Below are positions 1 to 64,000 of a DNA stretch of 64,000 nt, piece after piece (position 1 is the stretch's first letter; the number at the start of each line of letters is the position of its first letter). The DNA lies in the NCBI RefSeq assembly GCF_000421465.1, contig NZ_ATXB01000001.1, forward strand, positions 1,178,001-1,242,000, in the 5' to 3' direction. Source of the stretch: Methylohalobius crimeensis 10Ki. GTDB taxonomy: Bacteria; Pseudomonadota; Gammaproteobacteria; Methylococcales; Methylothermaceae. Below the pieces are notes generated by a model. It saw only the letters and a program-made list of their open reading frames with translations, was not told the origin of the DNA and ran no database searches. Position numbers and translations under genes: made by a program.

Positions 1-313
<313 letters not shown>

Positions 314-317
<4 letters not shown>

Positions 318-721
318 GCGATTCCCGAACCGATCAAGTAGAATGGCTGGATCAGGTGGCCTGGAATCCCGAGGGGTTGGTGCCGGCCATTGCGCAGGAA
401 CAGGAAACGGGGCGGGTATTGATGTTGGCGTGGATGAATCGCGAGGCCTTGCGTCTGACCGCCGAAGAGGGCGTGGCCGTTTATTGGTCGCGTTCGCGGA
501 GACGCTTGTGGCGCAAGGGCGAATCCTCGGGCCATCGCCAGTGGGTCCGTGAGATGCGTCTCGATTGCGACGGCGACACGGTGTTGCTCCAAGTGGTCCA
601 GGAAGGCGGCGTCGCTTGTCACACCGGTCGTCACCATTGTTTTTACCGCCGCTGGGAAGACGGTCGCTGGCGGATCGTCGATCCGGTCAAGAAAGATCCG
701 GAGGAGATTTATGGCGCTTGA
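314..721 (+). CDS. hisI: Phosphoribosyl-AMP cyclohydrolase
   Basis: 135 residues. Opens the adenine ring of phosphoribosyl-AMP, the third step of histidine synthesis. The metal and substrate signature [12 protein letters not shown] followed by [14 protein letters not shown] is present, as is the [16 protein letters not shown] stretch typical of the family. The start at 314 is chosen because it overlaps the hisF stop by four bases and gives the normal length. HisI and HisE are separate proteins here, not the fused HisIE of enterics. Confidence 0.96.
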
Positions 722-1040
722 CGAGCGGATATTGGAGGAGTTGGCCGAGGTCTTGGAAAAACGCAAGCACGCCGATCCCGAAACGTCCTACGTGGCGTCC
801 CTTTATGCCAAGGGCATGGACGGGATTTTGAAGAAGATCGGCGAGGAGGCCACCGAGACGGTGATCGCGGCCAAGGGAGAAAATCGCGAGCAGTTGATTT
901 ATGAGACCGCCGATTTGTGGTTTCATACCCTGGTATTGCTGGCCCATCAGGGTTTGGGGCCGGAAAATGTGCTGGCCGAACTCAAGCGGCGTTTCGGTTT
1001 GTCGGGACTGGAAGAAAAGGCCGCACGCAATCAGTCGTGA
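711..1040 (+). CDS. hisE: Phosphoribosyl-ATP pyrophosphatase
   Basis: 109 residues. Removes pyrophosphate from phosphoribosyl-ATP in the second histidine step. It is an all-helical MazG-like protein with the conserved [15 protein letters not shown] helix and the ETADLWFH metal-binding helix. It overlaps the end of hisI by 11 bases. The reading frame is open upstream of 711, but the ATG at 711 gives the family length and follows the GGAGGA sequence at about 700. Confidence 0.95.
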
Positions 1041-1050
1041 GGAGACTTAG

Positions 1051-1314
1051 ATGGGAATCAGTATTTGGCAGTTGTTGATCGTGTTGGCGATCGTGCTGTT
1101 GTTGTTCGGCACCCGCAGGTTGCGGCATCTCGGATCGGATCTGGGCGGCGCGATCCGGGGTTTCAAGAATGCGATGGGCGAGGAGGAAAGCGAAGCCGGG
1201 AAAACGGAGAACCCCGAGCATCTGGAAGCGGATCAAGCGCCCGAATGGCGCTCCGAGGCTCACCCCGAATCGACCCACGAAAAGGCGGACAAGCCCGAAC
1301 GCAAACCGCTTTGA
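1051..1314 (+). CDS. tatA: Sec-independent translocase subunit TatA
   Basis: 87 residues. Pore-forming subunit of the twin-arginine pathway for folded proteins. A single N-terminal membrane helix (about residues 5-20, [15 protein letters not shown]) is followed by the [14 protein letters not shown] hinge, an amphipathic helix and a charged acidic-then-basic tail. It starts ten bases after hisE, the his-tat junction common in gammaproteobacteria. An unusual point is R-R-L-R in place of the more common K-KLP after the FGT. Confidence 0.93.
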
Positions 1315-1363
1315 AAAAACCGACGATGAGGCGGAGCGTTCACCACACCTATGAGGCCGTGCA

Positions 1364-1744
1364 ATGTTTGACGTCGGTTTTTGGGAATTGACCTTGATCG
1401 GTTTGATTTCCTTGTTGGTGTTGGGGCCGCAGCGTTTGCCCGGCGCGGTGCGCACGACGGCTCTATGGCTGCGCCGGGCGCGTCAGATGGCGGCCACGGT
1501 GAAAGCCGAGATCGAGCACGAACTGGCCCTGGAGGATGTCAAGTCGTCCCTGGAGCGGGACCAATCCTTCCGCCAGCTGAAAGCGCTGGAGCGTGAATTG
1601 CGCCGGCCGGTGGAAGTGGAGCCGCGCACCGGCGAGGGTGATTCCTCCGAAAGATCGTCTCCCGCCGCTGCCCCCGGAGATAAGCGGACAAGCCACGCTG
1701 CTACCGAGAAAAGACCCCGCGTTGTCGATGACAACTCCACCTGA
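1364..1744 (+). CDS. tatB: Sec-independent translocase subunit TatB
   Basis: 126 residues. Works with TatC in twin-arginine signal-peptide recognition. It has the short N-terminal segment MFDVGFWEL with the conserved Glu in the membrane helix, then LGPQRLPGAVRT, an amphipathic helix and a long charged tail. The order tatA-tatB-tatC and the 17-base overlap with tatC confirm identity. Confidence 0.93.
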   Translation: MFDVGFWELTLIGLISLLVLGPQRLPGAVRTTALWLRRARQMAATVKAEIEHELALEDVKSSLERDQSFRQLKALERELRRPVEVEPRTGEGDSSERSSPAAAPGDKRTSHAATEKRPRVVDDNST

Positions 1745-2477
1745 GCGCGAAGCGGAACCGGAAGGCCAGGAGCAGCCTTTCATCGCTCATCTGATCGAGT
1801 TGCGCAGCCGCTTGCTCAAGATCATCGCGGTGGTGCTCGTGGTGTTTCTGGGTTTGGCGCCGTTCGCCGATCAACTCTATACCTATCTGGCAGGTCCCTT
1901 GCTCAAGTACCTGCCCGAGCAAAGCAGCATGATCGCCATCGACGTGGCCTCGCCTTTCTTGACCCCGTTCAAGTTGGCGCTGGTGGCGGCGATCTTCGCG
2001 ACCATGCCGTTCAGCCTGTATCAGATCTGGGTCTTTGTCGCCCCGGGACTGTATCGCCACGAAAAACGCTTGCTGCTGCCTCTGTTGGCGGCCAGCACCG
2101 TGTTGTTCTACGCGGGCGCGGCGTTTGCCTACTTCGTGGTACTGCCGTTGGTGTTTCAATTCATGACCGCCACCGCTCCCCTGGGGGTATCGGTGATGAC
2201 CGACATCAGCCGCTACTTGGATTTCGTTCTCACCCTGTTTTTCGCTTTCGGGGTGGCGTTCGAAGTGCCCATCGCCACGATTTTGCTGATTTGGAGCGGA
2301 ATCACCACCCGCAAGGCCCTGGCCGCCAAGCGTCCCTACGTGATCGTGGCGGCCTTCGTGATCGGCATGCTGCTGACTCCGCCCGACGTGATTTCCCAGA
2401 CGCTGCTGGCGGTACCGGTGTGGCTTTTGTATGAACTGGGTTTGTTGTTTTCCCGGCCTTTCGCCCGTGAAACCTGA
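1728..2477 (+). CDS. tatC: Sec-independent translocase subunit TatC
   Basis: 249 residues, about six membrane helices. It is the core receptor for twin-arginine signal peptides. The N-terminal motif FIAHLIELRSRLLK and the first periplasmic loop are typical, as are the conserved FxPGLYRHEKR segment and the P-D-V-I-SQ stretch near the C-terminal helices. The ATG at 1728 is chosen because it lies just before the conserved N-terminus and overlaps tatB; the reading frame stays open further upstream. Confidence 0.95.
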   Translation: MTTPPEREAEPEGQEQPFIAHLIELRSRLLKIIAVVLVVFLGLAPFADQLYTYLAGPLLKYLPEQSSMIAIDVASPFLTPFKLALVAAIFATMPFSLYQIWVFVAPGLYRHEKRLLLPLLAASTVLFYAGAAFAYFVVLPLVFQFMTATAPLGVSVMTDISRYLDFVLTLFFAFGVAFEVPIATILLIWSGITTRKALAAKRPYVIVAAFVIGMLLTPPDVISQTLLAVPVWLLYELGLLFSRPFARET

Positions 2478-2541
2478 CGGTGCCTCGCGGTCGGAGAAAT
2501 GTCTTTTGGATTTGAAAATGAGCAAACAGGAGAAGTGAGCA

Positions 2542-2982
2542 ATGCGAAAACGAATTGGACAATTGCGGCGGAAACATTCGGGATTTACCCTTATCGAGTT
2601 GTTGATCGTGTTGGCCATTCTCGGGATGTTGGCGGCTTTGGTGGGTCCCCGCTTGATGAATGCCTTGGGGCAGGGCCAGGTCAAGACCACCAAATCCCAG
2701 ATCGAGATGCTGGCGACCGCGCTGGATACTTTCCGCCTCGACAACGGCCGCTATCCCACCCAGGAAGAAGGCTTGGAGGCTTTGCTGACTGCGCCGGAAG
2801 GGCTTGCCAACTGGAACGGCCCCTATTTGCGCAAGAAAGAACTGCCCAAGGACGCCTGGGGTTTTCCCTTCCATTATGAAAATCCACCCCGCCGCGGCGG
2901 CATGGATTACGATCTCTATTCCCTCGGCGCCGACAACAGCGAAGGCGGTGAAGGAGAGGACGCCGATATCGGCAATTGGTAA
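2542..2982 (+). CDS. gspG: Type II secretion system major pseudopilin
   Basis: 146 residues. Major pseudopilin of the type II secretion system. A short basic leader ends in the prepilin peptidase site SG|FTLIELLIVLAILGML; the Glu at +5 is present. The C-terminal half holds the GspG signatures RLDNGRYPTQEEGL, NGPYLRK and PKDAWGFPFHY, and the Asp/Gly-rich calcium-binding end (YSLGADN...ADIGNW). No other gsp genes are adjacent, so this copy is separated from a main gsp operon, at least in this window. Confidence 0.94.
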   Translation: MRKRIGQLRRKHSGFTLIELLIVLAILGMLAALVGPRLMNALGQGQVKTTKSQIEMLATALDTFRLDNGRYPTQEEGLEALLTAPEGLANWNGPYLRKKELPKDAWGFPFHYENPPRRGGMDYDLYSLGADNSEGGEGEDADIGNW

Positions 2983-2988
2983 GTCTCG

Positions 2989-3786
2989 ATGGAGACAGTC
3001 CCGTACCTGCTGTATGCCGCGGCCGGCGGGCTGGCGGGTTTGACCGCCGGCTTGTTCGGGCTGGGCGGTGGGGTGGTATTGGTGCCGGCTTTGTTGTATC
3101 TGTTCGCCTGGCAGGGATTTCCGCCTCCCTACATTCCCGTTGCCGCCGTGGCCACTTCTTTGGCGACGATTATGGTGACCGCCATCGTTTCAATTGGCGC
3201 CCATCACCGCTTGGGGTCGCTGGATTGGCGTGCGGCATCCCGTCTTTTTCCGGGGATCGTCATAGGTTCCTTGTTCGGCGCCTGGTTGGCCGACCAGCTG
3301 CCTGGTGATTGGCTCAAAACAGTATTTGCCGTTTATTTGTTAGGGGTCGCCATGCAAATGCTTTGGCGTTGGCGACCCGCCCCGGCTGTCACCCAACCCC
3401 AACCCTGGCTTCTGACCGGAGTGGGCGGCGCCATTGGCACCTTGTCGGCTATGCTGGGTATCGGCGGCGGGACCCTGACGGTGCCTTTTCTGGTGAAATG
3501 TGCTTATCCCATGCGGGTGGCGGTGGCGGTCTCGAGTGCTTGCGGCTTTCCCATCGCCCTCGCGGGAACGATTGCTTACGGAATATTGGGTTGGGAGGTA
3601 GCGGATCTGCCTTCGGGCAGCGCCGGCTATGTGTATCTTCCGGCTTTTTTCGGTATTATCGCCGCCAGTATGCTGACCGCTCCCTTGGGCGCTCGGCTGG
3701 CCCATCGGCTGCCGGCAGAAACGCTCAGGCAACTGTTTGCCGGGGTCTTGATCTTGATTGGAGGAAAGGTTCTATATGGCGGCTAA
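2989..3786 (+). CDS. Sulfite exporter TauE/SafE family membrane protein
   Basis: 265 residues, about eight membrane helices in two repeated halves. The first half carries GLFGLGGGVVLVPAL and the second MLGIGGGTLTVPFLV, the paired glycine-rich motifs of the TauE/SafE (DUF81) family. Members move anions such as sulfite, sulfoacetate or other organic acids, but the substrate cannot be read from sequence. It starts six bases after gspG and overlaps the next gene by 11 bases, so it is probably cotranscribed with folM. Confidence 0.85.
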   Translation: METVPYLLYAAAGGLAGLTAGLFGLGGGVVLVPALLYLFAWQGFPPPYIPVAAVATSLATIMVTAIVSIGAHHRLGSLDWRAASRLFPGIVIGSLFGAWLADQLPGDWLKTVFAVYLLGVAMQMLWRWRPAPAVTQPQPWLLTGVGGAIGTLSAMLGIGGGTLTVPFLVKCAYPMRVAVAVSSACGFPIALAGTIAYGILGWEVADLPSGSAGYVYLPAFFGIIAASMLTAPLGARLAHRLPAETLRQLFAGVLILIGGKVLYGG

Positions 3787-4504
3787 AGTCGTTTTGGTCA
3801 CCGGGGGTGCCCGTCGCATCGGGGCAGCCATTGCCGAAACGCTTCATCAGGCGGGGTTTAACATCGTCCTGCATTACCGCAGCTCGCAGGGTGAGGCCGC
3901 CTCGCTGAAAAGTCGCTTGGAGGCGCGGCGGCCCGGCTCGGTACGGTTGGTCGAGGCGGATCTGCGCTCGGTGAATGCCATCGAGCAAATGATGCAGCAA
4001 GCGGTCGCCGCTTGGGGAAGGCTCGACGCGGTGGTCAACAACGCGTCGGCATTCTATCCGACGCCCTTGGGGGAGGCGACCGAAGCGCACTGGGAAGAGC
4101 TTCTCGACAGCAATCTGAAGGCACCGTTCTTTTTGTCTCAGGCGGCGTTTCCCGAGTTGCAACGCCACGGTGGCTGCATCGTCAATTTGATCGATATTTA
4201 CGCCTATCGCCCCCGCCCCGGCTATCCCATCTACAGCGTGACCAAGGCGGGTCTGGCGGCCTTGACCTTGGCCCTGTCCCGGGAGATGGCGCCGAAGATT
4301 CGGGTCAACGGGGTGGCGCCGGGAGCGATCCTGTGGCCCGAGGACCAGGTCAGTCAAGCAGAAAAGGAAGCCCTGTTGGCATCGATTCCCCTGGGCCGGA
4401 TGGGCGATGTGAACGACATCGCCAAGGCCGTGCGTTACCTGGTTTGCGACGCCGATTACGTCACCGGTCAGATTCTGGCCGTGGACGGGGGGCGTAGCCT
4501 ATGA
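3776..4504 (+). CDS. folM: Short-chain dehydrogenase, pteridine reductase type
   Basis: 242 residues. Rossmann-fold SDR with the cofactor motif TGGARRIGAAIA (the Arg after the glycines favours NADPH), NNASAFYP, catalytic Tyr and Lys in YSVTKAGLAAL, and the TGQILAVDGGRS end. The TGGARRIG form is typical of pteridine reductases and of FolM, which reduces dihydromonapterin or dihydrofolate. The neighbouring folK and folB genes support a folate role. The ATG at 3776 follows a GGAGGAAA site at 3760; its tail overlaps the convergent folK. Confidence 0.82.
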   Translation: MAAKVVLVTGGARRIGAAIAETLHQAGFNIVLHYRSSQGEAASLKSRLEARRPGSVRLVEADLRSVNAIEQMMQQAVAAWGRLDAVVNNASAFYPTPLGEATEAHWEELLDSNLKAPFFLSQAAFPELQRHGGCIVNLIDIYAYRPRPGYPIYSVTKAGLAALTLALSREMAPKIRVNGVAPGAILWPEDQVSQAEKEALLASIPLGRMGDVNDIAKAVRYLVCDADYVTGQILAVDGGRSL

Positions 4505-4997
4505 CCGACAAGGGAAGGCGCCGCTGTTTGACTTTGCCGGGATCGAATGCTTGCCAATGGGCGCGATAGGTTTTGCCGGTCACGGGATGCCGTCGTTCCG
4601 GTGTGATTTCGTTCAAAGGTTCCAACACGAAAGCGTATCGCAGGATATCTTCCCGAGGCAGCTGCAACCGATCCGAATCGGGTTTCTCGAGGATCAGATC
4701 GCCGTAGAGGATCAGATCCAGGTCCAAGGTGCGGGAGGCGAATTTTCGGCTCTGGGGACCCCGTCCGTGGTTATGTTCGATTTCCTTCAGTTTTTCCAAG
4801 ACCGCCGGACGGGACAACTCGGTGTCGAACCCCACCACCAGATTGTAAAAGGGCGGTCCTTCAAAACCCTCGGCCTCGCTTTCGTATACGCTGGATACGG
4901 ACAGTGGACCGAAGGTTTCCTCCAGCTCCGCAAGCGCTTGCGGGATATGCTCTTCGCGCTCCAAGTTGCTGCCGATGCTGACGAAGGTTTTAGGCAT
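4461..4997 (-). CDS. folK: 2-amino-4-hydroxy-6-hydroxymethyldihydropteridine pyrophosphokinase
   Basis: 178 residues. Transfers pyrophosphate from ATP to 6-hydroxymethyl-dihydropterin in folate synthesis. SIGSNLER at the N-terminus, the RTLDLDLILYGD signature with its metal-binding aspartates, and LPREDILRYAFVLEPLNEI are all present. It overlaps folB by eight bases on the same strand and overlaps the end of folM convergently (4461-4504). Confidence 0.95.
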   Translation of the reverse strand: MPKTFVSIGSNLEREEHIPQALAELEETFGPLSVSSVYESEAEGFEGPPFYNLVVGFDTELSRPAVLEKLKEIEHNHGRGPQSRKFASRTLDLDLILYGDLILEKPDSDRLQLPREDILRYAFVLEPLNEITPERRHPVTGKTYRAHWQAFDPGKVKQRRLPLSVIGYAPRPRPESDR

Positions 4998-5352
4998 CGG
5001 TTCGGCGACCCCGCTCGATGATGATTCCCACGTCGCTGGCGCCGCGGATAGCGCCTTTCTTGTTCAAGCAAAGCTTGACCCAGGGAACGGAAAATTCGTC
5101 AAGCACGATCCCGGTGATTTTTTCCGCCAGGGTTTCCACCAGGAAGAATTCGCTTTCTTCCACAAACGCGATGAGCCGCTTGGCGACCGATTTGTAATCC
5201 ACTGTATGCTGGATATCGTCGGTGGCGGCCGCTTGACGAATGTCGGTGGCCATTTCCAAGTCTATAATCACGACTTGCTTGATTTCGCGTTCCCATTCGT
5301 AGATGCCGATGGTCGTCTCGATCTCGAGGCCGCGCAGAAATATAATGTCCAT
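4990..5352 (-). CDS. folB: Dihydroneopterin aldolase
   Basis: 120 residues. Splits dihydroneopterin to hydroxymethyl-dihydropterin and glycolaldehyde. Family features are IGIYEWEREIKQVVIIDLEM (the conserved Glu), the TVDYKSVAKRL segment, ETLAEKI, and the late Lys in LCLNKKGAIRGASDVGIIIER. First gene of a folB-folK unit that diverges from plsY. Confidence 0.95.
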   Translation of the reverse strand: MDIIFLRGLEIETTIGIYEWEREIKQVVIIDLEMATDIRQAAATDDIQHTVDYKSVAKRLIAFVEESEFFLVETLAEKITGIVLDEFSVPWVKLCLNKKGAIRGASDVGIIIERGRRTDA

Positions 5353-5456
5353 CTTGGTTGATTTTTAATTAAGGAATGGCAAAGATTGTCCGATCACTGT
5401 TCGAGTCTCGTTCAGTTGACCGTTTAGATTGACATAAGAAGAAGGGGGAAAGCAAG

Positions 5457-6041
5457 GTGTGGTCTTGGCTGTGGGTGCCTATGGGTTATGTGTTGGGTTC
5501 GATTTCCAGCGCGGTGATTGTATGTAAACTGTGGCGGCTGCCGGATCCGCGCACCATCGGTTCCGGCAATCCGGGCGCCACCAACGTGCTCAGGTTGGGC
5601 AACAAGCGCGCGGCCGCGGTGACCCTGTTGGGAGATGTGCTCAAGGGGTGGGTTCCGGTGGTGCTGGCCCAATGGCTGACCGGCGATCCCACCATCGCGG
5701 CGGCGGCCGGTCTGGCGGCGTTTCTGGGGCATCTCTACCCGGTGTTTTTCGGTTTTCAGGGGGGGAAGGGAGTGGCTACCGCTCTGGGGGTGTTTACCGG
5801 CATCCATTGGGGGGTGGGGTTGCTCTTGGCGGCTACCTGGTTGGCAATGGCCAAACTCACCAGGATCTCCTCCTTGTCGGCGCTCACCTCGTCGGCACTG
5901 GCACCCATCTACGTCCATTGGATCCTGCGTACTCCCTGGATCACCGCCATGGCGACAATCATTGCCGGCTGGTTGATCTGGCGACATCGGGATAATATTC
6001 GGCGGCTGCTTCAGGGAGAGGAAGGCCGGATCGGCGGGTAA
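5457..6041 (+). CDS. plsY: Glycerol-3-phosphate acyltransferase PlsY
   Basis: 194 residues, five or so membrane helices. Uses acyl-phosphate to acylate glycerol-3-phosphate at the start of phospholipid synthesis. Conserved cytoplasmic-loop motifs are present: GSISSAVIV, GSGNPGATNVLRLGNK and FQGGKGVATALG. The start codon is GTG at 5457, chosen because a GAAGGGGGA ribosome site ends a few bases before it and the first helix begins immediately. Confidence 0.94.
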   Translation: MWSWLWVPMGYVLGSISSAVIVCKLWRLPDPRTIGSGNPGATNVLRLGNKRAAAVTLLGDVLKGWVPVVLAQWLTGDPTIAAAAGLAAFLGHLYPVFFGFQGGKGVATALGVFTGIHWGVGLLLAATWLAMAKLTRISSLSALTSSALAPIYVHWILRTPWITAMATIIAGWLIWRHRDNIRRLLQGEEGRIGG

Positions 6042-6153
6042 TCCGTTCATAAACGCTTGCCAGTTGAATTACCTTTGATGTAGGCTTGGTTTATCGATAG
6101 GACGGAAATTGGTTTTTAAATGCCTAATTAATCCTAAGAATAGGGAGGAACCG

Positions 6154-7032
6154 ATGCGTATCCTGCGATCTCCGGTCATGATTTTGCTGAGTCTATTCGG
6201 GCTTTTGGGGAGTTCCTTTTTCGCTTTTGCTGCCCCTAACGATCCTGATGACCCCAATTACTATATTGTCACTCGACAGGATATGAGGCAGTGTCTCTAT
6301 CCCAGTTGCGGTGGCTATTTTGTGAAAGCAGTGAATCGTGCTATGACGCTTTGTGCAAATGGTCAAAGGCGGGCTCAATGTCAGGTGTTTCACCTCGATA
6401 TGGCGGCGCTCAATCTGACGGAGGAAGAAAAGGCGGAATACGACCATGCCTTCTCCCAAGAGGGGGGATTGGTGCGAGGCAAGCTCGTCGAACAAGCGGG
6501 TGCTGACGAACCAATTCCGGTGTTAGTCGCGGATGAATTATGGCTTGGTCAGGCTCAATCGGAATCGGTAGGGACTTTTTACAGTGTGATTGGAACCGGA
6601 ATTGTCTGTATTACCAGCCCCTGCCCGTCATTCGAGGAGACTCGGCTCAATACTTCCGGTGTGAGTCAAAGGATATCGACGGTGAATCTCGCCGCCTCAG
6701 GCGCGAGTCAGGAGGAGCTTGACGAGGCGTATAGAGCGCTGGAATCGGGCATTCTGGTGGCAGGCGTGCATCGCACGGAGATCGGGCCGGGCGGGGTAGG
6801 GCTGGAACTGATTGCTAGCGAGTTCTATCTCCCTTTTCCTTCAGAGGAAGGGAAATCTTGCGTTGGCGAGAATTGCGATGTGGGTGAACCGTGCGGTGAT
6901 AATATTTGCGGTGAGGGCGAGTATTGCTGTAATGCAAGCTGCGGGATCTGCGCTCCTTTGAACGGTGCGTGCATCCAGATGGTTTGCGAACAGTCAGAAT
7001 CAGGGCCGCTTCCATTCAAAAACGGGCGATAG
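6154..7032 (+). CDS. Secreted protein, DUF6748-like, with Cys-rich tail
   Basis: 292 residues. The ATG at 6154 has a strong AGGGAGGAA site. Residues 1-27 are a signal peptide ending SSFFAFAA. The segment YYIVTRQDMRQCLYPSCGGYFVKAVN is like the DUF6748 family of secreted proteins of unknown role. The C-terminal 60 residues are rich in cysteine (GENCDVGEPCGDNICGEGEYCCNASCGICAP), resembling a small disulfide-rich module. Base use is poorer in G+C than neighbouring genes, and the gene stands alone between plsY and tsaD, which suggests an acquired gene. Confidence 0.6.
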   Translation: MRILRSPVMILLSLFGLLGSSFFAFAAPNDPDDPNYYIVTRQDMRQCLYPSCGGYFVKAVNRAMTLCANGQRRAQCQVFHLDMAALNLTEEEKAEYDHAFSQEGGLVRGKLVEQAGADEPIPVLVADELWLGQAQSESVGTFYSVIGTGIVCITSPCPSFEETRLNTSGVSQRISTVNLAASGASQEELDEAYRALESGILVAGVHRTEIGPGGVGLELIASEFYLPFPSEEGKSCVGENCDVGEPCGDNICGEGEYCCNASCGICAPLNGACIQMVCEQSESGPLPFKNGR

Positions 7033-7142
7033 GACGTCGGCTCTGCGAGTCCTGGTTTTCTGCTATTTGACTGGCACTGCGTACCCCAATTAAACCACTA
7101 TGGTGATGATGCTGTTGGTCATCGGCGGAAATTGATTAGGCT

Positions 7143-8210
7143 TTATCTGGGATAACTTTCGGCGGCAATTTCCGGGAGAGGAAACTCGGCTCGGCAAGCG
7201 ATCGGCGGCAATTCCTCCAATGGCCAGCGGGCCTGGGCCTTGATTTCCCCTTTTTCCCTTTGTCCCGAAAGCAGCCGCAAGCAGCCGGCAAAAGCGATCA
7301 TGGCGCCGTTGTCGGTGCAGAACTCGAGCCGGGGCAGGAACAACTGGGCGCCTTCATGAGCCGCCACTTCTCCCAGGCGCCGGCGCAGGGTCCGGTTGGC
7401 GCACACCCCGCCGGCGGCCACCAGACGCTTCAGGCCGGTCTGGCGCAAGGCCCGCCGGCACTTGATGGCGAGCGTATCGGCCACCGCTTCTTGGAAGGCG
7501 TAGGCGATGTCGGCCCGATCTTGGGAAGTGGCCGAAGTTTTGCCCAGGGTGTTCATGACAAAGGTCTTGAGACCGCTGAAGCTGAAATCCAGTCCCGGCC
7601 GGTCGGTCATGGGACGAGGAAAACGGAACCGTTCGGGATTCCCCTCCAACGCCACGCGTTCCAGGGCGGGCCCGCCGGGATAGCCCAATTCCAACATCTT
7701 GGCGACCTTGTCGAAGGCTTCTCCCACGGCATCGTCGATGGATTCTCCCAATAGCCGATAGGCACCCAGATCATCCACCTGAATCAATTGGGTGTGGCCG
7801 CCGGAAATAAGCAGCGCCAGAAAAGGCGGCCTGAGCTCGGGGTTGTCCAGAAGGGGAGCCAACAAATGGCCTTCCATATGATGCACGCCGATTGCCGGCA
7901 CGTTCAACGCCCGGGCGAGACTGTGACCCACCGACGCGCCCACCAGCAAGGCGCCGATCAGTCCGGGGCCGGCGGTGTAGGCCACCCCTTCGAGATCTCG
8001 GATGGTCAGCCCGGCATCGTCCAGGGTCTGGCGGATCAGCGGAATCAGTTTGCGGATGTGATCGCGGGAAGCCAATTCGGGGACCACGCCGCCATAAGGG
8101 GCGTGAAGCCGGATTTGGCTGAACAACCGATGGGCAAGCAAACCGCGCCGAGCGTGATAAACGGCGACACCGGTTTCGTCGCAGGAGGTTTCCAGACCGA
8201 GGACGTACAT
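7143..8210 (-). CDS. tsaD: tRNA N6-adenosine threonylcarbamoyltransferase
   Basis: 355 residues. Transfers threonylcarbamoyl to A37 of ANN-decoding tRNAs. It is an ASKHA-fold protein with [15 protein letters not shown], the iron-binding HHMEGH motif near residue 112, [31 protein letters not shown] and [12 protein letters not shown]. It starts two bases after the stop of the preceding minus-strand gene, so it is cotranscribed with the uncharacterised 661-residue protein and the ATP-grasp ligase. Confidence 0.96.
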
Positions 8211-8212
8211 CG

Positions 8213-10198
8213 TTACCGCCCTGCCGCCCAGCTCGACAAGGCCATTGCCTTGACTGCTTCCAGTTCTTCGGACGATACCTGGCGATCGCCCCGCGCCTCT
8301 ACCGGATCGTCATGAAAAATGTATAGCCGGGATGCCAGTTGCGCAAATGGCAGTGACGCTTCGCCAAAGCGCTCGCCGTAGCCGTGAGTGGACACAATCA
8401 CCCCGTTGCCCCAATTCTGGCCGCTGTCGTTGTTGGGATTGTAAAAATACACTCGCATCACATTTTCCTGGTCGAGGGCCACGCGGATGAGAGTGATGGC
8501 GTGCCAGCCGACGAATTGGGCGGTGCTGTCGGTAACCGCGATCCCGATCGGTTGGGGATGAATGACGGGTTGGTTGCCATTGTAGTAGGGGTGATAGCTG
8601 GTATAAAACTTATGCAGAAAATCATCGTAATCCTTGAGACCTCCGGTGGCCACATCCACCGCAATCGCGAATTCGCGACCCACCCACCAGCCGTGAAACT
8701 CGGGGTTGATCCAGCGGTGAGGATCTCCGCTGCGGCTTGCACATATCCGGCCCATTTCATTGTAGATGCGATCCAGATGCGGGACCAGTAAGACCGAAAC
8801 CGGATCCGTATCCAAGGGCGCGGAATGGGCGAGCCCTGCCGGCAATTGCGCCGAGGCGAGGGGCGTCCCCTCGAAATGCATCAAGATGCCGTCATAGCAG
8901 GCAGCCTGGGCGATCAGATGCAGCAGATAATCCGGTTCATTATACGACCACATGGAGATGGCGCGTGCGGACTGACAGGTGGGGTTGTTGCCCTGGCCCA
9001 CGCCGAGAGGTTGACCTAACAGGGCGATGACTCCCGCCAGTAAGTGAACCCGGGTCGGCAGGGTATCGCCGAATACGCCGGCAAGCGTGGCCGAGGTTTG
9101 CGCCGAGAGCTTGAGGCCGATTTGGCGCCATAGACCCGGGGCGATGGGGGAAGCATAGAGAATGCCGCGCTCCAGGAGCATGGCTAAACCATAGACGACT
9201 TGGGCCGTCTCGGGATAAATGGCTTCGAGGATCAGGCGATGGATCAAATCCTGGTAGCAGTGAAGAACATCCCGCCCGGTGCTGCTTAACCCCAGCGCGT
9301 CGGGGATCAAATGGGCTTGGCGGTGGTTCAGAATCCAGCGGAGGAAAATGGCGTGGTAGTCGGACACCAGCCCGACGTCGTGCATGGCGCGGGCAAAGCC
9401 GTTGGCTTCCTGTTGCAGACCGGCGAAGTCCATCATTTCCAGCCGCCCTTCGTAAACGCCCACCCCCGGGTCGTCCAGGCAGCCCTGGGTGGGCCCGAAC
9501 AGGGCGCTGATCAGCCGGTCGGCTCCCAGTCGCGCCTCGCCGATATTGCCGGTTCCTTGGGAGAGAGTCACCGCGATCTGAGTGATCATCGCCTTGATAT
9601 GATCCACCTGAATCGGGCGTTGCGCGAGGATTCGCCAGATTTCGTCGATCAGACTGCCCAGGATGTCTTTGAAACCGATGTGGTCCAACAAAAACCGGAA
9701 CAATCTCCCCACCGCCTCCCCGATCGGTCCCAATCGAATCCTCTGGGTTTCGGCGGTGGCACCGAACAAGTGACTCAAGTTGAGAGCCAACACTTGAGTG
9801 AGAAAGTGCCGCGCTCCTTCCACCGACACGCCCGGATGGGTACAAGCACCGTTGGCCACCGCCAGCAGGCGCAACTGACTCAGGCACTCGAGTACGACGG
9901 TGGATTTTTCGCCGTGTTCCAGGGTGTTGCGTACCAGGCTCGGTAACAGGGCCGCAGGATCGTCCCAGTCGGTGCCGGAAAACACCCCGGCCATATCCAG
10001 GCGCGGGGCAAGCCGATAAAGCCTTTGCATGCCGTCGGGCCGAGTCATCAGGCGTCCGGCCAGATCCAGCACGGGCCCCTGAAAGCGGGGTTTGGTGAAG
10101 GAGCGGGCCTGTTCCAGCCGAACCAGGGCATGCTCCAGCTTTTCTTCCAGAAGTCCGGATTGAGGGTCGGGAGCGCCCGGTTCCATGTTGGAGTTCAT
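8213..10198 (-). CDS. Uncharacterised protein with papain-like Cys-His-Asn signature
   Basis: 661 residues, no signal peptide or membrane helix seen. I do not recognise the family by name. The N-terminal 380 residues are mainly helical. From about residue 400 there is [15 protein letters not shown] with Cys408 and an upstream Gln402, later [10 protein letters not shown] with His566, then [15 protein letters not shown] with Asn587 and following. This order of oxyanion Gln, Cys, His, Asn matches papain-like peptidases or transglutaminases. A GAGGGA site precedes the ATG. It lies 11 bases after the ATP-grasp gene and two before tsaD. Peptidase activity is inferred from the motif order only. Confidence 0.6.
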
Positions 10199-10209
10199 CG
10201 TTTCCCTCG

Positions 10210-11448
10210 TTAGATATAAAAGTCCAGCTCTTCCTGTGCCTTGAGTAGATCACGCATACGATACGGGTCCTCGCCGAAAAAATAAACCAGGCCCCAATGG
10301 GTGCCGAAAGCGCTGCGTTTGGGGACTTTGTTCTGCATCGGCGATTGCAGTTCGTGGTACTCGAAGTAAGGATCGATTTCCGTCTCCTCGGGGATGCGCA
10401 GCTCGCTGATCACTCGCCGGCGCGGATAAACGCCGAAGCATCCGGCGTGGCCTTTGGCGTCCACCACCTCCCGCGGGAAGAACGCCTGGATTTCCTCTTC
10501 TGTGGTCTTGGGGTCGAACATCAGCACCAGCGCCTGGTATGCATTGAATCCGTAGGCTCGTTCGATGAGCTCGAAGGCGTTGAAGCCGGGCGGGCGATAG
10601 GCCACCTCCCCGAAATACATCTTGCCGTCACTGGTGACGAAGTATTCCGGGTGGATGAAACCGAAGTCGATGTCGAAGGTCTCGATGAGCTTCTCGATTT
10701 CCTCGGTGACCCGGGGGCGCCACTTCTCCAAGTCCGGTGTGGCGGGAACGAACACCGAATAACCCAGGGTGACGTATTCGGAAATATTGAGAAAATGGAT
10801 CTTGCGATCCTTGATGAAAGCTTCCACAGCGAATTCCCAACCGTCCAGGTGGCTTTCCATGAGGGCGGGAAATTCCTCCTCGGGGATATTGTCCACGTCG
10901 TCCGGGGTGCGGATCACCCGATGTCCCAAGCAGCCGGCCTTGTCGAAGGCCTTGAAGTGAATGGGGTCGTTGGGATCGCCGTCCAGTTTCAGTAAGGCCT
11001 GATTGACGCGTTTGAGGAAGTGGATGACGTCGCCCTTGTCGTGTGCCTCCTCGAAAATTCCCACGCGGATGCCACCGAGTTGGGCGCGGCGTTTCATCAA
11101 CGCCTTGTCGCGGAACAACATGGCCTGTCCCATCAAACGCGGATTATTGAGCAGTACCGAGTTGATCGCTCCCGCCCATTCCACCGTTTCTTCGTACAGG
11201 GGAATAGCCACATCCACGCCCTCTTCTTGCAGACGTTCGGCGATTTCCATTGAGCGATCGTTTAGACGTTCGAAGTTCCAAGAGATGAAAGGAATGCCGT
11301 GCTCTCTCGCGTATTCCTCGGCCCATTCCGGGGCGACGATAATGTAGCGGCGGTCGAAACGGTCGATGGCATCGATGGCGTTCAAGCTCCAGCCAAGAAT
11401 TGCGACATAACCTTTATCCGGATTCTTTTGGGTAATGCGATCAGTCAT
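10210..11448 (-). CDS. ATP-grasp domain ligase, substrate unknown
   Basis: 412 residues. It has the layout of carboxylate-amine ligases of the ATP-grasp fold: an N-terminal pre-ATP-grasp part (GYVAILGWSLNAIDAIDRFD), a middle part (FRDKALMKRRAQLGGIRVG, then HFKAFDKAGCLGHRVI and WEFAVEAFIKDRKI) and a metal-binding C-terminal part (IHPEYFVTSDGKMYFGEVAYRPPGF). The ATG at 11448 is chosen for its AAGGAG site six bases upstream; the frame extends 15 codons further. First gene of a unit with the papain-like protein and tsaD. The joined substrate is not deducible. Confidence 0.75.
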   Translation of the reverse strand: MTDRITQKNPDKGYVAILGWSLNAIDAIDRFDRRYIIVAPEWAEEYAREHGIPFISWNFERLNDRSMEIAERLQEEGVDVAIPLYEETVEWAGAINSVLLNNPRLMGQAMLFRDKALMKRRAQLGGIRVGIFEEAHDKGDVIHFLKRVNQALLKLDGDPNDPIHFKAFDKAGCLGHRVIRTPDDVDNIPEEEFPALMESHLDGWEFAVEAFIKDRKIHFLNISEYVTLGYSVFVPATPDLEKWRPRVTEEIEKLIETFDIDFGFIHPEYFVTSDGKMYFGEVAYRPPGFNAFELIERAYGFNAYQALVLMFDPKTTEEEIQAFFPREVVDAKGHAGCFGVYPRRRVISELRIPEETEIDPYFEYHELQSPMQNKVPKRSAFGTHWGLVYFFGEDPYRMRDLLKAQEELDFYI

Positions 11449-11889
11449 GAAACGCTCCTTATGAGTTCGCGAATAAGCTACTGCCTCTGACAATGCGAGT
11501 TGTTAAAGGGGATCGGCGTCGTATTATGCCCGGTAGGCAAGGGGCACACGGTATCATCCAAGCATTTCTCAGGGGGTGGAATGGGGAAGGCGGTAAAACA
11601 GATGGGGTTTCTGATGAAGAAGCAGGAAAAATTAAGGAATGATTTCGGATGGGCCCGTCGATGGGAACCGCCATGTGGTTGCCTGCAATGAATTCATTTT
11701 AAACAAATGAGAGAAGAAGTTGCAATTTTTGAGCGTAGAAGCGAAAAACATGAACTTATTCACACATCCTTTCAGTTGAAACAAGTTGGGGGACACAAGT
11801 TGGTTAAATTGAGGTGTTGGCCCGGAATCACTGCGGGGATTTGCTACCCTTCTTTTATGCCTGGAACAAGCAAGGAAGGCCATATCTTT
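11449..11889. other. Intergenic region between divergent ATP-grasp and mltF genes
   Basis: About 440 bases that must hold the promoters of both divergent units. A CATAAT hexamer lies on the minus strand near 11523-11528, without a good partner. A direct repeat of ACAAGTTGG occurs at about 11780 and 11795. The short open frames here lack ribosome sites and family features. Nothing else recognisable. Confidence 0.5.
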
Positions 11890-13257
11890 ATGTTTTTCAC
11901 TCGTTATCTTGTCGCTCTCCCGATTTTGTTGGCCCTTCTGGCCGCTTGCAACGAAAAGCTGGGGATCGATTTCGGCAGCCGGGATGTTGCCGCCATCAAG
12001 GAGTCCGGCAAACTTATCGTACTTACTCGCAATGCCCCGACCACCTGGTATATCGGCCGCGAAGGCGTGCCCGCCGGCCCGGAATACGAGATGGTCGAAG
12101 CGTTTGCCTCCCATCTCGGCGTGGAAGTGGCGTTTAAAGTCAAAGCCACGGTGCCGGAAATTCTCGAATCCCTGGAAAAAGGGGAAGGGGATCTGGCGGC
12201 GGCCGGTTTGACCATTCTCGATGAGCGCAGGAAGACATTCCGCTTCGGTCCCGCCTATCAGGAAGTGACCCAGCAGGTGGTCTGTCGCCGCGACAATGTG
12301 CAGCCGGAAAAGGTCAAAGAGTTGGTGGGGCTGAACATCGAAGTCTTGGCGGACAGTAGTTACAGCCATCGTCTGGCCGAACTCAAGCATACCGAATTTC
12401 CGGGGCTCGAATGGACCGAGACCCAAACCAAGACCACCGAGCAGCTGCTTCGGGACGTTTGGCGTCGGAAGCTGGACTGCACGGTGGCGGATTCCAACAT
12501 CGTGGATATCAATCGCCGTTATTTCCCGGAATTGATCGCGCCCATGAATCTATCGCGCTCGCAATCCTTGGGCTGGCTGATGTCCCGGCAAAGGGAGGAT
12601 CTGCAACAGGCGGTCAAAGACTGGTTCGAGAAATTTCGCGCCAGCGGTCGCCTGGCCGGCGTCCGGGAGCGCTATTACGGTTTTTTCGAAGTGTTCGATT
12701 ATACGGATATCAAAACCTACATCCGCCGAATCGATCAACGCTTTCCTAAATACCGACAGTACTTCAAGGAAGCGGCGGAAAAATATAGGGTCCCCTATCT
12801 GACACTGGCGGCGCAAGGCTATCAGGAATCGCACTGGAATCCCAGGGCCAAATCCCCCACCGGCGTTCGCGGCATCATGATGTTGACCCTCAATACGGCC
12901 CGATCCATGGGGGTGGAAGACCGCCTCGATCCTCGTCAGAGCATATTCGGCGGTGCCAAATACCTGGCCAAAATGATGAATCGCTTTTCTGAAAAGGTCG
13001 TGGAACCGGATTGTACCTGGCTGGCCCTGGCGGCTTACAACGTCGGCCGTGCCCATATGCACGATGCGCAATCCTTGGCCAGGACGCTCGGACTCAGTCC
13101 TTATCGGTGGAAGGACATGAAGCAAGTCCTCCCGCTTTTGGCGAAGAAGGAATATTACAAAAATTTGAAGTACGGTTACGCGCGCGGGACGGAACCGGTC
13201 CGTTATGTGCAACGCATTCGGGAATACCGGCACGTTTTGGAGAACGCGTTGAATTGA
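11890..13257 (+). CDS. mltF: Membrane-bound lytic murein transglycosylase F
   Basis: 455 residues. Lipoprotein: the signal peptide ends LLALLAAC, so the mature protein would be lipid-anchored. Residues 35-260 form a periplasmic substrate-binding (SBP_bac_3) domain; residues 285-440 form the SLT lytic transglycosylase domain with catalytic Glu in AAQGYQESHWNPRAKSPTGVRG and the downstream MMLTLNTA and AAYNVG motifs. This two-domain layout is MltF. The ATG at 11890 follows AAGGAAGG and begins the signal peptide; the frame is open further upstream. Confidence 0.92.
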   Translation: MFFTRYLVALPILLALLAACNEKLGIDFGSRDVAAIKESGKLIVLTRNAPTTWYIGREGVPAGPEYEMVEAFASHLGVEVAFKVKATVPEILESLEKGEGDLAAAGLTILDERRKTFRFGPAYQEVTQQVVCRRDNVQPEKVKELVGLNIEVLADSSYSHRLAELKHTEFPGLEWTETQTKTTEQLLRDVWRRKLDCTVADSNIVDINRRYFPELIAPMNLSRSQSLGWLMSRQREDLQQAVKDWFEKFRASGRLAGVRERYYGFFEVFDYTDIKTYIRRIDQRFPKYRQYFKEAAEKYRVPYLTLAAQGYQESHWNPRAKSPTGVRGIMMLTLNTARSMGVEDRLDPRQSIFGGAKYLAKMMNRFSEKVVEPDCTWLALAAYNVGRAHMHDAQSLARTLGLSPYRWKDMKQVLPLLAKKEYYKNLKYGYARGTEPVRYVQRIREYRHVLENALN

Positions 13258-13280
13258 TTCCTTGGTTCGTCACCCCCTTA

Positions 13281-13316
13281 CAGGCGGGTATCCGGCGGCG
13301 TTGGGATACCCGCTTG
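13281..13316. terminator. Bidirectional hairpin between mltF and aspartate kinase
   Basis: Perfect 10-base stem GCGGGTATCC (13284-13293) and GGATACCCGC (13304-13313), extendable by three pairs including one G-T, with a ten-base loop. It lies in the 87-base gap between convergent genes. The T-rich tail is weak, so it may work in either direction with modest efficiency. Confidence 0.65.
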
Positions 13317-13344
13317 TGAAAAGGCGTCGCGGAAAATCGGCCGG

Positions 13345-14712
13345 TTACACGCCCCCTTTGATCAACTGATCGTAAAGGATCTTCAAGGCGTCGTCCGCCA
13401 CCGCTTGACTCACCCCGATGTGGAAACAGATTTGGGAAGGGGCCTGATCGATCATCTCGATGGGAATATGGTTCCGGCTCAGGGCGAGCAGGGCGTCCAC
13501 GATCGGGTAGGAGTTGCCCTTGAGTCCCAGGCCCACCGGCGTGATGATGGCCAGGTTGTAGACCACGTCCATGTAGTCGGGTTTGAGCTTTTTCTCGATA
13601 TGACGGCGCAGATCGTTGATGTTGCCGGTGAGGTCGTCCTGATTCACCAGCACGGCGATATCGTCCTTATCGGTCGGGTAGTGGTAGGTGTTGATATTGA
13701 ATTCCTGGAAGATTTGGAGCAAGGAGGCGGTGAAGCCCACCTCTTCCCCCAGCATGTCCTTTTCCAGATAGATATACGCCATGTTTTCCAGCCGCGCGAT
13801 ACCGACAATGCCTTCTTCGGGCACCCGCTCGTTCAGAATGATGGTGCCGGGTTCTTGCGGACGGTTGGTGTTGCGGATGTGGATCGGGATTTTGCGCTCC
13901 TTGCAGCTCAACATGGCGTCCAGATGGAAGACGTTGAAGCCCTTGGAGGAGAGCAGGCGGATTTCCTTGAAGGTCAGCCGGGGGATGGCCCGGGCCTCGG
14001 GGATGAGGCTGGGATCCACCTCGAACACACCACTCACATCGGTCCAGTTCTCGTAGGTATCGGCGTCGATGGCGTAGGCGACTTCGCCGCCGGTAAGGTC
14101 CGAACCGCCGCGGGAAAACACCGCCACTTCGCCGGCCTGAGTGACCCCGTAGAAGCCGGGAATCACGGCGATGCCATCCTCGGAGGTGAGCTCGGCGATA
14201 TTGGCGTAGGCCTCGCTGAGCACCTTGGCGCCCAGATAATCGTCGCTGACCAGCAGACCGAAATCTTCCGGGAGGCGGGCCCGGGCGGTCATGCCGGAGT
14301 TTTGGAAATATTCGGCCACGATGCGGGCGTTGTAATGCTCGCCGCGGGAGGCGAGGAAAGCGATGCGGCGGTCTCCTTCCAGGGAGGTGGCCAAATCCTT
14401 TTTCAAGGACGCCAGGATATCTCCCGCATCCACCCCCAATTCGGAGGCGATTCGGGTGAATTTTTCCAATACGGCTTTCTTGCTCTCATTGGGAGTGATG
14501 GACAGGCGCTGATCGCGGAAGTGCGCGCCGGAAGTGGCGATATTGATCAGGTGGTCGGTGACTTTCTGTTCGTCGGAGCGGCTGCGACCCGGTGCGGAGA
14601 CCACCACATACCGGCGCCGCTTGTCCGCTTGGACGATTTGTTTGACTTTTTCTATTTGGCCGGCGCTCGCAACCGAGCTCCCGCCGAATTTGCACACAAA
14701 AGCATCTGACAT
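13345..14712 (-). CDS. Aspartate kinase
   Basis: 455 residues. Phosphorylates aspartate at the entry to lysine, threonine and methionine synthesis. N-terminal kinase motif CKFGGSSVASAGQI, the GGSDLTGG nucleotide-binding region and a C-terminal pair of ACT regulatory domains (about 300-455) are visible. It is monofunctional, with no homoserine dehydrogenase. The length and the Lys-Phe-Gly-Gly-Ser-Ser form match lysC-type enzymes; which amino acid inhibits it is not readable. Confidence 0.92.
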   Translation of the reverse strand: MSDAFVCKFGGSSVASAGQIEKVKQIVQADKRRRYVVVSAPGRSRSDEQKVTDHLINIATSGAHFRDQRLSITPNESKKAVLEKFTRIASELGVDAGDILASLKKDLATSLEGDRRIAFLASRGEHYNARIVAEYFQNSGMTARARLPEDFGLLVSDDYLGAKVLSEAYANIAELTSEDGIAVIPGFYGVTQAGEVAVFSRGGSDLTGGEVAYAIDADTYENWTDVSGVFEVDPSLIPEARAIPRLTFKEIRLLSSKGFNVFHLDAMLSCKERKIPIHIRNTNRPQEPGTIILNERVPEEGIVGIARLENMAYIYLEKDMLGEEVGFTASLLQIFQEFNINTYHYPTDKDDIAVLVNQDDLTGNINDLRRHIEKKLKPDYMDVVYNLAIITPVGLGLKGNSYPIVDALLALSRNHIPIEMIDQAPSQICFHIGVSQAVADDALKILYDQLIKGGV

Positions 14713-14767
14713 ATAAAAAGATTTTATTATCTATGAAGTAGAGTATCAGTATAACAAAACCAAAGCT

Positions 14768-14776
14768 TGTTATAAT
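14768..14776 (+). promoter_or_regulatory. Extended -10 promoter element for argC
   Basis: TGTTATAAT: a consensus TATAAT (14771-14776) preceded by TG with one spacer base, the extended -10 form, 30 bases before the argC ATG. No good -35 is seen, as usual for extended -10 promoters. Confidence 0.6.
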
Positions 14777-14806
14777 TCCAGGATTTAGTTTGTCTTGGGA
14801 GATGTA

Positions 14807-15835
14807 ATGATCAAAGCGGCAATTGTCGGCGGAACCGGTTACACGGGAGTGGAGTTATTGCGCCTTCTGGCCCGCCATCCCGAAGTGGCGATCACTTCGG
14901 TCACCTCTCGGAGCGATGCCGGTAAAACGGTGGGGGAGGTCTACCCCAGTTTGCGCGGTGCGGTGGACGCGGTTTTCGAAGCACCGGAAGTGGACGCTTT
15001 GGCCGCGTGTGACGTGGTTTTCTTCGCCACTCCCAACGGTGTCGCCATGCAATCGGCCAAAGAATTGCTCGCCCGGGGGCGAACGGTGATCGATCTCTCG
15101 GCCGATTTCCGTCTGCGCGACGCCGGGGTGTGGCAGCAGTGGTACGGTCAACCTCATGCCTGTCCGGAATTGCTTCCGGAGGCGGTGTACGGATTGCCGG
15201 AAGTCAACCGCGAACAGATTCGCAAAGCACGCCTGGTGGCGTGTCCCGGATGCTATCCCACCGCGGTCCAATTGGGATACGGACCGCTGGTCGCAAAAGG
15301 CATCGTGGATACGGATCATCTCATCGCCGACTGCAAATCCGGGGTTTCCGGTGCCGGCCGCCAAGCCCGGGTCGCCACCTTGATGGCCGAGACCGGAGAG
15401 AGCTTCAAAGCCTATGGCGTGCCCGGCCACCGCCATCATCCGGAAATCGGGCAGGGGCTCCGGGCGCTGACCGGAAAATCCGTCGGGCTGACTTTCGTCC
15501 CCCACATGATTCCCATGATCCGCGGCATCCACGCCACCCTTTACGGACGCTTGCTGGAAGACATCGACTTGCAGGCGTTCTACGAAACCCATTACGCCGA
15601 CGAACCTTTCGTGGATGTGTTGCCCGCAGGCGCCCATCCCGATACCGGCGACGTGCGTGGCGCCAACCGGTGCCAGATCGCGGTCCATCGTCCCGGCGGC
15701 GGAGAGACGGTGGTGGTGCTCGCGGTGATCGACAACCTGGTCAAAGGCGCGGCGGGGCAGGCGGTTCAAAACATGAACCTGGTGTTCGGCTTGCCGGAAA
15801 TCACGGGCTTGGAAACGATCGCGCTCTATCCTTAG
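14807..15835 (+). CDS. argC: N-acetyl-gamma-glutamyl-phosphate reductase
   Basis: 342 residues. NADPH-dependent reduction of N-acetylglutamyl phosphate in arginine synthesis. N-terminal [23 protein letters not shown], the catalytic cysteine in [13 protein letters not shown] (near residue 149) and HHPEIGQ are all in place. The ATG at 14807 follows GGGAGATGTA and begins the Rossmann strand directly; a TTG 12 bases upstream is also in frame but less likely. Confidence 0.96.
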
Positions 15836-15955
15836 CCCTGAGTGCGGCTGCCGATCGCTCGATTCAGCGCAATCTTCCGCTGCCCGATCGACCTGCGCCC
15901 CATGCGTCCGCCATCCCGTCGGGAGCGGGAGTCGGTATTTCCCGGTGTCGTCAAG

Positions 15956-16507
15956 TCAGCTATTTTTTTCGCCGATGCGCGTAGGAATGCCGTCGATGCT
16001 CACTGTGTTCTTTTCCTCCCAGTAGCGTTTCAAGCCTTCCTCGCCTTTTTTGGCGGCCCAGTCGGAGAGTAATTCCCGATCTCCGCTATAAGAGAAATAA
16101 GGGACGCCCATTCCGCAAGAAGTTTGCACCAGGTCGATTGCGACATCGAAAATTTGCCGGGCGCCGGGCAGTGGATTGAACAAGGGGAAGAGGCGCTTCC
16201 AATCGGGGTCGTTTTTATGCACCACCTTCGCCGAGCCGTACAGCCGAAGAATTAACGGCTTGCCCTCGAAAGCGCAGAACATAAGGGTCATGCGCGGATC
16301 TTGCTGGACATGAGCGGCCGTTTCGTTGCCGCTACCGGTCACGTTCAGCCAGGCGACACGGGACTTGCTCAGCACTCTCAACGAGTCCATGCCCTTTGGC
16401 GAAACGTTTACCCGACTGTCCTCGGTAGCCGTCCCGACAAAGAAAATTTTCTGCCGGGAAATGAACTGGATATGTTTCTCGGAAAGTGCGTTGAATGTTT
16501 GGCCCAT
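15956..16507 (-). CDS. Pyridoxamine 5'-phosphate oxidase-like flavin-binding protein
   Basis: 183 residues. A split-barrel protein of the PNPOx-like family: residues 15-130 hold FFVGTATEDSRVNVSPKGMDSL, LNVTGSGNETAAHV and LMFCAFEGKPLILRLYGSAKVV. The family binds FMN, F420 or haem; true PdxH motifs for pyridoxal phosphate synthesis are not obvious, so the function is unknown. It marks the last ordinary gene before the accessory zone on this side. Confidence 0.75.
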   Translation of the reverse strand: MGQTFNALSEKHIQFISRQKIFFVGTATEDSRVNVSPKGMDSLRVLSKSRVAWLNVTGSGNETAAHVQQDPRMTLMFCAFEGKPLILRLYGSAKVVHKNDPDWKRLFPLFNPLPGARQIFDVAIDLVQTSCGMGVPYFSYSGDRELLSDWAAKKGEEGLKRYWEEKNTVSIDGIPTRIGEKNS

Positions 16508-16529
16508 GGGGATTCCATAATGCTGAAAG

Positions 16530-16838
16530 CTATTTCAAGTGAAGACGTCTGCATATATCAATGATTTCTGATGCAATATCAGGATTATCGACACCTCGTA
16601 AATGGCGGACAGCACATGAGTAGTATTCTCTCTTCTCCGTCGATATGCGTAATCGTTTCTTTTGGGTTTCTCTGCACATTTCCCTGACCAGAGAAATAGA
16701 CTCGTTAGTTTTCATTTCCGGCAGATTGTTGAGCAGACACAAATCTTCTTGTGTATTGTCCAAAAGGGGACCTGCTGTAACAGGATTAACATACCAAGCC
16801 GAAATTAATGTTGCGATTATGAAACATAATACTTTCAT
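16530..16838 (-). CDS. Small secreted cysteine-containing protein
   Basis: 102 residues. Signal peptide (MKVLCFIIATLISAWYVNPVTA). The mature part has four cysteines, the last two in YYSCAVRHLRGVDNPDIASEIIDICRR, which resembles small four-cysteine proteins of the VF_A0006 type found next to mobile DNA. Role unknown. A+T-rich relative to the core genes. It lies between the PNPOx-like gene and the RAYT element. Confidence 0.5.
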   Translation of the reverse strand: MKVLCFIIATLISAWYVNPVTAGPLLDNTQEDLCLLNNLPEMKTNESISLVREMCRETQKKRLRISTEKREYYSCAVRHLRGVDNPDIASEIIDICRRLHLK

Positions 16839-16933
16839 AACAAAAGCCAGCTGTAATACTCAGTTTGAAGAGGTATGTTTCCAATTATGCCCAATTATCA
16901 ATTTTAAATAAAAAAATTATGGGATCTTAGAAC

Positions 16934-16952
16934 GGGGTCAGTTCTAACATTC
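16934..16952. repeat. Inverted repeat, distal end of the RAYT unit
   Basis: GGGGTCAGTTCTAACATTC, the exact reverse complement of 17839-17857. It lies six bases from the 3' end of the RAYT-type transposase gene, so the two copies bracket the gene as terminal repeats. Confidence 0.8.
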
Positions 16953-16957
16953 AAACA

Positions 16958-17806
16958 TTAATCCCGGTTATTCAGCTCAAATCGCCGCACCGCACGGCTC
17001 ACCGTCATATAATGCACCCCGAAATACGCACCGATTTCAGCCATGGTGTAAGCGCCGGACAGATAGGCCCGGGCCATCGCCTCATGTCTGTTCCGATAGC
17101 GTTTTCGATAGTCGTCCAGGGAAAGGGCGACGGCGCGCCGCTGCGCCTTGGGAACTTCCCGGAGTGCTTCCGGCGTTTTGTCTTGCCGGTGCCGTGCCAC
17201 GAATCCATCATCCCCCAGCAACAATTGATGTCGGGTCTGGTCCAGTGGGCTGGACAGCCCCTGGCCTTCCATGACGAATCGGCGGTAGGCTTCGATTGCG
17301 CTTTTCCGTTTCTTGCCAAACTGGCCGAGGAGTCCATCCCTATCCAGCCACGCCGGCGCCTTCGCTTCGCCGATCATCGACCGATGGCTGCTCCAGGGCC
17401 AATCTTCCGGTTGTTCCACCAGATGGGCTCTGAGCGGATTCAACACGACATAGCGGGCCAGTTCCAGCAAGTAAGTTTCCTTCTGCACCAGGATTGCCTG
17501 GTAACGCCCTTGAAATAGATGACCCACCAGGCCGTGGCGACGATTAAAACGCTGCGTATAGACGCCGTTCAACTGCCGCATGCCTTTGGACAGGTGTCCA
17601 TCGACCGTTTCCACCACCAAGTGATAGTGGTTGGTCATCTGGCAATACGCATGCACTACCCAGTTGAAGCGGGCGCAGACATGGCCCAGGATTTCCAGCC
17701 ATGCCAGCCTGTCCTCATCGTCCAGATAGATGTCCTCGCGCCGGTCTCCTCTCGAGGTCACATGGTAGACGGCACCCGCAAATTCCAATCGTAAAGGTCT
17801 AGCCAT
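16958..17806 (-). CDS. REP-associated tyrosine transposase (RAYT), Y1 family
   Basis: 282 residues. N-terminal Y1 (IS200-like) domain: ARPLRLEFAGAVYHVTSRGDRRE, the histidine pair in MTNHYHLVVET, and a catalytic Tyr region GRYQAILVQKETYLLELARYVVLNPLRA. A C-terminal helix-turn-helix (TMAEIGAYFGVHYMTVSRAVRRFE) follows. These enzymes cut short palindromic REP elements. The ATG at 17806 begins the usual MARPLR start; a longer frame runs into the flanking repeats. Flanked by a perfect 19-base inverted repeat. Confidence 0.9.
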   Translation of the reverse strand: MARPLRLEFAGAVYHVTSRGDRREDIYLDDEDRLAWLEILGHVCARFNWVVHAYCQMTNHYHLVVETVDGHLSKGMRQLNGVYTQRFNRRHGLVGHLFQGRYQAILVQKETYLLELARYVVLNPLRAHLVEQPEDWPWSSHRSMIGEAKAPAWLDRDGLLGQFGKKRKSAIEAYRRFVMEGQGLSSPLDQTRHQLLLGDDGFVARHRQDKTPEALREVPKAQRRAVALSLDDYRKRYRNRHEAMARAYLSGAYTMAEIGAYFGVHYMTVSRAVRRFELNNRD

Positions 17807-17819
17807 GAAGCGAGTATAG

Positions 17820-17896
17820 CGCAGAATATTGAATGTCGGAATGTTAGAACTGACCCCTATGTCGCAGAATATTGAATGTCGGAATGTTAGAACTGA
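17820..17896. repeat. Two tandem 34-base REP-like units
   Basis: The same 34 bases (starting CGCAGAATATTGAATG and ending TTAGAACTGA) occur at 17820-17853 and 17863-17896. The first contains the inverted-repeat copy 17839-17857. The second ends exactly where IS110 begins, and the missing continuation (CCCCTATGTCG) is found on the far side of IS110 at 19389. Confidence 0.8.
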
Positions 17897-17918
17897 ACAT
17901 CCCGCTGGTATTTTCAAG

Positions 17919-19139
17919 CTATTTCGAGCTAGTTTTCTCTGGTGAAGCTATCCTGAGCTCATACGCCCTTCCCTGTTTGAGCATTCGAAATAGCACGCGG
18001 CACAGATGGCGCCCCAACGCACGGATAGCCTGATTATGGCTCTTACCCTGGGCGCGCTTTTTCTCATAGAAGCGCTGTGATTCAGGAACCTGCTTTCGGT
18101 GCCGATCGACACCCACCAGCATCGCCGCTTTTGCGCGCGTATTCACATGCTTTGGGTTCTTCGAGCCGCGCTGATTTCCTGAGCTGTTGTCGAGGTTCGC
18201 CATGCCCACGTAGACCGCAAGACTACCTTCTTTGGCGAAGCGCTCGATGGTACCGAGTTCACCGGCCAGCTCCGACGCACATACGGTCGCAAAGCCGGGT
18301 ATGGTATCGACCAGCTGTGCAATCTCTGACTGGCCCATGAGTTCTTCACAGCGGACTTCAAGCGCCTTTATCTTCTGTCTCAGGTCCAGTATTCGACGGG
18401 CATCTTCAACAATCATCGGGCCGACCCACTCAACATCGTGGCTGAAGCTCGCAGCCTTCTGCCAACCGCCTATCACCTCGACGTATGTGCGTCCGATGCC
18501 TTTGATCGAAAGCACCGTCTTCCGACGGATACGGGCAAGCTTACGAAGGTCGTCACTATAGGTGATAAAGTTCAAAAACCAGAGGTTTTCCGCATCCTTG
18601 GTGATTGCCAGCAATCCGGGGCAAACCGCCTGCAAATCAGCCTGCATGCGGCTCAGAAGGCGACTTTTCTCATTAACCAGCGAACGGCGCCGGCGGGTCA
18701 GACGCTTCAGTTTTTCGTTCTCAACCGGCGTTGCTGAGACCTCCTGGAGCACCCCTTTGGCCGATGGGAGATAGTCCCGCAGCTGGAACAGCTCGAGGCC
18801 TTTCCGTGCATCGATTCGGTCTGTTTTAGCCGCCGCCGGGAAAATCTCCTTGAAGCGGGCAAGCTTCAGATTATTGATATTGAAAAGGCGATAACCATGG
18901 GAGCGCACGAGGGTGTCCAACGGGCGAGCCCAGCCGTTATACCCTTCCATGGCCACCGAGACCTCACCCCCATAGCGATGGTGGTGGTGTTCGATTCGCT
19001 CGAAGAAAAGCTCGAAGCCTTCCGGCCGGTGGGGCAGGTCGAATTCGTCCAGCACTTCTCCACAGGGCAGGCCGATCGCTACACTGTGACTGTGACAGCC
19101 CACATCAATGCTGACGCGAATGTCGGAGGTTGTTGTCAT
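17919..19139 (-). CDS. IS110-family transposase (DEDD recombinase)
   Basis: 406 residues. N-terminal RuvC-like DEDD domain: first Asp in VSIDVGCHSH, Glu in VAMEGYNGWA, then the paired acids in KTDRIDARKG. A coiled-coil middle part is followed by the transposase_20 domain (TIPGFATVCASELAGELG, YVGMANLDNSSGNQRGSK) that carries the catalytic serine. Family members are guided by a bridge RNA from their own noncoding end. Full length, no frameshift. Confidence 0.92.
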   Translation of the reverse strand: MTTTSDIRVSIDVGCHSHSVAIGLPCGEVLDEFDLPHRPEGFELFFERIEHHHHRYGGEVSVAMEGYNGWARPLDTLVRSHGYRLFNINNLKLARFKEIFPAAAKTDRIDARKGLELFQLRDYLPSAKGVLQEVSATPVENEKLKRLTRRRRSLVNEKSRLLSRMQADLQAVCPGLLAITKDAENLWFLNFITYSDDLRKLARIRRKTVLSIKGIGRTYVEVIGGWQKAASFSHDVEWVGPMIVEDARRILDLRQKIKALEVRCEELMGQSEIAQLVDTIPGFATVCASELAGELGTIERFAKEGSLAVYVGMANLDNSSGNQRGSKNPKHVNTRAKAAMLVGVDRHRKQVPESQRFYEKKRAQGKSHNQAIRALGRHLCRVLFRMLKQGRAYELRIASPEKTSSK

Positions 19140-19341
19140 TGTTGGTGTCTCCGTAAGTCAGAACCAGTAGAAGAAAATCATCCGCCGGTCTCGTCTACTT
19201 ACAGAGCCACATCAGAGAGCTGATCGGCACCATCCCGTTCGACCCACCGGATGATGCAGGGTGGCGGGGGCGGCATTTCAGGTTCGAGTGAGCCGAAACC
19301 GGCCACCGACCCCAGGAGCCACACCCCCGCCGAAGTCAATC
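19140..19341 (-). ncRNA. Candidate IS110 bridge RNA
   Basis: The noncoding end of the element upstream of the transposase. On the minus strand a long hairpin forms with arms at 19324-19331 and 19263-19270 (GGCGGGGG with CCCCCGCC), enclosing a smaller GCCG-AAAC-CGGC hairpin. A sigma70-like promoter lies just upstream (19348-19375). IS621, an IS110 element, makes its bridge RNA from this position. The existence and ends of the RNA here are inferred, not shown. Confidence 0.5.
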
Positions 19342-19347
19342 TTACCT

Positions 19348-19375
19348 ATTATGCGGGGGCTCCGCTAACCTGCAA
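19348..19375 (-). promoter_or_regulatory. Predicted promoter for the IS110 noncoding RNA
   Basis: On the minus strand TTGCAG (19375-19370), 16 bases, then CATAAT (19353-19348), close to sigma70 consensus. It points into the hairpin-rich region and the transposase. Confidence 0.5.
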
Positions 19376-19388
19376 ATCCGATGGTAGA

Positions 19389-19417
19389 CCCCTATGTCGG
19401 AACTGACCCCTATGTCG
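19389..19417. repeat. REP-like repeat remainder beyond IS110
   Basis: Contains CCCCTATGTCGGAACTGACCCCTATGTCG, i.e. two copies of the CCCCTATGTCG module also found at 17854-17864. It is the right half of the repeat split by IS110. Confidence 0.7.
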
Positions 19418-19569
19418 TGATCTCTGGATGAAAGCGCATGGTTATGCCTGACAGCGTCGTGTGCTTCCTTCTTGTGAACCGCCTAGTGCGGACCCGCTTG
19501 CTAGGTGGTATGGGGAGGGCGGGCTAAGTCGGGTAGCAGGGAGGCGTTACCGCGCTCCCCGCCCCCTAA

Positions 19570-19603
19570 GAACCGTACGTGCGGGTTTCCCCGCATACGG
19601 CTC
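19570..19603 (-). ncRNA. Group II intron domain V
   Basis: 34-base hairpin that starts GAGCCGTATGCGGG, has a GAAA tetraloop and ends CGTACGGTTC. The AGC-type catalytic triad base and the two-base bulge before the lower stem are in the usual places. It begins two bases before the end of the RT stop region. Confidence 0.9.
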
Positions 19604-21323
19604 AAGCCTCTGCAAAGCCCCTTATGACAGGAGCCGGCAGTCCTCTTTCGACCCGGTTGTGGTACTGCCGATGGCAGTTCGGATGAAGGAGCACCAGGTT
19701 GGATTGTATGTCCCTGCCGCCATCGCATCTGTGTTGGATGTGATGCCGGTTCCATCCGGTTTCCTTGGTGATTGGTTCACCGCAGACCGCACACCTTCCT
19801 TCCTGGGCAAGCCAAAGGTTCAGCAGTTTTCCCCAGCCCTTGAGGTCGTCCTTCGCTTTCAGGTCGAGCCTTCTCTCGAAGTATTCCTCAAATTTCGGGT
19901 CGTAGGGGTTCGCTTCACCCTTGATCTTGACGTGGCGGCGGATCGGCGTGTCACTGGCTTTGACCAGTTTCATCAACTTTTCCTCGCCGTTTTTGTCCTT
20001 CACCTTGGCTCCGAACACCCAATTCCGGTTTCCTTGCCGGTGGAAATACCGGTCCTTGATCCATTTCTTGGGTTTGTTCGGATGCCTCCGGCAGCACCAG
20101 CGCCAAAGCTGTTTCCAGATGACGTAATCTACCTTCTGGAAGGTTTCTTTCGCCACCTGGTTTTGGTGATAGTTCGCCCACCCCCGGATTACCGGGTTCA
20201 GGCGTCCTATCAGATTTTCCTGCTTCGCCTGGCGGTTGGCTTTGATGAATTCCCGGATTTTGCGCCGAAGCGCCTGGACGTTCTTTTTCGCAGGTTTGAT
20301 GAGCAATTTGCCCCCATACTTGCGAACGTTCCATCCGAGAAAGTCAAAGCCCTCCTCGATATGCACGATCTTGGTTTTCTCGGGAGACAAGAAAAGCCCC
20401 CTTTCCTTTAGAAAACCTTCGATCACGGATTTCGCCTCTACGAGCGTCTCTTTCGAAGCGCCGGTGACGACGAAATCGTCACAATATCGCACCAGATAGA
20501 CTTTAGCGGGGTTGGAATATACACTTCCATTTGTGGTGAGGCGTTTTATTCCAAAATGCCGCTCCAACTCCTTTTCCATCCCGTCCAAAGTCATGTTCGC
20601 CAGCGTCGGCGAGAGGATACCGCCTTGCGGCGTGCCCGCCTCGGTTGGGAACCATTGGTGATTCCAGACGAAGCCGGAATCCAGCCATTTCCGTAGAACC
20701 GCCTTGTCCATGGGGATGTTGGCGGCCATCCAGTCGTGGCCGATGTTGTCGAAGCAACCGGCGATGTCCGCGTCCAGAACCCATTGAGCCGATTGGCGTT
20801 TTCCCAATGCTATAAAGCATTGTTCCGCCGCATCTCGGCTCGCCCGCATGGGCCGAAACCCGTACGAGTTCGGGTCCGCCAAGGTTTCTTCGATGGGTTC
20901 CAAAGCTTGCAGGTATATCGCCTGCATTGCCCGGTCCCGCATGGTCGGAATCCCCAGTGGGCGCTTCTTCCCGTTCGCTTTCGGGATAAGCACTCGCCTC
21001 AAGGGTCGGGGTCGGTAGCCCCTTCTCTTGAGCGACAATACCGCTTTGGCTTTGTCCGCCGGGGTGTTCCAGGTTTCCCGGTCCACGCCCGGCGTCCGTT
21101 TGCCCTGGTTTTCGGTCACCCGTTTCACGGCAAGGGCCTTGCCGGAGAACGAGTGGGTCAGGAGCCATTGCAAGGCTTTCACCTTGCCCCGGCGTTCTTC
21201 CCGGACCGCCTTTGCAATACGCATTTGCAGCCTTCGGACTTCCCGATGGGCCTTGGCCCAGTCGATGCCGTGCCAGTCCATCTCGAAGCCGGAGGCCGCA
21301 CCAGTTGCAATGTCAACCGTCAT
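19602..21323 (-). CDS. ltrA: Group II intron reverse transcriptase/maturase with HNH domain
   Basis: 573 residues. RT motifs in order: VLIPKANGKKRPLGIPTMRDRAMQ, YGFRPMRASRDA, VLDADIAGCFDNIGH, GTPQGGILSPTLANM, and the catalytic VRYCDDFVV (YCDD rather than YADD). A maturase X domain follows (LIGRLNPVIRGWANYHQ), then a C-terminal HNH endonuclease with CAVCGEPIT, RHHIQHRCDGG and LLHPNCHRQYHN. The ATG at 21323 is chosen for its GGAGG site; the frame is open 34 codons upstream. An intact intron mobility protein. Confidence 0.93.
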   Translation of the reverse strand: MTVDIATGAASGFEMDWHGIDWAKAHREVRRLQMRIAKAVREERRGKVKALQWLLTHSFSGKALAVKRVTENQGKRTPGVDRETWNTPADKAKAVLSLKRRGYRPRPLRRVLIPKANGKKRPLGIPTMRDRAMQAIYLQALEPIEETLADPNSYGFRPMRASRDAAEQCFIALGKRQSAQWVLDADIAGCFDNIGHDWMAANIPMDKAVLRKWLDSGFVWNHQWFPTEAGTPQGGILSPTLANMTLDGMEKELERHFGIKRLTTNGSVYSNPAKVYLVRYCDDFVVTGASKETLVEAKSVIEGFLKERGLFLSPEKTKIVHIEEGFDFLGWNVRKYGGKLLIKPAKKNVQALRRKIREFIKANRQAKQENLIGRLNPVIRGWANYHQNQVAKETFQKVDYVIWKQLWRWCCRRHPNKPKKWIKDRYFHRQGNRNWVFGAKVKDKNGEEKLMKLVKASDTPIRRHVKIKGEANPYDPKFEEYFERRLDLKAKDDLKGWGKLLNLWLAQEGRCAVCGEPITKETGWNRHHIQHRCDGGRDIQSNLVLLHPNCHRQYHNRVERGLPAPVIRGFAEA

Positions 21324-21959
21324 TTGCTTGTCCTCCTGTGAATGGCTCTGCAAACTCTCTTGCAAGGAGAGACCCGCCGGAAGTCTGCCCGCTTTCGCGT
21401 GGGATGATGTCGGGTTTCCCCTCAATCCCTATCCATCCCATTACAGGACGGCGTTCGCTTTTTCGGCTTCCCTTACCCGCATCTTCAACAACCTTCCTTA
21501 CGGTCGGCCTGCCCCGAAGGGCGGAGATACGGGCTTACCGTGTTTCGCGTAAGTGACTTCGGAAGGTTAGGCGCTGGCTTTTTCCCGGTAGGCATTTGTC
21601 CCCGCTTGGTGAGGGTGTAACACCAAGACCGCCTTCTCGCCTTTTGGCTCAAGCCTGTTCAGCATCTTTGGCTTGTCTAAGGTGACGGGATTTATCACCA
21701 GTTCGCATACGCTCGCCCTACTTCCGAGCCTAGCCCCCCACCGCGCGATGCTCGCAGTTCCGCCTTGCCCTCGCGGGTTCGGCTTCATCCCTTGCGGGAT
21801 TGGGGTACATTGTCGAGGCGGCTTCGGACGGAACGGTTGCCCCTTCCGCCCGCGCCTCTTGGCTACTACTGGAGGAACAGTAGGTTGTGTCATGGGATTA
21901 ATTCCAAGCACAACAATCACTTACGCGACTTCACGTCGCACACACCCGTTCTTACCCGA

Positions 21960-22169
21960 TTAGGCGACATCAACGTACTCAACATGACTGCTCGGTGGAG
22001 GAATGGGCTCCCCATCCTCTCGCATTCCATCGAGGTGAAACTCGATAGCTTCCCGAATTTGGTGCTCTACTTCCTCGACAGTCGCTCCGGTGGCTACACA
22101 ACCAGGCAGATCGGGGACATACGCTGAGTAATTGTTCTCCGCTTTCTCAATGACGATTGCATACTTCAT
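21960..22169 (-). CDS. hicB: HicB-family antitoxin
   Basis: 69 residues. MKYAIVIEKAENNYSAYVPDLPGCVATGATVEEVEHQIREAIEFHLDGM is the partial RNase H-like fold of HicB antitoxins, which bind and block HicA. No C-terminal DNA-binding domain is present, so this is the short form. It follows hicA after eight bases. The group II intron begins about 15 bases after its stop. Confidence 0.88.
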   Translation of the reverse strand: MKYAIVIEKAENNYSAYVPDLPGCVATGATVEEVEHQIREAIEFHLDGMREDGEPIPPPSSHVEYVDVA

Positions 22170-22177
22170 AGCTAACC

Positions 22178-22363
22178 CTATTTCCAGCCGGCCTGTTTGT
22201 AAATGCTTGCAACGGTTCCGACAGCCAAATCGTCTCCAGGTTTGCCTGGAACTGTTACCCTGCCGGACTTGGTAGGGTGCTTGAACTGCCGGTGACTACC
22301 GCGCGTCGAGTGCTGATACCACCCGTCTTCCTTCAGCTTCCGAAGAATATCACGTACTTTCAT
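22178..22363 (-). CDS. hicA: HicA-family mRNA interferase toxin
   Basis: 61 residues with a double-stranded RNA-binding fold. MKVRDILRKLKEDGWYQHSTRGSHRQFKHP contains the catalytic histidine in GSHRQF, and VPGKPGDDLAVGTVASIYKQAG is the usual second half. The ATG at 22363 begins the family N-terminus; a longer open frame exists only because a transposase remnant is joined directly upstream. Toxin before antitoxin is the common hic order. Confidence 0.9.
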   Translation of the reverse strand: MKVRDILRKLKEDGWYQHSTRGSHRQFKHPTKSGRVTVPGKPGDDLAVGTVASIYKQAGWK

Positions 22364-22709
22364 CGACTTCGAATACCCCCTGTGTCCCTTGTCGCGGTGG
22401 CGCACCAGCACAAAGAGCGCCCGCAGTGGGTTGCTGCGCACCCACTCGCCTTCGCCGACCCGGGTCGGCGTGGACGTGGTGCGGCGGAAGATCGTCTGAC
22501 AATTCGCCCAGCGGTTCCTCAGGCGCACGAAGTCGCGCCCGCGAACTCGCCCCACCCAGCGCCAACCCAGCCGCTCGACCTCGCGATAGAACGGGACCTT
22601 GAAGCCGGAATCGGCGGATGACCGGCTCTACCCCGGGCGGCAATAGCTCAGCGAGGCGTCGCAGGAAGCGGTGCTGCACGGCGCGATTGCCGAGCTTCTT
22701 TTGTGCCAT
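22364..22709 (-). pseudogene. IS4-type transposase remnant, frameshifted
   Basis: Two frames together resemble the middle of an IS4-like transposase: MAQKKLGNRAVQHRFLRRLAELLPPGVEPV, then after a shift near 22620 DSGFKVPFYREVERLGWRWVGRVRGRDFVRL and SNPLRALFVLVRHRDKGHRG. Both ends are missing. It runs straight into the hicA start and is bounded on the other side by the REP-like repeat. Confidence 0.75.
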
Positions 22710-22711
22710 TC

Positions 22712-22807
22712 GGGTCAGAGTAATATTTATGCCTTTATTTAAATTATTAGTACTCTGACCCCAATTATTTGACCCCAATTATTCTAGTACTCTGACCCCA
22801 ATTATTC
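22712..22807. repeat. REP-like repeat, copy A
   Basis: GGTCAGAGTAATATTTATGCC, an A+T-rich centre, then TTATTAGTACTCTGACCCC and two more CTGACCCCAATTATT-type modules. The outer arms are imperfectly inverted. A close relative sits at 29157-29248. Here the repeat lies between a transposase remnant and the truncated attC of cassette 2. Confidence 0.8.
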
Positions 22808-22824
22808 CCAATCTAACCTTGTTC

Positions 22825-22831
22825 GTTATGC
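22825..22831 (-). other. attC core site (R'') of integron cassette 2
   Basis: GCATAAC on the minus strand, exactly complementary to the GTTATGC at 28331-28337 that starts the same cassette. It overlaps the stop codon of the DUF2283 gene. The remainder of this attC is lost: about 17 bases later repeat copy A begins. Confidence 0.7.
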
Positions 22832-23023
22832 GGCTATGCCTTCTACATGCAAGCTGCTGACGTCCGTGCGTTTACTGGCATGCTCGAAAGTAATTGCGCA
22901 TACGTTTCCCTCCGAATCCAGGTCGAGAAGAGTATTTTCATCTAGATCCCGAGTCTCCGAAATCTTTCGCACCTGGAATTCAATGTACAAGGTGTCGGTA
23001 TCATCAAAATACTGAACTTTCAT
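22826..23023 (-). CDS. DUF2283 domain protein
   Basis: 65 residues. MKVQYFDDTDTLYIEFQ and LDLDSEGNVCAITFEHASKR match the DUF2283 pattern, a small beta-rich domain of unknown role often paired with another small gene like a toxin-antitoxin unit. It overlaps the upstream gene by four bases (ATGA). Its stop codon is part of the attC core, so it is the last gene of integron cassette 2. Confidence 0.82.
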   Translation of the reverse strand: MKVQYFDDTDTLYIEFQVRKISETRDLDENTLLDLDSEGNVCAITFEHASKRTDVSSLHVEGIAA

Positions 23024-23256
23024 AACCTGAAACCTCGATCGAAAAATGCATTATGGACCGTTTCCCGGTCGGGAAGCAAAACGACTCGCAAGTACCTGTT
23101 CCCCGCCTCCGGAATCCGGACCCATCTCCGTAGTCGGCCATCTTCTTGGACATGCTCATGCTCTGGGTGTTCGATTGCCCGGAGAATCCATTCGTCCCGG
23201 ATTTCCGCGCGGTCCGGGCGAGTGCGAGTGACTTTAAAATACTTGGTTGTCTTCAT
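23020..23256 (-). CDS. Small DUF4258-like protein of integron cassette 2
   Basis: 78 residues. MKTTKYFKVTRTRPDRAEIRDEWILRAIEHPEHEHVQEDGRLRRW with the end YLRVVLLPDRETVHNAFFDRGF resembles DUF4258-like small proteins that occur beside DUF2283 genes. Such pairs may be toxin and antitoxin, but this is not established here. IS630 copy 1 begins only a few bases before the ATG; without the two IS copies the start would lie about 20 bases after the cassette core site GTTATGC. Confidence 0.7.
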   Translation of the reverse strand: MKTTKYFKVTRTRPDRAEIRDEWILRAIEHPEHEHVQEDGRLRRWVRIPEAGNRYLRVVLLPDRETVHNAFFDRGFRL

Positions 23257-23277
23257 TGCCCTAGTGCTCTTTCAATT

Positions 23278-23943
23278 TTATATTGTCGGGTAGAGCTGTT
23301 TCAGCTTTATCCGGGCATCCTCAGTCGTAAACCGCCAATCGACGGTCACCGCAGCTTGGTTGCGTGCCGCCGCCCAGGCTTCGACCTCTCTGCGCACGGT
23401 TTCCCTATCCGGTAGCCGCCGATCAAGACATTGTCGCGACAACACGCTGAATTCGCATTCCGCCATATTCAACCAACTGCCATGCTTTGGTGTATACACA
23501 AATTCCAGTTTATCCAGCAGAGCGCGTGCGACCTGTGGCTCAAATGCTTTATACAAAGAAGCTCCCGTATGTGTGCTTAAGTTATCCATGACCAGGGTAA
23601 TACGCCGGGCATCCGGAAAGTCTTTCTCCACCAACGCCCGAACCCCCTCTGCCCATTGCGGCGCCGCATGATTGTCTGCGACCTCTATCCGTCTCCACCC
23701 CCTAAACGGGGCATAAAACTGAATCAGGTGGGCGACACCGTTGCGCTCGTACTCCACATCGTAGCGCTCGATTTGCCCGGGCTTGCCCGGCACGCGAGGT
23801 CGCCCTTCCCTCACACATTGCACGCTGGTTTCGTCCATGCACACCACCGGATAGTCCGGATCGAAGGGGCGCTTGTAAACCTCCAGGACGCGCTCCATCG
23901 CGCACACAAACGCGGCATTCTGTTTGGGCGGAATACACCACAT
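23278..23943 (-). CDS. IS630 transposase, catalytic frame (copy 1)
   Basis: 221 residues from the first ATG; the frame is open upstream to the A7 run (NAFKPWRKA). DDE catalytic residues are visible in VVCMDETSVQ, LVMDNLSTHTG and SWLNMAECEFSVLSRQ. It ends GRFTTEDARIKLKQLYPTI-like at the element edge. Needs the upstream frame for DNA binding, so the two form one transposase. Confidence 0.88.
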   Translation of the reverse strand: MWCIPPKQNAAFVCAMERVLEVYKRPFDPDYPVVCMDETSVQCVREGRPRVPGKPGQIERYDVEYERNGVAHLIQFYAPFRGWRRIEVADNHAAPQWAEGVRALVEKDFPDARRITLVMDNLSTHTGASLYKAFEPQVARALLDKLEFVYTPKHGSWLNMAECEFSVLSRQCLDRRLPDRETVRREVEAWAAARNQAAVTVDWRFTTEDARIKLKQLYPTI

Positions 23944-23959
23944 CGCTTTCCGCCACGGT

Positions 23960-24406
23960 TTAAAGGCGTTTTTTTAAAACGCGTCTTACCGATTCGTGCG
24001 AAATCGACTCCACAACACCCAACTCAACCAGTCGATCGCTCAACAGATGCAACGTCCAGCGCGATTGCCCCGGTGGCGGCTCACTGCACATCAGCGCCAC
24101 CAACTGCGCCTCGCCATCACCGTCGAGGACGCGCCGCTTTTCCCGCATACGCCGCTTGCGCTCCAAGGCCGCATCGAGGCCTTCCTCTACACAGCGTTGA
24201 CGCAACCGCGACACCGTGCGTGCGTTGACCCCGACAGTCTCAGCCACTTCGCTGTCCAGCAGGCCCGGGCCTTGATCGCCCTCATCGGCCCACAGCAGTA
24301 TTTGCGCGTGGGTGCGTCGATAGGCTGCCGTTTTGCCTTTGCGCACCAAAGCTTCCAAGCTCTGGCGCTCCTCCGCCGTCAGGCGGACAATGTATTTCTT
24401 CTTCAT
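23960..24406 (-). CDS. IS630 transposase, upstream frame (copy 1)
   Basis: 148 residues from MKKKYIVRLTAEERQ (starts ten codons further upstream are also possible). Helix-turn-helix DNA-binding part: VAETVGVNARTVSRLRQRCVEEGLDAALE, then SRWTLHLLSDRLVELGVVESISHESVRRVLKK. The frame ends just after a run of seven A residues (minus strand, about 23966-23972), beyond which the catalytic part continues in the +1 frame. Probably expressed as a fusion by frameshifting or slippage. Confidence 0.88.
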   Translation of the reverse strand: MKKKYIVRLTAEERQSLEALVRKGKTAAYRRTHAQILLWADEGDQGPGLLDSEVAETVGVNARTVSRLRQRCVEEGLDAALERKRRMREKRRVLDGDGEAQLVALMCSEPPPGQSRWTLHLLSDRLVELGVVESISHESVRRVLKKRL

Positions 24407-24790
24407 ACGCCTTCTCAGCATGTTGCTGGATAACATTGAGAAAGCACATTAACATTAGGCAATATTAAATTGAAGGTCTACTAGTGCTCTTTCAATTTTA
24501 TATTGTCGGGTAGAGCTGTTTCAGCTTTATCCGGGCATCCTCAGTCGTAAACCGCCAATCGACGGTCACCGCAGCTTGGTTGCGTACCGTCGCCCAGGCT
24601 TCGACCTCTCTGCGCACGGTTTTCCTATCCGGTAGCCGCCGATCAAGACATTGTCGCGACAACACGCTGAATTCGCATTCCGCCATATTCAACCAACTGC
24701 CATGCTTTGGTGTATACCTTAGTACAGGACAAAATCTGTAACCTACTGATAGTATGGGGATCATTTGATGATTTTCACCCTATCCTTGAT

Positions 24791-25843
24791 ATGAATGATT
24801 CCGTTTCTGCGCTTCGGGCCGTATTGGCTGAGCATCTCCCCTGGCATGGTGCCCGCTTGAACTTTCTGGCTCAGTTTCTGTTGGCCTTGTTCCAGGTACG
24901 CAGCGTCAATCTGGCCGAATTGGCCACGGCTTTCCGTGGCAAGGCGCAAGTGGCTTCGCACTATAAGCGTTTGCAGCGGTTCTTTCGGGGCTTTACGATC
25001 AACTATGACGTGCTGGCGCGGCTGCTGGTGCATTTGTTTGCGGTGGGTGAAGGGCCGTGGTATCTGACCTTGGATCGTACCAATTGGAAATTGGGTAAGA
25101 TCGAAATCAATTTTCTGGTGTTGGGCATTGCCCAGAAGGGGATGGCCTTGCCGGTGCTGTGGACGGTGTTGGGCAAAGCGGGCAATTCTCATACCGACCA
25201 GCGCATCGAATTGATGCAACGCTTTCTGGCGAACTTTGGTAAAACCCGCATCCGGGCGCTGTTGGCCGATCGAGAGTTTGTCGGTCAAAAATGGTTTACC
25301 TGGCTTCAGACCCAGGGCATTCCCTTTCATATTCGGATCAAGGAAAACACCCGAATTCCCAACACCTGGAATCGCGCCACCCCAGCCTGGCTGTTCTTTA
25401 GATCGCTTAGGCCCGGACAGATGCGTCACTTGGAAGGGCGTCGACCGGTCTGGGACTGCTTTATTCATATATCGGCTTTGCGGCTGGCCGATAACGAACT
25501 TTTGATCGTGGCAACTCACGGTGCGCCCCAGAGCGAGGCGTTCACCGCCTATGGGCAGCGTTGGGAAATCGAAACCCTGTTCGGCGCCTTGAAGTCCCGC
25601 GGCTTCAATTTGGAGGACACCCATCTGACTCATCCCGACCGCCTCAGCAAACTGCTGGCGCTTTTGGCGCTCGCCTTTGCTTGGAGTTGGCGTACCGGTG
25701 AGGTACTGACTGAACAAAAGCCCATTGAGGTAAAAAAACGCTCCAGCGACCGGTCAAGTCCGTCTTCCGACATGGCCTCGATTTCATCCGCAATCTCCTC
25801 TTCAACCTCTTCGATCGATGGACGGATTTTCTATGGCTATTGA
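24791..25843 (+). CDS. IS4-family transposase
   Basis: 350 residues. DDE residues: first Asp in WYLTLDRTNWKLGK, second in RALLADREFVGQKW, and the YREK-type motif in YGQRWEIETLFGALKSRGFNLEDTHL with the Glu. The ATG at 24791 follows the usual N-terminal MNDSVSALRAVLAEHLPWHGARLNFLAQFL; the frame runs upstream into the IS end. No frameshift or stop. Confidence 0.88.
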   Translation: MNDSVSALRAVLAEHLPWHGARLNFLAQFLLALFQVRSVNLAELATAFRGKAQVASHYKRLQRFFRGFTINYDVLARLLVHLFAVGEGPWYLTLDRTNWKLGKIEINFLVLGIAQKGMALPVLWTVLGKAGNSHTDQRIELMQRFLANFGKTRIRALLADREFVGQKWFTWLQTQGIPFHIRIKENTRIPNTWNRATPAWLFFRSLRPGQMRHLEGRRPVWDCFIHISALRLADNELLIVATHGAPQSEAFTAYGQRWEIETLFGALKSRGFNLEDTHLTHPDRLSKLLALLALAFAWSWRTGEVLTEQKPIEVKKRSSDRSSPSSDMASISSAISSSTSSIDGRIFYGY

Positions 25844-25864
25844 AGTTTTTTGTCCCGTACTGAG

Positions 25865-27319
25865 CTCGACTTTCCCCATTATGCGGCATAGCACATTATC
25901 TCGATACAGCGGGTCAGTAATGGGTTGGGATTTTTTTCCACGTCGGTGGCTGGCGGCGACCTGGAAAAAAGGTGTGCACTCCACAGGTGACGGCGTACCA
26001 AGGCCAACGCATCGATAAAGGTCGGGTGAGTTTTGCGATACCAGGCAGCGGTACGCACCGGCATCGCCTGGTTGGCGACCAGCCGATCGGCCATGAGGGT
26101 GACCAGGGAGAACAAGCCGAGCAGGATGGGCGTGGTCCGGGCGATCGCCCGCCTTGACCATTGGCGCTGCGTTTCCAGTCCCAAGTGGGCACGGGTTTCT
26201 TCGAAGGTGACCTCGACCTGCCAACGGCGGATAAACCACTGGACGATCTCTGTCGGCGCGGCCTTCGGATCCGTGCACAACAGCGCTTGGGCCTGGAAGC
26301 GCTGGAGCGGATCGCGGATCAGCACCCAACGGAGCGGTACGGGCGGTTTGCCCGCGTGGTACCACACCGCCGTGCCCGAGGCGATTTCCACCGGGCGGTC
26401 GGATTCGCCATACCACCGCGCAACGGTCAAGCGTTGCCAACGGGTCGCCGGGTCGGCGGCCACTTGCGCCAGCGTGGGGAGCCGTTTCCCTTTTTTGCGC
26501 GGTCGACCAGAGCGGCCCGGTCGCGGCGGCGGGGCCGGTTCGTACAACGCCGCATCCAACCGCAGCCGGGTCACGACACTGAACCGGTCCCCAGTGACGG
26601 CCGCCAAAAGATCCAAGGCCGCAAAGCTCTGATCGGCGACCACCACGATCGAGCGGGTGGGCAACCAGCGCCGGACCATCCGCAAGAGCTGCCGGGCCCG
26701 CTCGGTCAAGGATCGATGCGCACGCCGATAGCGCCGATAGTAGCGCTCCGAGGGGCATAGCGAGGTCAGAAAAGGAAGCGCCCAAACCCGATGGGCCCAA
26801 GGGATCGGCACCAACAGCATCAGGCTCAACCAGCGCAGGCCGCTGGCTTTCACAAAATGCCCCCGGCTGGAGCGGACCGGGTCCCGGTAGATCCCCCGAG
26901 CACCAATCTTGCGCCCCCACCGTCGCTCAATCGTGTCATCCAATCCCATCACCAAGGGTCCCTGCCAGGCAAACGCCTGGATTAACAGCCCCAACAACAG
27001 GCGACTGCTGGCCAGCCCAGACCACCGCGCCCGGCTGAGCACCCGATGGTAGTTCTTGAACCGTCGCTCCTCGCCGAGCCCCATCACCCGAAGCACTGCC
27101 GCCACCGTGCGTCGACCAGGCGTGAGGATCGCACCTATCAGTAACACTTGCGCCCGTTGCCATACCCTTTTGCTGAACAGCGGTGCAAACACCTTTATAA
27201 TCGACAAGACGTCGGGAGGTAATCCGCCCATCTGAAGAACCTCTTTTTGGTCGAAGATGATTCTTCATAGGTGGTTATCTCCCGGCCCTTATACAACCCC
27301 TCAAATGGGGAAAGTCGAG
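25865..27319 (-). mobile_element. IS701-like element inserted in the right tip of the IS4 element
   Basis: 1,455 bases with perfect 16-base terminal inverted repeats CTCGACTTTCCCCATT, flanked by the five-base duplication CTGAG. One gene fills it. The third layer of a nest: IS630, then IS4, then this element. Confidence 0.85.
25879..27231 (-). CDS. IS701-like DDE transposase
   Basis: 450 residues. Catalytic acids probably in LVMGLDDTIERRWGRK, VVVADQSFAALDLL and RWQVEVTFEETRAHLGLETQRQWS. RGIYRDPVRSSRGHFVKASGLRWLSLML is typical of IS701-type enzymes. Complete, with ATG at 27231. Confidence 0.85.
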   Translation of the reverse strand: MGGLPPDVLSIIKVFAPLFSKRVWQRAQVLLIGAILTPGRRTVAAVLRVMGLGEERRFKNYHRVLSRARWSGLASSRLLLGLLIQAFAWQGPLVMGLDDTIERRWGRKIGARGIYRDPVRSSRGHFVKASGLRWLSLMLLVPIPWAHRVWALPFLTSLCPSERYYRRYRRAHRSLTERARQLLRMVRRWLPTRSIVVVADQSFAALDLLAAVTGDRFSVVTRLRLDAALYEPAPPPRPGRSGRPRKKGKRLPTLAQVAADPATRWQRLTVARWYGESDRPVEIASGTAVWYHAGKPPVPLRWVLIRDPLQRFQAQALLCTDPKAAPTEIVQWFIRRWQVEVTFEETRAHLGLETQRQWSRRAIARTTPILLGLFSLVTLMADRLVANQAMPVRTAAWYRKTHPTFIDALALVRRHLWSAHLFSRSPPATDVEKNPNPLLTRCIEIMCYAA

Positions 27320-27795
27320 CTGAGGGTGTATACACAAATTCCAGTTTATCCAGCAGAGCGCGTGCGACCTGTGGCTCAAATGCTTTATACAAAGAAGCTC
27401 CCGTATGTGTGCTTAAGTTATCCATGACCAGGGTAATACGCCGGGCATCCGGAAAGTCTTTCTCCACCAACGCCCGAACCCCCTCTGCCCATTGCGGCGC
27501 CGCATGATTGTCTGCGACCTCTATCCGTCTCCACCCCCTAAACGGGGCATAAAACTGAATCAGGTGGGCGACACCGTTGCGCTCGTACTCCACATCGTAG
27601 CGCTCGATTTGCCCGGGCTTGCCCGGCACGCGAGGTCGCCCTTCCCTCACACATTGCACGCTGGTTTCGTCCATGCACACCACCGGATAGTCCGGATCGA
27701 AGGGGCGCTTGTAAACCTCCAGGACGCGCTCCATCGCGCACACAAACGCGGCATTCTGTTTGGGCGGAATACACCACATCGCTTTCCGCCACGGT

Positions 27796-28242
27796 TTAAA
27801 GGCGTTTTTTTAAAACGCGTCTTACCGATTCGTGCGAAATCGACTCCACAACACCCAACTCAACCAGTCGATCGCTCAACAGATGCAACGTCCAGCGCGA
27901 TTGCCCCGGTGGCGGCTCACTGCACATCAGCGCCACCAACTGCGCCTCGCCATCACCGTCGAGGACGCGCCGCTTTTCCCGCATACGCCGCTTGCGCTCC
28001 AAGGCCGCATCGAGGCCTTCCTCTACACAGCGTTGACGCAACCGCGACACCGTGCGTGCGTTGACCCCGACAGTCTCAGCCACTTCGCTGTCCAGCAGGC
28101 CCGGGCCTTGATCGCCCTCATCGGCCCACAGCAGTATTTGCGCGTGGATGCGTCGATAGGCTGCCGTTTTGCCTTTGTGCACCAAAGCTTCCAAGCTCTG
28201 GCGCTCCTCCGCCGTCAGGCGGACAATGTATTTCTTCTTCAT
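27796..28242 (-). CDS. IS630 transposase, upstream frame (copy 2)
   Basis: 148 residues, nearly identical to the copy 1 upstream frame (His for Arg in LEALVHKGK and Ile for Thr in YRRIHAQ). The same seven-A run ends it. Without an intact catalytic frame it may at most act as a DNA-binding inhibitor of copy 1. Confidence 0.85.
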   Translation of the reverse strand: MKKKYIVRLTAEERQSLEALVHKGKTAAYRRIHAQILLWADEGDQGPGLLDSEVAETVGVNARTVSRLRQRCVEEGLDAALERKRRMREKRRVLDGDGEAQLVALMCSEPPPGQSRWTLHLLSDRLVELGVVESISHESVRRVLKKRL

Positions 28243-28330
28243 ACGCCTTCTCAGCATGTTGCTGGATAACATTGAGAAAGCACATTAACATTAGGCAATA
28301 TTAAATTGAAGGTCTACTAGTTCTTCAGCC

Positions 28331-28383
28331 GCATAACGCCCCAGCTCAGCCGCGCGCGCTTTTGGTGCGTCGGCTGTAGCGCC
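28331..28383 (-). other. attC recombination site, half, between cassettes 1 and 2
   Basis: On the minus strand GTTATGC (28337-28331) is the R' core that starts cassette 2. The bases before it form an imperfect hairpin: AGCTCAGCCG on the plus strand (28342-28351) pairs with CGGCTGTAGC (28371-28380) with one extrahelical base, as in attC L''/L' arms, around a loop with CGCGCGCTTTTGGTGCG. The partner R'' core is missing because a group II intron begins at 28384. Confidence 0.7.
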
Positions 28384-29155
28384 GTGTGTACGCCCGACAT
28401 GGGCATGAACGGATGGGGTGCAAGTCCCCTGTAGGCGTACCTGTGATGTCCACCATACGGATGAATATAACGACTAGCCGACGACAAGGGCAACTTCGCG
28501 AGGAGTTGTCTGGAGGAAGCCCGAGCGCAAAGGTAAAGGTACGAGCCGACGGACAGACAAAATCGCCGGGAGCGATTTTGAACAGCCGCAGGCTGGCCCG
28601 AAGGGGGAGTCCCAGGGATGGGGCGAATAAAACCGCATAGAAGGCTCAGTCCCCGGGCAAGTCAGCACAAGATGACGAAGCCCGTCAGGTAATGGGGATA
28701 GGGTTGAGCGGTCAGTTGTGCACTGAAAGTTCATGTCCTTATTCGGGGAGGTCTGTCCGACTTGGCGGTGTCTTGCGTGTGCAGCAGGGTAACCAGTCAG
28801 GTGCCTGGTTGATTGACCAAGCCTGGGCGCGTCGGCGCGCTGCCGGCCGGCGCGAGCGAACGAGGTAGCGAGCGACACGCGGGCAAAGCGCGGCGGGGAG
28901 GAATCTCCGGCGTGATCGGACAGAAGTCAGCAGAGGCCATATTAGCCCTGGCATCGAGGAATAAATATATGCAAAAAGATGGCACTACAGGAATCGCCGC
29001 ACAAAACATCGGGAACGCCTGTCATTACTGGCTTAAATCAGAAATGGGGGAGGAGGAAGTATCGAAGTTGGGTGATCCCGAAGCCGGGTGGAGGCGAGCG
29101 GTTGTTGGGCATCCCCACGGCTGCCGACCGGGTGATCCAGCAGGCCATGAATATT
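28384..29155 (+). mobile_element. Truncated group II intron inserted in attC
   Basis: Starts GTGTGTACGCCCGACATGGGC and continues with GGGGTGCAAGTCCCC and other stem elements typical of group II domain I, then GAAGTCAGCAGAGGCCATA before an RT start region. Only the first part of the RT remains; domains V and VI are absent. It is cut by the REP-like repeat at 29157. Its direction is opposite to the cassette genes, as known for group IIC introns that target attC. Confidence 0.7.
28979..29155 (+). pseudogene. Group II intron reverse transcriptase remnant
   Basis: About 30 residues (VIPKPGGGERLLGIPTAADRVIQQAMN) match RT motif 0-1 of intron maturases. The frames on both sides are shifted or unrelated and the rest is gone. 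Not functional. Confidence 0.75.
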
Positions 29156-29156
29156 C

Positions 29157-29248
29157 GGGATCAGAGTAATATTTATGCCCTTACATAAATTATTGGTACT
29201 CTGACCCCAATTATTCTGACCCCAATTATTCTCTGACCCCAATTATTC
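29157..29248. repeat. REP-like repeat, copy B
   Basis: GGATCAGAGTAATATTTATGCC, an A+T-rich centre, TTATTGGTACTCTGACCCC and two further CTGACCCCAATTATTC modules. Close relative of copy A at 22712-22807. It joins the cut end of the intron to the cut attC of cassette 1. Confidence 0.8.
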
Positions 29249-29288
29249 AAGAGTTTCTCACCATCCTGCTAGCAGCACTTTGTTATAG
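29249..29288 (-). other. attC remnant of integron cassette 1
   Basis: On the minus strand CTATAAC (29288-29282) is exactly complementary to the GTTATAG at 31008-31014 that starts cassette 1. It lies ten bases after the stop of the ATPase gene. About 35 further bases of attC remain before repeat copy B. Confidence 0.7.
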
Positions 29289-29297
29289 ATAAACCGT

Positions 29298-30950
29298 TCA
29301 GTTTTCATCAACTAATATTGTTACTTGTTCTCTCAAATCGGCGGCTAACTCTATATGCAGTTCGCAGCTAGTAATGTTTTCCTCTGAAAAGACATTGCCT
29401 GGAACAATGTTTTTTAGCTGTTTAAATACATGCTTTCCTTTGTAGCCTTTCAGCGGTCTAGCTTGAAATTGTTGCCATACTTCATCATTGGTGGGGCTAC
29501 CTCCTTGTGCATATAGTTCCTGATTATGAGCCTGTCGCTGACTGTTAAATTGATCTCTTGCCGGAACGACATCTCTGGCTAATATACGGTCAATATAACC
29601 TTGACACTCTGCAATCTCGTTGTTCGTTAAATTTCGAATAAATTCAGCACAACAAAAATATGCTTCAATATCAGCCTGCTCTGGAAACCAGAGTTTAATT
29701 CCATCGATTTCATAGTCATTACGTAGTTTTTCTATTTCTTCATCAGTTAATGAATCTCTATCACGATGAACAAGAATTTTGTATTTCCTACCAAGGGCCT
29801 CATAAAGCTCGATGGCTTGCTCTTTCTTCATAAGGTTCTTGTACCCTTGACCAGGGTGGTATGTCACAAACTTTTCAAGTTCAGGCCATTGAGAAATAAG
29901 CTTTTTCAACAGGGCAATATTTTTGTCTTCGGAGACAATTATCACTTTCTTTCCAAATGCACCCCATCCCAACGCAATTTCCGCAGCCTGCCGGTTCTCA
30001 TTTGCTAGCGCCCCATTTTCGACCCAGTAAACATTAGTGGTCAAAGGAGCCCCTCTCAAAATAAAAGGCGAATGAGTAGTTAGCACAACTGACAACTCTC
30101 TTTCTGTCGCGATTTTTGAGAGCTCTCCTGCAAGCATTTCTTGCACATTCGGGTGCAAATGAATATCCGGCTCATCAATCAGCAATATCTTTGGTCTAAA
30201 TAGAAGCACATAGCAAAAAATCTGTATTAGTTGGATATAGCCAGTTCCCAATAGCTCTATCGGGTGAGACACACCATCAACGGTAACTTCTGCTTTTATA
30301 ACCAAGTCTCTATCTTCTTGGAAATCTAGTTTGATTGAGACTTCTCCCATCAATCTACCGAGCCATGTTTCTAGCTGTCTCAGATCATCTTCACTTAATA
30401 AGTTTAAAGCGTTTCTCAAGTACACATTAGAATCACCGAAAGAGCATGCTTTTAACACTACCCTTTTGGATTGCTTTGTTTCGCTGTTTGGTACTCCTGA
30501 TATACCGGGAATAAAGCCACTGAAATACGAGTTTTGCCCTCTGAATAGCCCCCTAACTTCCTCTGGAAGTTGACCAGTGACAGAAATTCCAGCATTTCGG
30601 GCGGCCCTTGCTTCACAAATCGCTTCGTGCTCTATGTTGCTTTCATCACGAAATGTAAAAGTAACTTTTGAACCTGGGGTATTACGCATATTTCCCCAAT
30701 TCTCGCCATGACCAAGTCTCATATAGTCGTCGGTTGGCAGGTAATCCAGGTCCATAACGGCCACAGTGGACGTGCTTCCCGTTCTAATGCGGTCTGCCTG
30801 GCGCAATAGACAAGCGGCTAGGTGCGCTGCCTGAAGAATTGATGATTTCCCTGACCCATTTGATCCGACGAGAATATTTAGTGATCCAGTTCCAATATCA
30901 ATAACATCGATTTTTTTGAACTTCTCGATTTTGATCTTATTAAGTATCAC
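29298..30950 (-). CDS. ABC-type ATPase with C-terminal Toprim-like part (cassette 1)
   Basis: 550 residues, GTG start. Walker A GSNGSGKSS at about 29-37, Walker B in PKILLIDEPDIHLHP with the following LTTHSPFILRG: an AAA_15/AAA_21 (SMC/RecF-like) ATPase as in OLD and AriA proteins. The C-terminal 200 residues contain IIVSEDKNIALLKKLI and KILVHRDRDSL, an acid then D-x-D pattern like Toprim or DUF4435. One chain would combine both parts. Much lower G+C than the flanks. Sole gene of the first integron cassette. A phage-defence role is inferred by analogy. Confidence 0.75.
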   Translation of the reverse strand: MILNKIKIEKFKKIDVIDIGTGSLNILVGSNGSGKSSILQAAHLAACLLRQADRIRTGSTSTVAVMDLDYLPTDDYMRLGHGENWGNMRNTPGSKVTFTFRDESNIEHEAICEARAARNAGISVTGQLPEEVRGLFRGQNSYFSGFIPGISGVPNSETKQSKRVVLKACSFGDSNVYLRNALNLLSEDDLRQLETWLGRLMGEVSIKLDFQEDRDLVIKAEVTVDGVSHPIELLGTGYIQLIQIFCYVLLFRPKILLIDEPDIHLHPNVQEMLAGELSKIATERELSVVLTTHSPFILRGAPLTTNVYWVENGALANENRQAAEIALGWGAFGKKVIIVSEDKNIALLKKLISQWPELEKFVTYHPGQGYKNLMKKEQAIELYEALGRKYKILVHRDRDSLTDEEIEKLRNDYEIDGIKLWFPEQADIEAYFCCAEFIRNLTNNEIAECQGYIDRILARDVVPARDQFNSQRQAHNQELYAQGGSPTNDEVWQQFQARPLKGYKGKHVFKQLKNIVPGNVFSEENITSCELHIELAADLREQVTILVDEN

Positions 30951-31118
30951 TTAGACATCCCAGGTTATTGATTCTATTGATGTGCTTCACTATCCACCCG
31001 TCCCAACCTATAACAAAAATTCGACCCCCTAAAATGGCGTCTTTTTTGGAACCAGTTTGGTGTATAATTCAAACCAAGTCAACATTCCTCAGCTTCCGTT
31101 CAGGGAAAACCAGCTTTT
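30951..31118. other. Putative attI site and intI/cassette promoter region
   Basis: Lies between the integrase start and the first cassette. The minus-strand core GTTATAG (31014-31008) marks the insertion point of cassette 1. A TATAAT hexamer on the plus strand at 31063-31068, 51 bases before the integrase ATG, is a likely -10 for intI; its -35 is weak. A clear cassette promoter was not found, and no LexA box was recognised. Confidence 0.6.
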
Positions 31119-32147
31119 ATGCGACCTAATCAAGATAAGTTTCCACCCCACGCTTCACCTCGCGTAAATCCGAAGCCAAGCGTTCCAGGCAAAAAGCCGA
31201 AGCTCCTGGACCAAATGCGCGATCGAATTCGAGCGAAGCATTACAGCCTGCGCACGGAAGAAGCCTATGTGGGCTGGGTCAAGCGGTTTATGCTCTTTCA
31301 TGACACACGTCATCCCTCGGAGCTTTCAGCCTCCGAGGTGGAAGCGTTCCTGACCCATTTGGCGGTGGAGGGCCATGTCGCTTCCTCGACCCGGAACCAA
31401 GCCTTGGCCGCGATCCTGTTTCTGTATCGCGAGGTACTGGAGAAGCCCTTGCCCTGGTTGGATAACATCACCCGGGCGAAGAATCCCGAACGGTTGCCGG
31501 TGGTGCTTAGCGTCAACGAAGTCCAGGCGCTGCTGGGACGATTGCGCGGGACGCCGGGATTGGCGGCGCGGCTGCTCTATGGCACCGGGATGCGGCTCAT
31601 GGAGTGTATGCGGCTCCGAGTGAAGGATGTGGATTTCGAGATGCATCAGATCACCGTGCGCGACGGCAAGGGCTTCAAGGACCGGGTGACGATGCTGCCG
31701 CGGAAGCTCGTGGAGCCGCTTAAAGCCCATCTTGCGGGTGTGAAGGCGCAACATGAAGAAGACCTGGCCGCAGGTTATGGTGAGGTCTATTTGCCCTATG
31801 CGCTGTCGCGCAAATATCCCGCGGCGGGCCGTGAATGGGGCTGGCAGTATGTGTTTCCCGCGCGCTCCCTTTCGGTGGATCCGCGCTCGGGCCAGACCCG
31901 CCGCCACCACCTGGACGAGAAGGCCGTCCAGCGCGCCGTCAAGCAGGCGGTGCGGGATTTGGGCTTGACCAAGCCGGCCACGCCCCATACCTTGCGCCAT
32001 TCCTTCGCCACCCATCTGCTGCAATCGGGCTACGATATCCGCACCGTCCAGGAACTGCTGGGACACAAGGACGTCAGCACGACGATGATCTATACCCACG
32101 TGCTGAACCGGGGCGGCAAAGGGGTGGTCAGCCCGCTGGACATGTAA
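31119..32147 (+). CDS. intI: Integron integrase
   Basis: 342 residues. Tyrosine recombinase with catalytic R159 (GTGMRLMEC), H290-x-x-R293 ([12 protein letters not shown]), H316 (LLGHKD) and Y325 (TMIYTHVLN). The IntI-specific insert between patches is present at about 220-250 ([31 protein letters not shown]), which separates integron integrases from XerC/D. N-terminal core-binding domain [18 protein letters not shown]. No stop or frameshift. It points away from the cassettes, the normal arrangement. Confidence 0.94.
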
Positions 32148-32190
32148 TCTCCATCCATCCGGCGGCACCCCAATGCGATAGAATGGATTC

Positions 32191-32904
32191 ATGGATCTGA
32201 TCACAATCGCCGGCGACCTTTCCGCGTCCGTCGGAAAACTGAAATTCGGCCCGCCCGTCTTCCACGTCTACAACCCCCTGAACTACGCCTGGCAGTCCCA
32301 CCGGACTTACCTGGAGCGCTACGGCGGGGGCGGCCGGGAAATCGTCTTGGTGGGAATGAATCCGGGGCCGTGGGGCATGGTTCAGACCGGCGTGCCGTTC
32401 GGGGACGTGGTGATGGTGCGCGATTGGCTGGGTATCCACGCGCAAATAAAACGCCCCGCCAAGGAGCATCCCGCCCGGCCCATCCAAGGGTTCGACTGCC
32501 GCCGCCGGGAGGTGAGCGGCAAGCGGCTGTGGGGCTGGGCCAGGGCAACTTACGGCACGCCGGAGCGGTTCTTCGACCGCTTTTTCGTGTTCAACTACTG
32601 CCCCTTGGCGTTCATGGAGGAAAGCGGACGCAATCTCACTCCCGACCGGCTGCCGGCGGAGATGCGGGAGCCCTTGCTCGAACGGTGCGATGCGTCGCTC
32701 AAAAAGGTGGTGGAACGCCTCGAGCCGCGCTATGTCCTGGGCGTGGGGCGATTCGCCGAGCGCCGCGTGAACGCCGCCTTGGCCGACATGGATCTGACTA
32801 CCGGCATGGTGCCCCATCCCAGCCCGGCCAATCCCGCCGCCAACCAGGGCTGGGGGGAGGCGATGAACCGGGCCTTGGCGGCAGCGGGCATTCAATTGCC
32901 TTAG
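32191..32904 (+). CDS. SMUG-type uracil-DNA glycosylase family protein
   Basis: 237 residues. Active-site region LVGMNPGPWGMVQTGVPFGDVVMVRDWLGI (Asn in the GMNPGP motif) and the DNA-binding motif in MVPHPSPANPAANQGW (HPSPANP) are those of SMUG1-like glycosylases, which remove uracil or related bases from DNA. FVFNYCPLAFME is the central strand. It starts 43 bases after intI on the same strand, with ATG at 32191. Probably host core, not a cassette. Confidence 0.85.
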   Translation: MDLITIAGDLSASVGKLKFGPPVFHVYNPLNYAWQSHRTYLERYGGGGREIVLVGMNPGPWGMVQTGVPFGDVVMVRDWLGIHAQIKRPAKEHPARPIQGFDCRRREVSGKRLWGWARATYGTPERFFDRFFVFNYCPLAFMEESGRNLTPDRLPAEMREPLLERCDASLKKVVERLEPRYVLGVGRFAERRVNAALADMDLTTGMVPHPSPANPAANQGWGEAMNRALAAAGIQLP

Positions 32905-33037
32905 CGGAAACGGCAAGGCCGCAACTTCCGCAAAACTCGACAGTCTCAGAGTCTGATTCAAAACTTGTGTGAGAGGCCGGGTGGTCGCAATTGCCATTAT
33001 CTTCCTATCCGGTTGGCGAAGGTGTGGCAAAAGCTCT

Positions 33038-33120
33038 CTCTCCCGCGGGCGGGAGAGGGTGGGGTGAGGATGGTTTAAATCCACCCTCTTCCTAACCTTC
33101 TCCCTCCAAGAGGGAGAAGG
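33038..33120. repeat. Interspersed palindromic repeat, two hairpins
   Basis: Hairpin 1: CTCTCCCGC-GG-GCGGGAGAG (33038-33057). Hairpin 2: CCTTCTCCCTC-CAA-GAGGGAGAAGG (33096-33120). The last 40 bases (33081-33120) recur exactly, inverted, at 37684-37723. It probably belongs to a genome-wide family. Confidence 0.85.
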
Positions 33121-33211
33121 GACTTTGCTCGAGCCATTCCCGAACGGAGAGGGGATTAAGGGGATATCGTGCCTCGTAGGCTTGCACGGTTTGTCGAGTT
33201 TGAAACAGACT

Positions 33212-33277
33212 GTCGTAATGAGTATTACGACGGCGAAAGCGCTATTCTTGACCGTAATGGTCGGGTAAAGGGATAAT
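33212..33277 (+). promoter_or_regulatory. erpA promoter with upstream palindrome
   Basis: TTGACC (33248-33253), 18 bases, GATAAT (33272-33277) form a plausible sigma70 promoter 29 bases before the erpA ATG. Just upstream is GTCGTAAT-GAGT-ATTACGAC (33212-33231), a perfect eight-base inverted repeat suited to a dimeric regulator. The regulator is not known. Confidence 0.5.
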
Positions 33278-33305
33278 GCTTCCCCATAGAATCAGGAGGG
33301 ATGAG

Positions 33306-33647
33306 ATGTCAACGACCGAAAACCCCATCATTTTCAGTGACAACGCCGCTTCCAAGGTGTCGGAATTGATCGCCGAGGAAAACAACCCCGAGCTCAAGTT
33401 GCGGGTGTATATCACCGGCGGCGGTTGTTCCGGCTTCCAGTACGGCTTCACCTTCGACGAACAGGCCGCCGGCGACGATACCGTGATCGAAAAGCAGGGC
33501 GTGACGGTATTGGTGGACGCCATGAGCGTGCAGTATCTGAGAGGGGCGGAGATCGACTACAAGGACGACGTGTCCGGCGCGCGCTTCGTGATCCGCAATC
33601 CCAACGCCCAAACCACCTGCGGCTGCGGTTCCTCGTTTTCGGTCTAG
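33306..33647 (+). CDS. erpA: Iron-sulfur cluster insertion protein ErpA
   Basis: 113 residues. A-type carrier that delivers Fe-S clusters to apoproteins. Conserved [16 protein letters not shown], the first cysteine in [13 protein letters not shown] and the C-terminal pair in [11 protein letters not shown] are present. The ATG at 33306 is preferred: it gives the usual start MSTTENPI, with GGAGGG upstream; an ATG five bases earlier is out of frame. The many Fe-S proteins of the Rnf/PFOR operon are likely clients. Confidence 0.95.
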
Positions 33648-33667
33648 GTTTTGTTGTGGGAGCCGGG

Positions 33668-33690
33668 GCGAACGCTTCGGGACCGTTCGC
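33668..33690. terminator. Hairpin between convergent erpA and anmK
   Basis: GCGAACG (33668-33674) and CGTTCGC (33684-33690) form a seven-base stem, with outer GGCCGGG and GCCGGGG bases adding weaker pairs. No T-run follows. Position between convergent genes suggests a terminator. Confidence 0.35.
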
Positions 33691-33775
33691 GGCCGGGATG
33701 CCGCGATTCGAGCGTACATGGAGGTATTTACAGCGTGTTCCGCAGCGTTCTCCCCGGCTCTAGGCAAGATCGACT

Positions 33776-34891
33776 TTACGTGCCGGGATAAATTCCCCCC
33801 AGCACGACCTCATGGCGGGCGCCCGTGACCGCGGGCAGGTTGCCCGTCAGCCCTTTCAAAGTCCGCCAGGCCAGCCAGGCGAACGCCGCCGCTTCCACCC
33901 AATCGGGATCGATCCCGTCAGCGGCGGTGGTTTCCACCGGGCAGCCGGCTTGGTTTTCCAGTATTTCCAGCAGATAGCGATTGTGCGCGCCGCCGCCGCA
34001 CACCAAGAGCCGCGCGGGCCAGGTCGCCGCCTGCCGAATCGCCTCGTCGATCCCGGCCGCGGTCAGGTGGGCGAGGGTGGCTTGCACGTCTTCGGGCGCA
34101 TGGTCCGGAAAAGCCTGCAGCCTTTTCTCCAGCCAGGCGGGGGAGAAATATTCCGGTCCGGTGCTTTTGGGCGGCGGCCGGCTGAAGTAGGGATCGTCGA
34201 CTAGCGCCCGGAGCAGTTCGGGAATCGGTCGTCCCTGCCGCGCCCATCGCCCGTCTTCGTCCCAGGACACTCCCCGGTGCCGGCCGATCCAGTGATCCAT
34301 GAGGGTATTGCCCGGTCCGGTGTCGAAGCCGGTCACGGGCACGGCGGGGTCCGCGGGCAAAAAGGTGAGGTTGGCGATGCCTCCCAGGTTGAGCACCGCC
34401 CGGTCTTCTTGGGGGGAGTGGAATACCGCCCGGTGAAAGGCGGGCACCAGGGGCGCGCCTTGGCCGCCGGCGGCCATGTCGCGGCGGCGGAAATCGGCCA
34501 CGGTGGTGATGCCGGTGATTTCGGCGATGCGGTTGGGGTCGCCGATTTGCAGGGTGTAGGGATAGGGCACCGACGGATGGTGATGGAAGGTCTGCCCGTG
34601 GCTGCCGATGGCGCGCACCCGGTCCGGTGGCACTCGGGTTTTTTTTAGAAGATCCAGGGCGCAGCGGCCGAACAGCTCGCCCAGCTCGGCATCCAGTCGG
34701 CCCAGTTCGGCCGATGCGATCCGGTCGCTGAAGCAATGGCGCTCGAGCCGCCGGCGAAGGGAAGGCTCGAACGGCGCATAGTGCTTGGCGCGGAGCGCGA
34801 CGGAGCAGGGCGGGGCGGAGATTTCGGCCAGCACGGCGTCGACGCCGTCGAGGCTCGTGCCGGCCATCAGCCCGATGAAATAGGCGCTCAT
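33776..34891 (-). CDS. anmK: Anhydro-N-acetylmuramic acid kinase
   Basis: 371 residues. Recycles cell-wall anhydro-MurNAc to MurNAc-6-phosphate. ASKHA-fold features: IGLMAGTSLDGVDAVL at the N-terminus, GSHGQTFHHHP, NLGGIANLTFLP and FDTGPGNTLMDHWI, and VCGGGAHNRYLLEIL. It overlaps the M23 peptidase gene by four bases, which places two cell-wall genes in one unit. Confidence 0.95.
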   Translation of the reverse strand: MSAYFIGLMAGTSLDGVDAVLAEISAPPCSVALRAKHYAPFEPSLRRRLERHCFSDRIASAELGRLDAELGELFGRCALDLLKKTRVPPDRVRAIGSHGQTFHHHPSVPYPYTLQIGDPNRIAEITGITTVADFRRRDMAAGGQGAPLVPAFHRAVFHSPQEDRAVLNLGGIANLTFLPADPAVPVTGFDTGPGNTLMDHWIGRHRGVSWDEDGRWARQGRPIPELLRALVDDPYFSRPPPKSTGPEYFSPAWLEKRLQAFPDHAPEDVQATLAHLTAAGIDEAIRQAATWPARLLVCGGGAHNRYLLEILENQAGCPVETTAADGIDPDWVEAAAFAWLAWRTLKGLTGNLPAVTGARHEVVLGGIYPGT

Positions 34892-36282
34892 TCCTCCGGT
34901 TTGGCCTGGGCGAGCAGGGTTTGGTGGTATTGCTCCAAAGAGGCCAGCAAGGGCGCGGTTTGCTGTTTGAACGCGGCCAGCTGGGATGGGGGAATGGGTT
35001 CGCTTCCCGGCAAGGGAACGGTCAAGGGATCGCGGTGGACGCCGGCGATCCGGAATTCATAGTGGAGATGGGGGCCGGTGGCCAGGCCGGATTGGCCCAC
35101 GTAGGCGATGGTGTCCCCCTGCTTCACCCGGGCGCCGCGCTTGTAGCGGGAATTGAAGCGGCTGAGGTGGGCATACAGGGTGGTATAGCCCCGGCCGTGA
35201 TCGAGAATGACCACCCGCCCGTAGCCCCCCTTGCGGCCGCGGAAGACGATTTTGCCGTCGCCGGTGGCGCGCACCGGAGTGCCGGTGGGGGCGGCGTAAT
35301 CGACCCCTTTATGGGCGCGAATCCGGTGCAGGATGGGGTGATTCCGGCGGAGGGTGAAGCGGGAGGTGATCCGGGCCGATTTGACCGGCGTGCGAAGAAA
35401 CTTCTTGCGCAGAGATTTGCCTTCCGGGGTGTAGTAGTCGCTGTCGCCGTCGGGCAGGGTGAAGCGCAAGGCGCGGTAGGTTTTGCCCTGGTTGACGAAT
35501 TCGGCGGCCATGATCGGTCCCTCGCCGATGAACTTGCCGTCCACATAGTGTTTTTCGTACAGGATGGAGAATTGATCGCCGGGCCGGATGCTGCGGGCGA
35601 AATCGATGTCCCAGCCGAAGATTTCGGTCAGCTCCATGATCAGCCCGTCGTTCAATCCGGCGCGTTTGCCGTCCAGATACAGGGAAGATCGGATGAAGCC
35701 GCCGGCTTCCTCCAGCTCCCGCTGCGGTTCGGTGAAGATCCGCTCGATGTCGAAACGGTCTTCCTTGCGGGCGAGGGCGATGGTCTCCGTCAGGCTGGGC
35801 TGGTAGACCAGCTTTTCCAATTTGCCTTGTTCGTCCCGCAGAATTTTGAGCGTCTCCCCCGGTTGAAGGCGGGCCAATTCCTCTTCCACGTGGTCGTCGC
35901 TGTGAATCAGCGTGTGCAGGGTTCGGGCGCTGAGATCGTACTGCTTGAAAATCGCCGCCAGGGATTCGCCGGGATTGACCCGGTGTTCGATCCAGGGCGC
36001 TTCCGCGGGGGCGGGTTCGTCGAACGTTTCCTCTGCCGCCGGGACGTTGTCGGCGGGGTCGGTGGCGATGGCCAACGGTTGAGGCGGAGAGACGACTGGT
36101 GGTTCGGGCTCGATCGTCGAAACGGGAGACGGTTGCGGCCAGAATTTGAAGCCCAGGCCGGAGATAAACGCGATCCCGCAAATCGGCAGCAATGCTCTTT
36201 TGGGCAGCCGAAAGCCGACCCGGCGAGCATTCACCCCGCCGGCGGTGGCTTGCAGGTACAGGGGCGATCTCTTTTTGCGCAT
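34888..36282 (-). CDS. M23-family peptidoglycan endopeptidase, MepM-like
   Basis: 464 residues. One membrane helix near residue 30 anchors it in the inner membrane. A LysM/OapA-like part (RVNPGESLAAIFKQYDLSARTLHTLIH) precedes a second cap domain, then the LytM domain with zinc ligands in RAHKGVDYAAPTGTPVRA (H...D) and GPHLHYEF (HxH). It cuts peptide cross-links in the wall. The ATG at 36282 follows AGAGGAA; the frame extends 38 codons upstream into the tyrS promoter region. Cotranscribed with anmK. Confidence 0.9.
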   Translation of the reverse strand: MRKKRSPLYLQATAGGVNARRVGFRLPKRALLPICGIAFISGLGFKFWPQPSPVSTIEPEPPVVSPPQPLAIATDPADNVPAAEETFDEPAPAEAPWIEHRVNPGESLAAIFKQYDLSARTLHTLIHSDDHVEEELARLQPGETLKILRDEQGKLEKLVYQPSLTETIALARKEDRFDIERIFTEPQRELEEAGGFIRSSLYLDGKRAGLNDGLIMELTEIFGWDIDFARSIRPGDQFSILYEKHYVDGKFIGEGPIMAAEFVNQGKTYRALRFTLPDGDSDYYTPEGKSLRKKFLRTPVKSARITSRFTLRRNHPILHRIRAHKGVDYAAPTGTPVRATGDGKIVFRGRKGGYGRVVILDHGRGYTTLYAHLSRFNSRYKRGARVKQGDTIAYVGQSGLATGPHLHYEFRIAGVHRDPLTVPLPGSEPIPPSQLAAFKQQTAPLLASLEQYHQTLLAQAKPEE

Positions 36283-36374
36283 GCCCGAATTCCTCTTTCT
36301 TTCTCCCCGGAAGACTGTAAAGTCTAAAGGATGTTGTGTAATCTTGTCACTTTTGCTTGGGAGATGGAAGATCC

Positions 36375-37595
36375 ATGAACGAACCGCAAGCGGCATTGGC
36401 CGAATTCAAGCGCGGCACCGAGGAAGTGCTGCTGGAAAAAGAATTGCGGGAACGGCTCGACTCGGGGGGCTCGCTGAAAGTCAAAGCCGGTTTCGACCCC
36501 ACCGCCCCGGATCTGCACTTGGGGCATACGGTATTGCTGAACAAACTCAAGCACTTCCAGGACCGGGGCCACGAGGCGATCTTTTTGATCGGCGATTTTA
36601 CCGCCATGATCGGCGATCCCAGCGGCAAAAGCCAGACCCGCCCGCCCTTGACCCGGGACGAGGTCATCGAAAACGCCCGCACCTACGAGGAGCAGATTTT
36701 CAAAATCCTCGATCCGGAAAAAACCCTGCTGGTGTTCAATTCCAGCTGGATGAGCGGAATGGACGCAGCCGAGCTGATCCAATTGGCGGGTAAATACACC
36801 GTGGCGCGGATGCTGGAGCGCGACGATTTCAGCAAGCGCTATCGAAGTGGCCAGTCGATCGCCATCCACGAGTTCCTCTATCCCCTGATCCAAGGCTACG
36901 ACTCGGTCGCCCTGAAGGCGGACGTGGAGCTGGGCGGCACCGACCAGAAATTCAACCTGCTGGTGGGCCGGCATCTGCAGGAAATCTATGGCCAGAAGCC
37001 GCAGGTGGTGATCACCCTGCCGATTCTGGAGGGCTTGGACGGGGTGCAGAAAATGTCCAAGTCCCTGGGCAACTATATCGGCATCAACGAGCCGCCGGAC
37101 GAGATGTTCGGCAAGTTGATGTCGATCTCCGACGAGTTGATGTGGCGCTACTTCGAATTGTTGAGCTTCCGCCCCCTGGAGGAAATCGGCGCTTGGCAAA
37201 AAGCCTGCGAGACGGGGGCCAACCCGCGCGACTACAAGGTTCGATTGGCATTGGAGATCGTCACCCGCTTCCACGACCAGGCGGCCGCCCAAAAAGCCCT
37301 GGAAAATTTCGAAAGCCGCTTCAAGCGCGGTCTTTTGCCGGAGGATTTGGAGCTGCAGCGGCTCCCGGCACCCGACCCGAAAGGCTATCCCATCGGCCGC
37401 CTGCTCAAGGACGCCGGCTTGGTGAAGAGCACTTCCGAGGCGCTGCGCATGATCAAGCAGGGCGCGGTGAGAATCGACGGGGAACGGGTGTCCGATCCGG
37501 GGCGCATGATTCCGGCAGGGGAAACCCATGTCTTTCAGGTGGGCAAGCGCCGCTTCGCCAAAATCGAGGTGGGCTTTATGAATCTGGCGGAGTGA
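36375..37595 (+). CDS. tyrS: Tyrosyl-tRNA synthetase
   Basis: 406 residues. Class I synthetase: HIGH-type motif in [13 protein letters not shown], tyrosine pocket region in [21 protein letters not shown] in [13 protein letters not shown], and a C-terminal S4 RNA-binding domain ([30 protein letters not shown]). The form is that of TyrRS type 2 (TyrZ-like), usual in many beta- and gammaproteobacteria. The ATG at 36375 follows GGGAGATGGAAG. Confidence 0.95.
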
Positions 37596-37898
37596 TCTCC
37601 GATCGTTTGATTTAAAATCGGACATGCCGTGCAAGCCTATGGGCACAACAACGCCCTCAATGCTCTCTTCGTTTAACAACGTACCTTCTCCCTCTTGGAG
37701 GGAGAAGGTTAGGAAGAGGGTGGATCTAATTGACATGAAAGTCATTTTATTAAACCCTCCTCTCTCCAACCCTCTCCCGCCAGCGGAAGAGGGTGTTTTT
37801 GCGATAATTGAAGGGGGAGATATGCGCATTTGCGATCACCTTCTAAGGAAGCGCGGAAAGACGGCATCTCGGATTGTCGACTGACTAAGGGAGGCATC
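37596..37898. other. Intergenic region between tyrS and the phosphohexomutase
   Basis: About 300 bases, largely taken up by the inverted copy of the palindromic repeat (37684-37796). The ribosome site AAGGGAGG at 37886-37893 belongs to the next gene. No small gene seen. Confidence 0.6.
37684..37796. repeat. Interspersed palindromic repeat, inverted copy
   Basis: Hairpin CCTTCTCCCTC-TTG-GAGGGAGAAGG (37684-37708) followed by TTAGGAAGAGGGTGG, the exact inverse of 33081-33120. A second imperfect hairpin CCCTCTCCCGC...GCGGAAGAGGG lies at about 37770-37794. Confidence 0.85.
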
Positions 37899-39611
37899 AT
37901 GAGCACTGAACCGACCCTCGAGCAGGTTTTGACCGCTCCGCCCCGGCCGCTGCGTTTCGGCACCAGCGGCGTGCGGGCCAAGGTGGAAGAGTTGACCGAC
38001 GTGGAAGTGTATTGCCTGACCCGGGGAACCTTGGCCTATTTCGAGCGGATCGGCAAACTGGCCCGGGATCGCAAGCCCTCCGAACCCATTGTCATCCCCT
38101 TGGCCGGGGATCTGCGTCCCTCCAGCGAGCGCCTGCTTCAGGCCACCGCGGCGGCGATCCGGGCTGCCGGCTATGAGGTGGACTATTGCGGCTCCATTCC
38201 CACCCCCGCCTTGACCTATTACGCCCTGGCGCAAGGCGTGGCCGGCTTCGTGGTGACCGGCAGCCACATTCCCGCCGACCGCAACGGCCAAAAGGCCAAC
38301 CGCTGCGACGGGGAGGTGCTGAAAAGCGACGAGGCGGGCATCATTGAAGCGGTGGCGGCATTCCGGGCCGAGGAATACGGCCGCGCGGCCGAAGCCTCCA
38401 AGTTCGGTCCCGACGGGATGTTCAAGTCCCAATACCGTCCGGATCTGCCGCCGGCCAATTCCGCCGCGGTCAAAGTCTACCGCGACCGTTACCGGCAGGT
38501 ATTTTCGGCGGATGCCTTGGGGGGATTGCGGGTACTGTTTTTCGAGTACAGCGCGGTGGGAAGGGATTTGTTGCCGGAAATCCTGACCGATGCCGGGGCC
38601 GAGGTGATTCGAGTGGGCCGGAGCGACGAGTTCATACCCCTCGATACCGAAGCCATCTCCGAAAACCATCTCAACCTGCTGCGGGACTGGGTCGATCGGC
38701 AAGAAGTCCCCATCCATGCGGTGGTGTCCACCGACGGGGACAGCGATCGCCCGCTGGTGATCGGGGTGGAAGAAGGTGAATTGCAATTCTTCCCCGGCGA
38801 CCTGTTGGGGGCGGCGGTGGCGGACTTTCTCGAGGCCGATGCCGCCGCCGTGCCCGTCAGCGCCAATCCGGGCTTGGAAGACTTTCTGGAAAATCGCGAT
38901 ATTCCGTTGAATCGGACCCGGATCGGCTCGCCCTATGTGATCGAGGCGATTCAGCACTGGCTGGCCGAAGGCAAACGGAAAGTGGTGGCGTGGGAAGCCA
39001 ACGGCGGATTTCTGGTGGGGTCGGCCATTCCCCTGGAAGCCGGGACCCTTCACCCATTGCCGACCCGGGATGCGATTCTGCCCATTTTGGCGGTTCTCGC
39101 CGCCGCCCGCCGGCGCGGAGAAAGCTTGGGCGAATTATTGCGGGCATTTCCTCCCCGCTACGGAAAATCCGATCTTTTGGATGACTTTCCCCGGGAGAAA
39201 AGCCATCGTATGATCGCCTATTTCACCCCCGACGACGACCGGGTAAAGGAGGTGCGTTTTCAGCAGGGGGAAATCGTTCTTCTGAACGGCGACGGCCAGG
39301 AGATCGGCCGCCGGTCCGCCGACGATCCGGAATTACCGGCTTGGGAAGAGAAAAGACAAGGTTTGGAAGAGGTGTTTTCTTCTCGCCACGGGTTCGCGCC
39401 GCTGGTTGCCATCAACGGGGTGGACGGGCTGCGCTGTTATTTCTCCGACGGGGAAATCGCGCATGTGCGGCCTTCGGGCAATGCGCCGCAGCTTCGGATC
39501 TACGCCTTCGCCGCCACGCCCGAGCGGGCGCGGGAAATCGCCGCCCTGGCGGTGGCTTCGGGCGGTCTCCTGGAGCAATTGGCGGCGCAGGTTACGGAGA
39601 GCGAAGCTTGA
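37899..39611 (+). CDS. Phosphomannomutase/phosphoglucomutase family protein
   Basis: 570 residues. Alpha-D-phosphohexomutase fold: phosphate-accepting serine in VVTGSHIPADRNG, metal-binding STDGDSDRPLVIG, sugar loop in VVAWEANGGFLVGS and a C-terminal phosphate loop RPSGNAPQLRIYA. The substrate (mannose-, glucose- or glucosamine-phosphate) is uncertain; the active-site form TGSHIPADRNG is unusual against the common TASHNP. The ATG at 37899 has a GGGAGG site. Its end overlaps the convergent next gene by 20 bases. Confidence 0.85.
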   Translation: MSTEPTLEQVLTAPPRPLRFGTSGVRAKVEELTDVEVYCLTRGTLAYFERIGKLARDRKPSEPIVIPLAGDLRPSSERLLQATAAAIRAAGYEVDYCGSIPTPALTYYALAQGVAGFVVTGSHIPADRNGQKANRCDGEVLKSDEAGIIEAVAAFRAEEYGRAAEASKFGPDGMFKSQYRPDLPPANSAAVKVYRDRYRQVFSADALGGLRVLFFEYSAVGRDLLPEILTDAGAEVIRVGRSDEFIPLDTEAISENHLNLLRDWVDRQEVPIHAVVSTDGDSDRPLVIGVEEGELQFFPGDLLGAAVADFLEADAAAVPVSANPGLEDFLENRDIPLNRTRIGSPYVIEAIQHWLAEGKRKVVAWEANGGFLVGSAIPLEAGTLHPLPTRDAILPILAVLAAARRRGESLGELLRAFPPRYGKSDLLDDFPREKSHRMIAYFTPDDDRVKEVRFQQGEIVLLNGDGQEIGRRSADDPELPAWEEKRQGLEEVFSSRHGFAPLVAINGVDGLRCYFSDGEIAHVRPSGNAPQLRIYAFAATPERAREIAALAVASGGLLEQLAAQVTESEA

Positions 39612-40500
39612 CCCGGGTGAGTTTCAATTTGGCCTGGCCGAAGCCGGGGACTTCGCCTTCGATTTGAACCGGCAGATGGGTCCGGGGATCGCGCAAAAAT
39701 TCGATATCGCCCTCCATCCCCAAGAATTCGAAGGGCTCCTTGTCGCGCGCGTCGGGATCCACCGGCACCGGATGGATCAGGATGCGATCGGCCTCGATTT
39801 GGGTTTTGATCCGACGCGATCCGGAATCCTGGCGGCGGTAATCCACATCGATCGTCTGGCGGCCGTTGCGCCGCAGGGCGACGCGATAGACGTTTTGCTT
39901 GTTGAACAGGCAAACATGGGCTTCGTCCTCGGGCCAGTCCTGCGTCAGCAACAACAGCAGAGCGTATGGGTCGGAGACGAAGTCGCATTGACGGGCGGTG
40001 GCTTCGGGGAAGGGGTAGAAATTTTCGCTGGTGATGGGCCAAGTTTGAGGAGATTGCTGGGCCTGATCGGGTTCCTCGGGTTTCTGGCGCACGCGGTAAA
40101 CGCCGCGCTCGGCATAGCGATAAATCTTATAGTTGCTCGTCGGTCCCGATTTGAGGCGGGTTCGCTGGAGAGCGGTCAAGTCGGGCTGGAACCATAACTG
40201 GCCCAGCCAAGTCTTGCCGGATAAAAACCATTTCAGGCGGGTTTCCACCGTCAAGTGATAGACTGAGCTGCCGGGCGGCGGCTGAATCGTGCCGCTTCGC
40301 TCGACCAGGTTGGGGTGAGTCCGCTCGGCGACCGTCGCGGTAAGATCGGCCTTGACGATCAAGGCGGGGGAAAGCTCCAAGGTCAATTCCTTCCAGTCGG
40401 AGAGCGGCAGGCGGGGCTCTGCACGAAGGCTCGGCCCCGAAGCGGCCGCCAGAACTCCTAGAAGGAGGGGAAGGGTGAATCTCCTCAGGATTGATTTCAT
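39592..40500 (-). CDS. Secreted DUF3108-like protein
   Basis: 302 residues with a signal peptide (MKSILRRFTLPLLLGVLAAASGPSLRA). The body is beta-rich; the end (FEFLGMEGDIEFLRDPRTHLPVQIEGEVPGFGQAKLKLTRV) resembles DUF3108 periplasmic proteins of unknown role. The ATG at 40500 begins the signal peptide; ten further codons are open upstream. Function unknown. Confidence 0.6.
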   Translation of the reverse strand: MKSILRRFTLPLLLGVLAAASGPSLRAEPRLPLSDWKELTLELSPALIVKADLTATVAERTHPNLVERSGTIQPPPGSSVYHLTVETRLKWFLSGKTWLGQLWFQPDLTALQRTRLKSGPTSNYKIYRYAERGVYRVRQKPEEPDQAQQSPQTWPITSENFYPFPEATARQCDFVSDPYALLLLLTQDWPEDEAHVCLFNKQNVYRVALRRNGRQTIDVDYRRQDSGSRRIKTQIEADRILIHPVPVDPDARDKEPFEFLGMEGDIEFLRDPRTHLPVQIEGEVPGFGQAKLKLTRVKLRSP

Positions 40501-40733
40501 GGATAGGCTCTGATTGTCGCGTAAAAGCAAAATTGTGTAGCTGGATTATGACACAGCGATGGAGGGCAAGGAACCGAAGTTATCGCCTCCCGTCCAAAAG
40601 GTTTGTTTGCATTGAGACGACGGCGGTGGCGATTGGTTTCGGGCGAAACGAGAATTTCAAGCGGGTTCGAGCATTCGGAACCGCAGTTAATAATTAAAAC
40701 CGTTTATTCATTGAATTCGGAGTGCCGCAGCTT

Positions 40734-41594
40734 ATGCGAATGACACCACGGGAATTTTTGGACTGGGACGCCAAGCGCATCACATTTTTGGGGATGTCCG
40801 GGGTCGGAAAAACCACCCTGGCCAATAAATTGCCCAAGAAGGAATGGTTTCATTATTCCGGCGATTATCGGATCGGGACCAAGTATCTGGAGGAACCGAT
40901 TCTGGACAATATCAAGCGTCAGGCGATGCAGGTGCCGTTTCTGCGCGATTTGCTCCGCTCCGATTCCATCTACATTTGCAACAATATTACCGTGGAGAAT
41001 CTGACCCCCATCGCTTCCTTTTTGGGGAAAGTGGGGGATCCCGACCGGGGCGGGTTGCCTTTGGAGGAATTCAAGCGCCGCCAGGCGCTGCACCGGGAGG
41101 CGGAAACCCGGGCCATGCTGGACGTGCCGCTGTTCATCGAAAAGGCCCGCGACATCTACGGTTACCGGCATTTCATCAACGATGCCGGCGGCAGCGTGTG
41201 CGAGCTGGATGAGAGCGTGCTGGAAACCCTCGCCGAAAACACCCTGGTGCTTTATATCAAGACCACGCCGGAGCTGGAGGAGACCTTGATCGCCCGGGCG
41301 AAACGCAGTCCCAAGCCGCTCTACTATCCGGAGGCATTCCTGGATCGGCAACTGGCCGAATTCATGACCCAACGGGGCTACCGGCATCCGGGCGAGATCC
41401 CGCCCGACGAGTTCGTGAGCTGGGTGTTTCCGCGCCTGTTCCGGTCGCGATTGCCGCGCTATCAGGCGATCGCCGACCGCTACGGTTATGTCGTCGATGC
41501 GAGCGAAACCGCCGCGGTGCGCGACGAACAGGATTTCTTGCAATTGGTGGCCGACGCCATCGCCGCCCGCGAGGCGGTCAACCGGAACCGGTAG
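40734..41594 (+). CDS. P-loop ATPase/kinase-like protein before metA
   Basis: 286 residues. Walker A in RITFLGMSGVGKTTLANKLP near the N-terminus; later VLYIKTTPELEETLIARAKR, like the base-recognition part of small-molecule kinases. The middle part (HYSGDYRIGTKYLEEPIL, FINDAGGSVCELDE) is conserved-looking but unknown to me. Start choice: ATG at 40734 with GGAG upstream; a GTG at 40722 is also in frame. It lies 14 bases before metA, so the two are cotranscribed and the gene may serve homoserine or methionine metabolism. Confidence 0.65.
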   Translation: MRMTPREFLDWDAKRITFLGMSGVGKTTLANKLPKKEWFHYSGDYRIGTKYLEEPILDNIKRQAMQVPFLRDLLRSDSIYICNNITVENLTPIASFLGKVGDPDRGGLPLEEFKRRQALHREAETRAMLDVPLFIEKARDIYGYRHFINDAGGSVCELDESVLETLAENTLVLYIKTTPELEETLIARAKRSPKPLYYPEAFLDRQLAEFMTQRGYRHPGEIPPDEFVSWVFPRLFRSRLPRYQAIADRYGYVVDASETAAVRDEQDFLQLVADAIAAREAVNRNR

Positions 41595-41608
41595 GGAGGG
41601 AGAAAATC

Positions 41609-42679
41609 ATGCCTTTGGTCGCGCATAACCCATTGCCGGCTTTCGAGCGCCTTCGGAGCGAAGGGCAAAAGGTGCTGCCGCCCGAAATCGCCCGCCACCA
41701 GGATATCCGGGCGCTTCATATCGGTTTCCTCAACATGATGCCGGACAAGGCGCTGGAAGCCACCGAGCGGCAGTTCCTCCGACTCCTGGGTGCGTGCAAC
41801 CAAATCGTCCAATTCTACGTGCATTTCTTCACCGTGGAAGGCTTGGAGCGGGGACCGGAAGCCCGCGCCCATTTCAAGCGCTATTACGAATCCTTCGACC
41901 GAATCAAGGAAGCGGGCTTGGACGCGCTGATCGTCAGCGGCGCCAACGTGACCCATCCCGAAATCTCCGACGAACCCTTCTGGGAGCCTTTGACCGAAGT
42001 CTTCGATTGGGCCAAGGTCAATGTGACTTCGATTCTCTGTTCCTGCCTGGCCACCCATGCGCTGGTGCAGTATTGCTACGGGCTTCATCGCACCCGCCTG
42101 CCGGCCAAGCGCTGGGGGGTGTATTCCCATCGGGTGGTGGAACCGCGCCACCCCTTGGTGTCCGATATCAATACCCGTTTCGATGTCCCCCACTCGCGCT
42201 TCAATGAACTGTTCCGCCGGGATCTGGAACGGGTGGGCCTGAAAATTCTGGTGGAGAGCGAGGAAGCCGGGGTGCATTTGGCGGTCAGCCCGGATTTGTT
42301 TCGGGTGGTCTTCTTCCAGGGGCATCCCGAGTACGACACCATCAGCCTGTTGAAGGAATACAAGCGCGAAGTGCTGCGTTATCACCTTCGGGATCGCGAG
42401 GATTATCCGCCGTCGCCGGAACATTATTTCAATGCCGAGGCGCAAGCGATCCTGGCGGATTATCGCGCCGCGGTACAAAGCGCCCGCCGGCGCGGCGCAC
42501 CGCCGCCGGATTTTCCGGAATCGGCCCTGATTCCCCTACTGGACAATACCTGGCGGGACACCGCCAAGGGGGTATTCAACAACTGGCTGGGGTTGGTGTA
42601 TCAGATCACCGACCAGGATCGGCGGATTCCCTTCATGCCCGGCGTGGATCCGAAAAACCCGCTCGGTTTGACTTTCTAG
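41609..42679 (+). CDS. metA: Homoserine O-succinyltransferase
   Basis: 356 residues. Activates homoserine in methionine synthesis. MetA features: LHIGFLNMMPDKALEATERQFLRLLG, SGANVTHPEISDEPFWEPL, catalytic Cys in TSILCSCLATHALVQ, YSHRVVEPRHPLVSDI and the Glu/His pair near FFQGHPEYDTISLLKEYKRE. Longer than the E. coli enzyme by about 45 residues at the C-terminus. Fits with metH downstream in the window. Acyl donor (succinyl or acetyl) cannot be told with certainty. Confidence 0.92.
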   Translation: MPLVAHNPLPAFERLRSEGQKVLPPEIARHQDIRALHIGFLNMMPDKALEATERQFLRLLGACNQIVQFYVHFFTVEGLERGPEARAHFKRYYESFDRIKEAGLDALIVSGANVTHPEISDEPFWEPLTEVFDWAKVNVTSILCSCLATHALVQYCYGLHRTRLPAKRWGVYSHRVVEPRHPLVSDINTRFDVPHSRFNELFRRDLERVGLKILVESEEAGVHLAVSPDLFRVVFFQGHPEYDTISLLKEYKREVLRYHLRDREDYPPSPEHYFNAEAQAILADYRAAVQSARRRGAPPPDFPESALIPLLDNTWRDTAKGVFNNWLGLVYQITDQDRRIPFMPGVDPKNPLGLTF

Positions 42680-42761
42680 GGCGCGTCGACATTGAGCCGA
42701 TTCAGCACTACATGAGCGCTCTCACCGGCGCTCGCTGGAATATCAACGCATTCTGATGATT

Positions 42762-43139
42762 CTACCGGACCAAACGCAACAAATCGAAAGCGGTGATGAT
42801 GCCGCGGATGTGCTGTTTATCCCCCACCAGCAGCCGGTGAATGCCGTGCTCGATCATCAATTCGGCGGCTTCTCGGGGCGAGAGGTCGGGGGGGATGAAA
42901 ATGGCGCGGTCGGTCATGATGTCCTTCACGTTGATCGCGTCTCCTCTCACCCCGCTGAATTGAAGCGCCCGGATGACATCGGTTTTGGACGCGATACCGA
43001 CGATTTCCCCGGCGCCGTTTTGGACCGGAGCGCCGTCGATATTCTGGATGGTCAGGAACTCTTCGAATTGATCGAGGGTCATTTCGGGAGCAACGGAAAC
43101 CACTTCCGGTTCCATGATGTCTTTGACTTGGAGGGTCAT
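42762..43139 (-). CDS. CBS-domain pair protein
   Basis: 125 residues made of two CBS domains (VKDIMEPEVVSVAPEMTLDQFEEFL...IVGIASKTDVIRAL and VKDIMTDRAIFIPPDLSPREAAELMIEHGIHRLLV...IRGIITAFDLLRLV). Such stand-alone pairs bind adenine nucleotides and act as sensors. The ATG at 43139 directly starts domain 1; the frame continues upstream without features. Target unknown. Confidence 0.85.
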   Translation of the reverse strand: MTLQVKDIMEPEVVSVAPEMTLDQFEEFLTIQNIDGAPVQNGAGEIVGIASKTDVIRALQFSGVRGDAINVKDIMTDRAIFIPPDLSPREAAELMIEHGIHRLLVGDKQHIRGIITAFDLLRLVR

Positions 43140-43261
43140 GATGGCGTGACCTCGAGGAATGGTCTGAAGATTTAAGCTACCGGAAAATCGTCTTCGGAAC
43201 AAGCGGGCCGGAGGATTTCGGTATACTCTTTTGTTGTCCACAATGCAATGGAGCGAAATTA

Positions 43262-44095
43262 ATGCGAGTTTACATGAGCCTGATGGTCGGATGGTTGGCG
43301 CTATTTTCGGGAGCGGCCGCCCATGCCGAACAGGAACCCCTCAGAGTCTGCGCCGATCCGGTCAATCCTCCCTTGTCCGATAGACAGGAAGACGGTTTCG
43401 AAAACCGGATCGCCCGGCTGTTCGCCGACGAACTGGATAGGGAAATCGAATACACCTGGTTTCCCCAGCGTATCGGTTTTCTGCGCAATACCCTCAAGTC
43501 CAAGGATCCGGACACCGGGCGCTACAAGTGCGACATCGTGATGGGTGTGCCGGCCGGCTACGAGCTGGCGGCGACCACCAAGCCCTACTACCGTTCCACC
43601 TACGCGCTGGTGGTGGCCAAGGGCAAGGGCTTCGACGATATTCAATCTCCCGAGCAGCTTTTCGACCTGTCCGACGATCGCAAGAAAGAGCTCAAGGTCG
43701 CCATGTTCGATCGTACTCCCGGGGTGACCTGGCTTCTTCGTCACGGCTTGCTCAAACAGGGTCGCAGTTACCAGTCCATGACCGGCGATCCCAACGTTAA
43801 TACCGCCATGACGCTGGAAAAGGAGTTCGCCGCGGATAACATCAATATGGCGATCGTTTGGGGACCGGTCGGTGCCTATCTCGCCTGGAAGCACCCGCAG
43901 GATTACGTCCTCTTGCCGCTCAAGTCCGAGAAGGGAATCCGCTTCGATTTCGCCATCGCCATGGCGGTTCGTCGGGGCGACAAGGAACGTCAACAGATGC
44001 TGCAAAACCTGCTCGACCGCAACCGCGACGAAATCGTCGCCTTGCTGAAAAAATACCGGGTACCCTTGGTGGATAAGGAAGGCAATGCGTTATGA
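43262..44095 (+). CDS. Quinoprotein dehydrogenase-associated substrate-binding protein (MxaJ-like)
   Basis: 277 residues with a signal peptide ending GAAAHA. Periplasmic binding-protein fold: LRVCADPVNPPLSDRQEDGFENRIARLFADELDREIEYTWFPQRIGFLRNTL, then CDIVMGVPAGYELAATTKPYYRSTYALV. This is the pattern of MxaJ/XoxJ, which assist PQQ-dependent methanol or other alcohol dehydrogenases. No dehydrogenase gene is nearby, so it is an orphan copy. It supports a methylotrophic host. Confidence 0.82.
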   Translation: MRVYMSLMVGWLALFSGAAAHAEQEPLRVCADPVNPPLSDRQEDGFENRIARLFADELDREIEYTWFPQRIGFLRNTLKSKDPDTGRYKCDIVMGVPAGYELAATTKPYYRSTYALVVAKGKGFDDIQSPEQLFDLSDDRKKELKVAMFDRTPGVTWLLRHGLLKQGRSYQSMTGDPNVNTAMTLEKEFAADNINMAIVWGPVGAYLAWKHPQDYVLLPLKSEKGIRFDFAIAMAVRRGDKERQQMLQNLLDRNRDEIVALLKKYRVPLVDKEGNAL

Positions 44096-44103
44096 TGAAG
44101 GCG

Positions 44104-44133
44104 GGGGATGATGCTTGCGCAAGCATCATCCCC
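44104..44133 (+). terminator. Rho-independent terminator after the MxaJ-like gene
   Basis: GGGGATGATGCTTGC followed directly by its full complement GCAAGCATCATCCCC (15 pairs, no spacer), then TGTTTAT. Nine bases after the stop codon. Confidence 0.8.
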
Positions 44134-44165
44134 TGTTTATGGAAGGAAATGGGAGCGCCGCTCGA

Positions 44166-44333
44166 TCAGCGATAGGCGGAAAAGGAAGAATCTTCCTGGA
44201 TCGCTTGTTCGGAAGTCACGTATTTACCGTGTTCGCTGCTTTTCACGACCCACATGGCGATCCCCACGGCGACCACCACGGCGCCGATGATGTACCAGAA
44301 ATAATCTTTTTCCTGTTCGAGTTTTTCGCGCAT
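44166..44333 (-). CDS. 55-residue single-span membrane protein
   Basis: ATG at 44333 with a perfect GGAGGA site seven bases upstream; stop TGA at 44166. Charged N-terminus MREKLEQEKDYF, one membrane helix WYIIGAVVVAVGIAMWVV, and a polar tail KSSEHGKYVTSEQAIQEDSS. Codon use is normal for this genome. The family is not known to me. It may assist a membrane complex; it lies alone between the MxaJ-like gene and the fadD unit. Confidence 0.75.
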   Translation of the reverse strand: MREKLEQEKDYFWYIIGAVVVAVGIAMWVVKSSEHGKYVTSEQAIQEDSSFSAYR

Positions 44334-44437
44334 CAGTTTTCTCCTCCGATAGTGGATGATTAAGCCAGATCTGGAATCTGGCTTAAAACCATACTAATGG
44401 AAGGGAATTTTTAGAATTTGATCCAGAGCAAAAAAGA

Positions 44438-46111
44438 TCAGCCTTGGAGCCGGTGGCGCAGAATTTTTCCCACCGGGGATTTGGGAAGTTCGGTGCGGAA
44501 TTCGAAGTGGTGGGGGCGTTTGTAGGCGGTCAGGTTGGCGCGGCACCATGCCTGGAGTTCGTCGATCGTCAGGCTGGCATCGGCCTTCACCACGAAGAGC
44601 TTGACCGCCTCGCCGGTATGGGCGTCCGGTATTCCGATGGCGGCGCATTCTTGGACCTTGGGGTGACCGCCGACCACTTCCTCGATTTCGTGGGGATAAA
44701 CGTTGAAGCCGGAAATCAGGATCATGTCCTTTTTCCGGTCCACGATATAGAAAAATCCCCGGGCATCCATTTTGGCGATATCGCCGGTGCGCAGCCAGCC
44801 GTCCGCTTCCAGAACGGCACGGGTTTCATCGGGTCGGTTCCAATAGCCGGCTATCACCTGGGGGCCTCGCACCCACAGCTCGCCGGTTTTTTCCGGGGGA
44901 ACGGGGCGGCCGTCGTTCACGATTTGGCAATCGGTTCCGGGAAGGGGGAGACCGATGCTGCCGGTGAAAGCATCGCTGTTCATGGGATTCAAGGTGACCA
45001 CCGGCGAGGCCTCGGTCAGTCCGTAGCCCTCCAAAACCGGGCATCGGGTGACTTCCTGCCAGCACTCGGCCACCGATTTCTGCATGGGCATCCCGCCGGC
45101 CAGGGTGAATTTCAGGCCGGAAAAATCCGCTTGCTCGAATCCCGGAAAGTGCAGCAGGTGACTGAACAGGGTATTGACGCCGGTGATGCAGCTGCAGCGG
45201 GATTGATTGATGATGTTGACCAATCCCTTCAAATCCCGGGGGTTGGTGACCAGATGATTATGGACGCCCGCCGCCATTCCCACCCACAAATTGGTGGTGA
45301 GGGCGAAGATGTGATACAGCGGCAGGGCGGTGATCAGCCGTTCGCAGCCGTCCTCCAGGTAGCGGGGCCATTCCGGGCAGGTCAGCCACAGGCGCGTCTG
45401 TTCGATATTGGCCAACACGTTGGCGTGAGAAAGGATCGCCCCTTTGGGGGTGCCGGTGGTGCCTCCCGTGTATTGAAGGAAAGCCATGTCCTCCGGTTGC
45501 AGCGACACTTTTAACGGGCGTTCCCGGCCTTCCCGAATCACCTGATTCCAGCTTAGGGACCGGGGCAGATTGAACGGCGGCACCTGGCGCTTGAGGTATT
45601 TCAAGGTCCAGTTGATCAATTGCCGTTTGGGGGCGGGGCACAGGTCGCCCGCCTGGGTCACGAGCATATGGGGGAGTTTGAGGCCGAAGTCGGATCGGGC
45701 TTTTTCCAAAACATGCCCGAAGTTGGCCAATAGGACGATCGCCGAGACCTCGGCATCTTTGAGTTCCTGGGCCAATTCCCGGGGGGTGAACAAAGGGTTG
45801 ACATTGACCGCCGTCAGGCCCGCGCGCAGCGCTCCCAGCAAGGCGATCGGGTATTGCAACAGGTTGGGCAGCATGATCGCCAGGCGATGGCCCGGACCGA
45901 GTCCGAGCCGGTGCAGACCGTGGGCGAAGCGCAATGAGAGCCGATCCCAATCGCGATAGGTGAGGGTGGTCCCCAGATTGTCCAAGGCGGGAAGATCGGC
46001 GAATCGCCGGCACGAACGCTCGAACAAGCTGACCAGCGAGGCATCCGCAAGGGGAGGGAGATCGGCCGGCAAGCCGGGGGGATAAAGGGTGAGCCAGGAG
46101 CGGTCGGTCAT
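44438..46111 (-). CDS. fadD: Long-chain fatty acid-CoA ligase
   Basis: 557 residues. Adenylate-forming enzyme: P-loop FLQYTGGTTGTPKGAILSHANV, VLEGYGLTEASPVVT, GWLRTGDIAKMDARGFFYIVDRKKDMILISGFNVYP and the C-terminal lysine in KSPVGKILRHRL. Gives acyl-CoA from fatty acids. Its start overlaps the end of the acyltransferase-hydrolase gene by four bases, so the product could feed the acyltransferase made from the same message. Confidence 0.93.
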   Translation of the reverse strand: MTDRSWLTLYPPGLPADLPPLADASLVSLFERSCRRFADLPALDNLGTTLTYRDWDRLSLRFAHGLHRLGLGPGHRLAIMLPNLLQYPIALLGALRAGLTAVNVNPLFTPRELAQELKDAEVSAIVLLANFGHVLEKARSDFGLKLPHMLVTQAGDLCPAPKRQLINWTLKYLKRQVPPFNLPRSLSWNQVIREGRERPLKVSLQPEDMAFLQYTGGTTGTPKGAILSHANVLANIEQTRLWLTCPEWPRYLEDGCERLITALPLYHIFALTTNLWVGMAAGVHNHLVTNPRDLKGLVNIINQSRCSCITGVNTLFSHLLHFPGFEQADFSGLKFTLAGGMPMQKSVAECWQEVTRCPVLEGYGLTEASPVVTLNPMNSDAFTGSIGLPLPGTDCQIVNDGRPVPPEKTGELWVRGPQVIAGYWNRPDETRAVLEADGWLRTGDIAKMDARGFFYIVDRKKDMILISGFNVYPHEIEEVVGGHPKVQECAAIGIPDAHTGEAVKLFVVKADASLTIDELQAWCRANLTAYKRPHHFEFRTELPKSPVGKILRHRLQG

Positions 46112-48420
46112 GGCTCGATCGCCGTATGTTGATCGAAAAATTGCCGGATTCGGTCATGCACTCCCCCCGGGTCTTTGAAAATCATATTGTGCAAGGCCGT
46201 GGCGACCGGAATGAGCATTTTATGGCGACTGCCGAGGTGTTCCAGAATCCATTCGGCGCTGTCCGGATCCACCACCGGATCGGCGTCGCCCTGCAACAGC
46301 AGTACCGGACATTTCACATCCGCCAGGCGCGATTCGGTTTCGGCGATGACTTGGCGCAGCTCGTGGAGCGCGGGGATGGGAATATGCCGATAGTTGATTT
46401 CGGGAAATTCGGATTGGTTGGCCACGAATGCCTTGAATCCGCCGTTTCGCATCCAGTGGGTCCAACGATTGGTATGGTGCACCAATGACACCAGGGTCAT
46501 GGTGGGGGTCCGGAACTTGACCGGCGTGGCGACCGCCGCCACCGCCGCCAACTGGTCGGGTTGGTCGGCGGCCTGGCGTAAGGCCAGCAATCCGCCGGTG
46601 GAAAAGCCCACCAGGGCAATGGTTTCGGTCAGGCCGGCCAGAATCCGATAGCCGCGCCGGACCGAAGCATACCAGTCCTTCCAGCGACGCTCGCGCAGAT
46701 CGCAAGGAGAGGTGCCGTGGCCTTTGAGGCGGATGGCGAGGACCACATACCCGGCGTCGGCCAGGTATTCACCCAATGAGCGCATTGCCACCGGAGAGGA
46801 GAGCAGGCCGTGAATCAGCAATACGCCTTTCTTGCCGGAAGGCGGGTTCGGTAGTAAAAAAGGCCCGTTGTCCCCCCGGAGGATTTCCAAGCGATTGAGG
46901 GGTTCGAAGCACGGCGCGGTATAAAACGCCTTATCCCAGTGCCAGGCGCGCACTTCGTCGTCGAAACTTTGCAAGGCCCGTTCACGGGGCGTGAGTTTGT
47001 CGGCCCGTCGGAGCGCCTGTTGTCCGATCTTCTTGATTCGCGTCAACGGTGCCACTTCGTTGGCATAGACCATGACCGGGTTTTCCAGGCGAATGGTATC
47101 GAGTTCGAATTCCTCGCATAATTTGGGTAAAAAATGATAATAACCGCCCACCGGTTCGATGAGTCCGGCGCTTTCGGCGGTGGAAAGAAATTGGTTCAAA
47201 AAGGAAGGTTCGGCTTCGGGCAGAGCGAGGTAATTTTCGGGATTGCGCAGACTGCGATGGAGAAAAAGCGTGGGCTCCCGTTGGACCGCCTTGATCGCCA
47301 GATAGAGCGCCTTGCGGAAGGTCTTCCGGGCAATTCGCGTGCGTCCCTCGGCCAAGGTGTGATAGATCAAGGTGGCGGCCAGGTGAGAGGGGTTCACGGT
47401 CACTTCCCGGTAGATGGCCTCCATGTAGCGGTCCCGAATGCGGCGTCCGTTATGGCGGATGCGCCAGGCTAAAAAACGCCGCTTCAAATTTTTATGATCG
47501 TGCCAATTGAAAATTCCGTCCAGGGCGCCGATGTGCGGCAGTTCCGTCTGAATCAGCCAGCGGTCCCAGAAGCGCGGATAAGCGTCCACTCGGATGGGAT
47601 CGCCCAGATGGATGTCCATGTCGGTGTCTTTCATCAACAAATTCCCTTCGATCAAGAGCTCTTCCAGGGAGCGTTTGCCGATTCCGGGACGGATGATTTG
47701 CACGGCCCGTTTGAGCAAGTTGTCGTCGATCCGCAAGGGAAAAAAGGTGATATCGGCCGGCACGATCAGGGTGGGTTCCCGGCAGCGGGCGAGAAATGCG
47801 TCCCGGTCGGGAAGATCCAATTGCTCTTGCCAAGCCTCCAGGCGGTCTTCCCTTCCCTCGTGCTCGGCCGCCAGAACCGCCTGCTTGAAAATATCCAGGC
47901 CCAAAGCCAGTACCGCCGCGCCGCTATGGTGGCGGCGAAAGGTTTGGGTGGTCCGGGAATAGATCCGGTAGCGGCCCTTGGCGTCGATGACCCGGCGGTC
48001 CTTCACCATGCCTCCCTCGGGGAAGACGATCACCTTGCGGCCACGCAGAATTTGGGTCGCCAACAGGGGAAATAATTGAGGGTGATCGTGGGGAATGGCG
48101 CCGATGGCCAGGAGTACGCGGGTCAAATGGGGATCGAGCTGGAACAATTCCCGGTGGGCGATGGCGCAGCAGTAGGCGCCGCAGCATTCGTGAATCAGAT
48201 ATTGGGGAATCAGGGTTTCGAAACGGGCGAAATGGTTGAAGACGAAAATTTGTCCCCGATGGACGTCGGTTTCGGGCGCGTGGAGCTTGAAATGAATGTT
48301 GAGAAAACGCTGAGCGAAACGCAGCAGGCGGGCGGCGCGATCGTAGATGACGGTATCGATCCGGTATTCAGAGTAGGGTTGTTGGTCGAAGTCAACCGGC
48401 GCTTGATCGGTAGTGGCCAT
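46108..48420 (-). CDS. Fusion of PlsC-like acyltransferase and alpha/beta hydrolase
   Basis: 770 residues. N-terminal acyltransferase part (about 55-320): NHFARFET (an NHxxxxE/D variant of the usual HxxxxD), FPEGGMVKDRRVI and a phosphate-binding LIVPADITFFPL. A linker helix domain follows. C-terminal alpha/beta hydrolase (about 520-770): LLIHGLLSSPVAMRSLGEYLADAGY, nucleophile elbow VGFSTGGLLAL with the Ser, QGDADPVVDPDS and a late His in ATALHNMIF, as in monoacylglycerol lipases. One chain could both add and remove acyl groups. Overlaps fadD by four bases. Confidence 0.85.
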   Translation of the reverse strand: MATTDQAPVDFDQQPYSEYRIDTVIYDRAARLLRFAQRFLNIHFKLHAPETDVHRGQIFVFNHFARFETLIPQYLIHECCGAYCCAIAHRELFQLDPHLTRVLLAIGAIPHDHPQLFPLLATQILRGRKVIVFPEGGMVKDRRVIDAKGRYRIYSRTTQTFRRHHSGAAVLALGLDIFKQAVLAAEHEGREDRLEAWQEQLDLPDRDAFLARCREPTLIVPADITFFPLRIDDNLLKRAVQIIRPGIGKRSLEELLIEGNLLMKDTDMDIHLGDPIRVDAYPRFWDRWLIQTELPHIGALDGIFNWHDHKNLKRRFLAWRIRHNGRRIRDRYMEAIYREVTVNPSHLAATLIYHTLAEGRTRIARKTFRKALYLAIKAVQREPTLFLHRSLRNPENYLALPEAEPSFLNQFLSTAESAGLIEPVGGYYHFLPKLCEEFELDTIRLENPVMVYANEVAPLTRIKKIGQQALRRADKLTPRERALQSFDDEVRAWHWDKAFYTAPCFEPLNRLEILRGDNGPFLLPNPPSGKKGVLLIHGLLSSPVAMRSLGEYLADAGYVVLAIRLKGHGTSPCDLRERRWKDWYASVRRGYRILAGLTETIALVGFSTGGLLALRQAADQPDQLAAVAAVATPVKFRTPTMTLVSLVHHTNRWTHWMRNGGFKAFVANQSEFPEINYRHIPIPALHELRQVIAETESRLADVKCPVLLLQGDADPVVDPDSAEWILEHLGSRHKMLIPVATALHNMIFKDPGGVHDRIRQFFDQHTAIEP

Positions 48421-48501
48421 GGCCTAACCCCTGGAGTGACCGATACGTTTTTAGTTTGAATGTTCCCGGGAAAGTTTACAACTTTACCACCGGACAAAAC
48501 A

Positions 48502-48523
48502 AAGCGGGCATGAAAGCCCGCTT
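48502..48523 (-). terminator. Rho-independent terminator after the DUF1616-like gene
   Basis: On the minus strand AAGCGGGC-TTTCAT-GCCCGCTT followed by TGTTTTG. Eight-base stem, six-base loop and a T-rich tail, 35 bases after the stop of the 48558 gene. Confidence 0.8.
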
Positions 48524-48557
48524 CATTGGAACAGAATAAATAATATATTTTTTGGTC

Positions 48558-49142
48558 TTAGTAAGGCTGGTAGCCGGATGCCTTGAGCATGATAAGCAGA
48601 ATCAGCCGGATGACGCCGTACAACACCGCCAGGCTCACGAAGGTGGTCAGGATCATCAGGATCATGGGGCCGTTGTCCCCCAGTTTCTGCTGGAACCAGT
48701 CGGAAAGCCGTTGCCAGAACGTTGCAAGTTTGCCCTTAAAGAATTTGAGGCCCACTGCCACCGAGATGACCAAGATCACGATGATCGGGGGAACCCAGTT
48801 TTCTACCCCGATACGGATTTCCTGATCCATGTCGAGCGAATGGATGGCGAAGTAGTTGACCAGAAAAGCCAGCGATTGGACCGTGATTATGGACAGCCCG
48901 AAGGAGAGGATGAATCGGTCCAAGGCCGGGTTTTCGGTGAGATGCACGTCGTCCAGGTACAATTTCACGATCACGTATCCGGGCAGGAACATGATCAGGA
49001 TGGCGCTGAGGATTTTCTTGATCAGTTCGATCGGAGAAGTGGTGGTGAACGCCATGAATATTCCGATGAATATGAAGCTGATCACCAGAATCCCCGCCCA
49101 CATCAGAAGGTCGGTTTTGTGTTTGCTGGTAATGTTGTTCAT
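48558..49142 (-). CDS. DUF1616-like membrane protein
   Basis: 194 residues with about five membrane helices. The segment ILSAILIMFLPGYVIVKLYLDDVHLTENPALDRFILSFGLSIITVQSLAFLVNYFAI resembles DUF1616 proteins, membrane proteins of unknown role also found in archaea. Follows the small lipocalin-like gene after 21 bases on the same strand and ends in a strong terminator. Confidence 0.7.
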   Translation of the reverse strand: MNNITSKHKTDLLMWAGILVISFIFIGIFMAFTTTSPIELIKKILSAILIMFLPGYVIVKLYLDDVHLTENPALDRFILSFGLSIITVQSLAFLVNYFAIHSLDMDQEIRIGVENWVPPIIVILVISVAVGLKFFKGKLATFWQRLSDWFQQKLGDNGPMILMILTTFVSLAVLYGVIRLILLIMLKASGYQPY

Positions 49143-49163
49143 TGAATCGAACTCCTCTTTTGG

Positions 49164-49607
49164 TTATTTGCGCTTGAAAAAATAAAACCCTTCCAGGCCG
49201 CCTTTCAGAACCATCGAATCGTCTTGCAGGTCGTAAACCCGATAGGTGAGCTGCTTACCCGGTCTTCCCGGTACGTCGGTGACGATCATGCCATCTTTGA
49301 TTTCGTATTTGAATTGTTGCGTGTCTTTCCGCCTGAAGTGCCGGTTGTAACCGGACGTGACCAGTGTGCCACCGCCTTGAAAATCCCATTCGCGGTTCTC
49401 AGGAATCCGGCCTCCGGTCGCGCGCGGAGCGACTTCCACCAAGGTCCATTTCCCCAATATGGGTTGGGCGTCCTGCAGTTGGAGCGGATTCCGTTGGCCG
49501 GCGGCTTCTTGCGTTTGGGCGGTGGGTTTGCGGATCTTGACCGCATGGCTGGTGCCGGCAGCGGCCAGCAAAGACGAGGCCAGCAACAGGGAGATGATTT
49601 TGCGCAT
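49164..49607 (-). CDS. Secreted lipocalin-like protein
   Basis: 147 residues, signal peptide MRKIISLLLASSLLAAAGTSHA. The rest begins ILGKWTLVEV and runs through short beta strands (WDFQGGGTLVTSGY, FKYEIKDGMIVTDVP, LTYRVYDLQDDSMVLKG), the pattern of small lipocalin-like or DUF5640-type domains. First gene of a unit with the DUF1616-like protein. Ligand unknown. Confidence 0.6.
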   Translation of the reverse strand: MRKIISLLLASSLLAAAGTSHAVKIRKPTAQTQEAAGQRNPLQLQDAQPILGKWTLVEVAPRATGGRIPENREWDFQGGGTLVTSGYNRHFRRKDTQQFKYEIKDGMIVTDVPGRPGKQLTYRVYDLQDDSMVLKGGLEGFYFFKRK

Positions 49608-49761
49608 GGTAGTTCTCCTTGGCGTTTTTCTTTTCTATTTCTATTTCGACCGTTTGAGCAAACGATGACTTGCCCATTATCGCAAAACTGGCGTCAAAAA
49701 TTGAGACGATTTCTCCCTTCGAGCATGATAAAGTTGAATGTATTTTGAACATCTGCGAGTT

Positions 49762-52700
49762 ATGCATACGAATCCGTCCTTCGAATCCAGTGCCCGAATC
49801 AAACGGCTGCTTGCCGAACGCATTCTGATTTTGGACAGTGCCATGGGCACCATGATCCAAAACCGTCGCTTGTCGGAGGCCGATTACCGCGGTCAGCGTT
49901 TCCGCGATTGGCCCTCCGATCTGCAAGGCAATAACGATTTGTTGTCCCTGACCCAGCCTCGATTCATCGAGGAAATCCATCGCGAGAATCTCGACGCCGG
50001 CGCGGATATCATCGAAACCAATACCTTCAACGCCAACCGGATCAGTCTGGCCGATTACGGCATGGAGGATCTGGCCGGGGAGATCAACCGGGAAGCCGCC
50101 GCCATCGCCCGCCGCGCCGCCGATGCCGCCACCGCCCGCACGCCGGACAAACCCCGCCTGGTGACCGGCGTGCTGGGTCCGACCAATCGCACCGCCTCCA
50201 TTTCCCCCGACGTCAACGATCCCGGTTACCGCAACATTACCTTTGAGCAGTTGGTGGCGGCTTACACCGAGGCCGTCGACGGTCTGGTGGCCGGGGGCGC
50301 GGATCTGCTGTTGATCGAAACCATTTTCGACACCCTCAACGCCAAGGCCGCGATCTTCGCGGTCAAGCAATATTTCGAGCGGCACGGCGGGCAGTTGCCG
50401 ATCATGATCTCCGGCACCATCACCGATGCTTCCGGACGCACCTTGTCCGGCCAGACCGCCGAAGCCTTCTGGAATTCCCTGCGCCACGCCCGGCCCATTT
50501 CCTTCGGTTTCAACTGCGCGCTGGGTCCCAAGGAACTGCGTCAATACATTGAGGAAATAGCCGGTTATGTCGACACGCACGTGTCGGCCCATCCCAACGC
50601 CGGTCTTCCCAACGAATTCGGCGAGTACGACGAGACCCCCGAAGATATGGCGGTCCACATCCGGGAGTGGGCGCGAAGCGGTTTTCTCAATATCGTCGGC
50701 GGTTGTTGCGGCACCACGCCCGAGCATATCCGCGCCATCGCCGAGGCGGTGGAAGGGGTTGCGCCACGCCGAATCCCCAAGGCCGGACACGCTTGCCGCC
50801 TGGCCGGCTTGGAGCCGCTCAATATCGTTTCCCCCTCCCATCCCTCCCCCGCAAGCGGGGGAGGAGAAATTACGAAGACTCCCTCCCCCGCAAACGGGGG
50901 AGGAGAAATTGCGATGATTCCCTCCCCCGCGAGCGGGGGAGGGGCAGGGTGGGGGTTTATCAACATCGGTGAGCGCACCAACGTGACCGGATCCGCCCGC
51001 TTCCGACGCCTGATCCGGGAAGACGACTACGACACCGCGCTGGAAGTGGCCAGGCAACAGGTGGAAAACGGCGCCCAGCTGATCGACGTCAACATGGACG
51101 AGGGGATGCTCGATTCCGAGGCGGCGATGGTGCGTTTTTTGAACCTGGCGGCCGGCGAGCCCGACATCGCCCGGGTGCCGGTGATGATCGACTCGTCCAA
51201 ATGGGCGGTGATCGAAGCCGGTCTCCAGTGCATCCAGGGCAAGGGGGTGATCAACTCCATCTCCCTCAAGGAGGGCGAGGCCGCGTTTCTCGAGCACGCC
51301 CGGCTGGCACGCCGCTACGGCGCGGCGGTGGTGGTGATGGCCTTCGACGAGACCGGCCAGGCCGACAGCAAGCAGCGCAAAGTGGAAATCTGCACCCGCG
51401 CCTACAAGCTGCTGCGGGAAAAGCTGGATTTTCCGCCCGAGGAAATCATCTTCGATCCCAATATCTTCGCGGTGGCCACCGGCATTCCCGAGCATCACCG
51501 CTACGGCCTCGACTATTTGGAGGCGGTGGCCGAGATCAAGCGGACGCTTCCCCACGCCCTGACTTCCGGCGGGGTTTCCAACGTGTCGTTCTCGTTTCGC
51601 GGCAACAACTATGTCCGCGAGGCGATCCATGCGGTCTTCCTCTATCACGCGATCAAGGAAGGGCTCGACATGGGCATCGTCAATGCCGGTCAGCTGGGCA
51701 TCTACGAAGAAGTCCCCGGGGATCTGCGCGACGCCATCGAAGACGTCCTTTTGTGCCGACGCGAAAACGCCGACGAATACTTGCTGGAAGTGGCGGAAAA
51801 GTACCGCGGCGAAGGGGCGGCCCAGGCCAAGGAGGATTTGGAATGGCGCACCTGGCCCGTGGAGAAGCGCCTGGAGCACGCCCTGGTCAAAGGGATCACC
51901 GACTACATCGACGAGGACACCGAGGAAGCCCGCCAAGATCTGGGCAATCCCCTCAGGGTGATCGAAGGACCGCTGATGGCCGGAATGAACGTGGTCGGCG
52001 ACCTGTTCGGGGCCGGCAAGATGTTTTTGCCCCAGGTGGTCAAATCGGCGCGGGTGATGAAAAAGGCGGTGGCTTACTTGATGCCGTATCTCGACGCCGA
52101 GCGTCAAGCGGGCGAAACCGCGGGCAGGATCCTCATGGCCACGGTCAAGGGAGACGTGCATGACATCGGCAAGAACATTGTCGGCGTGGTGCTGCAGTGC
52201 AACGGCTTCGAGGTGGTCGATCTAGGGGTGATGGTGCCGGCCGATCAAATCCTTCAAACCGCCCGGGAAAAAAAGGTCGATATCATCGGCTTGTCGGGCC
52301 TGATCACGCCTTCCTTGGACGAAATGGTCCACGTGGCCAAGGAAATGAAGCGCCAGGGTTTCGAAATTCCCTTGCTGATCGGCGGCGCCACCACTTCCCG
52401 GGTGCATACCGCGGTCAAGATCGCCCCCCATTACTCAAAGCCTGTGGTCTACGTTTCCGACGCCTCGCGGGCGGTCGGGGTGGCCGGTAACCTGTTGAGT
52501 AAGGATCTACGCACCGCCTATGTGGAGAGCCTGGCGCAGGAATACGAGGAAGTGCGCCGCCGCCACGCCATGAAGCAGGATCGGACACGTCTATTGTCCA
52601 TCGAAGCGGCTCGGAACAATCGCTATCGGGATACTTGGGCCGACTACGAGCCGCCGCCGCCGATCGAGGCAGGGCTGCAAGTGTTCGACGACTACCCCTT

Positions 52701-53580
52701 GGACGAATTGACCCGTTATATCGACTGGTCGCCGTTCTTCCAGGCGTGGGAGTTGGCCGGAAGCTACCCCAAAATCCTCGAAGACGAGGTGGTCGGCGAG
52801 GAGGCCAGAAGGCTTTTCGCCGACGCCCGTCAAATGCTGGAGCAGCTGGTGGCGGAAAAATGGCTCGAGGCGCGGGGGGTGATCGGCCTGTTCCCGGCGG
52901 CGAGCCGCGGCGACGATATTGTGATCTACACCGACGAAAGCCGCCGAGAGGTTCGAACCGTTTTGCACCATTTGCGCCAGCAGCATCAAAAACCCCAAGG
53001 CCAGCCCAATTACTGTCTGGCCGATTACGTCGCCCCGGAAGCGGCGGACCGAGCCGACTGGATCGGAGCCTTCGCCGTCACTGCCGGGATCGGCATCGAG
53101 CCGCATCTGGAACGATTCGAAAAAGATCACGACGACTACCGCGCGATCATGCTGAAAGCTTTGGCCGATCGCCTCGCCGAAGCCTTCGCCGAACACCTTC
53201 ACCAACGGGTGCGGCGGGAATTCTGGGGCTATGCGGCGGATGAAAACTGGGCCAACGCCGATCTGATCGCCGAAAAGTATCGAGGTATCCGCCCGGCGCC
53301 GGGGTATCCGGCGTGCCCCGATCACACCGAAAAGCATACTTTATTCGATCTGATCTCACCCGAAGAAAACGCCGGGATCGAATTGACCGAAAGCTTCGCC
53401 ATGTACCCGGCGGCGGCGGTCAGCGGGTGGTATTTCTCTCACCCTCGAGCGAGTTACTTCAACGTGGGCAAGATCGGCCGCGACCAGGTGGAAGACTACG
53501 CCCGCCGCAAGGGCGTGTCGACAGAGCAGGTGGAAAAGTGGCTGGCGCCCAATTTGGCCTATACTCCCGAGAACGATTAA
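49762..53580 (+). CDS. metH: Cobalamin-dependent methionine synthase with in-frame repeat insertion
   Basis: 1,272 residues; the E. coli enzyme has 1,227. Domains in order: homocysteine-binding ([12 protein letters not shown]; zinc Cys in [10 protein letters not shown]), pterin-binding ([17 protein letters not shown]), B12 cap, B12-binding with axial His in [10 protein letters not shown] near residue 799, and the AdoMet activation domain ([28 protein letters not shown]). Residues about 361-395 are a foreign-looking Pro-Ser-Gly stretch made of a 13-residue unit repeated three times, in the linker before the pterin domain. An ATG 24 bases upstream (49738) is an alternative start. Confidence 0.95.
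50842..50957. repeat. Three 39-base palindromic units in frame inside metH
   Basis: CCCTCCCCCGC-(A/G)A-(A/G)CGGGGGAGG-type hairpins begin at 50842, 50881 and 50920. The period of 39 bases is exactly 13 codons, so the frame is kept. Encoded units begin [20 protein letters not shown] and [10 protein letters not shown]. The style matches interspersed palindromes elsewhere in the window. Confidence 0.9.
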
Positions 53581-53597
53581 TGGGCGGGGGTTCGGAA

Positions 53598-53623
53598 GAC
53601 GCAACCCTGCGGCACGTTGCGTC
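53598..53623 (+). terminator. Hairpin terminator after metH
   Basis: GACGCAAC (53598-53605), ten-base loop, GTTGCGTC (53616-53623), with outer GGA/TCC pairs. No long T-run, so termination strength is uncertain. Confidence 0.55.
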
Positions 53624-53768
53624 TCTCCGGCTCCCCATTCAAATTTCAACGGGATCTAGGCTGCGACTGCAACAAGGCGTATAGTAATTATCGTTAACCC
53701 GGCTTTTTCCATTAAGGATTGGCGGCGGACGGACGGCGTTAGATATATTGACGAGGAATGACGAAGGC

Positions 53769-54458
53769 ATGACAAGGAAAATAGGGTTGAGCTGGAGCAG
53801 CGGCAAGGACAGCGCCTGGGCGCTGCATGTTTTGAGGCAAACGTCCACAGACAGAGTGACGGGGCTATTCAGTGTGGTGAACGAACGTTTCGATCGAGTC
53901 TCCATGCATGCGACGAGAGTGGAATTGCTTCGCCTCCAGGCGGAAGCCGTCGGTTTGCCGTTGCAAACGATCCATCTGCCCGATCCCTGCCCGAATCACC
54001 GATACGATGCGATCATGGGCGGCTTCGTAGCCGATTGTGCCGCCCAGGGGACAAATAGTTTTGCCTTCGGCGACTTGTATCTGGAAGACGTGCGGCAGTA
54101 TCGGGAGAAACAGTTGGCTGGCACCGGCGTGGAACCGATCTTTCCGCTGTGGCGACTTCCCACGCGCGAATTGGCCGAATGGATGCTCGCCGCGGGTTTG
54201 GAAGCCTATATCAGCTGCGTGGATCTGAAAAAGCTTCCGGCGAGTTTTGCAGGACGCCGATGGTCCCGGGAATTACTGGAAAAGCTTCCCCCGGAAGTGG
54301 ATCCCTGTGGAGAGAATGGCGAATTTCACACGATCGTTGTAGACGGCCCCATGTTCGCCGAACGCATCGAGGTCGAGCTGGGCGAGGTGAAGCAGCGGGA
54401 TGGATTTGCTTATGCGGACATCATCCCTTTGAACCGAGGCGAGAGACGCATCCCTTGA
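53769..54458 (+). CDS. Dph6-related ATP pyrophosphatase domain protein
   Basis: 229 residues. N-type ATP pyrophosphatase loop at the N-terminus (GLSWSSGKDSAWALHVL, an SGGKDS variant), then FSVVNERFDRVSMHATRVELLRLQAEAVGLPL and GFVADCAAQGTNSFAFGDLYLEDVRQYRE, and a GENGEFHTIVVDGPMF motif. These are features of the diphthine-ammonia ligase (MJ0570) group. Bacteria do not make diphthamide, so the true substrate is unknown. ATG at 53769; a TTG 21 bases upstream is possible. Confidence 0.8.
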   Translation: MTRKIGLSWSSGKDSAWALHVLRQTSTDRVTGLFSVVNERFDRVSMHATRVELLRLQAEAVGLPLQTIHLPDPCPNHRYDAIMGGFVADCAAQGTNSFAFGDLYLEDVRQYREKQLAGTGVEPIFPLWRLPTRELAEWMLAAGLEAYISCVDLKKLPASFAGRRWSRELLEKLPPEVDPCGENGEFHTIVVDGPMFAERIEVELGEVKQRDGFAYADIIPLNRGERRIP

Positions 54459-54517
54459 ACGGGTTGCGATGGGTGCGTCGGTCGGTTGAAGCAACCCGCA
54501 ACCGCGAGGAGGCTACC

Positions 54518-54958
54518 ATGATTAAACAAACACTGACAGTGGCCGGCTTGGCTGTCGGTTTGTCTTTGTCCGTCGGGTCCACGCCCGTGCAGGCACAGGA
54601 GGAACCGATTTACGGCAGTCAACTCATGACGGAACAAGAAAGGAATGAAATGCGGGCCAAAATGCGGGCCGCGCAAAGCGCCGAGGAAATGGAGCGCATC
54701 CGTCGGGAGCATCATGAGCAAATGCAGCAGCGCGCCAAGGAGCAGGGCGTGACGTTGCCGGATGAACCCCCCGCTAGAGGCCAAGGCGGCATGGGCCAAG
54801 GCCGAGGCGGTATGGGCCAAGGCCGAGGCGGTATGGGCCAAGGCCGAGGCGGTATGGGCCAAGGCCGAGGCGGTATGGGCCAAGGCGGCATGGGTCAAGG
54901 CGGCATGGGTCAAGGCGGCATGGGTCAAGGCGGCATGGAACCTAATCAGAGCGAATAA
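54518..54958 (+). CDS. Secreted low-complexity protein with GQGRGGM repeats
   Basis: 146 residues. Signal peptide ending STPVQAQ, then a charged helical part (MTEQERNEMRAKMRAAQSAEEMERIRREHHEQM) and a C-terminal half of pure repeats: GQGGM, four GQGRGGM and four GQGGM. GCGAGGAGG ribosome site. The N-terminal helix has the look of small periplasmic proteins whose function is unknown to me. Confidence 0.75.
   Translation: MIKQTLTVAGLAVGLSLSVGSTPVQAQEEPIYGSQLMTEQERNEMRAKMRAAQSAEEMERIRREHHEQMQQRAKEQGVTLPDEPPARGQGGMGQGRGGMGQGRGGMGQGRGGMGQGRGGMGQGGMGQGGMGQGGMGQGGMEPNQSE
54779..54937. repeat. Minisatellite of 21- and 15-base units
   Basis: 159 bases coding the repeat tail of the previous gene: one 15-base unit, four near-identical 21-base units (GGCCAAGGCCGAGGCGGTATG) less one base each counted, then four 15-base units. 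All unit lengths are multiples of three, so unit number can change without frameshift. Confidence 0.85.
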
Positions 54959-55008
54959 GGTTGCCGCATGAAGTGAATCCTTCGGATTCAGGCTTGTGTA
55001 GACCTATT

Positions 55009-55036
55009 CGGCGCGCCGCTCGTTTCAGGCGCGCCG
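55009..55036 (+). terminator. Hairpin terminator before the rnf operon
   Basis: CGGCGCGCC (55009-55017), ten-base loop, GGCGCGCCG (55028-55036), a strong nine-base stem. A smaller GAATCC-TTC-GGATTC hairpin lies at 54975-54989. Both sit between the repeat-protein gene and the rnf promoter. Confidence 0.6.
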
Positions 55037-55069
55037 AGTCTTATGGTGAGATTTCCATCGCTCAAAGCG

Positions 55070-55099
55070 TTGCCATTGCCGGAAAACGAGCGTTAGAAT
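55070..55099 (+). promoter_or_regulatory. Predicted promoter of the rnf-PFOR operon
   Basis: TTGCCA (55070-55075), 18 bases, TAGAAT (55094-55099). Each hexamer differs from the sigma70 consensus at one base. It lies about 75 bases before the rnfB ATG. Confidence 0.6.
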
Positions 55100-55172
55100 C
55101 CATATACCGGTTTTTTGTTTGGAGGTGCGGGGTGGACCAACGGCTTCAACGCGCGAAATCCGAACCAGTCTC

Positions 55173-56039
55173 ATGTCGGCGTTGATCGCCTTGTCGATTC
55201 TTGGCGGACTTACCTTGGTGCTCGCCACTCTCCTGGTGTTGGCCAACAAAAAGCTCCACGTCGAAGAAGATCCCCGCATCGATCGCGTAGAAGCCATGCT
55301 GCCCCATGTCAACTGCGGCGCGTGCGGTTATCCCGGTTGCCGGTCCTTCGCCGAGGCGCTGGTTCGGGGAGAAGCTTCACCCGCGCAATGCAGCGTTGGT
55401 ACCGATGAAGACCATGCCCGTATCGCCGCTTTTCTTGGGGTGGCGGTAGGTGAGCGGGAAAAGCGGGTGGCTCGGCTGGCCTGTGCGGGAGGCAGCAATG
55501 TGGCTCGCCGCCAGGCCCGCTATGCAGGCATCGAAACCTGCCAGGCGGCCACGCAAGTTTCGGGAGGCGGCAAAAGCTGCTTTTGGAGCTGCCTGGGTTA
55601 CGGCGATTGCGAGGCCGCCTGCCAATTCGATGCCATCCAAATGAATGAACACGATTTGCCGGTGGTCAGCGAAGACAAATGCACCGCTTGCGGCGATTGC
55701 GTGGAAGTCTGTCCCAAGGATCTGTTTTCCCTGCACCCGATCAGCCACCGTCTGTGGGTGCCCTGTAAAAATGAAGAAGCCGGCGATCATATCCTCGAAT
55801 ACTGCCAAGTCGCCTGTACGGCCTGCCGGCGCTGCGCCATGGATGCGCCCGACGAGCTGATCACCATGCGCAATAATCTGCCGATGGTGGATTACAGCAA
55901 GCCTCATCAGACCCGGGTTCCCATCCAACGCTGTCCCACCGGGGCCATCGTGTGGCTGGAACCGGATGGCACGGCGCTCAAGGGCCGGGCGGCGCCAAAG
56001 ATTATCCGCCGCGAACCGCTGAAAGAGGCCGCCACATGA
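55173..56039 (+). CDS. rnfB: Electron transport complex subunit RnfB
   Basis: 288 residues. One N-terminal membrane helix, then the Rnf-type cluster C48-x2-C51-x4-C56-x16-C73 (VNCGACGYPGC), followed by ferredoxin-type clusters including CTACGDCVEVCPKDLF. It is the entry point for electrons from ferredoxin. A notable change is CTACRRCAMDAPDELI, where the usual fourth Cys of that cluster falls far downstream (RCPTGAI). The ATG at 55173 starts the membrane helix; upstream codons are open but unlikely. Confidence 0.92.
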   Translation: MSALIALSILGGLTLVLATLLVLANKKLHVEEDPRIDRVEAMLPHVNCGACGYPGCRSFAEALVRGEASPAQCSVGTDEDHARIAAFLGVAVGEREKRVARLACAGGSNVARRQARYAGIETCQAATQVSGGGKSCFWSCLGYGDCEAACQFDAIQMNEHDLPVVSEDKCTACGDCVEVCPKDLFSLHPISHRLWVPCKNEEAGDHILEYCQVACTACRRCAMDAPDELITMRNNLPMVDYSKPHQTRVPIQRCPTGAIVWLEPDGTALKGRAAPKIIRREPLKEAAT

Positions 56040-56111
56040 AACCGTAAAAACACACCGGACTTTGCTCTATTTCAAGTCGGAGTCATGTTCCCCAAGCCTC
56101 GCAGGAGAATT

Positions 56112-59100
56112 ATGTCAACGAAAGCGCAGACCTACAAATACCCGGGCATCTGGGCCGCTTTGGACGGCAACTCCGCCGTCATTGCCTGCGAACGGGAATC
56201 CACGGACGCGGCCGGTGCCTACCCCATCACCCCTTCCACCCAGATGGGCGAGTACTGGGCGGAGGCCGCCGCCAATGGCCACATCAACATCGCCGGCCGT
56301 CCTTTGATCTTTATCGAGCCCGAAGGCGAGCATGCCGCCGCCGCGGTCACCGCAGGCCTCTCCATGAGCGGCTTGCGCGCCGCCAACTTCTCTTCCAGTC
56401 AGGGCATCGCCTACATGCACGAGTCGCTGTACGCGGCGGTGGGAAAGCGCCTGACCTATGTGCTGAACATGGGGACCCGAGCCTTGAGCAAGGCGTCCCT
56501 CAACGTCCATGCCAGTCACGACGACTATCACTGCATCGACGACACCGGCTTCTTTCAATTATTTGCCAAGAACGCCCAACACGCCGCGGATCTGAATATT
56601 ATCGCCCATCGCATCGCCGAGACAGCGCTCAATCCCGGCATCGTCGCCCAGGACGGTTTTCTGACCACCCATCTGATCGAATCGCTGCGCATCCCGGAAC
56701 GGGCGCTCATTCTGGAGTTTCTGGGACGCCCGGACGATATCATCCCCACGCCCACTCCGGCTCAGCGCATTCTATACGGCGATACCCGCCGGCGGATTCC
56801 GGCGTTGTGGGACGTGGACAATCCGGTCATGGCGGGCATCGTTCAAAACCAGGATTCCTATATGCAAAGCGTGGCCGCCCAACGGCCGTTCTTTTTCGAT
56901 CATCTCCCGGCCATTGCCGACGAGACCTTCGAAGCATTTTTCGGGCTGACGGGGCGGCGCTATGATCGGGTGCTGACCTATCGCGCCGAAGATGCGGATT
57001 ATCTCATCCTGGGGCAGGGCAGTGTGGTATCGAGTGCCGAGGCGGTGGTCGATTATCTGCGCGAGACCCGGGGTATCAAAGTCGGTGTGGTCGACCTGGT
57101 CATGTTCCGGCCCTTCCCGTCCGATCGGTTGAGCGCGATTCTAAAAGGCCGCAAGGGCGTTGCCGTCCTGGAACGAACCGACCAACCCCTGGCGGCCGAT
57201 TTGCCCTTGATGCGCGAAGTGCGGGCCACGATCAGCAAAGCGATCGAAAACGGCCGCGGAGAGAAGGCCGAACCGTTTCCCGGGCTGGCCGGGTACGATC
57301 GCATCGCCGATATCCCCAGCCTCTATTCCGGCGCCTTCGGCATGGGCAGCCGCGATTTGCAGCCGGAAGGCTTGATTGCCGCGGTGGAAAACATGCTGCC
57401 CGAGGGCAGGCAACAAAAATTTTATTACCTGGGCATCGATTTCATCCGCAAAGCGGTGACTCCCAAGCAGGAAATCTATCAGCAGACCATCGAAGAATCC
57501 TATCCCCACGTAAAAGAGTTGGCGCTTCACGGGAGCGAGAATCCCAATCTCATGCCCGCCGGCAGCATCACCGTCCGCATGCATTCGGTGGGCGGTTGGG
57601 GCGCCATCACCACCGGCAAGAATCTGGCCATGACCTTGTTCGATCTGCTGGATTATCACGTCAAGGCCAATCCCAAGTACGGGGCCGAGAAAAAGGGCCA
57701 GCCCACCACCTATTACTTGTCCGCCGCCCCGGAACCGATTCGCATCAACTGCGAATACCAGTACGTCGACGCGGTGCTCTCGCCCGATCCCAATGTCTTC
57801 CACCACGCCAATGCCGTGGCCGGGCTGCGCGAAGGCGGGGTATTCATCATTCAAAGCGAGCTAGAATCGCCGAAAAAGGTGTGGGCATCCATTCCGGCGC
57901 CCTTCCAACAAGTCATTGCGGATAAGGATATCCGCGTGTTCTTCCTGGATGCCTTCAAGATCGCCCGCGAAGAAGCGACCGACCCCGATCTTCAACTGCG
58001 GATGCAGGGCATCGCCTTCCAAGGCGCTTTCTTCGCCGCCTCGCCGGTGATGGAAAACGCCGGATTGAGTGAGAAGGCGCTCCTCGAGGCGATCCGCCGG
58101 CAACTGGAAAAAAAATTCGGCGCCAAGGGCGCCCGGGTGGTGGAAGACAATATCAGGGTGGTCAAGCGCGGCTACGACGAAGTGCGCGAGATCACCGAAA
58201 AAGCCCTCGCCGAGCGCGAAGCCATAACCGAGACCCGAAAGGCGGAACCCCCCATGCCGGTCATGGTCAAGCGGCTTCCCCAAGCCACAACCCGGACCGC
58301 CGATATTCATCGCTTCTGGGAACAAACCGGCAGCTTTTATGCCCGGGGCATGGGGAGCGACAATATTTCCGACCCCTTCATCGGGCTCGGCATCATGCCC
58401 GCTTCCACCGCCTTGTTCCGGGACATGACCAGTATCCGTTTCCATCACCCGGAATGGATCGCCGAAAACTGCACCGCCTGCGGCAAGTGCTACACCGTCT
58501 GCCCGGACACGGCCATCCCCGGGCTGGTCTGTGAGGTATCGCAAGTGCTCGACACGGTGGTCAAGCGGGTCCGGAAGCACGGCCACGCCGTGGCGCATTT
58601 GCCCGGGGCGGTGCGGCTGATGGAGGGCAAGCTGCGAACGCTGTTCAACCAGGGGGAGGAGAGCGACTCCGTTCAGGCCATGCTGGAAGACGCCATGGAC
58701 GCGGTCGTTGCCGAGGCCGAACCGGATGCGAAGGCGGACTTGAAGCAGGAGTTTCAATACTTTCGGGACGAGCTGGACGGTTTCGACTTCGCCCTTACCC
58801 GACCTTTTTACACGGTGCCGGAAAATGAGGAATCCGGCAGTGGCGGACTTTTCACCATCAACATCGATCCCTATACCTGCAAAGGCTGCGGGGAATGTAT
58901 CGAGGCCTGTCCCTACGACGCCCTGCGAGAAGTCCCGCAGACGGAAGAATCGGTGGCGCAGTTGCGCAACCGTTGGGATATGTGGCTGGACCTGCCCAAC
59001 ACCCCCAAACGATACATCAACGCCGATTTGGAAGAAGGCATCGGTCCGTTGGAGACGATGCTTTTGGATAAAAACGTCTATTTGCAGTTTACCAGCGGCG

Positions 59101-61037
59101 ACGGCGCCTGCATGGGCTGCGCCGAGAAGACGGTGATTCATCTGTTCACCGCCGCCATCGAGGCCCTGATGCGACCGCGGATCGCCCAACACGTCGCCTA
59201 CCTGGACGATCTCATCGGGCGCCTGGAACGCCATATCGAAGGCAAACTGGTGGAGGAAATCGATATCGACGACATCGCCGCCATTCGCGAGGTGGTCGCC
59301 GGAATGGGGGAAGGGGATCTCACGCTGGGGCGCATCGCCAACCAAGTCGAACGGCTGCGCGGCACTCGACCCATCGACGAAAGCTGGCTGCGGCGGGTTA
59401 CCGATCTTCTGGCCAAGCTCAAACACTTGCAATGGAAATACACCGAAGGCAATACCGGTCGGGGCCGCACCGCCATGGGCATCATCAATGCCACCGGTTG
59501 CACCTCGGTCTGGGGCAGCACCTATCCGTTCAATCCCTATCCCTTCCCCTGGGCCAATCATCTGTTCCAGGACAGCGCCTCCATGGCCATGGGGGTGTTC
59601 GAAGGCCACATGGCCAAGATGGCCGAAGGCTTCAAGGCCATTCGCACGGCCGAGTTGGAACTTTCCGATCGATACGATCCGGCCGAGCACGACGAATTCT
59701 TCACTTATTTCAATTGGCAGCATTTTTCCGACGAGGAATTTCGCTTGTGCCCGCCGGTGGCGGTGATCGGCGGCGACGGCGCGCTTTACGATATCGGATT
59801 TCAGAATCTTTCCCGCCTAATGATGTCGGGCAAACCGATCAAGGTGCTGGTGGTGGACACCCAGGTCTATTCCAACACCGGCGGCCAGGCTTGCACCTCG
59901 GGCTTTGAAGGCCAGATCGCCGATATGTCGCCCTTCGGCAAAATCACCCAAGGCAAGCAGGAGGTGCGGAAGGAAATGGGGCTGATCGGCATGGCCCACC
60001 GGACCACTTATGTCTCCCAGAGCACCATCGCCTACCCCAGTCACATGATAGAAGGCTTCATCCAAGGCTTGCAGAGCAGACGCCCGGCCGTGTTCAATTG
60101 CTATACCTCTTGCCAGCCGGAGCACGGCATCGGCGACGACATGGCCCAGCATCAGGCAAGGCTGGCGGTGGAAGGGCGGGCCTATCCTCTGTTCCACTTC
60201 GACCCGGACAAGGGGCCCGTGCCGGCCGAATGCTTCGATCTGCACGGCAACCCGGCGCTGCACGAGGATTGGCCCACTTACACGCTCACCTACCGGGACG
60301 GCAGCCGGCAAAAGCAAATGGAATTGCCCATGACCTTCGCCGACTTCGCCATGACCGAAGTGCGATTCCGCAAACATTTCCGTCAGGCGCCGCCGGACAC
60401 CTGGCACGAAGACATGCTTCCGCTGGTCGATTTCCTGGACCTCGACGAAGCCGGTCGCCAAGGCAAGTATCCCTTTATCTGGAGCGTCGACCACCAGCAA
60501 CAGCTCACCCGTTTATTGGTGGATCGCACCATGGTCGCCTCCTGCGAGGATCGGCGTAACTTCTGGACGATGCTCCGGGCGATCGCCGGGCTCATGGAGC
60601 CCGAGGGGCCGAGCCGGGAAGACATGGAAAACGAGATTCGCCGAGAAGTCGTGTCCCGTCTTGCCCAAGGACTCATGAAGCTGACCGGCGGGGAAGGCGA
60701 GGGCCTGATCTCTCTGGCGGAAGGGGCAGCCGCGGAGACAACGCCGGAGGCCGAACCGAAAGCCGCCCCCCAAGGCGAGGCGGCCTACATGGCGCCCTGG
60801 ATCGACTCCGAACAATGCACCAGCTGCGGGGAGTGCATTTCCCTGAATCCGGAAATCTTCGCCTACAACGAGGAGAATAAAGCCTATATCAAGAACCCCA
60901 AGGGCGGTCCCTATCGAGATCTGGTCAAAGCGGCGGAGCGCTGTCCGGCAAGGATCATCCATCCCGGCCTACCCAAAGACCGGTCCGAGCGGGAGATTGA
61001 CAAGTGGATCGAACGCGGGAAGAAATTCAATCAATAG
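56112..61037 (+). CDS. nifJ: Pyruvate:ferredoxin (flavodoxin) oxidoreductase, extended form
   Basis: 1,641 residues against about 1,170-1,200 for usual NifJ. Oxidises pyruvate and CoA to acetyl-CoA and CO2 with ferredoxin reduction. Seen: TPP pyrimidine domain (AYPITPSTQMGEYW), transketolase C-like and gamma domains (GGWGAITTGKNLA), two 4Fe-4S clusters (CTACGKCYTVCP, CKGCGECIEACP), TPP-domain CMGCAEK and GGDGALYDIGFQNLSR, VDTQVYSNTGGQ. Extra: a long part after residue 1430 and a C-terminal single-cluster ferredoxin (CTSCGECISLNPEIFAYN, then RCPA). Set inside the rnf operon with rnfB and rnfC. Confidence 0.93.
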   Translation: MSTKAQTYKYPGIWAALDGNSAVIACERESTDAAGAYPITPSTQMGEYWAEAAANGHINIAGRPLIFIEPEGEHAAAAVTAGLSMSGLRAANFSSSQGIAYMHESLYAAVGKRLTYVLNMGTRALSKASLNVHASHDDYHCIDDTGFFQLFAKNAQHAADLNIIAHRIAETALNPGIVAQDGFLTTHLIESLRIPERALILEFLGRPDDIIPTPTPAQRILYGDTRRRIPALWDVDNPVMAGIVQNQDSYMQSVAAQRPFFFDHLPAIADETFEAFFGLTGRRYDRVLTYRAEDADYLILGQGSVVSSAEAVVDYLRETRGIKVGVVDLVMFRPFPSDRLSAILKGRKGVAVLERTDQPLAADLPLMREVRATISKAIENGRGEKAEPFPGLAGYDRIADIPSLYSGAFGMGSRDLQPEGLIAAVENMLPEGRQQKFYYLGIDFIRKAVTPKQEIYQQTIEESYPHVKELALHGSENPNLMPAGSITVRMHSVGGWGAITTGKNLAMTLFDLLDYHVKANPKYGAEKKGQPTTYYLSAAPEPIRINCEYQYVDAVLSPDPNVFHHANAVAGLREGGVFIIQSELESPKKVWASIPAPFQQVIADKDIRVFFLDAFKIAREEATDPDLQLRMQGIAFQGAFFAASPVMENAGLSEKALLEAIRRQLEKKFGAKGARVVEDNIRVVKRGYDEVREITEKALAEREAITETRKAEPPMPVMVKRLPQATTRTADIHRFWEQTGSFYARGMGSDNISDPFIGLGIMPASTALFRDMTSIRFHHPEWIAENCTACGKCYTVCPDTAIPGLVCEVSQVLDTVVKRVRKHGHAVAHLPGAVRLMEGKLRTLFNQGEESDSVQAMLEDAMDAVVAEAEPDAKADLKQEFQYFRDELDGFDFALTRPFYTVPENEESGSGGLFTINIDPYTCKGCGECIEACPYDALREVPQTEESVAQLRNRWDMWLDLPNTPKRYINADLEEGIGPLETMLLDKNVYLQFTSGDGACMGCAEKTVIHLFTAAIEALMRPRIAQHVAYLDDLIGRLERHIEGKLVEEIDIDDIAAIREVVAGMGEGDLTLGRIANQVERLRGTRPIDESWLRRVTDLLAKLKHLQWKYTEGNTGRGRTAMGIINATGCTSVWGSTYPFNPYPFPWANHLFQDSASMAMGVFEGHMAKMAEGFKAIRTAELELSDRYDPAEHDEFFTYFNWQHFSDEEFRLCPPVAVIGGDGALYDIGFQNLSRLMMSGKPIKVLVVDTQVYSNTGGQACTSGFEGQIADMSPFGKITQGKQEVRKEMGLIGMAHRTTYVSQSTIAYPSHMIEGFIQGLQSRRPAVFNCYTSCQPEHGIGDDMAQHQARLAVEGRAYPLFHFDPDKGPVPAECFDLHGNPALHEDWPTYTLTYRDGSRQKQMELPMTFADFAMTEVRFRKHFRQAPPDTWHEDMLPLVDFLDLDEAGRQGKYPFIWSVDHQQQLTRLLVDRTMVASCEDRRNFWTMLRAIAGLMEPEGPSREDMENEIRREVVSRLAQGLMKLTGGEGEGLISLAEGAAAETTPEAEPKAAPQGEAAYMAPWIDSEQCTSCGECISLNPEIFAYNEENKAYIKNPKGGPYRDLVKAAERCPARIIHPGLPKDRSEREIDKWIERGKKFNQ

Positions 61038-61051
61038 CCGGGCAACCAGTG

Positions 61052-62383
61052 ATGCTGTGGCGTAGACATAAAACATTTCCCCGGGGGATCCATCCCCCCG
61101 AGTGCAAGGACGAGACCCGCGGCTCGCCCATTCGGCAATTTCCCTTCGCCCCGGTCATGGTGATTCCGATGCAGCAACACATCGGCAAGCCGGCCATCCC
61201 CGTGGTTGCCGAAGGCCAAGAAGTGGCGCGCGGCCAGCTATTGGCCCGCGCCGACGGCTTTATCTCCGTACCCGTCCATGCGCCGGCTTCGGGCGTCGTC
61301 AAACGCATCGCCCTAGTGCCGAATATCGACGGCCACATGGTGCCGGGCATGTATCTTCAGTGTTTTCCCGGCGCCACCCAGGAAGTGATCGAGGGAACGC
61401 CCTGCCGCGTGGAGACCACCACCCCGGAGCAGATCATCGACGCCGTTCAGCAAGCCGGCATCGTGGGGCTGGGCGGTGCCGCTTTCCCCGCCCACGCGAA
61501 ACTCCGAATCCCCGAGGGAAAGACCGTCGATACCTTGCTGATCAACGGGGTCGAATGCGAACCTTATCTGACCACCGATCACCGGGTCATGTTGGAGCAG
61601 ACCGACGATATCTTCCTGGGTATCCGTTACCTGCTCAAGGCGACCGGCGCCGAGCGGGCGATCATTGCCGTGGAGGCCAATAAACAAGATGCGGCGGAGA
61701 AGTTGCGTCGGCAGGCGCCGAATAATTTGCCGGTAATGGTGGAGGTGTTGGCCGTCAAATATCCCCAAGGCGCGGAAAAAATGGTCATCCAGGCTTTGCT
61801 CAATCGCGAAGTGCCCTCGGGGCACCATCCCTATGAAGTCCACGTCATCGGCGTCAACGTCGCCACGGCCGCTGAAATCGGTCGTTTGCTGCCCCACGGC
61901 CGGGGGATTCAAGAGCGGGTGATCACCATCACGGGCCCGGGGGTGAAGAAGAAAGGCAATTATCGCATTCCCATCGGTACCCCCCTTCGCTTTGCCCTGG
62001 AGTGGGTGGGGGTCGGCGACGATTTGGCCGAGGTGTTTCTGGGTGGGCCGATGATGGGCCAGGCCGTACCCAGTTTGGATATTCCGATCACCAAAGGCAT
62101 CAACGGATTCGTCGCCTTTACGGAAGCGCAGATTTACCGGGCCGAGAAGGTCCTGCCGTGCATCCATTGCGGTTACTGCGTGGCGGCCTGTCCCGTGCGA
62201 TTGAATCCGGCCCGGTTGGGTTTGCTGGCCAAGCGGGAACGGTATGAGGAAATGGCCCGATCCTTCGATCTGATGGACTGCTTCGAATGCGGCGCCTGCA
62301 GTTATGTGTGCCCCTCCCGCATTCCATTGGTTCAGCATTTCCGCGTGGCCAAACAGCGGATCAAGAAACGCCGGGCCGCCTGA
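61052..62383 (+). CDS. rnfC: Electron transport complex subunit RnfC
   Basis: 443 residues. N-terminal RnfC barrel region (TFPRGIHPPECKDETRGSPIRQFP, GQLLARADGFISVPVHAPASGVVK), NADH/FMN-binding GIVGLGGAAFPAHAKLRI and LINGVECEPYLTTDHRVM, then two 4Fe-4S clusters (CIHCGYCVAACPVRLNP and CFECGACSYVCPSRIPL). It would take or give electrons to NAD. The ATG at 61052 starts the conserved N-terminus; the frame overlaps the PFOR end upstream. Stop overlaps the rnfD start. Confidence 0.95.
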   Translation: MLWRRHKTFPRGIHPPECKDETRGSPIRQFPFAPVMVIPMQQHIGKPAIPVVAEGQEVARGQLLARADGFISVPVHAPASGVVKRIALVPNIDGHMVPGMYLQCFPGATQEVIEGTPCRVETTTPEQIIDAVQQAGIVGLGGAAFPAHAKLRIPEGKTVDTLLINGVECEPYLTTDHRVMLEQTDDIFLGIRYLLKATGAERAIIAVEANKQDAAEKLRRQAPNNLPVMVEVLAVKYPQGAEKMVIQALLNREVPSGHHPYEVHVIGVNVATAAEIGRLLPHGRGIQERVITITGPGVKKKGNYRIPIGTPLRFALEWVGVGDDLAEVFLGGPMMGQAVPSLDIPITKGINGFVAFTEAQIYRAEKVLPCIHCGYCVAACPVRLNPARLGLLAKRERYEEMARSFDLMDCFECGACSYVCPSRIPLVQHFRVAKQRIKKRRAA

Positions 62384-63408
62384 TGAACGCCGTTGAAAAA
62401 ACCTTAACCATCCGCTCTTCGCCGCATATCAGAAGCCCCATCGGGGTTGAGGCGATTATGCGCAACGTCGTGTACGCCCTGTTGCCGGCCGCCGTCTTCT
62501 CCGTCTACGTCTTCGGGCTCGCCGCCTTGGTGCTGCTGACGACGGCCGTGCTGACTTGCGTGGCGACCGAACATCTTCTTTGCCGGGCCACGGGACGCGC
62601 TTCCACGGTCAACGATTGGTCGGTGGCCATTACCGGACTGATCTACGGTATGACGCTGCCGCCGGGACTGCCCCTGTGGATGGTGATCTTGGGCGGGATG
62701 GTCGCGGTGGCCTTGGGCAAATTCCTGTTCGGCGGTTTGGGCGGCAATTTGTTCAATCCCGCCCTGGTGGGCCGGGCCTTTCTCCAAGCGGCGTTTCCTT
62801 CGGCCATGACCAGCTGGGTGCCGGTATTGAGCGCCGACAGATTTCAGATCCTGCCCCGTTCCACCTTGGCTTATCCCTTCGCCGAACCCGTCTATGACAC
62901 GATGACCGGTGCCACCCCCTTGGCGGCGTTTAAATTCGAACGGCAGACCACCGAGACCGTGGATCTTTTTCTCGGTCTGACCGGTGGGTCGACCGGAGAA
63001 ACCGCCAGCCTGTTGTTGCTGGCAGGCGGTTTCTATCTGATTGCCCGAAAAATGGCGAATTGGCGGATTCCGGCGGGTATTTTTGCGGCAGTCGCGGCGC
63101 TGAGCGGGATAACTCACGGCCTTGAGCCTGAGACCTATGCCGCACCCCCATTCATGCTGTTCTCCGGCGGTTTGATGCTGGGCGCTCTGTTCATGGCCAC
63201 GGACATGGTTGCCTCGCCGCTTACCGGGGCGGGGTGTTTCATCTATGGCTTGCTGATCGGCGCGGTGGCGATGACAATCCGGCTGTGGGGGGCGATGCCC
63301 GAAGGGGTCATGTACGCCATTTTGTTCGGCAATGCGGTTTCGCCCCTGATCGACCGTGCGATACAGCCCATCACTTATGGCACCGGAAAGCGAGGTCGAG
63401 AACCGTGA
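62383..63408 (+). CDS. rnfD: Electron transport complex subunit RnfD
   Basis: 341 residues, about eight to nine membrane helices. It carries the covalent FMN attachment motif in DTMTGATPLAAFK (Thr of TGAT) and GGNLFNPALVGRAFLQAAFP, HGLEP...FMLFSGGLMLGALFMATDMVASP, all typical of RnfD/NqrB. The ATG overlaps the rnfC stop (TGATGA). Confidence 0.95.
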   Translation: MNAVEKTLTIRSSPHIRSPIGVEAIMRNVVYALLPAAVFSVYVFGLAALVLLTTAVLTCVATEHLLCRATGRASTVNDWSVAITGLIYGMTLPPGLPLWMVILGGMVAVALGKFLFGGLGGNLFNPALVGRAFLQAAFPSAMTSWVPVLSADRFQILPRSTLAYPFAEPVYDTMTGATPLAAFKFERQTTETVDLFLGLTGGSTGETASLLLLAGGFYLIARKMANWRIPAGIFAAVAALSGITHGLEPETYAAPPFMLFSGGLMLGALFMATDMVASPLTGAGCFIYGLLIGAVAMTIRLWGAMPEGVMYAILFGNAVSPLIDRAIQPITYGTGKRGREP

Positions 63409-64000
63409 ACGCGAGAACCACGGACAGCAAGTCGATGCAAAGCACGGATTGGCCCATGTATCGCGCTCTGGTGGGCCTCGGCCTGATCTGCTCGCTGGTG
63501 ATCGTCTCGGTGTTTGAATACACCGCACCGATCATCCGCAAGAATCAAGCAGCGGCACTGCGCCAGGCCATCTTCACGATCTTCCCTTTGGCTCGGACTT
63601 ATACGGCGTTTCATCTGAACGCCGAGGGGCAATTCAAAAGGATGACGGACGAGTCCGATACGGGCGCTGCGGTCTATGCCTGCTATGACCAGGGACAACG
63701 TCTGTTGGGATACGCCATCGAGGCGCAAGGCATGGGTTATCAGGATACCATTCGATTATTGTACGGCTACGCCCCGAAGCAATCCGCCATCGTGGGGATG
63801 GTGGTGTTGGAAAGCCGGGAGACGCCGGGCCTGGGCGCCCGCATCGCCAGCGATCCCGACTTTCTCCGCAATTTCCGGCAACTCGATGTGCGCCTGGCGG
63901 CGGATGGATCGAAACTGGCCCATCCCATCGAGGTCGTTCCAGCCGATCAAGCCCCGAAGCCGTGGCAGATCGATGCCATTAGCGGCGCTACCGTCTCTTC
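63405..64000 (+). CDS. rnfG: Electron transport complex subunit RnfG, 5' part
   Basis: GTG start at 63405 overlapping the rnfD stop (GTGA); the gene runs past the window edge, about 198 residues seen with no stop. One N-terminal membrane helix (ALVGLGLICSLVIVSVFEYTAPII), then the FMN-binding domain: GYAIEAQGMGYQDTIRLLYGY, VVLESRETPGLGARI and, at the edge, SGATVSS whose Thr is the covalent FMN site. Continues the rnf operon. Confidence 0.93.
   Translation, partial: MNARTTDSKSMQSTDWPMYRALVGLGLICSLVIVSVFEYTAPIIRKNQAAALRQAIFTIFPLARTYTAFHLNAEGQFKRMTDESDTGAAVYACYDQGQRLLGYAIEAQGMGYQDTIRLLYGYAPKQSAIVGMVVLESRETPGLGARIASDPDFLRNFRQLDVRLAADGSKLAHPIEVVPADQAPKPWQIDAISGATVS

Follow-up and report, generated by a model that had tools for sequence, protein, structure and literature searches.

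The palindromic array in metH

The stretch of DNA analyzed here (hereafter the window) comprises 64,000 nucleotides of the Methylohalobius crimeensis genome and includes metH, the gene for cobalamin-dependent methionine synthase, which contains a bracketed array of three hairpins. The features of the window that are relevant to our analysis are as follows (window coordinates, strand, description).

49738-53580, + strand: metH, cobalamin-dependent methionine synthase, 1280 aa, frame unbroken (open reading frame list, translation, NCBIfam)
50827-50955, + strand: extra coding stretch in metH, 43 residues (364-406), by alignment; all 8 readable congeners have 5
50831-50839, + strand: left outer arm of the metH element, CCCCCTCCC
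50843-50864, + strand: hairpin 1, CCTCCCCCGCAAGCGGGGGAGG
50865-50881, + strand: spacer 1
50882-50903, + strand: hairpin 2, CCTCCCCCGCAAACGGGGGAGG
50904-50920, + strand: spacer 2
50921-50942, + strand: hairpin 3, CCTCCCCCGCGAGCGGGGGAGG
50947-50955, + strand: right outer arm of the metH element, GGGTGGGGG
33036-33059, no strand assigned: palindrome of the related CCCTCTCCC type, between an open reading frame ending at 32904 and one starting at 33276
37770-37793, no strand assigned: palindrome of the related CCCTCTCCC type, between an open reading frame ending at 37595 and one starting at 37830
about 17447-17770, - strand: match to a Y1-type transposase (PF01797), one of 7 in the genome

The encoded protein scores 2163 bits against the NCBIfam MetH model, for which the cut-off is 1497. 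A repeat scan delineated three tandem 39-nt units within the gene (50841-50879, 50880-50918 and 50919-50957; TRF score 169), each holding one GC-rich 22-nt hairpin, and thereby bears out the in-frame palindromic array reported in a preliminary description of this DNA. Units 1 and 2 are identical at 35 of 39 bases (90%), while unit 3 shares 27 of 39 bases with unit 1 overall, and 23 of the first 24. In an inverted-repeat scan the outer arms, CCCCCTCCC and GGGTGGGGG, show complementarity at 8 of 9 bases, so that the whole can be viewed as a single 125-nt element with several hairpins inside a bracket. Only four of the six frames of the insert are open, the coding frame included.

The palindrome pattern matched the window 5 times, 3 of these in metH, versus a mean of 0.02 matches in 100 dinucleotide-shuffled versions. 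The palindromes near 33.1 and 37.7 kb are intergenic, as previously described, but they proved to be of a related, non-identical type (CCCTCTCCC..GGGAGAGGG). Other repeats observed in the window include clustered TGACCCCAATTATT-type repeats (22756-22806 and 29199-29248) and a tandem repeat at 54778-54938 that encodes a Gly/Met/Gln-rich array.

To place the insert in the protein, we used an AlphaFold model of MetH residues 1-700, predicted with 44 relatives. The model has a mean pLDDT of 86.1, with 473 of the 700 residues at 90 or above, and superimposes on the N-terminal half of human MTR with an rmsd of 1.9 Å and a TM-score of 0.97 by target length. Values below 50 are found at residues 1-11, 368-404 and 693-700, making 368-404 the sole internal segment of this kind. 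The model sets the insert in the loop between a strand at 360-364 and the folate-domain strand at 408-411; as a prediction, it is no proof that the protein itself adopts this fold. The low pLDDT of residues 368-404 also agrees with the flexible loop that had been proposed, and in this model the insert is probably a disordered loop rich in Pro, Ser and Gly.

The preliminary description had suggested aligning metH from close relatives to determine whether the stretch is absent from them, and we find that it is. Nine congeners were searched; the linker could be read in 8, the ninth (G005) yielding only the C-terminal part. In all 8 readable congeners LNI and F[VI]N[VI]GERTN are separated by five residues, so that the 43 residues of the M. 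crimeensis protein represent a net gain of 38 codons; one alignment (L023) places the gap differently, with the same net gain. Overall, none of the 88 other MetH loci we examined carries the stretch, these being the 8 congeners and 80 named loci (the best 80 of 594 relatives listed, and thus not a full census). The nearest loci within this best 80 of 594 are mainly gammaproteobacterial and not from Rickettsia. A short linker was found in 84 of the 88 loci, 79 of which share one constant length by pattern while 5 were assigned via local alignment. In the other 4, all from Alteromonadales (Bowmanella, L083; Pseudoalteromonas, L093 and L102; Paraglaciecola, L104), metH is divided into two frames with the break at the insertion point: the first frame stops shortly past GLE, and the second begins just ahead of the folate-domain strand. 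Judged from their sequences, these split genes suggest that both halves can be retained when the chain is broken at this junction. Roseobacters also have a split methionine synthase, which was dropped as evidence on this junction, as PMC12478193 calls it separately evolved. In a separate observation, the metH match in a Rubrobacteraceae metagenome-assembled genome (L075, 4001-9570) spans 5.57 kb versus the usual ~3.7 kb, which may reflect an insert or duplication elsewhere in the gene.

Related palindromes across the genome and in other conserved genes

In the 3.51-Mb M. crimeensis genome we counted 49 matches to the core pattern CCTCYCCC-N2..14-GGGRGAGG, compared to 0 for a reversed-pattern control. 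These represent 48 distinct hairpins, as two matches in trpE overlap. The palindromes occur both outside and inside genes, and 16 of the 49 matches (15 hairpins) lie within eight genes. Across ten members of the genus, the number of matches is 49, 30, 23, 22, 4, 2, 1 and three zeros; the control gave one match each in G008 and G009, and the single core match of G009 may be due to chance. The exact metH-type core was found nowhere else in the M. crimeensis genome by sequence and pattern search, the nearest sequence being a mixed copy at C2:425902 (82% over 38 nt), and among 369 genomes of the class (a sample without congeners) the metH-type spacer motif occurred only in metH itself. The donor of the metH element was therefore not seen in these searches.

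The main family of palindromes, family B, has an orientation and takes the form CCCCCCACCCAACCCTCCCCCC-NNN-GGGGGGAGGGC-N-AGGGAGGGGGG. We collected 27 records of this family, 26 from M. crimeensis (one pair overlapping) and 1 from G006. Clean arms could be delimited in 16 of these, with lengths of 48 nt (6 records), 49 nt (5), 47 nt (2), 50 nt (2) and 46 nt (1), which places the unit near 16 codons, yet without a fixed length. The 48-nt consensus is open in all six frames; a search of plasmids with the 48-nt element gave no match. Some copies (L128, L135, L137, L143 and L153) sit at the tip of a larger hairpin, the outer stems of which vary between copies but by eye stay complementary. A looser genome search (family-B core with up to 3 mismatches) returned 37 matches per strand versus 8 for the reversed control, indicating that the degenerate copies are partly chance; this search also flagged a second site in an lhr-like gene at C1:2321601.

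The metH stretch shares the family-B plan, with three hairpins, and a bracket enclosing a hairpin recurs at 21 further pattern matches in M. crimeensis (22 counting metH). A bracket with one hairpin was detected in 4 of 120 genomes of the phylum, M. crimeensis included. Of 9 sites inspected in the 3 other genomes, two have stop-to-stop frames (310 and 155 codons) running across the element, which were unconvincing by eye. A two-hairpin form is present in two replicons of Azospirillum (29-55% of the query covered); it lies inside the same outer arms, CCCCCTCCC..GGGTGGGGG, that enclose three hairpins in metH. One of these copies (H1) is located between two annotated genes, and the record of the other (H2) carries no annotation. 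Within the genus, the metH-type core CCTCCCCCGCAAGCGGGGGAGG is also found in G002 (L154) as part of a MITE-like element. This element ends in CTGATGTTACGCAC..GTGCGTAACATCAG, ends that the metH insert does not have, although the core is common to both.

Six of the eight palindrome-bearing genes are named by NCBIfam above curated cut-offs: trpE, purL, pgeF, flgJ, stp1 and metH. A seventh encodes an Lhr-like helicase (hereafter Lhr), which scores below the NCBIfam cut-offs only and whose frame runs into the edge of the locus. No NCBIfam model matched the eighth, Y122. We compared the seven proteins other than MetH with 9 congeners by joining protein pieces, dropping genomes without a match to the gene from each count. 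In every congener counted, the match breaks off near the palindrome and restarts beyond it for TrpE (8/8), PurL (9/9 at each of two sites), PgeF (8/8), Stp1 (7/7) and Y122 (7/7), though the match edges differ by some residues and the second PurL piece of one congener begins 13 residues earlier. Residue-level alignment gives insert lengths of 35 residues in TrpE, 39 and 33 in PurL, 38 in PgeF, 64 in Stp1 and 50 in Y122. Together with metH, these clean in-frame inserts absent from congeners account for 12 of the 15 hairpins.

The remaining 3 hairpins, in FlgJ, Lhr and the third palindrome of Y122, are weaker cases, all in variable stretches. The FlgJ palindrome sits in a variable linker, the third Y122 palindrome yields a net gain of only about 4-10 residues, and long variable linkers are also present in 4 of the 7 congeners aligned for Lhr. 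One congener Lhr linker (L169, the lhr gene of G001) encodes GRREPFPGG, as does an arm of the Stp1 element, and the Lhr linker may have received insertions repeatedly; another stretch of 22 residues in Lhr is not palindromic in appearance. Eight other loci (L113, L114, L131, L138, L142, L143, L150 and L152) were excluded from the intragenic count, either because the palindrome lies close to the end of a gene or because the frame had not been compared with relatives. As inserts were looked for among open frames, insertions that break a frame would escape, and the in-frame rate itself proves nothing.

Origin of the metH insert

Several observations bear on the origin of the insert: the relatives examined lack it, it adds exactly 38 codons and leaves the frame open, palindromes occur elsewhere in the genome, and other genes carry in-frame inserts. 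We consider it likely, with a probability of roughly 0.8, that the insert is a miniature palindromic repeat element, consisting of a bracket and three tandem hairpins, that is tolerated as a disordered loop. The element would have entered metH in the M. crimeensis lineage, after its split from the sampled congeners, and would belong to the C/G-rich palindromes that are scattered genome-wide, outside genes and repeatedly inside conserved ones. It presumably moved or was copied as DNA, and insertions that broke the frame or the core fold would have been lost. This one may have survived because it is stop-free in the metH frame and would form a loop where the chain can be interrupted. For the enzyme, the consequences are most likely neutral or slightly harmful. 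Against this reading, neither an empty site in a close strain nor a target-site duplication was seen, the sampled relatives being too distant for a duplication to be read; the donor was not seen either, and two of the six frames of the insert are closed. A RAYT was considered as the mobilizer: Y1_Tnp genes are present, with 7 matches in the genome, but no core palindrome was found at 3 of these loci that were examined, nor near the one in the window.

An alternative is that the insert is adaptive, serving as a functional linker or as an mRNA structure that tunes MetH synthesis. The RNA of the insert folds at -97.4 kcal/mol (z -8.3), but this stability follows from the palindromes themselves. 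The insert is also close to the junction of two domains that are reported in PMC10567725 to move as a rigid body, and it probably lies just past the "zip". On the other hand, similar inserts in unrelated enzymes argue for tolerance, and no relative examined carries the stretch, making an adaptive role very unlikely. Local expansion of the native linker by slippage or tandem duplication, with no inserted element, could produce tandem units as similar as 1 and 2, and is in keeping with the whole unit being found nowhere else in the genome. However, the 5-residue linker of the congeners encodes nothing palindrome-like, and the recurrence of the bracket with a hairpin elsewhere in the genome, as well as the two-hairpin form in Azospirillum, point away from a purely local origin, which we regard as highly improbable. 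Slippage may nevertheless account for the increase from one hairpin to three.

The preliminary description had the array in an enzyme of an essential pathway. While the array is indeed in MetH, the genome also encodes a full-length MetE of 785 aa (C1:988371-990620), so that MetH need not be essential, and the insert is perhaps more easily tolerated as a result. MetE scores above the cut-off in 9 of the 10 genus genomes. That MetH is itself decaying, with the insert tolerated in a protein that no longer matters, is hardly credible given the unbroken frame and the score far over the family cut-off, a pN/pS of 0.18-0.27 versus congeners (though most of this divergence may predate the insertion), the 7 congeners in which an open MetH frame of 1221 aa or more persists alongside a MetE that scores above the cut-off, and the inserts of the same kind in PurL and TrpE, which the presence of MetE leaves unexplained.

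Relation to known intragenic palindromes

The best-known cases of palindromic inserts read in frame within conserved proteins come from Rickettsia. The Rickettsia palindromic elements (RPE; Ogata 2000, 2002, via the review PMC2229807) form long stem-loops and occur both between genes and in frame within 19 Rickettsia reading frames. The resemblance to RPE noted in the preliminary description holds in behavior, as palindromes of the same type are found between genes and in frame within conserved proteins of M. crimeensis. The elements described here are, unlike RPE, C/G-rich and bracketed. RPE measure 105-146 bp (PMC2229807), compared to 125 nt for the metH element and 46-50 nt for most clean single-hairpin copies. 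With regard to function, a guanylate kinase with an in-frame insert of a small element is described as active, with changed substrate affinity (Delihas 2007, PMC2229807).

In-frame palindromes have already been published outside Rickettsia. PMC3733652 describes intragenic GTAG/CGTC REPs from several free-living bacteria, Thioalkalivibrio and Opitutus among them, that are read in frame as part of conserved proteins; more than half are in dimers or groups, clusters encode up to 43-82 residues, and its authors propose that they form flexible linkers or loops. Membership of family B in this class was ruled out, as GTAG was present in 0 and CGTC in 2 of the 27 records when searched in a span reaching 8 nt beyond and 4 nt within the assumed ends. 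Classes of untagged palindromic repeats are mentioned in PMC3733652, while a search of the open-licence literature returned no prior report of this untagged family. The kind of insert is thus known; what sets the present case apart is the palindrome family, how many conserved enzymes are involved, and the bracketed form with several hairpins.

Since congeners lack the well-aligned inserts, the 15 hairpins in eight genes, several of them encoding biosynthetic enzymes, provide pairs of orthologues that differ in the insert and can be used to study the conversion of such DNA into protein. In four Alteromonadales loci metH is divided at this very position, which opens the tolerance of the junction to direct testing. 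A broader possibility, which at present we view as unlikely, is that in this lineage an untagged palindrome family compatible with protein coding (open in six frames, with about 48 nt corresponding to 16 codons) keeps supplying disordered linkers to conserved enzymes. If true, repeat mobility would continually provide a bacterium other than Rickettsia with new protein segments.
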